Below are positions 1 through 64,000 of a DNA stretch of 64,000 nt, piece by piece. The stretch covers positions 62,001 through 126,000 of the forward strand of contig NTMA01000025.1 in NCBI GenBank assembly GCA_002917075.1. The letters run 5' to 3'. Each line of letters begins with the position of its first letter. The first letter of the stretch is position 1. This stretch comes from Hawksworthiomyces lignivorus. Lineage: Eukaryota; Ascomycota; Sordariomycetes; Ophiostomatales; Ophiostomataceae. Position numbers and translations under genes: made by a program. Below the pieces are notes generated by a model. The model was not told the origin of the DNA, did no database searches, and worked only from the letters and a program-made list of their open reading frames with translations.

Positions 1-1663
1 GGTCTTATCAAGCTCCGAACTAGCTAGGCCCTCGGAAGTCCCTTCATCAGAAGAATTAACGAGAGCGCTGTGGCGTCTAACATACTTTGTTTCGAGAGCC
101 GCTCTGGCTCTTTTACTGGGCCGTTCTTCAAGGGGCTCATTCTGGCGCTTCTGAAGAATCGCTTGAATCGAAGGCCGTCTTCGTTCCACTACGAAACAAC
201 ACAAGGGACACTCATCTTGAGGTCTTCGAATTTCCGCTATGCTTTGACGCGAGATGGCATGAAGTTGATCGATCGTGAAGCAGCTTGTATGGTTCTCTTG
301 CATGTGAGCCAATAGAGTTTCTGGATCGGTAAAGGTAATTTGTTTGCCGCCACAGACAGGGCATATCCAGGAGGTAGACTTGAAAGTCTCTTGGTGCCAG
401 GTCTGACTGTGTTCGTGCATGTGCTTGAACCAGTCGACAAATGATCCGAAGCGTGAAAGTCTGAGATTACAATCCTCCTCCCACATACAAACATACGGTT
501 TAAGATCGTTGTCCACATGTCGCCTGTTGATCATACGTTAGAATACCCAGGCATCTTACAACCAGAGACACTTTATTCAGATGTGTGCATACTTCCAGCT
601 GCTGCTATCCTGTAAAATATCCTCAGAGAGGGGCTCAAAGCACCACTCGCAAGTAACGGTACTGGCGTCCTTGGACTCTGGAGGCCGGGGATAGTTACTC
701 AGATTAATCTGGATAGACGAGGTTTTATGTATCTGTGAGCTAGCTTTTGCGAGGCCCTCTAAAAGCTTTTTGAGTACTGTAGGTTGTATAGTAGACGGTT
801 CTGAATGGGAAATGGCCCGAACTGGTGCTGTTAAGTCGCTAATTGTATGAACAAGCCCTGTTTCTGGTGGTGTTGTCGGGCTATAAGATCGCATATTTCG
901 TAATTCGTGTGACTCGTTGATTGTAGGAAGCCTTTGATTCAAATCCCTACGGCGTTCTCGTCGCTTCAATTGGCGAGACTGTAGGTATAACATTTCGTCA
1001 TATCTCTCAACCATGGAGTTGCTGAGCCGGTCCCTTAGTTCTTGGTGAGCATTTGGGTAAAGAGCTTGAAGGGCAAGATCTGCTGTGTTTTTGAATCGCT
1101 GTAAGTCAAGCTTCGTGGCGAACCGCTTTACTCGTTCTGATATGGCTCCACGAGATGAGTGCCGGATCGCAAGACCGAGACGATTGAGCTGACCCAGTGC
1201 TTGTTCAATCACTTCCAAGGGCACCGCATTCAACTGTTTAGACCCCTTCTGCCTTTCGTCGTCTTCCGGTAAGTCCCACAGTTGTTCAGAGGTATGACTA
1301 CGATGGTGGTCGTTGTCTTCAAGTTCTAATGCTATAATTAAATTAGAATCTAAGCTCCCGACCTGCAAAGGGAGAGCAGAACTCACGCTGGCTTAGAGCT
1401 TCGCATAAGATACTCAAGAGGCGAGCAACAATATCTTTCACGTCAGGCACATTTTCAAGTTTTCGGTCAAGGGACTGGCTCCTGCGTGCAAATACACCAG
1501 AGTATGTGGCCCATGACGCGAACCGTTGCTGATACTCGGTAATTAGACTTGCGACTGTTTCTAGTTGTTCCGGTATATGAGACAGCCGGTCAACAAAGAG
1601 CCCCTCGCAATCGCAAGCCAAGTTGTAAATGAGGTCTCCATCCTGATTCAGCTCTGAGTCCAT
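1..1663 (-). CDS. C2H2 zinc-finger protein, AcuF-like/STAND-associated type (3' end off window)
   Basis: Recognised as the fungal family with a helical N-terminal domain followed by degenerate C2H2-like fingers (the 'oxidoreductase acuF-like C2H2' type, often near NLR-like genes). Proposed exons on the minus strand: 1663-1387, 1331-593 and 523 to beyond position 1. Intron 1 (1386-1332, GTGAGT..TATAG) and intron 2 (592-524, GTATGC..CAACAG, branch CTAAC) keep the frame open to the window edge, at least 513 codons. Visible marks: an all-helical first 250 residues, the block MVERYDEMLYLQSRQLKRRE, then finger-like Cys/His sets (CEWCFEPL, HVDNDLKPYVCMWEEDC, WICPVCGGKQITF..HMQENH, DECPLCCF). The start at 1663 fits the family; an in-frame ATG at 1738 adds 25 residues. 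It is divergent from the S8 protease gene, about 410 bp away. The function is unknown; an adaptor or DNA-binding role would be a guess. Family fairly sure, exact ends less so. Confidence 0.78.
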
Positions 1664-2071
1664 ATTTGGGTGCTTCTGATCTTGACAGATGAAGAGAAAA
1701 TAACTCAACTGCCCATTACCAACTTCGTCCTTCATCATGATTTGTGATTACACTCACGTGCTACTTACCAATAGAACTACTGTATCTGGCACTTGTAGAG
1801 GGTGGGGTCGGCGGGGATGTCAGCCTTGTTTTTCAGCCGCATTGTTCGTGTACGACGCAATTATTGCATCGTCTAGCGCCATATACATCACGAAGCTAAG
1901 GGCAAAAAAAGTTTTCAATGAGCAGCATATAATGTAATCACAGTATATTTTGCAACAATCAACCAACCTTGGCTTACGTCACAGTCAGGTAAGACTGCTA
2001 GCATTTGAATTTTTCAGGTAAACTGAAACTCGGCGGTTGAGCCAACTGAAATATATTGGCTTATTACAGAC

Positions 2072-5000
2072 ATGCCTCGTCTTCGTGAATGTGAAGAATG
2101 GCGTCTGCTTCAAGATTTAAGTTTCGCTTTAGGCAACTACAAAGCTCTGTATAACACACAGCAGCGAACCACCTCGCGAAGCTGGGAATACAGTACCCAG
2201 ATCCAACTTAAGCTTTTTGAAACTGAGCTACGCCAGATTTTCCTTATCAGTGAACCAACCCACGATCTGCCATCCTCTTTTTTTGAAGAGTGCGAAAACA
2301 AGCTTCGTCGATTGTGTAACATGCTAAATAGACTCGTTCGGCCTGATTTCTCGACAGGTGCCCTTTTACACACCTCGATCAGCAATTCGAAGTACCCGCA
2401 CTTGTTAGGATTAATTCACTCTCTACAAGACTTCGAGAACTCAGATACTTCATTTGACTTGGCATGGGGTCTACACGAAACTCTGTTTATGCCCTCGGAA
2501 AACAGGGAACAACTACTGGATGACATAGAGACTGCGAGAGAGTGGAATACGTTCTCACAACAGCTCTACCCTCTAGGCCATAGCCTGACGCATAGACCAG
2601 GGATGAAACAGAAGAAAATGGCATGGGAAGACACAAGTATACGGCATCATACTCCGGAAGCGTTGGAGGCAATCTTCCAGCGAACAACATGTAGGGAGCC
2701 GCACGAGGTCATGTTAAGACTGACTGAGAAGTCAGTCGTAGACGAGTCTACGTCAAAATTACATCTTTTACTGCCATGCTGTCCGAACACAGACTACTGG
2801 CAACAGGCGATATATGATTTGAGTACAAATCATCATAGGCAAGTCTATCAACTTATTGAGAAGGACCGCAACATTTTGATGCATTGTTAACATATGTAAA
2901 GGGAAGAGAAATGCTTCTGGGAGATCCATAGCATTTGCAAAGATCTACAGCCCCATGCGAGCCAGGGAAAGGGTTTACGCTTGTTGATTCGGTCATATCG
3001 ATTATTCGGGGCGTGGAACGAACAGATGACGGAAACATTCCAGTTAAGAACATGCAATAAGCAAACTCTCCAAGAAATGGTGGAAGGCGGTGTTTTTCGA
3101 CGGCTAGATGCTAGTTTTTTTGGCAAGAAGCCAGTCGCTCGATACAGCTTAAAAGAGAAGCGGACTTTAGCGGTCCAGCTCGGGCACTGCCTCATCGATT
3201 TCTTCGATTACCGACTGAACTCTGAAAAGATCCACGTTTTCACTCCAGCTGGAGGCAACTTCCAGAAGCATCCTCCATATCTGACATTTGCGCCTGATTC
3301 CTCCGCTACAGAAGAACTCCGCATCTTTGAATTCGGCCATCCAATTCTTCTATACTTTGCCAAGCTTCTCCTAGAAATTGATCTCGGAGAAAAAATCGAC
3401 GTTGAAATAAGTCCACAGCACGCAGAAAACCACAAAAGCTTTGGAAAATTGCACTCTTGTGTCGATAAATTAGAATTGGACCGGAATAGCTATTATCTCC
3501 AGGCGATAAGGGGCTGTCTAGTTGTCCATACCGAAATAACGAAATCATTACAGAACAGTGGCACATCAAGTAGAGATGCCGACATGGAGATCAGAGAAGC
3601 GATATATCAGCATATCGTAAAGAACCTTGAGCTTGAGTTAAGAACGTTCATCCACGTGCTCCACAACAAACGAGAACGATCAGTATCTCCGCCTCCATCC
3701 CCAGCTGCCAGAGAGAATCTGGGCATTGGGACCGGTTTTTGGGAAAGTGCATCCGCCTCAAGCAGAAGCAAAGCTATTTCAGAGAGCCATGCGGAACTAT
3801 GGAATGCGAGACTAACCATGCAGTCACCGCCTAAGAGACCTCGTACCACGGATCTAAACTACTGTTCGGCGTCAGCATTACGTTCTCGATATTCGGCGTT
3901 TACAGTACCTGCATTACCCTTCGCATCACTGCATGGCTCGACCAGTAGAACTCCAGTGCACGGAAATTGCGGTTTCTTTGATGACAATACTACAGAATAC
4001 TCCTTTAATATGTGAGCTCGGGATTCTTATCCCTCATCAACTTTATTTTTAATTTAAGTAGTTATACATTGTTCGTCTCTTACAAGACATAGATGCAAAT
4101 ACGCCGATGACTTCGTGGATGACCATCAAAAAATATACAGTCAGGTTATCACAGACGTGGAAAAGGAACAAGAGTCCATCTACAGCGGTCCTAGTATCTC
4201 AGAACCCATTTTCCCCTCTAAGGGCTCCCGGATCAAAATTGCAGTACTTGATACTGGTGTTGATATGTCTCATCCACACCTGGAAGCAAGAAAAGAGCGG
4301 ATCAAAGACGTACGAAGCTGGATAAATGGGCTCGAAGGAAAGCAGGATCGGAATGCCGGAGATGCCTCCGGCCACGGTACTCACATAACAGATCTCCTTC
4401 TCGACGTGGCACCGGATTGTGATGTTTACGTTGGTCGCGTCGCGGAACATGATCCAGTCAGTCTGGATCTGATTGCAAAGGTACGGGCCCAGGCCAGCTA
4501 TGTTTGTGCTTAGGAGCTTTTTTTCAATCATGATCTAACAGACTGAACCACAGGCCGTTATGTTCGCCGTGGATGACTGGCAAGTGGATATCATCTCCAT
4601 GTCGTTTGGCTTCGAAGATGAGACCCTCAAAAGCTTCGACGTCTTGGGGAAGGCCATAAAAGCTGCCCACGCGCAATGCGTCATCATGTTTGCCGCAGCA
4701 TCGAACAGCGGGTCGCACACACCTCCTGCTTTCCCGGCCCGCCACAGAGATGTCTTCTGTGTGTCTGCAAGCGACGGGAAGGGTAACGCCGGGCCGATGA
4801 GTCCCACGCCACACCCGAAGTCGTACAACTTCAGCGCACTGGGCGTGGCAGTGAGTTCAGCATGGCCGAAGGCCTTATGCACCCGTCCGTGGATGTTACG
4901 TCGATCGGGAACGTCATTCGCGGCGCCCGTAGCAGCTGGCATTGCAGCGATGGTGCTGCTGTACGCCAGGCAGAATCTCACCGAAGAAGAGGCAGCGCGG

Positions 5001-5159
5001 TTTAAAGAGCACGGCAATATGGAGGCTATGTTGTATTGCCTGTCGGACGCTAGAGATGGCTACGATGTAATCTCAACAAAAGAATTTTTCAAGAGGTCTG
5101 TGGAGGATAGAAATTCGACAATGAGGTCGATCCTGGCTGGGACGTGGAGAAAAGGATGA
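2072..5159 (+). CDS. DUF7580-like / subtilisin-like serine protease (peptidase S8) protein
   Basis: Proposed exons 2072-2838, 2932-4011, 4093-4480 and 4554-5159 give 946 residues. Residues 1-600 are helical and resemble the fungal DUF7580 region that precedes S8 domains or occurs in STAND-like proteins (LHLLLPCCP, YSLKEKRTLAVQLGHCLIDF). Residues about 660-930 are a complete subtilisin domain: Asp669 in VLDTGVD, His710 in GHGTH, oxyanion Asn796 in AAASNSG and Ser866 in GTSFAAPVAAG. There is no signal peptide, so the protease probably acts inside the cell. Introns 2 (4012-4092) and 3 (4481-4553, branch TCTAAC) are clear. Intron 1 is best read as a GC-AG intron (donor AG/GCAAGT at 2839, acceptor CATAG at 2931); it removes two in-frame stops at 2888 and 2897. 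A GT..AG alternative is 2886-2942. Divergent from the C2H2 gene. Such proteases are suspected effectors in fungal self/non-self systems; the substrate is unknown. Confidence 0.85.
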
Positions 5160-5660
5160 TGTGGAAGACGAGAGAGCAGCAGTTATAAACATCATACCCA
5201 AAGAAAAAGTGCAATAAACATTTAATCTATCCACATCTCAAAGGTCTGCCTAGCCTAAGATAACCGATAATGACTGGGTCGCTACCTTTTACTCTAGGTT
5301 TTATTTAGAGAGTTCCTTGTACCCGAAGATTATCCACTTTTAGACAAAACAGAAAATTTCATTGGCTAGTCCCAATTGGCATCTTAATTCTCTTAGACTT
5401 TGTGTCGAGTTATAAGGTGCTGTTACATGTGTCCAAGGGGATTAATCCTTTTTGTACTAATACAGTAGCTTAGTGGCGTCACTCAACATTTCGCAGTTAC
5501 AAGTTTCAGACAAAAATCTTTAAAAGGATGTTTTATTATGTATTATTAAAAAATTATATTTTTGACGTTTAGAAATAAATACGTCAAAAACTTATAAATT
5601 TAGTAATAATACGTTCTACAACTTTAACACGATCGCGCAAACGCGCGCTCCTTTAATGCA
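5160..5660. other. AT-rich intergenic region with an inverted repeat
   Basis: No gene seen. AT-rich sequence containing an imperfect palindrome at 5541-5613: a perfect core TTTTTGACGT (5559-5568) / ACGTCAAAAA (5581-5590) around a 12-base loop, with looser pairing outside. It probably holds the promoter of the next gene. Confidence 0.6.
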
Positions 5661-6998
5661 ATGATAAAGCACCGCTGCCTAGCCACGGTAATGTATGAGG
5701 CACCCGCCGACACCGCCAACGACGAGCACCAGACCACCGTTCGCTGCAACGGCCGCCTGTTCAACATCAACATGGCTGCTGCCTATTTCCACGACTCGCC
5801 GACTCTCTTGGCATGCTTTCAGCGCTTTCTGCTGGCTGAGCGGGAGTTAGTATATGACGAGGAAGACCTAGCGACCTATGAAGGAGGCAGCGCAGAAGAT
5901 GAGAGGGACTCATTCCATCAATGGCTCATCGCCACCTTTCAGCCGGTCTTCCGTGCTCACGCGCCAGACGTGCTACCGTCATTCGACCCAGATGTGATCC
6001 GGTCCGGCACCGCTCGCCCCGTGTTGGCTGAATACATGTTCCCGCAAGTATTTGAATGCCGGCTTGAAGCACAGCGAGGCAAGGCTAGACCAATTTGTGT
6101 CGGCAAGCAAGTGGAATGGATCCCACCGGTGAATCGCATTCCCACAGACCTCCTGGTGGAACTGGACCGCCTGAGCGTGCCGCGGTATGCGCCGTCTGAG
6201 ATCGCCGTAGCCTTTGAAAAGCCCGACGACGCATTGCGAGAAATGCCTGGTCGCGTGCTCGTCGATGTAGACCGCAGCGGGCACCCAGACACAGCTTGCC
6301 ATTTCAAGTTTTTCTTGGGTGGCTTTGAGGGGTCGCTTGCAGCCGAACTGCGTGGTCATCTACGAGTCCTCGATGCTCAACTGAGTGCGCACATCCGTGT
6401 TATCCGGTTGGTCGGCATAGTCTGGCTTGAAGAGTATGCGGACGCCTCTGACGAGGACAAAGACGGAAACATGGTCCCGTATCCAGAATCACTTCTAGGC
6501 CCTGTGGGCGGCCTGCTTCTGACCTATGTCAGCGAGGGCTGGGATGGGCTCTTGACTACGCGCGCTTGGGGCAGCCCGCCAGCAATGCGCCGACGGTGGG
6601 CGGACCAAGTACGAGAGACTGTGGCGGCGCTGCACGAGGCGGGCATCGTATGGGGCGATGCCAAGCCGGAAAACGTCATGGTGGATAATGACGACAACGC
6701 GTGGCTGATTGACCTAGGCGGCGGCTACACAGAGGGCTATGTAGACAAGGATAAGGCTGGGACAAAAGAAGGTGACCTGCAGGGCATGGCCAAGATTGAG
6801 GAGTATCTGATGGACAATGACAGATTTGAGATGACTAGTCAGGACGAGCAGGAAGATGAGCATGATGATAACGGTGAGGATGAACGAGAGATACACGAGC
6901 TACGCGGGGACCACGAGGACCGCGAGGGCGAACACGAGGGTAAGAACCGAGACTTAGAGCGAGAAGAAAGAAGTATGAGCAAGTGGAGAAAAATATAG
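5661..6998 (+). CDS. Protein-kinase-like protein with acidic tail
   Basis: A single 445-residue exon. The C-terminal half has a kinase catalytic-loop signature: LHEAGIVWGDAKPENVMVD with Asp at about 333 (WGD in place of HRD), and a metal-binding LIDLGGG in place of DFG near residue 350, followed by GYVDKDKAGTKEGDLQGM. This is the layout of fungal atypical kinase-like proteins that lack a clear glycine-rich loop; the N-terminal 280 residues give no domain I can name. Residues about 390-440 are almost entirely Asp, Glu, Arg and His (low complexity, highly charged). Activity cannot be decided from sequence, since the phosphate-binding lysine is not obvious. GC-rich coding sequence starts abruptly after AT-rich DNA. 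No intron signals are needed. Confidence 0.75.
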   Translation: MIKHRCLATVMYEAPADTANDEHQTTVRCNGRLFNINMAAAYFHDSPTLLACFQRFLLAERELVYDEEDLATYEGGSAEDERDSFHQWLIATFQPVFRAHAPDVLPSFDPDVIRSGTARPVLAEYMFPQVFECRLEAQRGKARPICVGKQVEWIPPVNRIPTDLLVELDRLSVPRYAPSEIAVAFEKPDDALREMPGRVLVDVDRSGHPDTACHFKFFLGGFEGSLAAELRGHLRVLDAQLSAHIRVIRLVGIVWLEEYADASDEDKDGNMVPYPESLLGPVGGLLLTYVSEGWDGLLTTRAWGSPPAMRRRWADQVRETVAALHEAGIVWGDAKPENVMVDNDDNAWLIDLGGGYTEGYVDKDKAGTKEGDLQGMAKIEEYLMDNDRFEMTSQDEQEDEHDDNGEDEREIHELRGDHEDREGEHEGKNRDLEREERSMSKWRKI

Positions 6999-7234
6999 CC
7001 AGGAGGGAGAGTTAGTGAAGATGTCATACTTACAAAGTGAAGCCTTTCATATACCAGCACTTTAATTGTACTAGCCATGTCTTGTGTTATCTCTCCCTGT
7101 GAGGTATGTCTTGGACCACCGTATGGGCTTTGCTGTATGTTAGAATTTTGTCAATATGTGCTCAAATTGGCGATCATTCGGATTGCTTGTGCCATGTTCA
7201 AATCTCCACAGCTGTCGTAACACACTCCGATTCA

Positions 7235-8506
7235 TCAATTGGTCTCTCTCAAAGCACTGTCATCATGGTGACCACCTCTCAGCAAGCGCCAGACAGCCCA
7301 GATAAACGGGATAGCGATCACCTCAACGAGTACAGCAAACAATATAACGGCTGTGCGCGACACGTTGAACAGTGCGCCGATAATTATGCTCCCGACAAGC
7401 CATGACACCCCATACACGGTGGTAAACAAGCCATATGCAGATGCACGACGGTCTGGCTCGACCATACCAGCCACTGCTGCCGGGATGATTGATTCATGTA
7501 CTCCCATACCGAGGCCCCAAAGAAACGCGCCGATGAAACCAAGGGCTATACCCCCTTCAAAAACCATTGGAGCGTAGCCGGCAGAGACGACGGTCAAGGG
7601 AAGAAGCAGAATAATCCCGAACCGGTCGAATGCGCGACCAAAAGCAAGGGATCCAATGCCAGCAACAGCCAGGGAAGCACCATAGCATATCGGAATAAGA
7701 GTGATAGACATAGTCTTGTCAAGGGTAAAGCGGTAGGCGATCAAGGGATAGTCTGCAAACCCGGCCGCGACCAATGCGACAGCAACGAGGTACAGCCAAA
7801 AGGGCCGCGAGAGCCGTGAGTTCCTTCCGGCTGCATCTCCGCCTTCCAAATCTTGCGGGCGAGGATAGACGAGCCGAGCAGCAACCATAAGAGACAACAT
7901 GACCGCGGCCGGTATTGCCAGGTAGGCAAATGCGTACACGTAGCTCCCATTGGTCTTGGCCAAAATCAAGGAGACGAAGAGCGGCCCAAACAGCGCTCCG
8001 AATTGGTCAAGGGCTTCGTGCACTCCAAAGCCCCAACCATAGCCGATCTGCTTCGCTGCGTGTGCGATCATGGCGTCCCGAGGGGGGTTGCGAATTGCCT
8101 TGCCGATGCGCTCGAGGATGATTAGGAAGGCAGCCACATGCCACGACGGGGCTGCTGCAAGCAGTGGCACGGCAGACATCTGCAACGTATAGCCTGCAAT
8201 AGCTATGGGCCAGTAGAGGCCTGTCTTGTCCGCGGCTCTCCCAGAGAACAGTCGCAAGGCGTAGCCAATGAATTCACCGAGCCCTGTGATCAAGGCTATC
8301 ATAAAGGAGCCGAGACCGAATGTGCTCAAGTACTGGCCAAGTATGCTTCGAGAACCTTCATAGGTAAAATCAGCAAAGAAACTCATTACACCAACCATCA
8401 GAATAAACTTTAAAGATGCTGTAGTCTGTTGAGAATGGAGGGTAATGCCTCGAACAGTAGTCTCTGGCACTGCGGCTGCCCCAGTTCCTGTATGGGAACT
8501 TGCCAT
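7235..8506 (-). CDS. MFS transporter of bacterial type
   Basis: Intronless; 423 residues from the ATG at 8506, which I prefer because it begins just before the first conserved block. An in-frame ATG at 8560 would add 18 residues and overlaps a possible acceptor site. Multiple hydrophobic helices and MFS loop signatures are visible: FSGRAADKTG after helix 2 and the block ERIGKAIRNPPRDAMIAHAA, then GWGFGVHEALDQFGALFGP. That last block is characteristic of a group of bacterial/archaeal MFS proteins about 400 residues long, unlike the usual fungal sugar or drug families, and the lack of introns agrees. Horizontal origin is therefore likely but is inference. The substrate cannot be named. The gene stands alone, with its 3' end facing the kinase-like gene. 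Confidence 0.85.
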   Translation of the reverse strand: MASSHTGTGAAAVPETTVRGITLHSQQTTASLKFILMVGVMSFFADFTYEGSRSILGQYLSTFGLGSFMIALITGLGEFIGYALRLFSGRAADKTGLYWPIAIAGYTLQMSAVPLLAAAPSWHVAAFLIILERIGKAIRNPPRDAMIAHAAKQIGYGWGFGVHEALDQFGALFGPLFVSLILAKTNGSYVYAFAYLAIPAAVMLSLMVAARLVYPRPQDLEGGDAAGRNSRLSRPFWLYLVAVALVAAGFADYPLIAYRFTLDKTMSITLIPICYGASLAVAGIGSLAFGRAFDRFGIILLLPLTVVSAGYAPMVFEGGIALGFIGAFLWGLGMGVHESIIPAAVAGMVEPDRRASAYGLFTTVYGVSWLVGSIIIGALFNVSRTAVILFAVLVEVIAIPFIWAVWRLLRGGHHDDSALRETN

Positions 8507-9316
8507 CCAGAATAAAGAAACCTGCAAGAATTTATGTATATCTTTATGGAACGCAGACAATGAGCCTACATAGGACTAGGCCATTGCTGCCAGGGAAAAG
8601 TGATCAAGAGCATCATTGCTCATTAACATGATTTCTCTTAAAAAGGTTTGAATTACCCGCGATTGCCGTCCGAGACGGCCTTGCCGGAGCTGAGAATTGT
8701 GGTCTGACTGGTGGGTATCGAAGTTGCTACCAGTGTCGACTACATATACTTCATTTTTTTGTAGCACATATATGCAATACATGAGTTAAACGACGAAAGA
8801 CGCAAATATAAATATGATAAAAACTATTTGAACACCTGGATGGCCACAAAGTGTTGGCCATTTCCATGTCCGGCTAGAGCTGAGAAATACAGTGCCGTAG
8901 CTCGAAGCTGATAATAAGCTTAATCTACCTGAGCTCGGGTTACCCGAGTTACCCGGGTCTTATGGACAATCCGACAATGCTTTAAACAAACCTTGTCAGT
9001 TATTAATGATGGGCGCTAGATGTCTGATTCTCCAGTTTTCCTCTTTTCAAAAAAGAACATAAAAAAGAAGATGAAGCATATCTCTTTCTTTTGCCCTTTC
9101 CGTTCTTGCGTAGCTGCTCAGACACCGTGGCCACTGAATGCTGAACGTCCTTACAGCTTATGCAAAGTTCGAGAAAAAAAAAAAGGATGTCGAGAAATAA
9201 GTAAGTCCAAAAGCCTATGGCCTCTCTCTTGTGCACCAGGATTTTGGGGAGGAGCAATATTCAACAAAGCGACTGGCTACGTTTGATATGCCAGCGCTAT
9301 ATTTTCCCAGGTCTCA
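8507..9316. other. Intergenic region between MFS and bZIP genes
   Basis: No convincing gene. Contains homopolymeric A runs near 9175 and a short repeated GGTTACCC/AGTTACCCGG motif at about 8937-8960. It should hold the MFS promoter and the bZIP 3' end. Confidence 0.5.
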
Positions 9317-10322
9317 TTAAACTAGGAAGGACAGGCTCTTTTCTCCTCGTCGTTGGCGCCAACGATTTGTACCTTCTATGATCTCGGGACAACCCCGAAG
9401 GAGCCAGCCCCATTTCCGTACAAAAGTTGCATTGGCTTCCCAAGCAAAGGTGTCCCAAGATTCACCCCACACGATGAGAGCAGGCTTATTATTGAGGAGA
9501 TCTTGCGTGTCATCTACCGTGAGCAAGTCAAAACACAGTTCGTCGTCGTCAAACGCCCCCGCTGCTATGGCCTGCAGCATGTTGTCTCGGAAGCGTGGGA
9601 AGGGGAACAAATCGAGCCACGGATGGTGCGGGACACTCCGCTGCAGGGCGGTCGCCCGTAGGTGATCTGGGACAGGCGACGAAAGGGCGCGCTCGTGGAT
9701 CATCCTAGGGCCTTGCTGGCTGAAGGGTGATATGGCATTGTAGTTGCACAGCCAGCTTGGATTGAATCCCATCGAAATGGCGTTCCTTATGAGTGCCTTG
9801 ACCGTATTCAGCCGAATGAGAATCGGCAGATTCGTCGGGCGCGGCGTGGCGAGAGTGTAGTCGGCATAGACCTGTCTGATAAGCTCTCGGGCTCTGTCCG
9901 AGTGATGCGGGCACGTCATCAGCGCTGCCGCACTCTCTGCGTTCTCCTGTTCGGCACAGCGGTAGCCGCCGGAGACGCCATTGCACGACATGAGCGCCAG
10001 AGAAATAGGATCAGTAGTGTCAGGTTCTTCTAGATGCCTCACTACAGACGGCTGCGATGACGCAGACGCTTGGGCTTGGGCAGCATTTCTTCGTCTTCCT
10101 AGATAAACAGGGCATCTCTGTTAGCGGTGGAAATCTTCCTAGACACGGCCGTCGGTGAAACTGACTGTACGCCCGTTGGTTTATCCTATTTTGCCGCCTC
10201 TTCCTTTCCGTTGTGCTTGTCACTCCAGTCCAATCATCTGCTTCGCTCCATGCGTCTGGAATCTGCGAGATGCCCTCCAGCACCACAATTCTAGACGTGC
10301 TTTGTTGGTTTGGTGTCTCCAT
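9317..10322 (-). CDS. bZIP transcription factor with DUF3425 domain
   Basis: Two exons, 10322-10166 and 10098-9317, joined across intron 10165-10099 (GTCAGT..ATCTAG), give 312 residues. The join is confirmed by the bZIP basic region it restores: TTERKRRQNRINQRAYRRRR, with Asn and Arg at the DNA-contact positions. The C-terminal part matches DUF3425, ending in VWGESWDTFAWE and FVRKWGWLL, as usual for this Pezizomycotina family. The leucine zipper is short and weak, which is common here. Nuclear regulator with unknown targets. Divergent from nothing close; more than 1.3 kb lies upstream. Confidence 0.88.
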
Positions 10323-11532
10323 TTTCGTCTTATCATTAGGGGCTCAAGACTTGTTTCACGGAAGAGACTGCTACTACGCGGCCGCTTAGTGTCTTATATG
10401 CAACTGGCTTACGTCCCAGGTGGCCCATGTATATTGCAGTGGGGGCTCCGAAACTCCGTTTGCCACTCCCGACCCTCCGCATGGGGCACGCAGTGGTTCC
10501 CGCTGGGTAATGTCTCGCACTAATGCAACTGGATTACGCGCCAAGTCTAGAACAGACTTAGCGTTCCAGAAGCATTCGACGGTTTTGCCCTTGCATTGAT
10601 CGGTCATCGCACTTAAGGGATCGTGTGTAAAATTTTTCGAGATGAACTTTTATCTATATCGTACGTGCTATGTATAAGGCGACGGCTCACCGCTAGATGA
10701 TTAATCATTAAAATCACCGGACCATATGCGATAGCAAAGTCAGCTATATAATTTGATTATTAAACCTCTGACAAAAGTTCTACCCATCGGAGTCGACGAC
10801 GGAAGAGAACTAATCTTAAGAGATAGGTCCCGCTTATCGACGATGTTAAACCCGTGCGCCGAAGGAGCACAAAGTGGGACACCTTTGTAATTTTGGGACA
10901 ACGACGGGACTTGCGTGGCACTACTCTAAGTAGCTATTCGCCGAATACCAAAGATAGAGGACTGCTTCGAGTTTCTAATTTACGGTCGACGGAGTTAGCA
11001 GTGAAATGCCTTAATACCACTCCTGCAGTCCTTTGGAGAAGATGGAAAAGATGACAAAGAAATCAAAACAAAGTGCACTAGGAAGACCCGAGATGTTGAA
11101 TTGTGACCCACCCGCCACGTCCCGGATGCTTGTTTGCAATATGCAACCAGCTTATTCGGAGGCTCTGTCACGGAGGCTAAACTCGCCTAGGAAGCGATGC
11201 CAGGACTAGTTGATATCAGCAGCTTGCAAACACAATTTCCGGCTTGAAATTTTTTTATGAGGTAATTGCACCACGTAGGTCGGACCTGTGAACTCGAATT
11301 TACAATTGACGCCGGTCCATATCAATGTAGCTCGTAGGTGTTTTTGTATTATTATCTTGTATCTCGCAAGGCGGCAATCTACTCGTGTAAGAAGATTACA
11401 AATTCTCTCTGGAACAGTTGGCTGATGCTTCGAGACGTGGACAGCTGAGCAACGTGAATCTTACGACCTTACACTCTAAGTAGTCGTCAGTTGCCTCTTG
11501 ACTGCAAGAGATGAACAAAGGTGGTCCCGGCA
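10323..11532. other. Intergenic region
   Basis: No supported gene in about 1.2 kb. Short ORFs at 10386-10607 and 10854-11054 have no family resemblance or splice partners. The right part is the promoter of the alcohol dehydrogenase. Confidence 0.5.
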
Positions 11533-11540
11533 TATATAAA
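11533..11540 (+). promoter_or_regulatory. TATA box of the alcohol dehydrogenase gene
   Basis: TATATAAA about 142 bases before the ATG, followed by a pyrimidine-rich, CAAC-containing leader typical of strongly expressed fungal genes. Confidence 0.7.
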
Positions 11541-11681
11541 GCCAGGTCGCCCTCTCCCAACATCGACTCAAATTCATCTTAACAATCCTCACACATCCTC
11601 TATTTGAATAGAAACCCTGAGCAAGCTCAACTCCAAACAATTTTGATCCTGATCAATCCTCATCCAGACCAATTCGAAGAA

Positions 11682-12836
11682 ATGGCGGCATCTGACAAGT
11701 TCCATGGCTGGCTGGGCCTCACGCCTGACAGTATCAAAGGAAAGATGGTATGGGGCGAATTTGAGCCCAAGAAGTGGTCAGAAGACGACGTCGACATCGA
11801 GATTAGCCATTGCGGTATCTGCGGTTCAGATCTGCACATGCTCCGTTCCGGCTGGGGCCAGACTCCTTACCGTAAGTCAATACAACTTCTGCACTAACTG
11901 CATGTGCCATGCACATATCGAGAATATTTGCTAATGCAGTTGCGCCATATAGCCTGCGTTGTCGGCCATGAGATTATTGGCAAGGCTGTCCGTGTCGGCA
12001 AGAACGTCAAGCATGTCAGTGTTGGCGACCGCGTCGGTGTGGGAGCACAAGCACGGTCGTGCCTTCAGGCAGACTGCCCGGAATGCAGCAACGGACTGGA
12101 GAGCTACTGTGCTCGCGAACCAGTGAACACGTACGGCTCAGTTTACCCGAGGGGCGAGGGCAAGTCATACGGTGGTTACGCCACGCACAATCGCACCAAC
12201 GGACACTTTGTCTTCAAGATCCCAGACGGCCTGGGCTCTGCCGAAGCCGCTCCCTTGCTCTGCGGTGGTGTTACAGTTTACTCTCCTCTGAAGCAGAATG
12301 GCGCTGGCCCTGGAAAGACCGTTGGCATCGTCGGTGTCGGCGGACTGGGACATTTTGGCGTCATCTTTGCCAAGGCTCTCGGATCGGACAAGGTCGTTGC
12401 CATCTCTCGCAGAGCTAACAAAAGAGATGATGCTCTCAAACTGGGTGCGGACCAGTACATCGCCACTGAAGACGACAAGGACTGGGCGACGCAAAATGCG
12501 CGCACCCTGGACCTGATTGTGTCTACCATTTCGAGCGACAACATGCCCCTTACTCAATATCTCGGGTTATTAAAGGTCGGCGGGACTTTCATCCAGGTTG
12601 GCGCCCCTGACGGCGGCAACCTGCCGCCTATCAACGCATTCACAATAATTGGAGGCGGCATCAAAGTTGGCGGTAGTCTCATCGGTGCCCCATGGGAGAT
12701 TAATGAGATGCTTCAGCTTGCAGCCGACAAGAAGATTAAGCCTTGGGTGGAGAAGCGGCCTATGAAGGAAGCAAATGCTGCTGTTGTTGACATGCAAGCT
12801 GGAAAGGCCAGATTCAGGTATGTTCTGGAGGCATGA
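11682..12836 (+). CDS. Zinc-dependent, NADP-type cinnamyl-alcohol-dehydrogenase-like alcohol dehydrogenase
   Basis: Exons 11682-11871 and 11953-12836 (intron GTAAGT..ATATAG, 81 bases) give 357 residues, the usual MDR length. Expected role: reversible reduction of aldehydes to alcohols in the cytosol. Catalytic zinc ligands are Cys47 (CGICGSDLH) and His69-Glu70 (VVGHE); four structural-zinc cysteines follow in SCLQADCPECSNGLESYC. The Rossmann motif is GVGGLGHFGV. The closest known groups are CAD and yeast ADH6/ADH7. The start is the ATG at 11682 after a TATA-driven leader; an earlier TTG-initiated frame extension is not a plausible start. The splice join restores TPYPCVVGHE exactly. Confidence 0.93.
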
Positions 12837-15226
12837 AAATAAGATTGGTTTAGAGCATTAGATGGTGCTTGAACCACTAGAAGAGGTAGGTCTTGGTAAG
12901 GCAGAGATGTGGCCATTTTCTTCGCCAACTTTGCAGTGTGCGGTGCTATTTCAAATCAGCTATCGCGAGATTTAGGTGGGAAAACGATTCAGCGCTTCCT
13001 ATTTTGGTTTAGTACTCCCTGTGACAACATAATTTTGTTAGAGAGTGCGTAGACCCAGTAATCCTGACCAATAAGAATAGAGGACTTTAGGTGCCCTGAG
13101 CAACAACACTCGCATAAGTCAAATAGTGAGGCAATTTACTCCGTAGCCGTAGGCAGATATTTTGCTTAGAATCAACACAACAATGCCGGACTCCACTTAG
13201 GCGGTGACAAATTTTCCCTGTGTATGCATCACCCCATCTTTATTAGGTGTTAAACCGAATTTATTAATAACTGGTTTACAGACGGTTACCGCTGCTCGAC
13301 AGGTACAGTTACAGACGACGATTAGTTATTGTAAATAGTATAATAGAAAGTACGGTGGCCGCTACCTTTACGAACCGCTCACTGCTTTTTCTAGATACAA
13401 TATTTTAAAAGTGTGTAGAATATTGATGCACTGCATACTATAGCGAAAATAGCGCTAAGCTGTAGCGTATAGGGTGTTATAAAGTTTTCACTACAAAAAA
13501 ATTATAGAGAATAACATATCTAAATTTTAGTGATTTCTAAAAATTCAATAAATTAGTATGCACACTGTATTTTAACGGCTTTAATACTGGCGGTAAGCGG
13601 TTTCTCGTGAAGTATAAGCCGATGAGTATCTGGCGGTTGTTGTACGGCACGGCTGAGGATGAGGCTCTTTTCCTGGCGGGCGCCGTGCGTAGCTTGGTGC
13701 GTAAGGCGGACTGCAAGTCGTGGCTGCCCGAGGTGGAGCCAGACGACGAGCAGGTGGCGTCGATTCACTGCGTTTGGTTGCACTACTCCGTAGCTTAGGT
13801 ATTGTTGTGTTGCCTCTTTTGTTTACGCTCATCTGACATTTTGTTAGCGCTGACCCCTGTGCCTTTCGTAGCCCTGTTCCCTGTCGGCAGCATCCTTTAC
13901 TTGCCTGCTACTGTTGCTTACAGAGCCTCCTTTTTTTTTATGCTCTATTCCATGGCTGCATATTTGTTGTCTTCCCTTCTTCGCTCAAAAGTCTGTCTCC
14001 CTCCGCCCTTGTTTATCCCAACCTCCAGGGCGGTGAAAGTGTGCAAAATCCTGACTTGCAACCTACCCTATACAGTTGCGCAGCAGGCAACCTTGCCCGC
14101 TATAGCTCAATAGTATCGCTTTGATAATGATAGATCAAGGGCTATGCTAAAACAGGAATTTAGAAGAGATCAAAGATTACCGATTAACTATCCATGTGAT
14201 GGTGGCAATTGGTTCATAAAATATATTTACAGGCTTAACGAGAAACTGAAGAACAAATTCCTAGAAGCGGCGAGCCAGTCGTGTGCAATATGGGATGTGC
14301 TTTTTGGATGCGAAGAATAGCATCTTGGCTGCTGTCAGGGAACTCTACGAAACAGAGCCGGGCATTGTTTCGAAGGAGGCTGAATGCTCTTGCTCGGGGC
14401 TCTGAATTTTGATAGCTCTACAACCAGAGCAGGGGTACCGCCGTAACCAATATCTAGACGAGGACATGGGTAAGCGAGCAAATCTTAGAGACTGCAGATG
14501 AATAGCTCAATCAGGCTACCACAGTGCCGCCAGCTCCACGGGTACTTGAGTCATCCCGATGGTTATCCATTCGGCCCTGTTCATGGTGCCAATGGGGCTC
14601 TCGAACGACGTACCCATCGAGACGGAAATATTGGTGACTCTGGGGATCATGTCTATATGGCTGCAGAAGCCAGGGGCTTGTGGCACACAGCACAGTAGAA
14701 TGCATGGTATATTGCTTTTGCACTTCGCAGTTTTGCTTTTTGCACTTTTTGGTGACTTCATTCATTGGCTTGCTCTGCCAACAAAACGGCTAGCGTGTCC
14801 ATGAACGCCGACATCACAAGTCTTGATCTACACCACGGGGCCAGCGCATACATCGAATTTCCTCTTTGAGGATGCCCTGCGCCGCAGCATACCCGTAATG
14901 GGTGTGGAATACAAGGGTTCACGTTCAGCTTCTTTGATTAAAGTATCTTTTTCACATTTACTAGTTTCATTTCTGCACTTTCATTGCAATTTGACCGTTT
15001 TGATTTGTAGTTTGATAGCAAGCATTAAATACCGCCCCCTCCTCGATAGGATATTTTGGGGCGGTGCGTATTTTTGGGCTGCTCTTTTACCTTTTGATCA
15101 TTTGTGCGGATGTCCAGCTTTCCAAGGTCATATCGCTCTTGATTTTTGTTGTTCAGCCGTTTCGCACTGAGCGTTCAAGCCCGAAACAGCTTCTCTAACT
15201 ACACAACGCGGTGATCTGCTCCGCAA
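12837..15226. other. Gene-poor region
   Basis: No supported gene over 2.4 kb. AT-rich from 13000 to 13560, then a short GC-rich island (13580-13800) with an open frame on the plus strand (KRFLVKYKPMSIWRLLYG..) that has no family match I know; it may be a relic of a mobile or host gene. The 14.5-15.2 kb part has short open frames on both strands without domains and ends in the promoter of the hydrolase gene. Confidence 0.45.
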
Positions 15227-16753
15227 ATGGCACCGCCTGGACTTTATGTTGTCTTTGAGCCTGAATGCTATGCCCATGATGTAGGGATCGAGTATGTGTT
15301 TGTCGGCCCCCGCTTCCTTTGCATCCCGCTAACGGACCGTTCCACTAGCATCGTAGCGGTCCACGGCCTCAACTTTGAGAACAGCCCCAACCACAGTCAT
15401 GAAACCTGGACAGAGGGCGGCAAGCTCTGGCTCAAGGAGTTCCTCCCAAAAAATCTTCCGATCCACGCTCGTGTGATGCTTTTTGCGTATAATGGCAACC
15501 TAGACATCCATTCTTCAGCCCTCAAGACTGATGACCACGCAAAAGACTTGCTGCAATGGCTCTACTTGAAGCGCAAGGCAAGCAATCGTGTCTCCTTGCC
15601 ACACCATGTCCCACATCCTGACAAATTCATAGGATACGGCGTCTCAGAGGCCGCTCATGTTCATATGCCATAGTTTTGGTGGATTGATCGTTAAATCTGT
15701 CAGTGGCCAATCTGCTCAAACAATTTCCCCTGCTGACAATGGGTAGGCCCTTGTTGAGGCGAAATTGGACAAGACATACAACACAATCGTGAATGCGACC
15801 CGCCTTCTCGTTTTCTTTGCTACGCCGCACCAAGGTGGTAAGTATGGGAGCGTCGGCGAGGCTATGGTGAAATCCATCACAGAAAATATGCGACGGCCCA
15901 AAAGCCAGCTTTTGAAAGCACTGCGAGAGGGTTCGGACGAGGCAACAAAACGATTCGAGCAGTCCCGCCACCTGCCTGAGGAATGCCTGGTCGTCAGCTT
16001 CTTCGAGGGAAAGCCCAGCAAATCGGGGAACATTGTACGTCAACTGTCTGAGAAATCTTGGCATGCACATTTTCCTGACCTTGACCAGATTGTCGACAAG
16101 AAGTCTGCGACTCTGAATCTTCCAGGCTCACGCGAGAAGCAAGTGTCTATAGATGCGGACCACAAGAGTATTTGCAAGCTTGGTTCTAACGACGAGGATC
16201 TTACACGTGAGCTCGTCTTGAAAACGATTGCTGCGGAAGTCGAGAAGGCGCTGCAGATTGATCCAAACTGTTTGTACCATCTCTTCTCTGTATGTAAGTG
16301 GCCATTTCACTTGAAGCCGGCTAATTTTGTTATGCAGCAGACCACAGATACAGACGTACGTGGTCTGATGGTGAGAGGAGCCGCGAAAGCCCTGGGACCG
16401 TATTAGCAGTTTCCCAGTACAACAACGCTTTTGAGCCGACTGGGAGCGGCTACTCCGATGAGACTGATGAGTCCCACGAGTCCCACGAGTCCCACGAGTC
16501 CCACGTTGGCATTCCTCATCCTCCACTCTTAGAGGAACCTCGTGATTGGAATAACTCGTTCTCCGCTAGCTATGTCCGAGGTAGCACAACCCCGAACGCG
16601 GAGCGTCATCGGGACAGCTCCTTTTTCCGCGGCACCAGATTTGAAGTCAGCAATCACAGCCCTGGGCCACTAAACCTGAATACAGGCAGCGGGTCCCAAA
16701 ACAACAACAATGGCTCAGGGCGTCAGAATAACTATTGCGGTTTAAGACAGTGA
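15227..16753 (+). CDS. SesB-like alpha/beta hydrolase with C-terminal Asn/Gly-rich (amyloid-like) motif
   Basis: Six exons: 15227-15291, 15349-15577, 15633-15698, 15747-16034, 16089-16293 and 16338-16753; 422 residues, in frame throughout. Each join restores a conserved block: DVGID/IVAVHGLN, LYLKRK/DTASQRPL, LIVKS/ALVEAKLDK, GNI/IVDKKSATLN and LFSVS/DHRYR. This is the lipase-like domain found in fungal SesB proteins and at the head of many ankyrin or STAND proteins: nucleophile Ser112 in CHSFGG, FFATPHQGG, and His241 in DADHKSIC. The first Gly of the usual GHSLGG is Cys. A disordered linker with a (GluSerHis)n repeat leads to a C-terminal motif (about residues 391-422) containing LNTGSGSQNNNNGSGRQ. 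In characterised fungal systems such tails template onto a receptor's amyloid and switch on the hydrolase, leading to membrane damage and cell death. Intron 2 (15578-15632) uses a GC donor (AG/GCAAGC). Domain call firm; amyloid behaviour inferred. Confidence 0.82.
16465..16504 (+). repeat. 9-bp tandem repeat encoding Glu-Ser-His
   Basis: About four copies of the unit GAGTCCCAC, coding for a run of Glu-Ser-His in the linker between the hydrolase domain and the C-terminal motif. A length-variable spacer would be expected at such a site. Confidence 0.85.
16677..16714 (+). repeat. Copy 1 of the shared C-terminal motif sequence
   Basis: A 38-base stretch identical at 35 of 38 positions, by hand alignment, to 18587-18624 in the next gene, with the same internal spacing. 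It encodes the Asn/Gly-rich motif at the end of the hydrolase. Confidence 0.9.
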
Positions 16754-17826
16754 GGTCGTGTTTGACGTCGGCTCTGCCGCACAGCACGACGGAGGATGCA
16801 TATACAGACTATGAAAAAGAAAAAAAGGGGCGTGTCGTTGCGGAGGAGAGTTGAGAGAAGGACGCAGCAAAGGAGTAGTAAGATCATATGAGTTTACAAT
16901 TCAGACCTGTGACACCTGATCGCCCAACTTGTAGTTCACCGGTAACTGCAGCATCCCAACCAGATCTGTGGCACATGCCAAGCGCCAGCAAGGCACTAGA
17001 CTAGTAATACCAAGAAATGCGATCCTTGAGGCTTCAAGTTCAATATAAAAAAGACGTAACATGCCATACACAGTTGATCCTAGAGACAAAGGATCAGATA
17101 TCTGTCTTTAGAGGGAGAGCCGGCACACTGGAATTTCCAAACGAAAACCTGCATTGCCTACATCCGAGATTACGAAATGCAGCATGGTCTTTTTTGGCAC
17201 TTCCACCTTCCCGAAACTCTAGTGTCTGACACTCAGCCTTGTGTCTTCATCTTGATACCGATACCAGGGTAATAAATGTTATTTGGCCTATTCACCGCCA
17301 GGGTGGGAAAGCCAGGGTAACTGAAGTCACGACTGTAAAAGAAAAGTACCACACACCGCGACAAAACACTGCCAGAAAAATGGTGTAGGTACTTCACTCA
17401 ACATAGAAATTGAGCTAAAACTGAGGTGCTGATTTAACACTTATTACCCCTGTAAACCTATATTAATGTTTTAGCATTGCCAATGGCACCCTTATAAGTC
17501 GCTGGGCGCTAAGCGCTCGTCCAGGGCAATCTCGTATTGTTCTGTGTGGCGTTCGACACACATGCAGGACTCTTCGGAGCTGCTCTTTTCATCCCGCCAA
17601 GAATTTTCGCTTTATGAGGTCAAAAAGAAAAGGGGGTAAATGCCCGGAGCCTCTTTTCAGCTATCGCACCCTGGCGATTTAAGCCTCCCAGAGTTGTAAG
17701 TATTCCTGATATATAATCCCCGTAAAGGATAGGAATCTTCTCTTGTCAAACAATTTGTTCTAGACATGCTCCAGTTGGCCATTCAGCTTGCCGAAGAAAC
17801 TTTTTTCCCTTCCCTCATGCCTCACG
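16754..17826. other. Intergenic region with TATA box of the CBM18 gene
   Basis: No gene seen. TATATAAT at about 17710-17717 is a likely TATA box. ATGs at 17640 and 17766 lie upstream of the CBM18 frame but out of frame with it, so a 5' exon or a frame lesion may exist here. Confidence 0.5.
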
Positions 17827-18651
17827 ATGACCTTGACTATCAGTCAGGACAGTCTCTGCGGTGGCTCGACCCAGCAAACGTGCCTCGGCAGTAGTTTCGG
17901 GCCCTGCTGCTCAAGCAAAGGCTACTGCGACAAAGATGTGCTTCACTGTGGCACCGGATGCCAGAAGGAGTTCGGCATCTGCGGCGCCGCGTCCGTTACC
18001 ACAAACGGTTCGTGCGGCATCTTTGACGGAAATCCCGTCTTGTGCAACGGCAGCCGCTGGGGAAATTGCTGCGCCGCAAATGGAACCTGCGGAAGTGCTT
18101 CTTACTTTTGCGGCTGGGGGTGCCAAGGCGCTTTCGGGCAGTGTTACGCCGAGGCGTCCTCCTCGTCAACATCCTCGTCGACGTCCTTGTCAACGACCCC
18201 GTCAAAGTTCTTGCCGACGTCCCTGTCAACGACCATGTCGAAGTTCTCGTCAACGCCCTTGTCAACGTCCCTATCAGCTTTCACGTCAGCTTCCTCGTCA
18301 GCTTCTTCGCAGACCAGCAAGGGAAAGCCGTCGAATTTAGGGGTAGAGATTGGAGCGTCGATAGGTGGTTGTGTTCTGCTTGGACTGGTTATATTTTGCT
18401 TGTGGAAGTGGAATTGCTGCGGGTGGACGCGGAACCGAATACGAAGTGACGAAACTGACTCCAAGAAAGGGGAAAACGACACAGGAAAGAGTCCCATAGT
18501 TAACGTAATACTAAATAACACCAACAGCTCAGGACAAATAAACGAGAGCGGCGGACTTCACAACTACGGATCCGGCCCAGCAAACATGAATACAGGCAGC
18601 GGACCTCAAAACAACAACAATGGCCCAGGATCTCAGCACAACAGACACTAG
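17827..18651 (+). CDS. Two-CBM18, single-pass membrane protein with C-terminal amyloid-like motif (putative receptor)
   Basis: From the first in-frame ATG (17827), 274 residues. Residues 11-52 and 63-106 are two hevein-like chitin-binding (CBM18) modules, each with the full eight cysteines (CGG..C..FGPCCSSKGYC..C..CQ and CG..C..WGNCCAANGTCG..C..CQ). Residues 108-165 are a Ser/Thr-rich stalk, residues about 172-193 one hydrophobic helix (IGGCVLLGLVIFCLW) followed by basic residues, and residues 194-274 a polar tail ending in NMNTGSGPQNNNNGPGSQ. That tail motif matches the end of the upstream hydrolase. The layout reads as chitin-binding ectodomain, membrane anchor and intracellular signalling motif. 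Odd: no signal peptide after this ATG. The open frame continues upstream through a hydrophobic stretch (KKLFSLPSCLTMTLTIS) but has no in-frame ATG before a stop at 17761, so the true start may be in an upstream exon, or the start is broken. Domains sure; role inferred. Confidence 0.75.
   Translation: MTLTISQDSLCGGSTQQTCLGSSFGPCCSSKGYCDKDVLHCGTGCQKEFGICGAASVTTNGSCGIFDGNPVLCNGSRWGNCCAANGTCGSASYFCGWGCQGAFGQCYAEASSSSTSSSTSLSTTPSKFLPTSLSTTMSKFSSTPLSTSLSAFTSASSSASSQTSKGKPSNLGVEIGASIGGCVLLGLVIFCLWKWNCCGWTRNRIRSDETDSKKGENDTGKSPIVNVILNNTNSSGQINESGGLHNYGSGPANMNTGSGPQNNNNGPGSQHNRH
18587..18624 (+). repeat. Copy 2 of the shared C-terminal motif sequence
   Basis: Matches 16677-16714 at 35 of 38 bases (16- and 18-base identical blocks at equal spacing). 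Encodes the Asn/Gly-rich end of the CBM18 membrane protein. Confidence 0.9.
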
Positions 18652-21600
18652 CTGAGAATCAAGATGCCCGCCAGGGATCTGGACCTGTGGAATAGAAGGA
18701 GATTTGGGCGTCTAGTGGGAGAATGGCTTTTGTGCAGGGGTGTAGATGTTTTAATAATATGTAAATTTCAGCCTTTTTGTCTCGAGTCTCATTTCTGTCT
18801 TTTCATCTTTTTAATTTTCTTCCTTGACCGTCTCGGCGGGAAGCATTGCTTGCTGGTAACCACAGCTCGAAAGGGCTTCTGTGCCAATGAGACGCCGGGC
18901 TCTCAGCGCTGCCTGCCAGAGGAATTTATCAACTCTTTTGCTATCTCGTCGATGGCGGCTCCCCGCCAATCTGACTCTGCCAAATTCTTTGTGAATTGCG
19001 CAAGAGGCCGTCTTCGTAGGAGCTTGGTCGTCTTTCCGTCTTCAGCCTGAGTTGCTTCTGGTCCCTGAGGCTGGTTGATCAATTGTTTAGGACAGCGAAA
19101 CGTGGTGCTAGGTCGGTTTTTGGCGGAGCCGCAGAGGCGCGCTCCTTGACCGAGGCTAAGGATTGTCCTAGGTCAGACCCTACGATCTGGGAAGGAAGGC
19201 GGAGACTACGGGTCCATAGCTCGGAATCTGTGAACCCTCAGAATGTCCGCTAGGCAGCACATATACCACAAAATGCACATTTAGGGGCACGGGGGCACCA
19301 ATCTGCTCTATGCTAGACCGAAGCGGCTTATCACTTAATAAACCTAAGCCTAATTTCCACTAAATCTAATCCTGGCACTTAATCTAAAACCTGGGTGTGC
19401 CTATTTTCCCTTGCCAACCCTACGCAGCAGTTGTTCTTAAATCATTTCAATTAGATTTTATTATTTTGTGGTCCTTTTTATTTAGCTAGAAACGGTCTAG
19501 GCTCGTCCTCAAACTCTAAGAGGCTTAGACGTATTAGAAGACGAGATTACATCGTGCCGCAGTTGGGTGGTGTAACTGCAAATCCTTCTCCGTAGAGCTT
19601 CTGGACATTTGAAACAAGACGCACACCATCAGAACAACCGCCCAGCATACACGACTCTCCGTTCCGTGCAGTGGAGGAGGACGTCGGACTGGGCAAAATT
19701 CACTCATTATTTAAGGAGCTTAGAGCAACGAAAAAGGAGAGCGTGTTTTTTTCAAAGACGGGGGATGCATACGGCAAATGCCACGTCCTTTTCTGCGGGT
19801 GTTTCTACGTAATGCACCACTACAGTGTAAATATGTTCAACTTGTACTCGAAGAACATCGCTGTGAGCCGAGTAAATTTAGTGGGTTCTCGCAGATTTAG
19901 CGGTGTTGGGAGAGGTGTGGAGTATTCGGCGAAATGGGTAGTCTACGCAGGGGCTTTCTTCTTTAAGGGCCTGTTCTTTATCTTGAGCGCACAATTGCTG
20001 CGGAACATACCGTCCACCAGAACTACAACTCGCCCAAATAAACAGGTGTGTATGTGTGTTGTCCTTCTTCGACCTTGGATTTTTTCTCTCTTCGCTCTTG
20101 TTTCATGCTTCTCGTCGTCTCTTTCCCGTCTCTCTGAGTCTTTTCCAAGAGCAATTCGTGCTGATGAGGCTGATTCACATCTAATAGCTTCCAAACTAGT
20201 GGCAACTTCTACCTTTGTCTTTTAGGAGCTCAACCAGCAATTTCCCTCGCGGCTAGGTCGAACAGGAAGTAATTCCCTATCGGCTTCAACGCTGGCTTCT
20301 GCAAGTAAAGTGGCAAATGCCGCCGACTGCGTTCAATGGAGAAGCGAACTCATAAATGTGTGTGTTCCAATGCCGCTAACCTATGTCTTGCTAGCTGGTC
20401 CGCCTCGTACAGGACGGCTTAGCCCTTGCTAGTTCATGGTCAAGCATGGCTGGAAAGTGCTGCCGTTTGATACGATCGAACACAGACTAGAAAATTGCAC
20501 GCAAACCCCCCAGTGAGTGGTACAGCTCTCATCCATTCGCTAAGTCCATGGGTCTCTTGAATTGGTTCTCCGCCGGCAGGTCGGGCGTGGAAGGCGCTGA
20601 TCTTCCCTGCCTGGTTACGAGCAGAAGCTAGACGGAGCCACTGTCGACCCCCACGCCTGACTGGGAGCTGGGGTTTGTCGACATCCTACCCATAAACAAA
20701 AAAGCCGGAGCACACTCTCCAGCAGACTCCATTCCGGAGCCGCTGACCTACACCATTCTGTACTCCGACAGCGCTCCCAGGAGATAACGGCCGGAGCTCT
20801 CAGAAATTCCCAGTGACGGCAGCAACACCAATGCCTAATGATCCACCGTGGTAGAGGACTGGACGACAAACAGCAACACAACAAGAGGTCGAGGCTGACG
20901 GCAGACGAAACCCTATCCTAGAGCATGGCTGGGTTGCAACGGCCGATCCCGTATTCCTCCGTGGCCGAGACAGTTGCGGACGCATGGACAGCGGAATGTC
21001 TCCTTCAAACGACGCCGCAGCCCTGGCTACTCGACGCCGGCGACATCGTGGAGGACATAGCACACCCACAAGTTTCACCCATCCGTGAAATGGCGTGGGT
21101 GGGCATCTGCGGCTCCAACACCTAAATATACAATAATCAAAGGAAAGCATCGACGCAGGAGATGCCATAGGAAGGACCGCCTAAGTAAGAAAACCGCTGA
21201 GGGAGACGTAAGAGTTAGGACGGAAAGCCACATATCACGGAAATCCACGTATCTTACCCGGCGCTAGAAATCACTCCACAACTGGGCAGAATTAAGAAAC
21301 AGCAGAAGGTTGTGAGTATGCATTATTTTCTAATACACAAGGACTTCCTCCAGCAGAGCTCCTCGGATTGATGATCACCACTTTTATTCGACAGCGGTGG
21401 CCTGCCGTCCCACCGTGTCAGACCGTGAGATCCTCCTAGAACACAGGATAACGGCGAGGCGATTGTCGTGGAGGTAACAAACAGCCTGTAGGTGAGAGTA
21501 TCTGTTAGAATATGCTTCATTTGTTCCTCGACTCGTAAACATCGTTCTCGTTTTCGCTCTTCCGTTTCTCTCCGATGTCTACTGACGCTTTCCTCTCATA

Positions 21601-22574
21601 GATGCGCTGAACCATCGCTTCATCGGCGAGATGCCCCTGAACCGTTATCCGTCTATGATTCTAATGGCGGATATGAGAGCAACTCCTGCCAACGCTGGTG
21701 AGGACTGGACAGGGATGTCATGATATACGGCAACTGTGGAGGCTCCATTCCAATGGCCCTGTTTTTGACGGCTAGACTGACTGAAGCCTTTTGGGAGCCT
21801 GACCGGAAGGACGACGAGTCAATGGTCAGTGGACTGTTATATGCCTGGTGACGAGAAGCCTGCGTAGCGAAGGGATTTTGTTGGCAGGAAAGTGACGAGC
21901 AATAGTCCAGGGACATGAAACTGTTAAGATGTCCACCATTACAAACGATAAGCGAACATAGCAGGAGAGCATGCAAAGATGTATCTAAACTTTGTCATCC
22001 CTCCCATACTGACGATTTTCCTCTTCCAAGACAGGGTCTCTTTTCCCTCTTTGAATATTGCCACCTCCGTAACAATAGACCGTGTTTGGGGGCACCTGTC
22101 TGATTCCATAGGTATGAATCATTCACTTTCTCCTTCCCTTTCCCCTCGAACACTAACTCGCTGTTCAAAGACAAGATCTATTTACATCCTCCTCGGACCT
22201 TATTTGGGAGGAACTGATAACAAAGGTGTAAATTATTCTCTTTTTCTTTCTTTCCCTCAAACTGACCTCTCGTAAGCGCAAAGGACTAAAGGATTGCTCG
22301 CACTTGCAAATAGATCCGAGACGAGTTCCAATGTCGCAAAGCTCGCAATGCTTAGATCATTGTACAGTAGAAATCATTTAATTAATGTCAACAACTTCTC
22401 TTTCAATGTACAAAACGAACACTGCTATGAGAAATAAAGACAGATTATATTATTATGCTAAAATCCCATTGTATATGTACAAGAAATTATTGGGTTTCAT
22501 ATATATCCCACAATCAAATGTATGATCGAGAAAATATGGCTCCCTTCCATATTATATAAAAAAATGATGAGACT
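18652..22574. other. Gene-poor region, probable decayed sequence
   Basis: No supported gene in 3.9 kb. Short open frames at 18664, 19671, 20615 and 20925 lack domains and splice partners. Sequence at 18.9-19.3 kb and 20.5-21.2 kb is relatively GC-rich and may be old coding or transposon relics, but I cannot identify a family. Confidence 0.4.
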
Positions 22575-22982
22575 CTAATTCAAGAGTTGCTGATAGGCTT
22601 CCAGAGCAGAGTCAGGCATATCGGTAATAATCAATACCCCGTCATCGCTAACTTGCAAATGGCCATACTTCTGCACCCATCCGTGGGTTTTCCTGCCGTC
22701 TTTTCCCCGTGCCAATTCTTCACGGATTTCAGAGATGCAAGGCTTAGGTACTCCGATAATTGTAGCCGAATGATTCTTCGCATTGATGGTCATCTTGGTC
22801 CCAGACAAGATCTTGGCACGACATGCAGTATCAAAATCTTGCCAGCAAGGAGCGGGGAGTGTCATGCCTCCCGCAACCTCTGGATCTGGAGCGACTGTGC
22901 ATCTTGCAGTCTCAACTTCCACTCGGCTCGGGCAGGCCGTGGCAAGAACAAAAAGAGAGAATAAAACTTGCAGGTGCATCAT
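22575..22982 (-). CDS. Small secreted cysteine-containing protein
   Basis: 135 residues from the double ATG at 22982/22979; an upstream in-frame ATG at 23105 adds 41 residues that hide the signal peptide, so I reject it. A clear signal peptide (MMHLQVLFSLFVLATAC) is followed by a mature chain of about 115 residues with four cysteines, one near the start and three spread to residue 82, enough for two disulphides. No family recognised. Small size, secretion and isolation in a gene-poor stretch fit an effector-like or antimicrobial protein, but this is inference. Confidence 0.6.
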   Translation of the reverse strand: MMHLQVLFSLFVLATACPSRVEVETARCTVAPDPEVAGGMTLPAPCWQDFDTACRAKILSGTKMTINAKNHSATIIGVPKPCISEIREELARGKDGRKTHGWVQKYGHLQVSDDGVLIITDMPDSALEAYQQLLN

Positions 22983-25589
22983 GATAGCTTGTTCGTAGTT
23001 ATGAAGAAAGTTGATGTCTAGGTAAGAACAAGACGGGCGTTTTTTTGTCAAAATGTATCGGCAACGATGCGACGATATGTTAACAGCTAGGATTAAGATC
23101 AGCATATTTTATATAAGCGAATGTCTAGATCATATACTAAAATCCAATAGAACACGTGAATTTACTGCTCCAGTAACGTTACGATAGATATTTGTCCGCT
23201 TTCCATATTGTAGTAGGTCGAATATTGGCAAACGCGGCTCAAAAAGCTCTACTTTGAAACACTTGCTAAACCAGTTGCAATGGAGAGCTTGTGTAGTTGA
23301 CTGCCGCAATATAAATTAACATAATAATAGACATACGGTCTCTAGTAACGGCGTTGCTGGATGGGAATGGAATCAATATAGCCCCGTGACTTTGGAGATC
23401 CTAATCACTTCCATACCGCGTGCAAAGGACTGATTGCTTGTGCTACATTTTGGAAAATATAAAATTGTCCGAGAATCCTATCGAAAGGTGACGGTAGTAA
23501 TGCATCCAGTCTAACCACTTATAAACGACTTTTCATAAAAAGAGCGGGCGTATGAAAATATCCCGTACATAAAATTGTAGTATCTGAAATTACTAGTATA
23601 TTAAAATTGGTGAGCGATATATATGGAATGGTGTAACCATTGGCGTGTTCATGATGCTTTTAAAGATTGATGCTTGAATGACTCAGTAACGGAGAGCCCG
23701 GATGGGCTACATCAGATCGCTGCCGATGACTGTAGCAAACAAGACGGGAGTTGGCGAGATGAAAGCAGACCTGTGAAATCAGAGTGGCATGGTGCGAACA
23801 GAAAGCGTATGTGGCTAAATATTCTCACAGACACAATTATCTAAAGGCAGCCTAGAAGGCCAAAGCATACGTGGAGCTTCAATATTCTTCCAGTTTCGTG
23901 TGTATAGCCCGAACTACAAGATATTTTATTACTGTTGTCCCCGGGTAGGGGGGCCCCAGAGTGACATTAAAACTATGAAGTACCGTGAGCAAGATTGCTG
24001 TGGTGAGGGGCATGTACTCGAAGAACGTGGATGCTCAAGAAAAAAAAAAAAGAAAAAAAAAGTGGTAAGGCTCGAACCCAATCGTAGTAAGGTACGATAC
24101 ATAGTGGGGCGCTTGTGATAAGACTTATCCCAGCAACGCACAGACAAACATTGAGAATGCCGGATGCGCTGTTGCTGTGTATTGAATTCTTCAAGGCCAC
24201 TTAGTAGAGCAATCCCCAAGAAAAGAGGAACCAATAATCTCGACGGTTGCCTTATTATTTTTTTTTTTTAAAAAAAAAAAAAACGCTGTTCATGCATCGA
24301 TTTCCCTGAGGCTGAAAGCTCGCTTGCATAATATGTCCATTTTGGAGCCTAGAGACGTCCAGCCGAAAAATCGTGAGACTTCGCGGTCTCGATGAGAGGA
24401 AAGGAAAGTTACGGCGCATGAAAGGTGACTTTGTTGAGGACCACATTAGGGTACATTGGTTAGTACTTTGGCATCCTTTATTTTTTGCACATATCTGTAG
24501 CCAACCAAATCTTGCATTTGCCTGAAGTATTGGATGCAAGATGCAACGCAAGTGGTTGGAAAAGTGCGCAGGTCCATGGTGGTTTGCTTGGCTGTGGTGG
24601 CGCTGATCCTCCACACTTTTTTCGAGGCCGTTATTAGCCTCCACGGCTTGCCCCTTGTTGTCAACACACCGACCCTATAATACTTCCCCCCGAAGGACCG
24701 TAGCAAAAACGACCTAGCGTCCTGGAACGCCTAAGAGAGGGCTCTCACAAACCTAACGGCCGCAAAATACAATGGCCATATAATTTGGGCCTAGGACAGT
24801 GTTTTTAGAAGCTTCCATTATGATACGACTTAGGACTCAGACTAGTGTGGTCAGAACCAAGCCTTCCGGCCGTCCCCATGTATCCAGGATTTGGCCCGCA
24901 GGAATTTCGACAACTGTTCAGTGATGTGATGACATCAGAGCCACCAACACGAGAAAATGGCAGGAAACAATGCAGCCACACATGCATGCTGCGGTCTTTC
25001 GTCTGTATTTTCGTACCACTTTTGTGCTCAGGCGGCATGGATATGCTTACTTTCGCAGCAAATAAAATACGACTTGCCCCGCAGCTGACTGCTGTCAACC
25101 GAAGCGATTTGTCTTACATGCTTTGGCCCTGGCCAGCTTTTTGTCTCTGTGCCCCTCTGCTGGGGCTGCTTATGGAAGCGATCAGCCTGTCGGGTACCAA
25201 AGAGCTCTTTCAAACCCGAGATAGCTGCAGGAGCTCTGCTGCAGCTTATTCCAGGTGTACCGTGGGTTCGTCCCATCAGCCTCGTATTGCTCTTAATTTT
25301 TGTCATGTCCGGCGCGCCACGCCGCTATGGGCACTAGGAAACAAGTGTCATGTCATAATTACGTCGATTTATTTGGATCTGCATAAAGCTGGAATGCCCG
25401 CCGAGCTCCCAGAGAGGTGTATATATAAGCTCGTTCTCCTCGCTGAGACATGCATACAAAGTCAATTACGTTACCAAGGAAACGCATCTTACTGTTCTCC
25501 TCTAGGCAACTGTATCTTTACGCAGCTATAGCTTCACGAAGCTACATCTTTGCTACATAAATCACGTTTGCCCGCTGCTGTTCGCACTA
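22983..25589. other. Gene-poor region with homopolymer tracts
   Basis: No supported gene. A/T tracts occur at 24038-24060 and around 24256-24284. The 228-codon open frame at 24845-25531 has no domain and ends against the promoter of the next gene, so I regard it as chance. TATATATAA at 25420-25428 is the likely TATA box of the But2 gene. Confidence 0.5.
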
Positions 25590-26213
25590 ATGCTTGTCCT
25601 ATCGCTCATCACTTCGGCGCTCGTCGCCGCGGTCGCTGCCGCGCCCGGTGAAGTCTTAAAGAAACGCAGACTCACGGAGCGCGACATTGACCCGCGCACG
25701 GACTGCCCCGGCTACCTGACAGAGGGCGAGTTCGAGTTCCCGCACTACATCACGCAGATCTCGCGGTCGGCGCCAGACACGCCGCTCGGCCCGCAGTACT
25801 TTGGCGTGTTCACGCCCAACGACGTCGGCTCCATCTTCAGCTTTGACATCCCCGCTGACCGGGCCGGCGCCAACTGCACGCTCGAGTTCCTATTCCCGAC
25901 GCAGTCGCAACTGGTGACCAGCTCGTACTCGTACTCGGGCGGCGGCTCCTTCTTCTTTACGGGCTACAACCCCGGCAGCTGCCCGGGCGCGGACACGACG
26001 TGGAACAACCAGCCGGAGCCGGGCCCGTTCCCGCCGTTCCCACCCATCCACATGGAGCCCGGTTATGCGTACACGATTGACATTGGCCCCTGCTTTGTGA
26101 GCGCCGGCACGTGCGCCGCAGGCCTAACGACGACCAACGACACCAATTTCTCCTTCTTCCAGGACTACAACGACTGCCCGATCGGCATCTACACGACGTA
26201 CTCATACCTTTAA
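25590..26213 (+). CDS. Secreted protein with But2 C-terminal-like domain
   Basis: A single 207-residue exon. N-terminal signal peptide (MLVLSLITSALVAAVAAAPG) with a possible Lys-Arg-Arg pro-peptide site just after it. The rest matches the fungal 'ubiquitin 3 binding protein But2' C-terminal domain as found in secreted proteins: EFEFPHYITQISRSAPDTPLG, a beta-rich centre with FSFDIPADRAGANCTLEFLFP, and a Gly/Pro-rich loop (PEPGPFPPFPPIHMEPGY). Despite the family name, extracellular members have no known link to ubiquitin; cell-wall or surface roles are usually assumed. GC-rich third positions contrast with the AT-rich flanks. A TATA box lies about 165 bases upstream. Confidence 0.85.
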   Translation: MLVLSLITSALVAAVAAAPGEVLKKRRLTERDIDPRTDCPGYLTEGEFEFPHYITQISRSAPDTPLGPQYFGVFTPNDVGSIFSFDIPADRAGANCTLEFLFPTQSQLVTSSYSYSGGGSFFFTGYNPGSCPGADTTWNNQPEPGPFPPFPPIHMEPGYAYTIDIGPCFVSAGTCAAGLTTTNDTNFSFFQDYNDCPIGIYTTYSYL

Positions 26214-27774
26214 AGGTGGGGAGGAAACCGGATGAGATGAGATGTAGATAGCAATGACAGCCATAATTTTTAATTCATATTCTGCAAATTCATAATATTT
26301 TGCTTCCCTTGAGAAGGCAATTAGCCTTTTCGATAACGCATGCCCCAGGTCGTTCCCGGTGCCATATTACAAGACAGAAATTTTACGACACCAAGAGAGG
26401 AAGTAGAATTCCTCCTAGTTCCTTAGCTCCTATGCCCCAAAATTTATAGTCTTCGATTACTTCGAAAAGTAGTACAAGCTCACTTTTCTTCTCAATATCG
26501 AGTCGCATTCTATCTATATGCCAATCCAATGACGACTAATAAGATGGAGTCGGAAAATCCAAGCATTTACTACCGAAAATATACAATGGCTCCAAAGTGA
26601 GCAGCGGGTCGTATGTCGGGACTTGGAAAGTGGGAAGACTGGTGAAAAAACTTGAAGGAACAAGATGTATCTGACATTGCCTCAGGTACTGGAGATGGTT
26701 GCTGCCAGCACATTAAAGGAAGACCTGATTGGGCAGGATTGTCAATAAATGAAAGGGGAAAGGAGTGTACAATCTGACTTTTCAGCTTACCCCTACTCCG
26801 TTCATTAACCTAGCATATTTAATTTTTATTTTTATGGTTACGATGACTTCATGTCTTAACACTGCAGTGTGATCGTATTTGGGCTTGGAAAGCAAAACAT
26901 GGCTTTTGACACGATTTTAGTAATACTGATTACTATCAATATCAAGTTAAGCAAGTAGCTCTTTTTATTATATACATGTAGGTATTGGTAGTATTCTAGT
27001 TATTATTTTGCGTAATCTCTGTCCTAGACTCTTTCGCTGAGAATATTGATGAACGGATGCAAGATTGATAATATCACAGTTGCAGCTTACAAAAGCCTGC
27101 AATGTCTTTTGACTAACGAATTTGGCTGATTTCATTTAATATTGGAGTTAAATTGTTAAATGGGCCAAAGTGAGAAGCATCGCAGATATAGCTGAAGTGA
27201 TGCGGCCACTACTTGATTATGTTCAGACGACAAGTGAAAACCTTTTCCCGATAGAACAAGATTGCTAACATGGAACAGTGTTCGTAAGTTTAGAAGGAAA
27301 AGAATTCGTCTACTACGAATCCCTATTAAAAAATACTTGTGAGAAAGAAGCTGCAAACGCTGGACCTTAGGATTTGGTTTTTTTGGGGGGGGTTTTTTCT
27401 TGGTTTTTGTTCTCAGTGCTTATTTACTGCTTTGTTCTTTATTATTAGACGGCCTCCTCTTTATGCGAGAGTACCAATGCACTGCCTGAATGTCGTTTGT
27501 TAATAGTGCCAAAATGGCAATACCATCTTTCATTTTATTTTGTCTGTCTCTGTTCAGTAGTGTCCTTTTTTGTTCATTGTGTACAGCATAGTATTCCAGA
27601 TAGTGAATGTTGTATTTCTCAAATGTCTATATAATGACGACTGGGTCTACACCTCCCTGGATCTCCTTCAGGTTATTAACAATCGCATAAACCTGCGTAC
27701 CTTAGTCAAAACACCACATATCCCACCAAAACCTACACGCTCTTCGATATATCCCAAAAGATAAAAGAACTAAC
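26214..27774. other. AT-rich intergenic region
   Basis: No gene seen in 1.56 kb. A T6-G9-T6 run lies at about 27374-27400. The right end is the promoter of the next small gene. Confidence 0.55.
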
Positions 27775-28161
27775 ATGTCAGCCAACAGACCCCATAAATT
27801 TGGCGCTTATGTCCAGAAAGGGGCAGTGGCAGCCACAAAGAACAAGCGTATTAGCCCGTCTTACGTGATCTATGCCACTGCGATGGCTGAACAGCTCACG
27901 AATCTGGGCGATCTTAAGGCACTCGTAAACCTGACTGACAGGGATGGCAACAATTATGATCTCTTTTTAGAGAGTGATGCGCTTGTTTACGGTGTGAAGG
28001 AAGAGCGTCAAAGCGGCGCAAGAAGGTACATATTTAGTTTCACAAACATGGCAATTAACAAGGCGGGAGTATATAGGCTTTGTTTCACAATTCAGAAACC
28101 TAACGGTAGGGAGGTGGACTCTACAGAAAGAGAAATTCACGTCTACGAAGAAAGTCACTAG
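27775..28161 (+). CDS. Small velvet-like protein
   Basis: A 128-residue single-exon protein with no signal peptide. The pattern SPSYVIYATAMAE, then RRYIFSFTNMAINKAGVYRL and CFTIQKPNG, resembles the last strands of the velvet beta-sandwich (in velvet proteins '..YFVFPDLSVR..G.YRLRFSL..'). It lacks the first velvet block and is much shorter than VeA, VelB or VosA, so it could be a truncated or minimal velvet-fold protein, or an unrelated small beta protein. A donor-like GTAAGT just after the stop (28165) suggests a possible 3'-UTR intron. Role unknown; if velvet-like, a DNA-binding or dimer-modulating role is possible (inference). Confidence 0.5.
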   Translation: MSANRPHKFGAYVQKGAVAATKNKRISPSYVIYATAMAEQLTNLGDLKALVNLTDRDGNNYDLFLESDALVYGVKEERQSGARRYIFSFTNMAINKAGVYRLCFTIQKPNGREVDSTEREIHVYEESH

Positions 28162-28539
28162 ACGGTAAGTACTTTTACAGACGATGACTTGCCTATCCTC
28201 TTAGCTTTTCAGTCTTGAATTTGTCTTCTTTTTCTGTTTCTTTTTGGTTAATGTGACTGTTCTCACTAAGAATAATCGATTTCCAACACGATACACTTCT
28301 ATACGGCTATTGCCAAAATCGTGGTCGCGCAAAGCGTTCGTACAATGAATTTTTTTTTTTTTGTTCATTTGCAATCATGAATGCCACGGGCTAGAGAAAC
28401 CCTCATCTAGTCACGAGACTGGGATTGAGAGGTGTAGGTATCTAACAGCCCTTCACGTTTTCTAATAAAAAGACAATAAATATGTCAAAAGACAACATTT
28501 GACCTAAAATTGCACCTCTCTTGGCTCTCTGAGTGACAT
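28162..28539. other. Intergenic region
   Basis: 3' sides of two convergent genes; a T12 run near 28350 but no gene. Confidence 0.6.
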
Positions 28540-29841
28540 TCAATCTTGCCGGGCAGGGTCCAAATCTATTTTCCCAACAATACCATCAATCTCGGCGAGG
28601 ACTTCGGGTGTAAGCTTGTCCACAATCTGCAAAGACTTGACATTCTCGACGATTTGTTCAGGTCTTGATGCACCTGTGATAACCGAGGACACATGTTTGT
28701 TCTTTAGGCACCAAGCCAAAGCTAGCTGTGACTGCGTCACTTCGAGTCTATCAGCGATGGCCTAGTGGTTAGGAGTCAGTATGCCTGCAATAACTCAGAA
28801 AAGAAATGAAAGCAAAAAAAAAAAGTATAGCACCTTAAGCTTGACTACTTTCGCAATAGATGATCTCCACTCGCTGTTGCCATACCATGAGTCCCGCACC
28901 ATGTTGCTGAAACGGTCCTGGCTCTCGGCGAATCGCGATCCCGGCGGCGGCGCGTCTGGCGAGTCGTTGTACTTTCCGCTTAGCAGACCCATCTTGATAG
29001 GACTGAATACAGTCAGGCCGATACCAAAGCGAGAGTACAGACGTTGATACTCTCCCTCGACACGCCGCCGCTCAAGCAAATTGTATTGCGGCTGCTCGAC
29101 AATTGGAGGAATTAAGCGCAGGTCGCGCGCTACGCCGCAGGCTTCCGCAATCTCATCCGCAGACCACTCCGATGTGCCCCAATACAAAGCCCAGCCTTTG
29201 TCAATAACGAAGTTGAAGGCACGAACTGTCTCCTCCATGGGCGTGAGCCGGTCGGGCCGGTGGGCGTACACAATATCGACGTATTCGAGTTGGAGGCGGC
29301 CGAGCGACGAACGTAGACCCTCCATAATGTGCTTGCGCGACAAACCATGGTTGTTGACAAGTATCTCTCCGTTGGCGCCGCCCCAGTTCAGCTTGGTACT
29401 GATGACAATGTCATTGCGCTTCCACCCCAGCTGGCGAATGGCTTGGCCCATGATAATCTCGGACTGGCCTTGAGCATAACTATGTTGTAGTCAGCACGAT
29501 ATTGAGTATTTAATACGAAGCTTTCTAGCTTACCTCTCTGCGGTGTCAAAAAAGTTGATGCCACAGTCATAAGCCTGTTTTAAACATGCGACGGTTTTTT
29601 CTTGACGCGAGGTGAGCAATTTGTCTCGCCACATCTCTCAAAGGGCCTCCACATACATACCATTGTCGACATGTCCCCCAAAGCTACACGCAGTTAGCAC
29701 CGTGATATGTGACTAAGTAAATTACGCCCAGCAAGAAACTCACGTAAGCCAGCCTCCCAATCCCAATACAGAAACATGGAGTCCTGAATTGCCGAGTCGA
29801 CGGTATTGCATGCCCGTCTTCCTTGGTTCCGGCCAGGCCAT
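28540..29841 (-). CDS. Aldo/keto reductase (potassium-channel beta-subunit-like)
   Basis: Five exons on the minus strand, 29841-29744, 29683-29661, 29600-29534, 29479-28834 and 28761-28540, give 351 residues, the normal family length. One exon is only 23 bases. All four introns are GT..AG with good branch sites. The catalytic tetrad is complete: Asp59 (FFDTAES), Tyr64, Lys92 (ISTKLNW) and His136 (VYAHRPD); the NADPH-binding end has SSVITGASRPEQIVEN. By family it is a cytosolic NADPH-dependent reductase of the AKR6-like group; the natural substrate is unknown. It is divergent from the maltase gene, 576 bp away, and shares a promoter containing five regularly spaced CGG triplets. Confidence 0.92.
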
Positions 29842-30107
29842 GGTGGCGATGCTATGATTCGTTCTTGTTACTACTTTCCCCTCTAGGAAATTGAAACTTA
29901 TCACTAGCTTGCTGGCAGAATGCTGGTGACAGAGACGACAGGACTACATGGAGTCCATTCAAATATGCACCAGCATTTATCGCAAGGAACGAAATGATAT
30001 GGAACCAGAAAGGCAGCCATAGCCAAGGCAATTCAATTGCATCTAGGTTGCTCGCATGGCAGTGTGTTTCCACTGGTAGATGTGAGTCCTTCGCCCGATC
30101 TAGAGGC

Positions 30108-30158
30108 CGGCGCTGAAGTCGGAGAAATAATCGGAAGGTAAGTCGGTAGGAAAGTCGG
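30108..30158. promoter_or_regulatory. Array of five CGG triplets at 12-bp period (CGG-N9)
   Basis: CGG starts at 30108, 30120, 30132, 30144 and 30156, so each pair is spaced by exactly nine bases. Zn2Cys6 regulators bind CGG-type half-sites, and an N9 spacing is the one I recall for the yeast MAL activator. The array lies midway between the aldo/keto reductase and maltase starts, about 260-310 bp from each. It may be an operator for the Zn2Cys6 protein encoded at 32372-34553, or a decayed 12-bp minisatellite. Confidence 0.6.
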
Positions 30159-30399
30159 AGGTGGGATAGTTCGTTGCAGCAAGGGTGAAGTGGCCAAGAT
30201 TCTGATTGGATCGGCGATCGATTGGCTCAGGTTGCAAGACTCCGCGAACAGCCATCCCCGTTGTAGGACATTGCTACATAGGTACAGACCCGCATTGTCT
30301 TCTCTTCCCTTCTCAACTTCTGTAGAGTAGCCCTTCGGAATAGACAAGCTCAAACATACGATTTGTCGCGTGTTTGAGTAGTAAACACAAAACCCATAA

Positions 30400-32265
<1,866 letters not shown>

Positions 32266-32371
32266 CAGAGACAATGGGTCTGGTTATAGATGCCAAGGCG
32301 TAACTTCGCTTTAGCTTTTTAGTTAATCGATAGATACAATAAACGACGTACTTTTCAATACAAAGATTCTG

Positions 32372-34553
32372 TTAAAGAGAATCATATGTTTGCAGCTGAG
32401 GCGGACCAGTGCTTGAATTTTCGGCAGCTACAGCAGTCTCCCAGAGCTCTGCCGATTCCCAGAGAGCACTGTCCGCAAACAGCAGGTCGATGGCATTCGA
32501 AGATCCTGCACAATTGAACGAAGGCTCTATTGTCTGGAAATCATCGAGCAAGGTATTTTCGAGCAACCTGGAGGACCCTGATGAGGAATTTGACAATCGT
32601 GCTGAGCCATTATTAGCTTCGACATTGATCGGACTGTTGAAGCCTGCTACATATCTGGCCGAGTTGGACAGCTCCGGTCTAGCTGGATCGAAAGTGGTTT
32701 GTCCCGCTATAGTTATTGACCTACGTCTCGGTCTGGTCCACTTTTGTTGGTCCTCGCTATTGATAGTGTCGACGTTATTTTTTTGAGTACTTTGCCCTGA
32801 CAGCTTATCCATTGGCAACCTGCACCTGCCAAGCACCTCTTCAATGTGTGCATGCAGAAGTGAGACTAGAGTCTTGTTGCCACCTCGGCAAAGAGCAAGT
32901 CTTCTCTGTAGCTGGCTTAGCACATCCAGTGACACATCTAGCGACTCTCGGCGGTAGTTGACAAGATCCACGGTTGTCGCATCTGCCACCGTCCTTGCAA
33001 TCTCATAGATCTTGTATTCCTGCAAACATCGTTCGTCAACATTTAATCTCATGAAAATATTTCAAGAGCAGCTACTGACCATTGCGGGGCCATGTGCTTC
33101 GACTGCCGTGTTTGGGAGCGAAGAAATTGCCTCTAGAAACGCTTTCGCAATTTGGGTCGGGTGTGATGCCCACATTGCCTGCTCGGTAGTAGTGGAATCT
33201 CCCCGCCCACGCCTCTTGGAGGCAACTTTCCATAGCACGGCTTGCATCCAATGACGGGTGACGCAGATATCTGCCATCTGGACGTCGTTTCCAAGCTTAG
33301 AATCTGTGGGCGCCTCGCGCAGCTGATACTGCAGCGAAGCTAGACGGCTGCGATCTAGTGTCTCTGTGCTTGACGCACCCTGTAAGACGTCAAAGGTTTT
33401 TGATTGCTCCAGCATCCAAAACATTCCTACGAGCTTCTTGAATCCTGGCAGAACATGTGCTGCGTCGTCAGCTTCCGTGTCATCCAAGTTGATATTGCGC
33501 ATATCACACTTGAGGATTACCGGCAGGTTGTGGAGAATAGCAACGCCCCTGTCTTGTCAGTTTTGACCATGATACGCCTCGGAAATGGGAAAGTGAACCA
33601 TGCCTTTCAGTGACAAAAAGGATAGCGATAATCCTCTGTCGGATCTGTTTCTCTTTTGCTGAAAGATTATGGTTTGCGGCGTTTCCGTCTCTGTGAAGAC
33701 CCAATATTTGTGCTATGGTTATCGCCTCTCGCAAGTACATCAAAGATCGTGCTCCACCTGGTGTCCTATTTTCGTAATACACGTGAAGGAAAAATGCGAT
33801 TCTGATAGCGTTGAGAGTCATTGGCACTTCTTGTCCATCTTGCTGCATAATCACGCGCGTCCGCTGGCATTCTGCTTCCATGGCCGCCGAGTTGCCGCCT
33901 GCTTCTGAAGGATTTAATTTCAGCTGTGCAGCTGTCGCAGCCCCGACGGCATTGGCAAGAGCATACGCTTCCGCATCTTCAATTTCGCCCTCAGACACAC
34001 GGTGTAAAGCCGATATAACTGCTTCAACTTCGACAATGGGCCATATCGGAAATAGACGGAGGCGGTAGACACACAAAGACAGAACGAGAGAGGGGATGCG
34101 CGACTTCTGTATGGCCTGGGGATCTAACGCCATTGTGCTAGTTTGTGGGATTCCCATGGAGCTCGACGGCGACAACAAGCCTGATTCTAGACCGTCTAAA
34201 GGGCTTTCATAGATGTCTGCAGGTTCATCAACCGCTGCCTGCTGGGCTGAAAAATCATCGTCTTGGTCATCGTTATCTTGTTGATGATGCTGTTCTTGTC
34301 GTTGCTGGCTCTGCTGTTGCTGCTGTTGCTGCTGTTGCTGCTTCTCAATCTGCTGGACCTGCGCAATAAGTTTTATGGTCTTTGCCCGGAGGCTACGAGG
34401 CCCTCGGATTAATGGAGCTTTGTAGAAGGTGCACGGCACACCGGAAGCGATACAACCGGAGCATGGCGCTGTCCCAGAACAGCGCACTTTCCGGACCTTG
34501 CAGCCGTCACAGGCGCGCTTGTTCCCGATCTTGCGACTGGAAGCTGTCTGCAT
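32372..34553 (-). CDS. Zn2Cys6 fungal transcription factor with polyglutamine tract
   Basis: Exons 34553-33599, 33552-33080 and 33019-32372 give 691 residues. The zinc cluster at residues 15 to about 41 is CDGCKVRKVRCSGTAPCSGC..C, followed by a coiled stretch and a Gln-rich run (CAG/CAA repeats, 34283-34345). The middle homology region follows: GGARSLMYLREAITIAQILGL and the block after the intron-1 join (TERHDRGVAILHNLP). Intron 1 (33598-33553) has a weak GTTCAC donor; intron 2 (33079-33020, GTCAGT..TTGCAG) is good. The C-terminal 130 residues are Ser/Asn-rich and acidic, as for an activation domain. Location beside the maltase and the CGG array suggests a maltose-type activator (inference). 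An in-frame ATG at 34664 would add 37 residues before the zinc cluster. Confidence 0.88.
34283..34345 (-). repeat. CAG/CAA trinucleotide tract (polyglutamine)
   Basis: An imperfect trinucleotide tract read as a run of about ten Gln plus further Gln/His-rich codons in the Zn2Cys6 protein; likely length-variable between strains. Confidence 0.85.
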
Positions 34554-35436
34554 CCCGGGGTATGATGCGAGGGAAAGTATAGTTCTCAGGTTGTATCTTC
34601 TATAAGGAAATAGCCTGCTGTAGTAGTGAAATACATTATATCTCAATATTGTCAATAATGACAAGAACTTGGATCAAGAAGTATGCTGGCACACGACAAA
34701 AAAAAATCACGGTATCAAACAAGACATTGAGTACAGCGTACAGCAACCCCAAAGACTCGGTCCACTTTTACCCCGCAAAAAGTCAGAGCCACCTGGAGAT
34801 ACGGAGTAGTGTGAGCTGTGTCGACCTGTCCACTTAGGGCTTACACAGCGGCTGTTAGGGGGAAAAGCTCAAGCTAAAGCCAGGCAGTTCAGAAGCACAT
34901 TGGTGGTGATAACTGGTTTAGTAGTAAACTCGTTTGCAGGCCTCATCCATCCATAGCAAACAGTATCACAACCAAAGTGAGGAAAGCTTTAAGATGCAAA
35001 GACACGGACGGTTTTCTTTGGTAATCATTAGCGTCATCTACCTTGGTAAGATCCAGTCGATAGATTCCTAACTGTTAAGGCGAAAGCTTTTCCTCATCGT
35101 TTCTCAAGCCCGAGTCGGGGGCTTACGGTTGGGTGATCAATTCCGAGAATTTCTCCGAGAAAAGCAGTCTGCTGTCGACGTTGTAATTCCCCGTTGCCAC
35201 GCTCCAATTTCCACAGCTACTCCCCCCGCATCTGTTAAAGCAGAGGTTCTGATATGGTGTGCTACAATCCCGTTCCCAGAGCAATACTACTCACTAATAT
35301 TTAACAACATCGACGCCGTGAAAATTAGGACGCTACGGTAAGGCGGTAATCGTCATTAAGTCGAGGACTCAGTTGAGTTTCCATCAAATACTTCACTCAA
35401 AGGCAATATTTTCCACTCTCTAGATAACTGCCCACT
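34554..35436. other. Divergent promoter region between Zn2Cys6 and TauD-type genes
   Basis: No gene seen in about 880 bases. It contains the divergent promoters; I see no clear TATA box or CGG-N9 array. Confidence 0.55.
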
Positions 35437-36742
35437 ATGCCTTCCGCAGATGTTTCGGTTACGGGTGTCGACCCAAGCATAGCAAAGACGCGCTGTCTTA
35501 AGCCCCTTGTATACTCCGGGACCCTTGACAGCTACAAGCATATGGATTTAACCCCTGTCATTGGCAGGGAATATGAGGGTCTCCAGGTTGCGGAGCTTGT
35601 GAAGGCAGAAGACCAGGTCATCAAAGATCTAGCGGTAACGAGTATGCGCCAATATTTATCGTTACACTGTGAAAGCCTTTTCTGTAACTAATTGTTCCTA
35701 GTCTCTCAGCGCGGTGTAGTCTTTTTACGTGACCAGCAATGCACGCCAGAGCAGATGAAGCAGTTTTGCCTGCGGCTGACCTCTGTCGCCGGATGCGTGA
35801 GTCTCTTCGGCAGTCGGTCGAAAACCGCCCCATTTTTCCATGTCGACCATCTGCTAACAAATATCAGCCCGAATCATCTGGACTTCACGTGCACCCACTT
35901 ACGGAAGAAGGCAGCGAGCTCGGTGACCAGGTCAGCGTCATAAGCAGTGAGAAGCAGAAGAAAGGCGGCGGCCTCACGCATCAGCTCAGCGACGTCAGCC
36001 GGTTCGCCAGCGCCGGGTGGCATACGGACATTTCCTTTGAGCCCGTCCCGTCAGACTACGCAATGCTCAAGATCCACACCCTTCCGCCTACTGGTGGAGA
36101 CACTGTGCGTTAAATCAAATTTGAATTATCTGAGCTCTCCAAAAGGGACATGTGACTGAACAGGATCAGCTTTGGGCCTCTGGCTACGAGATCTACGACC
36201 GCCTGTCTCCTGCTATGCAAGAGTTTCTTGAGGGCTTGACGGCTACGCACGATGCTTCATTCTTCCATGACGAGGCTGAACGCCTTGGGAATCCCATCCG
36301 AAAGGGCATCCGCGGATCTCCGCTAAACCAGGGAAGCAACCTCAAAGCTGTGCATCCTGTCATCCGCACGAACCGTAAGTAACCAAGACAATACTTGTTT
36401 ATTTATTTACTTCGATGGCTTCTAACTTTCCCAGCTGTTACGGGATGGAAGTCTGTTTATGTCAACAAAGGTTTCACGAAGCGCATCAATGGTGTGACCA
36501 AGGATGAGTCGGACCTGTTGCTGCCTTACCTCTTTAATTTGGTCACCCAAAATCACGACGCCCAAGTCCGCTTCAAGTGGCGCAAGAACGATATGGCCAT
36601 ATGGGACAATCGTAGCATGTGGCACTGTGCCACGTACGACTATGTCGAAGCGCGGGCGGGAGACCGTGTGTGCTCTCTTGGTGAAGCACCATATCTAGAC
36701 TTAGCAAACAGCAAGGGTCGGAAGGAAGCTTTAGGCCCCTAA
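35437..36742 (+). CDS. TauD/TfdA-type Fe(II)/2-oxoglutarate dioxygenase
   Basis: Five exons (35437-35641, 35702-35796, 35868-36104, 36170-36374, 36435-36742) give 349 residues. The joins restore family blocks: DLAVT/ISQRGVVFLRDQ, VAGC/PESSGLHVHPL, TGGDT/LWASGYEIYD and IRTN/PVTGWKSVYVN. The iron-binding facial triad is His152 and Asp154 (WHTDISFE) plus His311 (MWHCATYDY). Fungal members are usually annotated as alpha-ketoglutarate-dependent sulfonate dioxygenases releasing sulfite from taurine-like compounds, but related enzymes oxidise other small acids, so the substrate is open. The anion:cation symporter gene next downstream on the same strand may supply the substrate (inference). Confidence 0.92.
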
Positions 36743-37591
36743 GATCTTCCCCAAATAGTTTAAAAGTGTATGTTTACGTGCATGGCAAAGAACTTTTAAT
36801 GCTATATGAACCAAATGAACCAACTGGAGTTTGTACATGTTTTGATTGTATTGCTTGGTAGTCTAAAAAAAAAAAATTCTATAACTCTACAATCAACGCG
36901 TCCGTTTAATTAAAACCTGAGCATAACTCCATTCTTCAATAGTTACCATGCCATCAGAGATTCCATGATACATTCGGTGTGTACTGCACAACAACGTTCT
37001 AATGTCTTTTGAGCAAGAACTGGTGACAGAACAACTTTTACTAAGATTAGATGGAAGGAGAAATAATTGAATTTGGATTCTTTCGACCCTTGCTCAGAAA
37101 TCTCAAGTAATTGCAATCCAGGGAATAATTACGAAGTAAACAACAAGCTTTAATCCTGTAACAAGAGACGTAACTTTATGATCGCAAAATCGTTTGCCTC
37201 TCGGCTCTCCCATTCATAAGATTTTTATGTAGCATCGAAGCGCTGGCTTGTTTCTCGGAGAAATTCTCGGATGCTAGAGCACTTCACACCTGACGCTTGT
37301 GCGGACGCGGGCCTTAGTGGCCATACTACCCCAGACTCGTGCCACTATTTCGTGGGGATACGTCTGTGGGGAAAATCGTTGCGAGGCTTTCCACCCCAGC
37401 TTTTTGAACTCTCCTGGACAGATACACCCGAGACGCACGACTCGTCATCTTAAATGTAATACATCGCTGAAGGCTATTTTATCTAAATGTATCCCGTCTC
37501 TACTATGCCACACTCACCTCAAATCTCTCGGACCGGTTGTACATTGAATTCTATGTGTTTTGTGTTGCCTTGACTTGATCAAATTCTCGCT
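36743..37591. other. Intergenic region
   Basis: No gene in about 850 bases; an A11 run at about 36866. The right part is the transporter promoter. Confidence 0.55.
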
Positions 37592-39549
37592 ATGGGGATA
37601 GATGTTGAGGCTCAGCCTGCTATTGCGGTCACGCAGGATGAATTCGTCAAGACGCAGGCCGAGGTCGGTCGTGAAAATATTCATTCCACCGTTCCGCCTC
37701 ACGAAACGTATGAGGGCCGACATCGCTTCGACCCGCGAGCTACCTGGACGGCCGCCGAAGAGAAGCGCGTAGTCCGAAAGACGGACTGCTACCTGATGAT
37801 TTGGCTTTGCGCCATGGTACGTCTCTTCCTTATTGCATGACATCCCAGTATGCTAACGCCTATTTAGTTTTTCGGCCTTCAACTGGACCGGGGCAACATG
37901 GCCAACGCCTTGGCCGACAATCTTCTAGATGATCTGCACTTGTCGACGGACGACTACAACAATGTGAGCGGTCGTATGCACTTATTACAGACTAATACAC
38001 TCATATACTAATGAATCGATTTAGGGAACTACCTTACAGCTCGTCTGTTTCCTATCTTCTGAATTCCCTGTGCAATTCCTGACTAAGAGATATGGTTTTA
38101 AATATGTTCTTCCAACGGCAGGTGTCACTTTTCTGCTAGATATCTGAAAATTCTTTTACGCTAACCTTGGTCCTCAAAGATGATGCTCTGCTGGGGTCTT
38201 GTTTGTAAGCATAGCCCATTCATAATTTTTATGTGGCTGGTAGAGTTGACCATCTTTTAGCTTGCTTCCAGGCATTTATGACGGATAGGGCCTCTTTCTA
38301 TGTCACGCGTGCTCTTATCGGCCTCTTCGAAGGTGGCTTTATTCCGGGCGTGGTCTTGATGGCAACATACTTCTACACATCCATGGAGCTCTCAGTCCGC
38401 CTTGCTGCTTTTTGGTGTACCCTGAGCATTGCGAGTAAGTCTGAGTTCCGTCTCCATCTACCGTTTGGGGAGAAAAGATGCTAATATCCATCACATAGGA
38501 ATCATCTCTGCGCTTCTAGCAGCTGGTCTCTTGGAGATGCGCGGCATTTCTGGGAAGAGCGGCTGGTTCTGGATGTTTATTGTCGAAGGCCTGCTCACAA
38601 TTGTCCTTGCTCTTATGTCGTACATTGTACTACCGACATCGCCAACAAGCACCAAGACACTTCTGTGGAGACGGCCTTGGTACACGGAGAGGGAAGAGGT
38701 GATCATGGTCAACCGCATCTTGCGCGACGATCCCGCAAAAGGTTTGACGGCGATCAAGGAGCCGGTCACAACTGCTGATGTCAAAGAAGCCTTGCTCGAC
38801 AGATCTATGTGGGGCCTTTACTTTATCGGCCTGGTCGCGTACATCCCGGCTACCCCGGTACAGGGTTATCTCTCTCTGATCCTGAAACGTGTGGGCGGGT
38901 TCAGCACACTGGCGAGCAACCTGCTCAGCGCGCCAGCGTCGGCGATACAGATGGTGACGATGCTGCTCCTAGCGTACAGCTCCGAATACTTTAACGAGAG
39001 GACGTTCCACTGCTTTTTTGGCACCGCGTGGGGGCTGCCACTTTTCACTGCGATTCTGACGATTCCCGATGGAGGGCGAGAATGGTCACGCTTCACTATT
39101 ATCACACTGATCGCTGGCTATCCCTATTTCCATCCCATCGTCAGTTCTTGGATTTCCGAAAACACTTTCAGTGTCAAGAAGAGAGCCATCACGGCTGCGA
39201 CATATAATGTTATTGTGCAGATGTAAGTGCTATTCCCAGACATATTTCTCAAATTTCATTTGAAATGCAGTTCCTGATTTGGCACTACAGAGGAAGTCTT
39301 ATCGGCAGCCAGATCTACCGGTCGTGGGATGCGCCGTACTACAAGACTGGAAACACTGTCTGTGTTTCCTTGTTGTCTTTAACGCTGGTAGTGTTTGTCG
39401 CACAGAGGCAGTATCTTGTTCACCTGAACAAGCAGAAAGAGAAGATGTGGTCAGCCATGTCCTCGGAAGAGAAGCTCATCTACCAAACAGACAAAGAGGC
39501 GCGGGAACTAGATGGCAACAAACGTCTTGACTTCCGATTTGCTTACTAG
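37592..39549 (+). CDS. MFS transporter, anion:cation symporter (Dal5/allantoate permease-like) family
   Basis: Seven exons (37592-37816, 37868-37963, 38025-38117, 38180-38204, 38261-38434, 38499-39222, 39291-39549) give 531 residues. Family blocks: KTDCYLMIWLCAM, FFGLQLDRGNMANALADN, TTLQLVCFLSSEFPVQFLTK, TRALIGLFEGGFIPGVVL and SGWFWMFIVEG, with hydrophobic helices throughout and a cytosolic central loop (WYTEREEVIMVNRILRDDP). Fungal members import organic anions such as allantoate, nicotinate-type acids, ureidosuccinate or dipeptides. Exon 4 is only 25 bases. Intron 3 (38118-38179) must begin with GC (ACG/GCAGGT) to join LPT to MMLCWGLV. Placed directly after the TauD-type dioxygenase on the same strand. 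Confidence 0.9.
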
Positions 39550-40434
39550 GGCGTCTAACGGGGCGTTCGCTCTTCTCAATGAAATTTTTTGGTCATTTTG
39601 TTATGCGGCCTGCTCTGGGTCGGCACAGCCGTGGCTTCGTACTATACGCGGCTCCCATACATGCCGTCTTCCTTGGCTGCATCTCCCTCAAGCCGTCCTA
39701 GCAGAATGTCTTCTACCCCTATTGCAGTATCATTTTTTTTCCCTCAATACTTTTGACTTTCTCTACCGTATCTTGTTTCATTAGGGTGTCTCTCAAGTTG
39801 TATGTTGGAGCTTTGGTATAGCTTTTTTTTTTTTTTTTTTTCGGAAAAATAAAATCAGCGAACCCATATCCAAAATCGGCGAAAGAGCTAAGCTAACAAT
39901 CATATTTGCTGCTTTGTTTGATTACTTCAAGCAGTCATATGCAACATGATCGTACTTAGGATTATTATGCCACTCTAAGATGGTGAACTGTTGGCAACTC
40001 AGTAGTATCATTGAACAATGGATTTGTAGACGTCTTTGTTCAATTGGATTCGTCTCAATACAGGCCAAGCTATGGAGTATTAACTAGATCCACTGTGTGC
40101 ATATATTCTTACTGTATTTATACACTGTATTTGCATCCTCTTCTTGGCGGTCTTTGTTTTGACTGCGCTAATGTCTGTTTTCTGTTTTCTGCTTAACGGC
40201 TTCTACCGCATTGAGATCGATGCACATAACCATCTTGGATTGAAGTGCACCCACAATGTTGTCTTAAAGCTGGGCATGGTTGGCGATATACCTCACTTTT
40301 ATATTAGCTGCAAGGCTTGACCCATGAGACACAAGCCACAACCTGACGCTTTCCGAGCTACAGCACCCGGCGCAGTGGGGAATCCATGTTGAAACTCAAC
40401 TGCGGTCTCCTCTCCAGAGAGTTGATAGTCAAAC
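39550..40434. other. Intergenic region
   Basis: No gene in about 880 bases; a T19 run at 39823-39841. Contains the promoter of the next regulator. Confidence 0.55.
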
Positions 40435-43400
40435 ATGGATAGCAACCGCGCGACTAGCACCGAATACAGCGGCGGTATGTTAGTAGACGGCAGACGGGAC
40501 TCTGTCGCGTGTGACACTTAAGCTACAAAGTCAGAGTTTTCGCTGACATCTGCTTCCATAGGATGTTTTGTCTGCCGTTCGCGGAAGGTTGGCTGAACTT
40601 ACCTGGACCTCTTAACCGAATATGACAAGACACATCTTCTGAGTTCTGTCATCCGCTGACCTCTGTATGCATAGGTCCGGTGTGATCGGACGCCGCTTGC
40701 CTGCTTGAATTGTAAGCGGCTCGGTGTGCAGTGTCCTGGCTATGGCAATGTGCCGTACGGCGTGTCGCGCAAGGAGCTTGCAAGCTCGGTCGAAGGCATC
40801 TTTGAAGCATCTGGCGTGACCAAGCGGCGCATCGGTGCCTGCGAAGAATGCCGCAAAGTCAAGACCAAGTGCACCAAGAGTCATCCGGCATGCAGCCGCT
40901 GCGTGCGCAAGCGGATCCAATGCGTCTATGCGTCGGTGTCGGCGTCAGCGTCGACTTCATCCCAAACACGTCAGCAGGCCCCATCACAACTGCGGTCGCC
41001 TCAGCCACTGTCGCACCCACATTTGAGTGCGGGAGCACAAACAGAGGCGCTATCCCGGGCGCCAAATACTAGCTCACCATCCTCTCTATCGACTGCATCA
41101 CCCGCCGTCGAATCTACGTATTCGGACATACTGATGAAACAGTCGCGAGCAGATTTTGCAACCACAGCAGAATTTCTGGACAAAGACATAGCATGGTATG
41201 CGTCCATGCACTACCGCTTGTTAACTGCTAGGTTCATGAGAACGAGCATCGAACCAGTTCGCTGCTGACGCGAGGTGACAGGATTTTCGACGAAGACCTC
41301 CCAACAAATCAGAGCCGACTGGGACTGTTGCTCAGCTACTACTTTGATAGAATACATCATATCTGGTGTCTTGGGTTTATCCATAAGCCGTCTTTTATGC
41401 AATCCTTTGACCAAGGCCGACTGTTCCAAGATTATGGAGAGCCACTTGTGTATATAATCTGTGCGCTTGGTCTACGGTAAGCTAGCGACTGAAGCTTGGT
41501 TTTGGGAGGATTTTCAGCTGACCGCAAATATGCAGAGCATATTTTTGTGACATTATCAATCGATTCGACAATATTCCTGTTCGTACGCCTGACGCTCTGT
41601 GGGCAGAAAGGGCTCGCAAAAGAGCAACAGAAGACATCGTCCGACCGACTGCTCTAACTCTCATGGTATATATATCCGGCCAGTTTTTATTCTTAGCTGT
41701 ACTGTTTTATCCTCTATTGTCATCTGACCTTGTCAGACTCTGCTGTTGGCTTCTGGGTACGCCATCGGGGCCGATGAACACGCTGCTGCGTTTATCTTAG
41801 TTGGAAATTGCTACAGAATTATCCGGCTGTTACGCCTCGATTCACCCCAAAGATATATTATCACCTCGTCCAAGAACAGCTTCACTCAACTCGAATCTGA
41901 ACTGCGAATGGTCTGGTCTTGCTACATTTTTGACAGTTTCATTGGCTCGGGTATCGACAGCAATTTGCAATGGAGAGACATCATTCCCAAACTCCCATTG
42001 CCGTCGCCCGAAGCCAACTTCTTGTCTCAGACGCAAAACCTCACGAGTCCTTGGATCTACACGGATGCCAACGGTGATCTTCCACCGGAAGCGCGGTCTG
42101 ATCTTAAGGCAGACCTTATCTCCCTCGTTCGTCTACGGACCAAAGTATTGAGGTGTGCTGCTATCAGTCGGCCTCATAACTGTTTACTCTCTAACTCTCT
42201 TCTAGACTCATCCGCCAGAAAACATTGCCGGTCAATGTGTGGGAGCCAGGCTCTCCTTTTCTGCACCTGCTCGAGCAACTTGACGCTTGGTATCGTACGC
42301 TTCCCGCTGAGCTACACCCGTCGAACCTCAACATGTACATCCAGAAGGAGCTCCACACGTTAGGTGCCATGTCTGGGCTACATTTTGCGTACCATTCGAC
42401 CGTCACCGACCTGACTCGTGTTTCGCTGCCGGGATTCGATTTTCCACTCGCTGAGATGTTCCGTGGCGCGCCGGCCGTATTCCGGCGGCAATGCCAACAG
42501 CGCTGCCGCTACCACGCGGATGAGGTGGCCCGCCTAGTGCGACTGGGTTTTCAGGTCGGATCACAAGCGTTCTGCGACCCGCACTGCGCCGTGGCTACAT
42601 TTGAGTCGACCAAGATACAGATCGTGCACACAGCCACAGTGGCCACTTCAGATGCCTCACGTCTGCGACGTGATGCTGTTGAGAACATACGCAGTAATCT
42701 ACAGTTGCTGTCGGCTGTCAATGTCTCTGCGAACGGACCAAACCATTATGTACGTATTCTAGGATGTGCGGCTGAAATTTTATATACGTATACTAACTAA
42801 CAGAGCAGCTGCGTGCACTGTTTCCGCTTCTATCTCGGTTCTCGTTCCATGAGATTACGGCTGAGTGGCCACAAATGGACATGTACGTTCAAAGCTTTGC
42901 CCAGCTGGCTATCTCCCATCTTTCTGCATATCTGACTCAATGACACAGGGCATTACACTCCGAAGAAGCTGAGGTTACAGGACCACCAGACGTGGATTAT
43001 TTGGGGAAGCTGTCTATCTTCCGCATGGCAACGACCGAAGTCCACAGCGGCAAAGACAAACCGCCAGACAGCAGCGAAAGACCTCCTGTTTCAGACCCAC
43101 AGGTTGTTGTCCCAATGTTGGTAGAACCACCCGCCGTGGTGGGCATGTACGGCAGCATGGACGCCATGAATATTTTGCCCAGTAATGGTGATGCAGCCTT
43201 TGCCAATATTGGTGACGCCGACTTGTTACCTCTGATGACAGACGAGATGATGGCAGAGCACATTCGTCTTGCGGAAGAGATGTCTTCTTACTCCTTGGCT
43301 GGAAGGGGAACTTCGCAGAGGCGAGTGTTGTTGAGCGAGGTCATGGACGAAGACATCTTGGTGCTGGCAATGAGATTTAGAAAATACTTTTTTTTTGTGA

Positions 43401-43453
43401 AAGTTCTGTTCTTGGGGTTTTTGTGCAAGGCTTTTGGAGGTGATTGTTTCTAG
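40435..43453 (+). CDS. Fungal transcription factor with two tandem Zn2Cys6 clusters
   Basis: Nine proposed exons: 40435-40474, 40562-40587, 40675-41195, 41258-41476, 41536-41665, 41737-42152, 42206-42749, 42806-42882 and 42949-43453; 825 residues in frame. The first zinc cluster (residues 15-41: CFVCRSRKVRCDRTPLACLN..C) is split by two introns; the second begins at Cys78 (CEECRKVKTKC..CSRC..C). The central region matches the fungal-specific transcription factor domain: RGDRIFDEDLPTNQSRLGLL, FIHKPSF, LRMVWSCYIFDSFIGSG. Weak points: intron 2 has a poor donor (GTTGGC), and the join at 41196-41257 is one of two choices, because coding-like sequence (VHENEHRTSSLLTRGD) inside the proposed intron is in another frame. 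The 42805 acceptor may be 3 bases off. Targets unknown; it could regulate the transporter/dioxygenase genes upstream. Confidence 0.8.
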
Positions 43454-44257
43454 GGAAAAATGGTAAAGGCAGTCTGGGAAGTTGAGAAGATGAGGATCGT
43501 GTTTTGTCGAGGGAGAAAAGCAGGGACTGACGTCTGCTATTTATCCCCAAGACGTCCTTCATGAGTTCAACATGCCTGGCTACGAAGAGATAGGCGAAGT
43601 GGTCCTTTTTTCCTCTCGGCCTATCATTTTGCTAATTTCCCCTTGCTCACTCTCTTCTCGCTCGTCTCTTAGGAGAGGTTTGGGAGATACCCAATATTGA
43701 ATCTATCACCGGATTACCCGAGACCACTTGCAGGCCGCGCTAGGTTGGAATAACAGGCCGCTTTACAAATAAGGCTCTCTTGTATCACTAGATCCGCGCA
43801 CGGCCTTGGTGGAAAGCTGCAAGTCAAGGCAACACAAACAAGAGTGGCTATGCTTGAAAGTCTAGGCTGCACCATCCAAGTCCCACTAGTAGCCCAGCTG
43901 GCGAAAAGAGTAACCAATGGAAATTGGCTTCATGGACCTGGTACAAACTACGGGGGAGTGGAGGAGTCTTGTGTCTCACTTTAAGCGGTTAGCTAATTGA
44001 TGGTATTGGATGCTGTAACATTTTAATAGAAAACGCGGTGTGGTAGCTGTTGCCTAGGCGTTTACTGAGGTAACCAATAATCAACAACTACCCCCCTTTT
44101 TTTCTCTTATAATTATCCGTGGACCGTGTTGCATTTGGTGGCTATGGGCAGAGAAAACATCAACAAAAATACGCTAGAAATAGACTTTCAGGGCGCGTCG
44201 CCGACAAGAACGCATTTTCCTATTTTTGACAGCCTTTTTACTTTCTCGATTTACACA
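43454..44257. other. Intergenic region
   Basis: No gene seen; contains the APH-like gene's promoter. An in-frame ATG at 44144 could extend that gene's N-terminus by 38 residues. Confidence 0.55.
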
Positions 44258-45274
44258 ATGCCTATTATCACTTCGGACAACGACCTGCCCAAGGTTGTCA
44301 ATACCGCAGCCAAGCGGGTAAAGTGGACGAGGAAGCTTGTGGTGTCTTGTCTCAATACCACTGTTAAGCGCCTCGACAATCCACCGATGCAGGGCATGTT
44401 CAGCAGAACCCTGTTTGCAAATTTGGCGGATAACCGTGATGTGGTCATTCAGTTTCGGACCGAGGTCCTAGATGTCGATGCATTCTTGCTTGCTCGAAAG
44501 GTCTTAGGTAGCGAGGTCGTGCCTCATGTTTGCGCACTGGAAGATGAGGAGCTCAACAGTGAGGGTGTATGGGTCTATGCTCTAGACCGCATGCCGGGCC
44601 AGATGTGGCTGCATGGTGTCGCCGGAAAGGGTGCGGCCGGTCGCATTGCCATCAACAAGTCCCTGGGCAAGGTCTTTTCGCGCGGGTTTGTTGCTGGCTC
44701 TAGCAGTGCCGATGCCATTGCCAAACACGTCCGCCCACACCTCGAGGCCATCCTTGCTTCGCCTCTGGAAGAAGTCAACCTCTATCGGGCACTGTTCGAG
44801 GACTATCTCAACAACAAACTAGACAGCCTCGCTAAGCTGCCGCTGTGGATCGCCCACTACGACCTCAACGATGTTAACATCCCCATCGACCCGGACAACG
44901 ACTGCATAGTGACCGCGCTCATCGACTGGGAGCTGTCCAACCCGTTGCCACTAGGTCTCGGGTTTGGGCGAATCCACAGCATTGCGGGCGAATACACGAA
45001 TGGAGAGTTCTGGATGCCGCCTGAATTCGAGGAAGCGGAGCGTGGCTTCTGGGAGGCGCTGTTCTCAGGCATCCCGGACGAAGAGGTGAAAACGCAAGTC
45101 GCCAGCCAGATGGGGCTCATACAGGACGCGGTGCTTTTGGGAACGCTGCTGTCCGCGTTCTACTTTGAGGACGGTACAGTGGGTGTTGCTAATGTGACGC
45201 TGAAAGCGCTGCCCAAATTTCTGACGTATCGCATGCCAGCGCTTCGCGGCGATCGCCCTCCTTACACTAAGTGA
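44258..45274 (+). CDS. APH-family phosphotransferase/kinase-like protein
   Basis: A single exon; 338 residues from the preferred ATG at 44258. The catalytic region is that of aminoglycoside-phosphotransferase-fold proteins common in fungi: WIAHYDLNDVNIPIDPD (HxDxxxxN catalytic loop) and a metal-binding Asp in TALIDWELSNP. The N-terminal part has the expected beta-rich lobe (RTLFANLADNRDVVIQFR) and the linker segment GVWVYALDRMPGQMW. Fungal members phosphorylate small molecules or have unknown substrates; drug resistance should not be assumed. No introns and no obvious partner gene. Confidence 0.8.
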   Translation: MPIITSDNDLPKVVNTAAKRVKWTRKLVVSCLNTTVKRLDNPPMQGMFSRTLFANLADNRDVVIQFRTEVLDVDAFLLARKVLGSEVVPHVCALEDEELNSEGVWVYALDRMPGQMWLHGVAGKGAAGRIAINKSLGKVFSRGFVAGSSSADAIAKHVRPHLEAILASPLEEVNLYRALFEDYLNNKLDSLAKLPLWIAHYDLNDVNIPIDPDNDCIVTALIDWELSNPLPLGLGFGRIHSIAGEYTNGEFWMPPEFEEAERGFWEALFSGIPDEEVKTQVASQMGLIQDAVLLGTLLSAFYFEDGTVGVANVTLKALPKFLTYRMPALRGDRPPYTK

Positions 45275-45853
45275 ATCTGGACGTCTAATCCTGTCAAGGT
45301 TAGGCACATGAAAGTCGGGTCCGATGTTCAGAATTAGGGTCTTCGGGTGTGAAATCAAAACAGAGCTAGAATTTTAATAGTCTTTTTTTTTTTTTTTGAT
45401 GTGCGGCCTTGTCACTATGGCGATAGCTGGTCTGGTAAGATGGCTGTTAAATTGACACGACGTAAGCCACTTGTACAGGGCAGGGGGTAAGAGAAGAAAT
45501 AAGAAAGATAGAAAAAAAGAAAAAAAGAACGACTGCTTCCAAAATTAGATAGAAGTTCCTGCTCATTTTTGTTCCACTTTGCGCCCCAATCAATACGTCC
45601 TGGCCTTACCCATACATTCAGTTACAGCCCAATCAAAGGGGGGGCGGGGGGGCGGCATGGTCATGCTTTGCCTACCGGCCAATGCCCCCACAAGGCCACG
45701 AATGCATCTCTGTGTTTTAACGACTAGTGTCAAAGGTGGCATCTAAGGCGCCAGATGTAAAAATCTCTCCTGACTAGGCCATTTGTAGAAACGTTTATAA
45801 TGTTTAAATAGCATACCATTGTTAAACTTTAACATAAGTTTACTCCTCAATTA
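45275..45853. other. Intergenic region with G-rich tract
   Basis: No gene. A T16 run is at about 45383-45398. G7-C-G7 at about 45636-45652 is a possible G-quadruplex. Confidence 0.5.
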
Positions 45854-46511
45854 GGCAGCCAATATTATTGACACAGGGAAATCGGGGTTGACACAGCCTG
45901 ATTATGTCAGAAAGCCCACTAATTACTCAAATAGGCAAACGCCAAATCGGTTTTCCAACACTTAGCCCCTGACCAGGCTACGCATATATTCGAGAACCCT
46001 TCTTTTTCCTTTTCTTCTTTCTTCTTCTTCCTTTTTCTGTCCTTAGATTCAATATACTCGTTGAGTAGGAATATCAGCGTCTCGTTTTGCCCTAGACCCT
46101 TAGAGTATCGATCGCGTGCGTAGACGGTGTGTTATAGACCTCCTTCTTTGTATGAATTAGTAATAATAAACGTATAGCCCTTATTTTTTACAGAGTCTTG
46201 TATTACCACCAGGAGCTATTTTTGTGATCCGTATTCGGCATAAGGTACTACATTATTCAGATCAGGAGGTTCCTCGTCTTATAGGGAATCTTCAGGCATC
46301 AAAAAAATGTCAGAAGGGAGGGAGGAGGCTATGTTTCGTGGTTTGTTATCAGTAGAATTTAACTATCGTGAGATTTCAGAAAAGAGGCACTTTACGCGTT
46401 GTAATACGCGTCGGAAAAATGATTTAGCGGTTGCCTATTTTAGTAATTAGTGGGCTTTCTGACATAGTCAGGCCGTCTCAAACCCGATTCCCTGTGTCAA
46501 TATTGGCTGCC
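45854..46511. mobile_element. 658-bp MITE with long terminal inverted repeats and TTA target duplication
   Basis: The left end (45854 to about 45940, starting GGCAGCCAATATT) and the right end (about 46425-46511, finishing AATATTGGCTGCC) are imperfect inverted repeats of roughly 85 bases, including an exact match over TATGTCAGAAAGCCCACTAA. TTA flanks both ends (45851-45853 and 46512-46514), as for a 3-bp target-site duplication. The interior is AT-rich with a pyrimidine tract near 46005-46035 and no open reading frame of note, so it is non-autonomous. TTA duplications and this size point to the PIF/Harbinger superfamily (inference). The repeats remain well matched, so the insertion is not very old. 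Confidence 0.85.
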
Positions 46512-46514
46512 TTA

Positions 46515-47588
46515 AGGAGAGGAGACCTCTTAATATCCTTACATTAACAGTCGAAAAGCTGTAAGCATAGCCAATCAGCAGCGGGCAACGGACATATATT
46601 ACCCAATTAAGGCCGTAGCTTAGACAGACACGACAGCATCTTAACGGTTTTAAAGGAGTCCTTGTAGGCTTACTTCTCGTTTTCTTCGTTTTTATCAGAA
46701 ACTCTAATCAAGTGGTCTAAACGAAGCACTGTGGCTGTGCCATAGGGGCACACGAAAGCACACCAACTAAGCAGGTTAGAGCAGGAACGGCAGAGGTCCT
46801 CTTTCAAAAGAGGAAATTCTCGGTGAGGATTTTCGTATAGTATATTGGGCTGTTATCCCATGCAATTTTTTATTATCAACTATGCTTGGCACTTAGTCTT
46901 GTTGTTTTGAAGAATTTCTATTTCACCACAGATCAACATACGGGTCGATAAAATAGGAAAACGACGAAGACAGAAAATAGTATTCAGGATAAACATGCGA
47001 GTCAACCAAGCTGACTACTATGATTGAAGTAAAATCCAAGCAACTTACAATGACAACTAGCGCCTGGAATTAAAATGGAAGAAGTTTGTCTCTTAGACTA
47101 AATAATCAAATAAATTAAAGGTAGACTACCCTGGCATAGAAGCACTGCTGCTTCAAAAACTAGTATCACTCTGCCAAATCAGTCCCCGCTTGTCAGTAGC
47201 AACTTGAAGCGAAATCCGAACTGGTGACCGTAGAGTAGTGAAGATCCATAGCGAAAGCCGATGTTGGTGGGGCTTCTCTTGGATCCAATTACTGTAACCA
47301 TCTGTTGTGTCTGCTACCTGCAGATGCAAGCCAATTTATTACCACATATGAGAGATCTGGGATGCAAAACTGGAGAGAAAGAAAGGCCAAGGAAAGTCAG
47401 AATCTGGGGCACTGGGGAAGCTTGGAGGGGTGAGCTATAGTAAGCCCTTGCTGTCGCAGTAATTCTTGTCACTCTAATTCAACATGGGTAGACTCCGCCT
47501 TTTGTTATTCTTGCAGTGAAGAAAGTGATCGCCAGTGAACAATTGGCTGGCTATGCTTGCAGTAAGCATCATAGAGATTTCTATCGAA
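46515..47588. other. Intergenic region
   Basis: About 1.1 kb without a supported gene. The right end is the promoter of the GH79 gene. Confidence 0.5.
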
Positions 47589-47598
47589 TATATATAAA
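47589..47598 (+). promoter_or_regulatory. TATA box of the GH79 gene
   Basis: TATATATAAA about 150 bases before the ATG at 47740. Confidence 0.65.
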
Positions 47599-47739
47599 AG
47601 ACGGAAGTTGGTCATCCTCGACCCAATCTCATTTGCATTTGCAGAGCGACAGGAATATGACATCTACATCCTACGTCGTATGAGCACCTTGCGCCCTGTC
47701 CTTCCCTTTCGCTACCCTATCAATTCTATTTAATACGAG

Positions 47740-49710
47740 ATGTACTATTCAAAGCGTTACCTTCCGGTCGTGGTGGCTTCTGGTCTGCCGCTGTGCTATG
47801 CCAGCAGGACCGGTGGCTTCCTGAACATTGCCGCGCCAGCCACGGTACCCCGGGGTGCATCTGAAGTAGTTGACCACAGTTATGCATCCTTTTCTTTCCC
47901 TGCGCATTTCTTTGCCGATTTTGCCGGTATGTTCTTATCATCACGGGGGGGGGGGGGGGGGGGGGGGGGGGGAAGGATTCGAGCCGCAAGTCAGCCTAGT
48001 AACTAACTGCCTGACGCAAAGGCAATAGCAGCCACCCTAACCTCTTCTCGCGTGATATCCTTGAAGTGTTGCACCAGAAGACAGGTGCCATGCCATATAT
48101 CCGCATTGGCGGCACATCGGCGTAAGTGTTCAGATAATGATGGCCAGAATTTCTCGGACAATACAGCCAGCTGACCAACAGGGATCACACATACTACAAC
48201 GAATCACAGGCCATCTCTGTGATTGAGAGTGGCTTCAATGCCAATGGCATACCTAGTAATGTCGAGGTCGGTCCAGTGTGGTTCGAGGGTCTTAAGAACT
48301 TCCCGGGCACCAAATGGATCTTCCAGGTCAACATGTGGAACACGACGGACAATGCTCTCCGCGAGGCCCGCAAGGTCATGGAGGTCTGCGGTGGTAGCCT
48401 GCTTGCATTTGAGATTGGCAATGAACCCGACTTGGCAATGCTAGAAGGCGAAGCCAATGTCTTCACCAGAGAGCAATACGTGCAGAAGTGGCTCAGCATC
48501 GCCAGCGACATCTCATCCGATGTTCTTCGCGGCAATCACTACGGCCTCGACAATGAATACATATTCCAGGCTCTCACATTTGCTTTTCACAATTATAACA
48601 ATTTCACAGTGTATGTGTAGTCTTGCCTATTTGGCAAAGCACATACGGGACAGAAAGAAAGTCAGATGCTAACGTGGTCAGCGAGGGTGCATTTAAGGAT
48701 TGTATTGACTGTGACGGCTATGTAAAGCTAGTCTCGCAGCACCAGTATGCAGGTGGCTCTGACTGGTGGATAACGCTACAAAGTACGTGAAGAACAGTGG
48801 ATTCCCTGGCGAATTTGATTTTTGGTTTATTTGCCGAAGATGCCTGCTAATTGCTAGATTCCTTCATGAACCACACCGCTGTCGCTGCCAACCTCTCACA
48901 ATACCAGAGCGACATCCAGTACCTCAAGCACAATTACCCTAATATCACGTACGTGCTAGGCGAGACAAACAGTGACTATGTCAATACCAACATGTGGGCC
49001 ATTGAGGGCGTCTTTGGCAGCGCTTTGTGGATGATCGACTATCTCATGTTTGGCATGACACAAGTAGGTTCTCACTGACAAGTGCAAAATACATGTCTAT
49101 ATTTAATAGCTGACATGCTAATCAATAGAATATCACACGCATGCACTTGATACAGGGCACCAACTTTGGCTACACGGCTTGGGTGCCTGTAGAGTCGAAT
49201 GGTCGTGCGCCTTACACGCGTCCGCCTCTGTATGGCTTCCTGTTCAACGCAGACGTGCTCGGCGCGGTGTCGAAGATCCAAGTCGAAGAAATAGCGCTAG
49301 ACCTGTGGAACTTTTCTGCGTACGCCGTCTATGACGCGGGTCGGCTGGCGAAATATGTGCTCATCAACCTTGACGAGCGGAACAGCACCACGCCATACAC
49401 ACGCCCGCAGCAGGCTATCTCTATTGCCGCGCCCAGCAGTAAGTGTAGCAAGAGCGCCAAGCATGGCAACGGGCCCTGCAGGCCTAGTGACGGTGGCAGC
49501 ATAGCTGGCACGACTGCCAAGGTGCAACGTCTGACGGCCAGCGGTGCCAGTGCCGATGATGGCATTAGTTGGGGTGGCCTCAGTTGGAATTATACAGACG
49601 GCCGGCTTGTGCAGCAGGGCCGTCCTGCAAGAGAGAAGCTTTTGTTTGACGCGCAGGGCAAGGCCGAGCTCACCATTGCCTCATCCGAGGCTGTGCTCAT
49701 CACTTTCTGA
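47740..49710 (+). CDS. Secreted glycoside hydrolase family 79 (beta-glucuronidase-like)
   Basis: Six exons (47740-47926, 48022-48121, 48182-48610, 48682-48782, 48858-49063, 49129-49710) give 534 residues. A signal peptide of about 22 residues (RYLPVVVASGLPLCYA core) sends it to the cell surface or medium. The TIM-barrel part shows PYIRIGGTSA, the acid/base Glu in FEIGNEPDL and the nucleophile Glu in YVLGETNSDY; the last 190 residues form the beta-sandwich GH79 C-terminal domain, ending in SSEAVLITF. Fungal members remove glucuronic or 4-O-methylglucuronic acid from arabinogalactan-type glycans. Intron 1 (47927-48021) holds a run of 28 G (47945-47972), which makes it unusually long and hard to sequence; the GTATGT donor and CTAAC/CTGAC-containing 3' end are intact. 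Confidence 0.92.
47945..47972 (+). repeat. Poly(G) tract of 28 bases inside an intron
   Basis: An uninterrupted G28 run in intron 1 of the GH79 gene; coding frame is unaffected. Length may vary or be an assembly estimate. Confidence 0.95.
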
Positions 49711-50701
49711 ACTGCGCTCGCAGGCAAATCAAAATACCTCAGTCACATAATAAGTTATATCTGACGAGACAGCATACGTTCAATAAGATTAATATTAAAA
49801 GCCGCACCAGTATACTCGAACTTAAAATCTATAATTAATTGAAATACATGAGAACGGGTGCGCTATCTTATTGAAATGCTCCCTGCTGCTATAGTCCACG
49901 TTAAATGGATAGAACAAAGAGGTTTTCCATATGGTAGAACAAAATGAAAAAGAGAAAAGCAGAAAAATAAAATGTGCCGTCCATACAGTGAAGGTGTGAA
50001 AGAGAAGGCGTGGTGCATTATTAGAGAACGTGAAAAGATTACAACTGTGAGTACCTGACAAAAGGTGCTTCCAAGAGACATTTCCTCACCGCAATGGCCA
50101 CCAAACTCGGCGGCAAGTGTGAGCCAAACCTAGTGGCCAGAGCAGCGCTCTCTCGCTTCGTTGCTTCATTGTGTACCTTTGAGGAAGAAATACTTGGGTT
50201 TGACAGTAGGCAGTAGACTGCGCTGTAATAGACAGTCGATCCTCCAGCCACGTCGCTGTAAGTATATGTTACGAAACCTCCCCTGTATATAGGCAGGTGT
50301 TGTCAGCTGGCGCTCAGGTGTCATCAACAGCACACTGTACGAGATAGAATTCTAGTACGGTACGGTATACTGTACCCAAACCCCTGAAAGCCCTGAGCAG
50401 TTCACCTCAGCCAAAACTTAGTCTCGTATTCCACACACCACCTATTTAAATAGGAGACCTGGCAACATTCAGAATTACCTTTCCTTGCTTTCTGCATGCC
50501 TTGCAACTGCTGTGCTTAAGACACATCAAGGCTTTACACGTTTTCATAGTGATAATTTATTCTTATTTTAGTTTTTCTGACAGGACTCTGCGTCACCGCT
50601 CTTTGCAGACCCACTTGCTTTTGTTTTGTGTATTTCGGTTTTAATATTTTCTGTAATTGGCCGTTCTCTTGCTCAGCAATTTTAGCTCTAAAGTTGCCAG
50701 G
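49711..50701. other. Intergenic region
   Basis: About 1 kb without a supported gene; AT-rich near 49740-49860. The promoter of the MYND gene is at the right end. Confidence 0.55.
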
Positions 50702-51702
50702 ATGTCATCGCAAGAATCTGCTAAGAAGTGCGGCAACCTCAAGTGCACAAAGGACCCTGAGTCCGTGGCATTAAAGCAATGTGCCAAGTGCAAGAAAGAG
50801 GCTTACTGCTCCCGTGAATGTCAGGCAGCATCTTGGCCAACGCACAAGACGAAATGTCGTCGCCCGAATTATATTATCAAATGTCACTTGAGCCCAGGAG
50901 ACATCACAAACCCCGATGTAGTGCGCACAATTTCCTGCCCAGCAGATGCTGTCTTCTATCATTTGCACATGATCCTACAGGTTGCCTTCGGCTGGGCCAC
51001 AACACACTCGTTCGATTTTGCGGTGAAAGACCCAACCTACAGCGAGCCAGATGACATCATGGAATACATGACTCGACGGATGGCTTTGGACCGAAACGGT
51101 GGTCGGAACGGCGCGTCGGCGCCACGTGAGTACCTGATCCGGGTTACCGATCCTGTGGAGATGACATCGTTCTCGGGCATCGATCGCATGCACGAGGGGC
51201 AGCGGCGGCATGTGAATACGCCAGAGAAGAAAGCCGATAAATATAAGCTCTTCCAATTGTTTGATGATCCCCAGTATCAAGGTCAGTACTACCAAGTGTT
51301 GAATCTATCTTTATGAGCCATTATTCACGTGAGATAGGCCGCGAGATTGTCTACACCTATGACTTTGGTGACAACTGGGAGCATTACCTTACTATCACGG
51401 ACCGCGCAGAACCTACTAACGACTTCGTGTGCTTGGAAGGATCGGGCCACTATGTTGCCGAAGATGTGGGCAGCGTAAAGGGCTGGGAAAGGTTAAAGGC
51501 CGCCTATCAAACAACAAACCCGAGTAAGGAACAGAAGGAGCGTCGCTTTTGGTTCGAGAACCAAGCAAGTAACTCTGATCCCTTGGGGTTGGCTGGTGAT
51601 CGTATCAATGCCTTTGACCGTGTTCAGATGAATAAGGACCTCGCGAATGTCTTTGACCGGTTTGAGCGGATGGCGCAAATGAACACAAAGGGATTTAAAT
51701 AA
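50702..51702 (+). CDS. MYND zinc finger fused to a pRiA4b ORF-3-like domain
   Basis: Exons 50702-51281 and 51338-51702 (intron GTCAGT..GAGATAG) give 314 residues. Residues about 10-50 are a MYND finger (CGNLKC..CAKCKKEAYCSRECQ..HKTKC), a protein-interaction module. The rest matches the plasmid pRiA4b ORF-3-like fold, a domain of bacterial mobile-element origin: VFYHLHMILQVAFGW, the SFDF block, then YTYDFGDNWEHYLTI and YVAEDVGSVKGWERL. This fusion is widespread in filamentous fungi, but its function is not established. The start is the ATG at 50702, just before the first MYND cysteine. Confidence 0.9.
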
Positions 51703-52232
51703 AGAACACCTACACGTGCCTTTTGGAAGGAATATAGGCACAGACCCCTAAGAGACGAGATTCTACATCAGACTACCTATGAAAAGCCAAACATAGGTAG
51801 GTAGACTTACTTTTCGATTTCTTGAGGTTGTGGCACTGCTACATAAGTGAATGATGCACCCTGGGTTAGAAACAAGGCGATATGTGATCTGGTACACAGG
51901 TAAAAAAGGACTGTAGATAAAAAAGCCAATGTCTTCTTAAATGATTCACCAAATAGCTTTAAAATATACTGTTCTTCCATATTCTGCTGGTCTGTTGTAC
52001 TCGTATAATACCTGAATTACCCCGACCAGGTCTGATCTTACATACAAGTTCTTTTTGCAGGTTATCAGATTAGTCATAATATCACGAAAATTTCCCGATT
52101 GCTTCCGAAAACGTAGGATTCATAGATATTCGCAGCTGCTTCTCTGAATTTTAATTGCAGGTTCCATCTATTTCACCGCGATATCTTCGACAGAAATTGG
52201 GTTTTAAACTTCAAAAAAGCGGTTATAGAAAT
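51703..52232. other. Intergenic region
   Basis: No gene in about 530 bases; the open frame entering the next gene starts at 52155, but its first good ATG is 52233. Confidence 0.55.
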
Positions 52233-52736
52233 ATGGCTTCTGGGAAATTTGTCGACCCACTGGTCCTCTTACGCGTGGCGCCACTTGTCACCGCCTCCGC
52301 CTCGCTCTGGTACTCGGTAGACCAACACTGGATGTACAGCTTGCTGAGTTCGCCACCGGTGCGTGAAGACGGCGGCTCGCACGTGCTTTCGGCTTTCTGG
52401 AAACACGGCCTCGTGCGCGGCACTTCCTTCATCGTCGGCCTCTACAGCGCGTCGGCCGTCACTGGCGTCGCCAACCTCTACATTCACGGTTTAGGTCTGC
52501 CCAGAACGGCTTCTCGCTTCTATGGTTATGGAGCAGCGTTTGCTCTATCACACTTCCTCTTTGTGCCCTTGGTGGCGCCGCTGATCCGGGATATGCGGAA
52601 AGAGCCTGACCGCACGAAGACTTGGACGTATCAGCAGACGTGGCTCAAGTATCACGATATCCGGTCAGTTGTGTCTGACCTGCCGACATGGCTCTGCTTC
52701 CTTGTAGCTGTTTCTGAATCGTTGAAACTTCGTTGA
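52233..52736 (+). CDS. Small integral membrane protein
   Basis: 167 residues from the ATG at 52233 (ATATGGCTTCT). Four hydrophobic segments can be seen, near LLRVAPLVTASASLWY, GTSFIVGLYSASAVTGVANL, YGAAFALSHFLFVPLVAPL and LPTWLCFLVAVS. Size and layout resemble fungal DUF1772/anthrone-oxygenase-type membrane proteins, but I do not see a decisive motif, and no polyketide genes lie nearby. Single exon. Function unknown; a membrane enzyme or a housekeeping membrane protein are both possible. Confidence 0.65.
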   Translation: MASGKFVDPLVLLRVAPLVTASASLWYSVDQHWMYSLLSSPPVREDGGSHVLSAFWKHGLVRGTSFIVGLYSASAVTGVANLYIHGLGLPRTASRFYGYGAAFALSHFLFVPLVAPLIRDMRKEPDRTKTWTYQQTWLKYHDIRSVVSDLPTWLCFLVAVSESLKLR

Positions 52737-53553
52737 CGGCCTACATCTGCTTGAGCCGATGCGATGGCAACAGTGGCCTGGAGGCGACTTTTTCAGATGA
52801 CGTTTGCGCTACGGCCCTAGCTCTGTATGTATTGTACAGGGTTCAGTTTTACGCCAAGCTACCAGCTCAATTTGTGAAACTTTGCCGAGGAATCATTTGA
52901 AGGGATTGTAATATTCTGTTGAGGGCCTGTATTTTTTCGAAGGAGGTGGTCAAAACACTGAAGAAAACCACGACAGCGGCTTGCGGTGCTTGTCCAGTTG
53001 GCAAACATATGGTCTTCGCCACAAACTCTATCTCATTGAAACTTCTACTCGTGAATCAAAAACTAGATAGTAAAAAGAAAACGCCGAATACAAAAGAGAT
53101 TAGAGATGTGAAGGGGACCAAAGACGTGTGAGATAGACAAGCCTCAGAGGTCAGACTATCTCCGTACATCAAAGGGTTGGTGCCTCTGACGCCAACGTTG
53201 CTCGCAGTGACAGTGGGTCTATTCTACGGGTTCTCCTCACTAAAGACGCGGAGCAGTGTAGCTAAAATACAGGGTGGTAGGCACAGTATCTGTAAAAACA
53301 GTGTCACGTTGAATGAAGACTTTGCACTGTTTCAGCAACTCCGGACATAATTTGTTGTTGCCTAACAGTTTATTCTCGTCTCTTTCAATCCATCATCATG
53401 GTACGATTACATACGGACAGAGGTTCTCACAACCTGGTACGTTCAATTCTCAATTATACTAGCTGCAATTTCATGGTATTTATTCTGTAAGAATTTCGGA
53501 ATCTATGCTGCATAGAACGATTTTGGGCCTCGCTACAATCGTTTGAAAGAAGT
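52737..53553. other. Intergenic region
   Basis: About 820 bases without a supported gene; the right part is the promoter of the hydrolase gene. Confidence 0.55.
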
Positions 53554-54417
53554 ATGTCTTCCGAAGAATTCAGCCCGAAGCATGCGGATCTAGAGATCGC
53601 GTACACCCGTCTTCCTACTGCAAAAGAGGACAGCAGTGCCGGGGCATCATCACACCCAACGATCATTTTCCTTCATGGCGGAGAATCTTGCCATCTAGAG
53701 TTCTCTCGCGTCGCACCATTCCTCACGGATGACTACGAGCTCCTTCTTGTTGACCTGCCAGGGCACTCAAGATCCAAGGAAATACCATTCAGCATCGACA
53801 ACGCTGTCAATGCGCTCACACACCTCATCAAGAAACAAGCCAAGGACGGTAAGGCACACATTGTTGGCCTGTCGCTCGGCGGCTTTATTGGCCTGGAATT
53901 AGCGCGACGGTATCCGGACCTCGTACTGAGCTTATGGTGCACCGGCTGCGCCCCATTTAGCGGGTACAAACGCTGGCTCAGGTCCCATACACGGCTGCTA
54001 AGTGGGTTCGTCACACTGGCAGGCCATCTGGCAACAGAGAAGATTTTTTGGGCCTCTCTCGGCGTGGAAGAACCTATCCCGGGGCTCAGGGCCGAGGTCA
54101 AAAATAATCAAAATACAACATTGCTGAAACCAGTTTACGATGCTGTTGTTTCTGTAAGATTAGAAGACCTTGCTGACATTCATGGCGTGAGAATTGCCAT
54201 CATAGCAGGCGGGAAGCAAGACAGTGTCGAGGACACGGTGGAAGCAGGGAAGGTGCTCAGAAGCAAGAATCCGGAGTGCAATGCATTCGTGGTGAAAGAA
54301 GCCCTTCACTGGTGGTCCATACAACTTCCTGAGGTGTTTGCCCGAGGTGTGAGAGCCTGGGTTGAGGGTAGTGAGATGCCAAAAGAATACGAGCCATTAC
54401 TCACAGCTGCATCTTGA
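53554..54417 (+). CDS. Alpha/beta-hydrolase fold protein
   Basis: A single 287-residue exon without a signal peptide. Core motifs are HGG (residues 41-43, oxyanion loop), the nucleophile elbow GLSLGG with Ser107, and a candidate catalytic His at about 252 in KEALHWWSIQLP; the acid is probably the Asp in GGKQDSVED. It resembles small-molecule esterases or C-C hydrolases of the alpha/beta-hydrolase-6 group; the substrate cannot be read from sequence. It is unrelated in detail to the SesB-like hydrolase at 15.2 kb. No close partner gene. Confidence 0.83.
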   Translation: MSSEEFSPKHADLEIAYTRLPTAKEDSSAGASSHPTIIFLHGGESCHLEFSRVAPFLTDDYELLLVDLPGHSRSKEIPFSIDNAVNALTHLIKKQAKDGKAHIVGLSLGGFIGLELARRYPDLVLSLWCTGCAPFSGYKRWLRSHTRLLSGFVTLAGHLATEKIFWASLGVEEPIPGLRAEVKNNQNTTLLKPVYDAVVSVRLEDLADIHGVRIAIIAGGKQDSVEDTVEAGKVLRSKNPECNAFVVKEALHWWSIQLPEVFARGVRAWVEGSEMPKEYEPLLTAAS

Positions 54418-54839
54418 GTTTGGGTCTCGTTTCTCACACTCCATCCTAACTTGCCGGAAACTTTCCACCAACAAACGCATATACTTCGCACGTTCTTGGT
54501 ATTCCGAGGTAGCAAACTATGTAAATGCTTCTTCGAACAACAACTCCTCTATTGCTGGCGCCGAAACTGTAACTGCCCCGGCTGCCATTGCCAAGAATTT
54601 AACTCGTTTCCTACAATATGTCTTTCGATATACAACCTTACATTAGCGTTAATGCGGCGTTTGTTTGAGATTCTACGTGCTTTAAAAAGAAAGTTTTGCA
54701 TTTATCTACAAATTCATCTTGTATTATTTGAAACGTATTGAATCAATAAACAACCAAAAACAATCGTGGTAAAATATACATTCAATTCACATAGCTACAG
54801 TCTGCCTCTTGAGCCAGTAGGATGTAGATAAATATCATA
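54418..54839. other. Intergenic region
   Basis: 3' side of the hydrolase gene and of the ankyrin relic; nothing else seen. Confidence 0.5.
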
Positions 54840-55415
54840 GAGCGACGCTGGTGACGGCGGCTATAAGCAGCTTCGCAGACTCCAGTTGCCTGAACTTGGT
54901 GACAGTCTTCGTGATGCCTTTGCAGACCCTGAGATCGGCACCGGTGGCCAACAGATTCTCGACTAGGTACGGCTATTTGATCGCCAACACGAGGAGCCAA
55001 TTGTCCACTCTGAAATTAAGGTTCGCACCGTGAGCTAGGAGATGGTTGAACGTGTTTTATTGTCGTGTCCGATAGCCGTACCCAGGGCGGTCCAGTCCTC
55101 ATAATAGTGATACGGCTCATTTTCGTCCGTGCCTTCGCCTAGGAAACATCGCACAGACTCAATCTTTTTCACGTCGACGGCTCTCTGAATCACGTCATTG
55201 GCCTTGCTTATCGCTACACCGACCTCGACAAGCATATCCAGTGTCCCAGGCTGAGTAGCCGCCACGTGCAGCGGTCATTCCAGACCGTGGGCATATGGGT
55301 CTGCCCCCTTTCCACGAGAATTTTAACTATTTCAGTCCGATCGTAAAAGATGGCGTCTCTCAGTGACGTGAGATCGTCACGATATCCTATTGTGCAATGA
55401 AATCGACCCATATCA
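54840..55415 (-). pseudogene. Ankyrin-repeat gene remnant
   Basis: On the minus strand, pieces of ankyrin repeats can be read in shifting frames: TSLRDAIFYDRTEIVKILVE, then AATQPGTLDMLVEVGVAISK, an EDWTALGTAIGHD block, and ENLLATGADLRVCKGITK. Frameshifts (between about 55330 and 55260) and in-frame stops (near 54980) break the reading, and no intact start is seen. It was probably the C-terminal repeat array of a larger ankyrin protein, of the kind often joined to NACHT or hydrolase domains. It lies beside a damaged HET gene. Confidence 0.7.
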
Positions 55416-55734
55416 GCCGCATGTCGGAGATAAGTGCGCGGCCGACTGGTCAGAGACTATACTTGCCGCTCCTAAGGCGGCAGCCAAGTCATGATGCACC
55501 CCTAGTTCCCGCGACAGAGCCTCCTAACTTACAACTAACAGTCTGTTTCGCCTGAACTCAACAAGACTCGTGACCTCTCGTGTTGTCAATAAGCTAGCTC
55601 TTTTTTGAGGAGGCTCGGATTTTCGGAGTGGTACATTAGATTTGACCACTCGACACTGAATCAAACGATCAACATTGCTTTCCTCAGGATTGCGCGCGAA
55701 AACTATCAAATCGAAGTCTATTGCTTCATGAACC

Positions 55735-57701
55735 ATGCCTTTCTCATTTTCGTCGCTCAATCCGCGATCGTATAAGTACGAGAGGCTTGACACGGAAACA
55801 CGACAAATCCGACTTATCCATGTCCTTGCGACGGGCAAGAAACATGCTGGCCGAGTGCTGGGTGAAATCACTGGTTTTGAGGGGTACATTCACACTGATC
55901 TCTGAATGGTGAGATTGCGCTAAGTTACCGAGCAATATCCTATGCTTGGACCAAAAGTAAGCAATCTAGAAAAATCAAGGTCACGGATTACAAGGGCCGA
56001 CAGACCAGCAAGACAATGAAGGATCTCCAAGTTCCCGAAGACGTGTACAACATGCTGCTGTATTTTGTCACGATCCAGAACAATGGCACGCAGGAGGATA
56101 GAGATTGTAGTTGGATGGGGGGACTCCATCTCTGGATCGACCAAATTTGCATAAACCAGAAGGATACGAAAGAAAAGGCCTCACAGGTAGATATGATGAG
56201 CGATATCTACCGGAAAGCCTCGGGCGTTGTGATATGGCTTGGCTTCCCGAGTGCAGATAGCAACTTGGCCCTCGACTTTATTCGAAATTTTGATCCGAAC
56301 TATTACGCCAGGTTGCTAGGGCAAAGGCCGGCTGGTCCTAACCAGCGGCCGGTGCATGCGCTCTGCGCGGACCCACAAGACCCAAAACCATGGGAGGCCC
56401 TCCGGGCACTGCTGTCTCGCGAGTGGTGGACACGTACCTGGATCATCCAAGAAGCAGCCCTGCATAAGAAGACCTGGGTCGTTTGCGGCAAAGCTTCAGC
56501 CGGTCTAAGCGACTTTGACGATGTATTGAGACAGTTTCTCCGCCATGGCCAAGATCACGTCCTCATGCCGCCGCACGTGCGCAATGTATTCCGTGGGGTC
56601 CCCTTCATAGAGCTCTTGATTAATTGGGAAGATGTCACCCGTAAAATATTTAATTCAGATGGTGCCGACCTCATCAAGTTGATGCGACTCGCAAGCACGG
56701 CCGGCTGCACCAAACATAGAGACCGGATCTTTGCCCTGCTCAGTCTCTCGATGAAACGGTACCGTGATAGTATCGTAGTCGATTACGAGTCACCCATTCA
56801 GGATGTCCTGCTCCGATCCTTCGCTAACATAATCAACACCGGGGGCCTGATCGGCCTGCAACTCGGAAAGCTGCAAAAGACGGAAAATTTTGGCCTCCCG
56901 AGCTGGGCGCCGGAGCTCGGGACGGAGCTGGGAGATGGAGAGTGGCTCTGGCACCGAACCTACGCCGGAGAGAAACCGTGGCTTGCAGGCGGCAGAGCAG
57001 CGCATTGGAACCAGCTCGGTATGGCAAAGTGGACGATGCCAGAGAATGAATCACCACTGCTAGGAAAGGGTACACCAAATCTACGGTTTTCGTCAGATCT
57101 CCGCACATTGGCGGCCCGCGGCATCGTCTTCGATTCCATTGAGACCACGCATCCGGCATGGCTGCACTCTAAGGCGGAGATAGCCGCGGCGGCCACTGGC
57201 AAGCTGGAAATTGATCCTGAGACAAGAAAGGAGCACATTAGGAAGCTGCAGAATGTCATTGAGGCGTCGGCCGCTGCTAAGGCAAATGTGTATCCCAACG
57301 AGCTGTACGCGTTCATGATTACAATGATCGCGACTCGCTACGGGCCGGATCGGCGCATCCCGAGTTATGTAGGCCCGAAAAAAATCTGCCGAAGAGGATG
57401 TGGCTGTCGATTTTGAAGAGAGGCGAACTCGAAAAGGCGGTCAGCGGGCCCAGGATACCTCGACGGGTGCAACGAGCGGTCATTCATTATTACCACCATG
57501 GGTTATTTTGGGGTTGCGTCGCCGAGGGCTCGGCTTGGTGATTTGGTATGCGTGCTGCATACCGCGCATGTACCGTTTGTGTTGAGAAAGAGACTAGGCG
57601 ATGGTGAGCGCTGCTACGAGTTTGCGGGCGACGCTTACGTGTATGGGATCTCTGAAGGAGAGATATTTGAGTGGGCAAAAGTCCCGTGGAAAGAGCACTG
57701 A
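55735..57701 (+). pseudogene. HET (heterokaryon incompatibility) domain gene, apparently broken
   Basis: An ATG at 55735 opens a HET N-terminus (SYKYERLDTETRQIRLIHVL) that hits TGA at 55903-55905. Shifting frame by one base there continues straight into SYRAISYAWTKSKQ, LHLWIDQICINQKDTKEKAS and IYRKASGVVIWLG, the three HET signature blocks. The frame then stays open to a TGA at 57414-57416, after which the same frame resumes with the usual HET C-terminal block (ERSFIITTMGYFGVASPRA..GDLVCVL) and ends at 57701. A 54-base in-frame stretch, 57369-57422 (GTAGGC..GAGAG), could be an intron removing the second stop, but it has no good branch site. HET proteins trigger cell death after non-self fusion; this copy looks inactivated by at least one lesion. 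Sequencing error is the alternative. Confidence 0.75.
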
Positions 57702-59202
57702 GGAGTTTTGGATAATATGATGGTACGAAATATGAAATTTAATGCCTTTGCGAATTTCTATGTTATTTAAAGGCAGATTCCAGTCTATGGAAATTCTAAG
57801 TACATGACAATACGACTCACATGTTATGGCGGTATGATAGGACTAACCAACACACGACTAAGGGGGGCCATATTAATGGGATTCCACTACTCAAAACTAC
57901 CAGTCTGAAATGTGTCACTCCTTCGCTCGTCAAGACTCACTAGAAATTATTGAGACGTATCAGGCAGTACAGTCAGCTAGTCACGAAGCGTTCAGCCAGT
58001 TCGCCCAACTTCCCATGTTCAAACTTTCAATCCAAATTGTATGTGAATTAATGTACAATAGGCTATGACTTGTTCAAAGACCGACTTTTTAATATTTCTG
58101 TCTCTGTGTGCAATGCTTTTGCAATGAAACTGCGCTCGCGATTTACACTAAAACAAGGAGCCGTCTCGAGGAACCTTGGACAAACATAATTCGAAGGAAC
58201 TGAGGCAGACGGTGGCTTGCTGAGGCACACGAGTATACTGAACCGTGCTCCTTACCTAGATAGCTACCTTAGTTCAGAAATACGACTAGTCACTACCGAT
58301 TATCTAAAAAATACAATCACCTACCGTTGTACTCCTGCGATCTCATTACATATAAAGAATTGTTGATACACTCTCTCGCATTCTTGCCGAACATCAATCC
58401 TTCTAACTTGATCACCTATCAGAGTACTATATATCCACGAAGTGCTTTGCAACGCGTCTCTTCTTTCCCGCTTGGTGCCATCCCGATGGTATTCCTGGCA
58501 TATTGTTTTAGGTAAAAAAAGACGACTTGGTTGTGGTCAAACTTGAGGCCAGCGCTGTGTGGCTCAACTTAGATTAAAGGTAGATGCTTCTACTTGGAGA
58601 GGAAGTGGACTTGGTGGTATGGTTGCACATAGCTATTCACGTGATAGACGTGCAATTGCGCAGCCTGATTTAAGGGAATGGTTGCAGTGAACACAATCTA
58701 ACGGTCTGCAATCGTGCACGTTCACACAACCACTCTTCCAACGTCCGATACATCACACGGGAACTTACAAGTATTGTGCGAATCAACGAGCGACATAGTC
58801 TCAGATACTCTAGGAATTGTCCAGAATCACAACTCGAGAATCTGGCAATGCGTATTTACTCGTTTTGTTTGACTCTATTTTTCAAAGAAATGGAACTCTC
58901 TTTCTTTCTTGTTTCCTCACTCTATTTTCTTCCCCTGCAATATCGAACCTTACCTACTACATAGAAGTCTAGTATATTCTTTCTGAACTCTTCAATTTTT
59001 TTTGCGATAAAACAAATTGTCTCTATTTCGCGGCTCTCAAGATCTTCTGCCTCATCCTGTTACATTCTGTAAGAACGCGATATATTCCATTCTTGACACC
59101 GTCATCTACATGCCACGAAAGAATGTACTATTTTCATCGTTATTATTGTTGTTCTTGTTTAGCTAACTGGTTACATTCATCCTCGCAGAGAAGCTTGTCG
59201 AA
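57702..59202. other. Intergenic region
   Basis: 1.5 kb without a supported gene; pyrimidine-rich leader-like sequence at 58850-59100. CTAACTGG..CGCAG at 59162-59189 just before the next ATG looks like the 3' end of a 5'-UTR intron. Confidence 0.5.
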
Positions 59203-59496
59203 ATGACTGTTGAACCTTCTACTTCGTCCTCCGAGTCAACAAATGTCACTCCAGATAGTCAAGATGCAACCCCTCAGTCTACAGCTGCATCTTCTGAGCC
59301 GACGAACGCCATCCTAGAGGATGAAGGTCAACATCCTCAGCCAACAAACGTTACGCCGACGAACCATGATGGAACTCTTAATGGAGTCGGCGGCTGGGCT
59401 GACATCCCAGATAACGACAGAGCGCCTGTTGAGAACTTTGAGGAGCAGGTTGCTAATTTCGATACCAATATCGATACTCGTGAAATGGAAGCTTAA
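59203..59496 (+). CDS. Small acidic Ser/Thr-rich hypothetical protein
   Basis: A 97-residue single exon beginning MTVEPSTSSSES. The first 65 residues are low complexity (Ser, Thr, Pro, Gln, Glu) with repeated PTN and TPxxQD-like units; the end is acidic (VENFEEQVANFDTNIDTREM). No signal peptide, membrane helix or known domain. Support comes from the acceptor-like site just upstream of the ATG and the composition bias; it could still be a chance frame. Probably disordered and cytosolic if made. Confidence 0.45.
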   Translation: MTVEPSTSSSESTNVTPDSQDATPQSTAASSEPTNAILEDEGQHPQPTNVTPTNHDGTLNGVGGWADIPDNDRAPVENFEEQVANFDTNIDTREMEA

Positions 59497-59788
59497 ATGA
59501 AAGAAACTGTCGCCGTTTGTGTCGTAACCTGTATGATATTTTCTTTGGTTCAAACACATGCAAGGAGTTTGGGCAGGGCAATCTACTCGCGTAGATGTAT
59601 AATAAAACAATCAATTATAATCTGGCTAATATATCATTTTATCTCTTCTCAATAATGACACTCTCTACCAGTCTCTTAAAATAAGTACAACAATGCAAAG
59701 TTCCGACCGGTGATGCTTACATCCAATAATATTTCATCAGTGTTGCGCTACTACAGCAGCTTCATTTGCAGTATATCCTGTAACCAAT

Positions 59789-60448
59789 CTAGTTAGTGAG
59801 AGAATTTGGGTCTATGGTGCTATCAAATATTGCATCGTCCAATTCATTTTGATAGCTAAGATATAACGACCCGCTAAGGTCGAAGCCACTCGTTGTGTCG
59901 GTAGTCTCAATCGCATCCGCGTTGCCCCTCTGTTGGACTTGCTCCGGCGTCTGGCGTGTTCTCTTCTTATTTCGCTCGCTATGAACTATTGGCATGAGCT
60001 TCACCAGCTTGTCAATAAGCAGTTTTGCATCCAACAATTGATTGCCCGTCAATTCCGGCAAACTAGAAGTCCTTGACCACATGTCAAGGAACCAGCTCTG
60101 GAGAGTTGGGATATCAGCCATGGAGAAGGTGATGGTGTCGTGGTGCCGCGGATTAGGAATCTCTGCAACAGCCGTCTTGGGCACAAGCAGCTTCCACCAT
60201 TCTTTCCACTTCTCGTCATGGTCGAGGTGCTTGTTGTTGTACACTTTAGTCATTTTTTGCCACAATTTTCGGCTAATCTCGTATCGTCGCATCGTCTGGG
60301 CAGTTGGCTCGCAGCAGGAAGCATTTTCTTCCTTGTCCAGCATGTGTTGCATATCCTCGCCTTTCTCGCTGAACTGTTTATTGCAAACATCACATCCGTA
60401 ATGAACCTTCCTCAAGTGGTCCCTTTTGAAGTTAGTCGCATACCCAGC

Positions 60449-60517
<69 letters not shown>

Positions 60518-61828
60518 AAAGAAAATGACAATGAAAACGAAAATAAACAATAAATATCTCTTAACTAGCAATAACACTCACCAAACATTTCGGAACTCTA
60601 AGCCGCGGGGAGCGCAAGCAGGACTTCTCAGAGACTGACCTCCATTCTCCTGGTAGACAGCCATTCTTGAGATAGGACAGTCGTATCTTGGCTTTGGTTC
60701 TGGTCCTGCTACCCTACGGCGTTTTAAAGATCGATCTTCATCGCCATCGCCGTCGTTCGATCCCTCGTCGCCTGGAGTTCGGCCATTTCTGTTTTCAGAG
60801 GGTTTTCGCTTCTGGCCCCTGGGGTGTGAAGATGGTGTAGTCGTAGATGAAACACTTCCGATGGCATTTGAAGGGGATGAAGACGAAGTGCCAGCAGGCG
60901 AATACCAGGAAATTGGAGTAACAGTGAGGCATTCTGAGGCCGAACTCGGGGAGCACCAGTTGGACGGAGACGTTTCTGGAGGGTCGGCTGATGCAAGCTC
61001 ATGTAGGAACCGGGGTGCGAGATCTTCAAGCTCAGAACCGAGAATGCTGGCAACTTTGTCCTTCACGTTGATAGGCGGCGCCCCGTCTTTGTCTATGCAA
61101 GAATCCACATCCTTGTCGTCGCCGCCGTTGTATGAGTTCGACTCTATCCCCTCGGTGCCAAAGTTTTGTCTGTGCACCGGTGTGCGCCTTGCAGACTCGG
61201 GTTCGATGACCTTAGGAATGCCCAAATAACTGGCCGCCAAGCCCTGATGCTCTATAGAAGGAGCCGACAGAGAACTCGGAAGCAAATGGTCATTAGGAAG
61301 CTGAAATCTTTCATGAGAGAATCGGGATCGAAGGAGTGGAAATTTAGTCTTTGATTTGCCGAGACCTTGACAATTGCATTGCGCTTGACTTTGCGGATCA
61401 GGGCTGGTTGGTGGGCTAGTAGATGAAGAAGAAGCGGACGTGAGACTCGGAGTATCTTCTGATGGCAGAGAAGAAGGAGGATCGGCCAAGAGATGAGGGC
61501 GAAAAACTTGTACTGTTTCTTCGGAATCAGACTTTAGAGTTTGGTGTAGTTGGTTTGAATCTCCCAATATGTTGTCACGGTCTGGCAGGGCTAGGTCGGG
61601 CAAACCCAGGAAATCCAATCCCTCGAACGAAATTGTATTGCACCTGCTAAGAGGTTCTGGCAGAGCGTATTGCTTGTAATCCGGTATCTTCTGATAGGCA
61701 GAGCCGTGAAATCTGGACTGCAAACTGCTGCCACCCTCCGCCAGGACCGGTTCTGGAAAAAAAAAGACTTGGGTTGCACCAGAAATGACGACCCGAGACT
61801 CCTCGGAATAATGCTGCTCGCTTCCCAT
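59789..61828 (-). CDS. C2H2-like zinc-finger regulator with disordered N-terminus
   Basis: Exons 61828-60582 and 60422-59789 give 626 residues. Residues 1-380 are Ser/Pro-rich with a basic segment (RSLKRRRVAGPEPKPR). The intron join restores the family block: YDCPISRMAVY..ACAPRGLEFRNVW/DHLRKVHYGCDVCNKQF, like the fungal 'CPYFKRNP..RACxxPGF..xxRLKEHLYRRH..C..C' proteins, here with some positions changed. A helical C-terminus follows (EISRKLWQKMTKVYNNKHL). The 159-base intron (60581-60423, GTGAGT..CAAAAG, branch CTAAC) contains a run of 66 A on the plus strand, which explains its length. Such proteins are found near NLR/HET genes; the function is unproven. Confidence 0.78.
60450..60515 (+). repeat. 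Poly(A) tract of 66 bases (poly(T) on the coding strand) in an intron
   Basis: An uninterrupted homopolymer between the donor and branch site of the intron of the C2H2-like gene. It may be a polypyrimidine expansion, a decayed retroposed tail or an assembly artefact. Confidence 0.95.
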
Positions 61829-63453
61829 ATCGCCTATTTCTCACCGGCGTTGGAGTGCTCTCGTCTTGCGTAAGTAAGCACAACCGTAGAGATTTGTTTC
61901 ATCTCTCGAAAAGTTTAGAGCGTATTATTGTCGGAGTGTACCGTAATGACGGGGATCCCAAGATGGTGCAGGAGATGCGTAGGTGATCGAAATGTTGCCA
62001 TTTTGAATGGGCTCTTATTTAAGAAAAAGGGTGCGACGAGTTCAAATGTGCTCTAATCATTATGCGCTGCTGCACGATTGCTACGCGTTTTAAATGTGCA
62101 ACTGCACATTCATGACCTTCAACCCTCAGTCCCGTTGCATAGTGTGATGGTGTGGCCGGCCTTGCTGGCCTGACCAATATAAAATCGCTATTGCAAAAAA
62201 AGGAGGCTATTATGTTGCCAATCGGGGCCGTTGCCTGAAACACATTAGACGGTGGCGGCGCTTAGACCAGTGGCCGACACATCCCCTGACAGAGAGGTAT
62301 GCTGCCGCTGGTACAGGCACTCAACCACTATTAATCGAACCAAAAAAGGCGATCATCAGTTGGCTTCCCCAATGCAGCAGCCTAAGCTTGCCGTATAAAT
62401 CTGGTGGGAGAATCGGCCGGACCTCACGTCCGCCCATTCTCCCGAGACAACAGATTCTGGTTTGGCCAAACCACCCTGTATTCAAAATATCATACTCAAA
62501 ATACCATTAAGCCAACAGAAAGCACCAGCGAGCCGCTACACACCATTTCACCAACAACAGAAATGGCCAAGCTTTATCAGTATCATGACGCAAAATCTCT
62601 GCGCAAAACCGCTGAAACTTTTGCATATATATGTGGTCTACGAAGTCCAAAGGGCTCCAGCCAATAAGCAAGAAGGGATGCGCTATATTTCCTAATTCGG
62701 GAGGCCACTATTAGTTCCTGCCACCACAACAGCGGCTCCAGACTTAAGCCTACGAGTACATTGGCAAGTCGAGCAAGCTGGATGCATGCACATTATAGGT
62801 GCATCGAGTACGTCGCAACACTAAATCATGGGCCGGCTCCCTTGCCCGCAGATGTAGAATATCTCGGCATTATTAAGTGGAAGTCTCAATATGAGAAATA
62901 TTAGAGGATGATATTATCTTTTAAGGTTCCATCGGGTCTAGCTAAGGATAAACTAGAGGGTTGCGCGACGTCCGTCACTGTACTACAGATAATCCGATGG
63001 GCCAACGGGAGTCCTGTGCGCATGTTGAGCAACTAACTAATTGTCATTTTGAACGCCTTTCTTCGTCTGTTCGAAAAAACCCAGCTGTCAACTCCAATTT
63101 GCGCACGGAAATTCCCGGCTGCGCCACAAGTGTTGCCTTATGCTCATCAACAAATAATTGTTTTTGTAGAGCCTCATAGCAATATCAACTACTCTTAGCA
63201 TTCTTATGCTTGTTGTTGATTACGCAGTGAACGCGGTACTGTACTATTCTACTACAGAAATTTGCCAACTTTACATTTGTCCTGCGACTGTACCAGGGGG
63301 ATTTACTTTCACACCCGGCTGACGAGACTCCTGCCAAACATTGTACTCTGGCTGCTGTACAGCTGACTCAACTCAACATATCTAGAAACTTATTTTTTTC
63401 GAATAAAAAAAAGCTCTCCCACGAGCAGGACCATTCAGCAGCATCACAGCCTT
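61829..63453. other. Intergenic region
   Basis: 1.6 kb without a supported gene; overlapping open frames near 62404-62695 have no domain. The right end is the promoter of the HET gene. Confidence 0.5.
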
Positions 63454-64000
63454 ATGTCTATTGCAGCCTCAGCAATGACATTGCCAATGACTGAAAAGAA
63501 TTCTGCCGCGTATACGGCAAGCCATAGCATCTACGATGACCTTCCGCTAAGCGCAACGATCCCAGAATTTCGCGTCATCGAAATTCTGGCTGGCAAAGAA
63601 TCTGACCTACTCAATTGTAGGCTCTGTACCAGCCCGCTCGATTGTGACATTGTATACGCGGCCCTTTCGTACACTTGGGAGGTGTCTTTGCCGCTGCGTA
63701 ATATCAAAATCAATGGCCAAGAATTTCCTATTCGGCAAAACCTGTGGGGAGCCTTGGCTCAGATTCGCCGCCCTTCCACAGACGTCCGGCTGTGGGTGGA
63801 CGCGGTCTGCATCAACCAGGATTCTGTCTCTGAACGCAATGCCCAGGTCCCGCTCATGCGCGACATATATTCGAGAGCATCCGACGTCTTTGTATGGCTA
63901 GGCGAAGGGAGCAACGACACTAATCACGCCATGGATGCCTTGCACCGCCTCTCCGCGATGCGCCACGATGACCCGGCGTGGCTGCTGGACGACCTGGAAA
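63454..64000 (+). CDS. HET-domain protein (3' end off window)
   Basis: From the ATG at 63454 the frame is open to the window end, 182 codons. HET blocks appear in order: IPEFRVIEILAG, YAALSYTWEVSLPLRNIKI, then LWVDAVCINQDSVSERNAQV and MRDIYSRASDVFVWLGE. In the first block the usual Gly after SYTW is Glu, a rare change. HET proteins act in the cytosol in heterokaryon incompatibility and related cell-death responses, usually triggered by a partner receptor or allele. No lesion is seen in the visible part, unlike the HET copy at 55.7 kb. C-terminal domain unknown. Confidence 0.85.
   Translation, partial: MSIAASAMTLPMTEKNSAAYTASHSIYDDLPLSATIPEFRVIEILAGKESDLLNCRLCTSPLDCDIVYAALSYTWEVSLPLRNIKINGQEFPIRQNLWGALAQIRRPSTDVRLWVDAVCINQDSVSERNAQVPLMRDIYSRASDVFVWLGEGSNDTNHAMDALHRLSAMRHDDPAWLLDDLE

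What the first reader, a model, noticed from the sequence alone, without database searches (positions are those of the whole stretch)
15227..18651. Candidate new signalling pair: CBM18 membrane protein and SesB-like hydrolase sharing an amyloid-like C-terminal motif
Seen: two tandem genes end in nearly the same Asn/Gly-rich motif (LNTGSGSQNNNNGSGRQ and MNTGSGPQNNNNGPGSQ). One is an alpha/beta hydrolase with an intact nucleophile elbow; the other has two eight-cysteine hevein-like modules, a Ser/Thr stalk and one membrane helix. Known: fungal SesB hydrolases and NLRs share short Gly/Asn-rich amyloid motifs (sigma and PP classes) that pass the activation signal. Inference: here the NLR is replaced by a cell-surface chitin-oligomer or wall-damage sensor whose tail would seed amyloid on the hydrolase and so cause localised cell death or membrane remodelling. 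I know of no described transmembrane lectin that signals this way.
Basis: partly seen in the sequence, partly recalled or inferred. Interest (0 to 1): 0.93.

Follow-up and report, generated by a model that had tools for sequence, protein, structure and literature searches.

The report
Membrane lectin sharing a hydrolase's amyloid-like tail
In one fungal genome, a hydrolase of a kind tied to fungal cell-death signalling sits beside a membrane protein with chitin-lectin-like modules, and both end in the same short asparagine-rich motif; this looks like an amyloid-signalling pair whose usual internal receptor is replaced by a surface protein, but its function is unproven.

Summary
Gene 1 (15227-16753, five exons, 440 aa) is a SesB-like alpha/beta hydrolase. 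Gene 2 (ORF 17764-18651) has two eight-cysteine hevein-like modules, a Ser/Thr stalk, one membrane helix and a tail that should face the cytosol. Their ends share 69 bp at 81% identity. In the 43.7-Mb assembly each tail finds only the other. Pfam's sigma model (PF17106) finds 8 places there: six above cut-off in three clusters, then these two below it. The tails are sigma-like but divergent. No NLR domain was matched from the contig's left end (77 kb off) to 181 kb on the right.

Best reading: fungal amyloid signalling with a surface protein in the NLR's place (0.4). Rivals: a membrane anchor driven by an unlinked NLR, a functionless tail duplication, or a decaying gene 2.

The parts
15227..16753 (+). 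Gene 1, SesB-like alpha/beta hydrolase with C-terminal sigma-like tail; exons 15227-15589, 15648-15698, 15747-16034, 16089-16293, 16338-16753; 440 aa
   Evidence: open spliced frame; DUF676 over cut-off; 41 homologues at E<=1e-10, ten best 50-57% identity
15648..15698 (+). Micro-exon with the nucleophile elbow (RPLMFICHSFGGLIVKS)
   Evidence: GT..AG introns on both sides; homologues such as P0024 read KPLVFICHSLGGLVVKE at the same place
16338..16663 (+). Last exon of gene 1 up to the motif: linker without Pfam match, including a SHE repeat
   Evidence: no Pfam match at E<=1 outside the hydrolase domain and the tail; sequence reading
16664..16732 (+). Gene 1 sigma-like motif GPLNLNTGSGSQNNNNGSGRQNN (69 bp shared with gene 2)
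   Evidence: 81% DNA identity to 18574-18642; PF17106 16.4 bits in the whole protein, 18.9 in an 87-aa tail piece, 21.2 bits in the genome scan
17764..18651 (+). Gene 2, CBM18-like single-pass membrane protein; open frame of 295 codons, first usable in-frame ATG 17827; start and signal peptide not settled
17857..17982 (+). Hevein-like module 1 (8 cysteines)
   Evidence: cysteines 11-52 of the protein read from 17827; Chitin_bind_1 below cut-off
18013..18144 (+). Hevein-like module 2 (8 cysteines)
   Evidence: cysteines 63-106
18175..18336 (+). Ser/Thr-rich stalk
   Evidence: 57% Ser+Thr over 54 residues
18349..18420 (+). Membrane helix, net positive charge on its C-terminal side
   Evidence: hydropathy maximum 2.28 at residues 175-193, flanking charge +1 before and +3 behind; AlphaFold helix 179-198 in the only block of higher confidence
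18421..18573 (+). Juxtamembrane part of the tail, inferred to face the cytosol
   Evidence: topology; no Pfam match at E<=1 in a 71-aa tail piece besides sigma
18574..18642 (+). Gene 2 sigma-like motif GPANMNTGSGPQNNNNGPGSQHN

Best explanation
The two genes form a variant of the fungal sigma-type amyloid-signalling unit. A single-pass surface protein with two hevein-like modules outside and a sigma-like motif inside takes the place of the NLR. Clustering of the ectodomain by an unknown ligand, not necessarily chitin, would bring the tails together, nucleate a cross-beta assembly, and template the matching tail of the SesB-like hydrolase. The hydrolase would then be gathered and switched on at the plasma membrane, with local lipid hydrolysis, growth arrest or cell death. 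Shown here: the gene pair, the homologous tails, the hydrolase family with motif-like catalytic residues, a predicted membrane helix, and no NLR domain match nearby. Inferred: amyloid formation, direction of signalling, ligand, topology and outcome.
For: Each tail finds only the other in 43.7 Mb (2 candidates scored in each). PF17106 at E<=1 gives 8 hits: 6 above cut-off in three clusters, then these two (E 0.018 and 0.486), about 1.8 kb apart. Shuffles of the motif region: 0 of 10 match PF17106. A model of this genome's own six sigma tails: 0 of 2000 shuffles reach the gene 2 tail's score and 4 of 2000 the gene 1 tail's (1994 and 1995 of the shuffles received a score). Profile-profile probability 77%, E 2.1e-5. 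The two tails are closer to each other in DNA (local score 73) than any other of the 28 pairs of eight sigma-type tails (next highest 36); published sigma partners are likewise most alike within a cluster (PMC3321046, passages). NLR domains on contig C110: 0 of 89 NACHT matches, 0 of 150 NPHP3_N matches, 1 of 51 NB-ARC matches, that one about 181 kb away. SesA on C110: 0 of 16 matches. Membrane helix with positive charge behind it. Published s*27, a frameshift 120 bp before the SesB stop, is one of the s* mutations, and s* strains lack the growth alteration (PMC516043, passages). Precedent for the layout: PGRP-LC.
Against: The tails are below the PF17106 cut-off. In a six-frame scan of the held loci the genome's own sigma model gives the gene 1 tail 7.2 bits, E 1.8, equal to an unrelated frame in L050, and does not list gene 2's tail at E<=10. 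The aromatic residue of GxGxQF is missing. The pair was found in no other organism: 22 gene 2 hits and 41 gene 1 hits, no sigma-like tail by a crude pattern over the 63 proteins, and 0 hits among 3 candidates for the gene 2 tail region. 5 of 8 recalled sugar-contact positions of gene 2 are changed. No convincing signal peptide. The C133 SesB/SesA pair also has no matched NLR domain closer than about 66 kb, so a missing NLR alone does not show replacement. PF17106 missed the divergent motif of the C114 NLR, so hidden partners are possible. Not all first-look candidates of the NLR searches were scored (89 of 151 NACHT, 150 of 175 NPHP3_N; 72 of 72 NB-ARC). The contig ends 77 kb to the left of the pair.
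Confidence: 0.4

Rival explanations
1. Membrane anchor or second effector. Gene 2 is not the sensor; an unlinked NLR starts the assembly and gene 2's tail recruits the hydrolase to the plasma membrane or is itself an output. This is like SesA and SesB, which are two effectors of one NLR.
For: Canonical loci hold two effectors with the motif (SesB and SesA at C114 and C133). The genome has many NLR domain matches (89 NACHT, 150 NPHP3_N, 51 NB-ARC, partly the same genes), and two NLR genes carry sigma exons (C118; C114).
Against: No other place in the assembly was found with this motif subtype, and the C118 NLR motif, the only NLR motif compared, is no closer to the window tails in DNA than codon shuffles (local scores 17 and 19 against shuffle means near 15.6).
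Confidence: 0.22
2. The shared tail is a recent duplication or conversion of 69 bp without signalling function; the two proteins merely end alike.
For: The homology is a short block with nothing comparable around it; 13 differences, codon positions 6/2/5, give no clear sign of constraint; no similar tail was found elsewhere.
Against: It lies in frame at the C-terminus of both proteins, on the side of gene 2 inferred to be cytosolic, next to an effector type known for such tails, and the motif resembles sigma beyond composition.
Confidence: 0.22
3. Gene 2 is a decaying copy of an ordinary CBM18 membrane protein.
For: No convincing signal peptide; 5 of 8 recalled contact positions changed.
Against: All 16 module cysteines and an open frame of 295 codons are intact. 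No 2-kb step of the window meets both usual indices of repeat-induced mutation (thresholds recalled; 5 of 32 steps exceed the TpA/ApT one alone). Two of three membrane relatives are also modelled without a signal peptide.
Confidence: 0.14

Closest known systems
Sigma (ses) locus of Nectria haematococca: SesA, SesB and NLR HET-eN with sigma motif
   Same: SesB-like hydrolase with a C-terminal G/N/Q-rich repeat motif shared with a gene next door; motifs most alike within a cluster (PMC3321046, PMC5485727, passages)
   Different: partner is a CBM18-like membrane protein, not SesA or an NLR; motif lacks the aromatic position and fails the Pfam cut-off
Drosophila PGRP-LC / Imd cRHIM signalling
   Same: membrane protein with a wall-sugar-type ectodomain and an amyloid-type motif inside, partner with a matching motif (PMC9496462, passages)
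   Different: unrelated domains and motif; output there is NF-kB; amyloid reported there, not tested here
NWD2/HET-S and PNT1/HELLP/SBP fungal amyloid signalling
   Same: receptor and effector in neighbouring genes share a short motif; SBP is a putative lipase
   Different: HET-s-type and PP motifs, NLR receptor, HeLo-type pore former present
Fungal CBM18 single-pass membrane proteins (P0001; Aspergillus P0002, P0003)
   Same: two CBM18 modules, Ser/Thr stalk, one membrane helix
   Different: their short tails have no sigma-like motif by reading and by a crude pattern

Membership tests
Sigma amyloid motif (Pfam NACHT_sigma PF17106) | score above the curated cut-off (27.6 bits) | tested here: not met
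   16.4 and 11.1 bits in the whole proteins, 18.9 and 14.8 in tail pieces; 21.2 and 16.6 in the genome scan
Sigma amyloid motif (Pfam NACHT_sigma PF17106) | similarity beyond composition | tested here: met
   0 of 10 shuffles match PF17106; 0 of 2000 and 4 of 2000 shuffles reach the real scores under the genome's own sigma model. Against: that model scores the gene 1 tail at background level in a six-frame scan and does not list gene 2's
Sigma amyloid motif (Pfam NACHT_sigma PF17106) | three repeats of GxGxQFNxx / GGTQNINT (PMC3321046) | tested here: inconclusive
   three 9-residue units with G and Q in register in the last two, first unit degenerate, no aromatic residue at the F position (my reading)
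Sigma amyloid motif (Pfam NACHT_sigma PF17106) | forms amyloid and cross-seeds its partner | not testable with these tools
   needs peptides
SesB-like effector hydrolase | alpha/beta hydrolase domain with intact nucleophile elbow and motif-like catalytic residues, homologous to NLR effector domains | tested here: met
   DUF676 over cut-off; homologues fused to NB-ARC/NACHT; ICHSFGG and DADHKSI align with ICHSLGG and HADHSTI of P0024 (by eye)
CBM18 (Chitin_bind_1 PF00187) | score above the cut-off (27.8 bits) | tested here: not met
   16.6 bits; absent from the 20 places listed genome-wide
CBM18 (Chitin_bind_1 PF00187) | eight-cysteine frame and homology to certified members | tested here: met
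   16 of 16 cysteines aligned with P0001-P0003; P0001 scores 43.4 bits
CBM18 (Chitin_bind_1 PF00187) | Ser and aromatic sugar-contact residues | tested here: not met
   module 1 S,K,Y,H; module 2 A,N,T,F: 5 of 8 lack the Ser or aromatic residue; the six modules of P0001-P0003 lack it at one of four positions each (contact positions recalled from hevein work)
Fungal NLR/effector amyloid pair | an adjacent NLR with the same motif | tested here: not met
   nearest NLR domain matched on the contig is about 181 kb away; the contig ends 77 kb to the left
Cell-surface receptor | signal peptide or proven N-out insertion | tested here: inconclusive
   no convincing signal peptide found; helix and charges fit N-out

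The most novel reading that the evidence does not exclude
A fungal cell-surface protein with hevein-like modules acts as an NLR-free receptor for sigma-type amyloid signalling. Its clustered tail seeds a SesB-like hydrolase at the plasma membrane and links events at the cell wall directly to regulated death or growth arrest, a fungal parallel to fly PGRP-LC.
Probability: 0.28. Interest if true: 0.88.

Novelty: new variant of a known kind. Interest (0 to 1): 0.62.

Why it matters
In the passages I read, amyloid signalling motifs in fungi are treated as NLR-to-effector links, and their triggering cues are called unknown apart from a handful of allorecognition NLRs (PMC7889193, passages). A membrane protein with a lectin-type outer domain and a matched tail would offer a nameable sensor and a simple test, peptide cross-seeding plus ectodomain swaps. 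It would also suggest that receptor types in amyloid signalling are exchangeable across kingdoms.

Tried and rejected
Pure low-complexity coincidence between the tails: rejected, since the tails share DNA and shuffles fail.

A repeat or mobile 69-bp element: rejected, only two places found in the assembly (that search skips simple repeats and scored 2 candidates).

Repeat-induced mutation: no 2-kb step meets both usual indices (thresholds recalled; 5 of 32 steps exceed the TpA/ApT index alone, among them 12001-14000 and 18001-20000).

A hidden NLR or SesA: no NLR domain match in the window and no SesA on the contig. With Pfam I scanned 15 of the window's 33 open frames of 170 codons or more (gene 1's third exon counted through the spliced protein), plus three shorter ones (list); the rest were not scanned.

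A direct hit to solved structures for the ectodomain: none at E<=10; the relative P0001 matches lectin-C, lectin-D and hevein.

AlphaFold of gene 2 (alignment of 4): mean pLDDT 42.5, 16 of 274 residues at 70 or more, around the helix, so no fold search was run.

Conservation of the pair in other fungi: not found, but the negative is weak. The protein tool reaches only relatives that share words and length, scored only the top 7981 candidates for gene 2 and had 3 candidates for the tail region; the pattern is crude and was not run on known sigma proteins as a control; the genome collections on hand are prokaryotic. I looked at 12 of the 22 gene 2 hits and 17 of the 41 gene 1 hits as sequences; one search scanned all 63.

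Papers: no row of the listings that I saw shows a fungal membrane protein with a sigma or other amyloid signalling motif. The listings are partial: 20 of 809, 20 of 609, 15 of 27, 12 of 79, 10 of 72, 10 of 204 and 10 of 60 papers. Passages only were read in PMC5485727, PMC3321046, PMC8086366, PMC9815663, PMC12261475, PMC12258605, PMC7889193, PMC12881547, PMC9496462 and PMC516043. 'Transmembrane' was among the terms searched inside six of them (PMC5485727, PMC9815663, PMC12261475, PMC12258605, PMC7889193, PMC12881547), and the passages shown named no such protein. Daskalov et al. 2012 mention a Nectria protein (EEU38904.1) with a sigma-type C-terminus away from any NLR gene; what it is was not checked. 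No supplementary file was opened.
Full report
What is there. The window lies in an unnamed 43.7-Mb assembly (C110:62001-126000), fungal by its gene content. Gene 1 is at 15227-16753 on the plus strand. Three introns with GT..AG ends give one open frame. A fourth, 16035-16088, is inferred because homologues run like P0023, SFFEGLPYGKMGLIVDKKSATLN, where the unspliced frame has 18 more residues. The product has 440 residues: a DUF676-type alpha/beta hydrolase (21.1 bits, cut-off 20.3, scored on the 458-aa version), a linker, and a tail that ends ..SNHSPGPLNLNTGSGSQNNNNGSGRQNNYCGLRQ. Gene 2, about 1.1 kb downstream on the same strand, is an open frame of 295 codons with two eight-cysteine hevein-like modules, a Ser/Thr stalk, one hydrophobic helix and a tail that ends ..GGLHNYGSGPANMNTGSGPQNNNNGPGSQHNRH.

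Is the shared tail real? Yes. A stretch of 69 bp is 81% identical (E 5e-14), and no other plus-strand alignment between the two gene regions has an E below 0.012. In the assembly the 92-bp end of gene 2 has one other match, in gene 1; the gene 2 tail peptide has one other match, gene 1 (E 0.0046); the gene 1 tail peptide has one other match, gene 2 (E 4.9e-4). All three searches were run to E 10. The tool's first look passed 2 candidates in each, so distant relatives such as the canonical sigma tails are not reached this way.

Is it a sigma motif? Partly. Daskalov et al. 2012 define sigma as three repeats of GxGxQFNxx or GGTQNINT (PMC3321046, passages). The tails here read as three units (degenerate, GSGxQNNNN, GxGxQxN) without the aromatic residue. 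Pfam's sigma model scores them below its cut-off. In the genome scan the only 8 places at E<=1 are six above the cut-off, in three clusters, and then these two. The clusters are C114 (SesB, SesA, and an NLR with a divergent motif exon), C118 (SesA and NLR) and C133 (SesB and SesA). Shuffling the motif region removes the Pfam match in 10 of 10 cases. With a model made from this genome's six sigma tails, 0 of 2000 shuffles reach the gene 2 tail's score and 4 of 2000 the gene 1 tail's, and the profile-profile probability is 77%. Against it, in a six-frame scan of the loci held, that same narrow model gives gene 1 only 7.2 bits (E 1.8), equal to an unrelated frame, and does not list gene 2 at E<=10, whereas it gives the divergent C114 NLR motif 20.5 bits. 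I therefore call the tails sigma-like and divergent.

Partner context. In published sigma clusters the motifs are more alike within a cluster than between orthologues (PMC3321046). Here the two tails are the most alike of all 28 pairs among eight sigma-type tails in DNA (local score 73; the next best is 36). No NLR domain was matched near: of 89 NACHT matches (151 candidates) and 150 NPHP3_N matches (175 candidates) none is on this contig, and of 51 NB-ARC matches one is, about 181 kb away; the contig ends 77 kb to the left of the pair. None of 16 SesA matches is on this contig. One caution is that C133 also has no such NLR match closer than about 66 kb, and PF17106 missed the C114 NLR's motif, so an unlinked or divergent partner cannot be excluded.

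The hydrolase. Of 41 homologues at E<=1e-10 the ten best are 50-57% identical, named ones among them from Fusarium, Zopfia, Xylaria and Metarhizium; several of the 41 are fused to NB-ARC or NACHT. The serine elbow and the late histidine motif are kept (by eye). In Nectria, one SesB allele of the s* strains, which lack the growth alteration, is a frameshift 120 bp before the stop (PMC516043, passages). This fits a needed tail but does not prove it; the other s* alleles sequenced are missense changes.

The membrane protein. Of 22 homologues at E<=1e-3, P0001-P0003 share the double CBM18, stalk and helix layout but have unrelated tails. A crude pattern scan of all 63 proteins retrieved found no sigma-like tail; the two matches fell in CBM18 cysteine stretches. 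A search with the gene 2 tail region gave 3 candidates and no hit at E<=10. All 16 module cysteines are kept, but the positions that in hevein contact the sugar (Ser19, Trp21, Trp23, Tyr30, recalled) read S,K,Y,H in module 1 and A,N,T,F in module 2. The six modules of the relatives keep the Ser, the second aromatic and the Tyr, and all lack the first aromatic. A changed ligand or lost binding is more likely than ordinary chitin binding. No convincing leader peptide was found by listing upstream exons with one intron. P0002 and P0003 are also modelled without one, P0001 has one. AlphaFold gave no usable model except the helix.

Mechanism. The best reading is a sigma-like amyloid unit with a surface protein in the NLR's slot: ectodomain clustering nucleates the tail assembly, which templates and activates or concentrates the hydrolase at the membrane. 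Only the anatomy is shown. The layout has a precedent outside fungi: PGRP-LC binds peptidoglycan at the fly cell surface and its cytosolic cRHIM forms amyloid that recruits Imd (PMC9496462, a review, passages). Rivals are an anchor or second effector driven by an unlinked NLR, a functionless tail duplication, and a decaying gene 2.

Novelty. Seven paper searches listed, in the rows shown, no fungal membrane protein with an amyloid signalling motif; the passages read treat these motifs as NLR-effector links with the NWD2/HET-S, PNT1/HELLP/SBP and SesA/SesB/HET-eN systems as models. If it works as inferred, it is a new variant of a known kind. A single genome and a sub-threshold motif keep the score moderate.

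Noticed in passing
window 2027-5159: DUF7580 domain over two open frames (55.1 and 208.9 bits) followed by a subtilase (Peptidase_S8) frame; a layout I recall from fungal cell-death and self/non-self proteins, about 10 kb upstream of the pair.
   Followed up: partly
window 55899-57416: HET (heterokaryon incompatibility) domain protein, 89.2 bits.
   Followed up: partly
P0051 and P0053 (Annulohypoxylon and Hypoxylon SesB-like proteins): C-terminal tails with a different repeated pattern (GDxNxxxQxG, GNGN..QIG); possibly another amyloid-type motif on SesB relatives (by eye).
   Followed up: no
L057 (C133) 6942-8363 and L060 (C118) 2607-4193: Both of these sigma loci lie beside what reads as an FAD-linked D-lactate dehydrogenase gene, which may mark an old segmental duplication (by eye).
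   Followed up: no
L059:3856-4089 (C114): Short exon before an ankyrin NLR with a divergent sigma motif that the PF17106 genome search did not list.
   Followed up: partly
window 14805-15170: Open frame with a weak Der1-like match (16.5 bits, below cut-off) just upstream of gene 1, perhaps a gene remnant.
   Followed up: no
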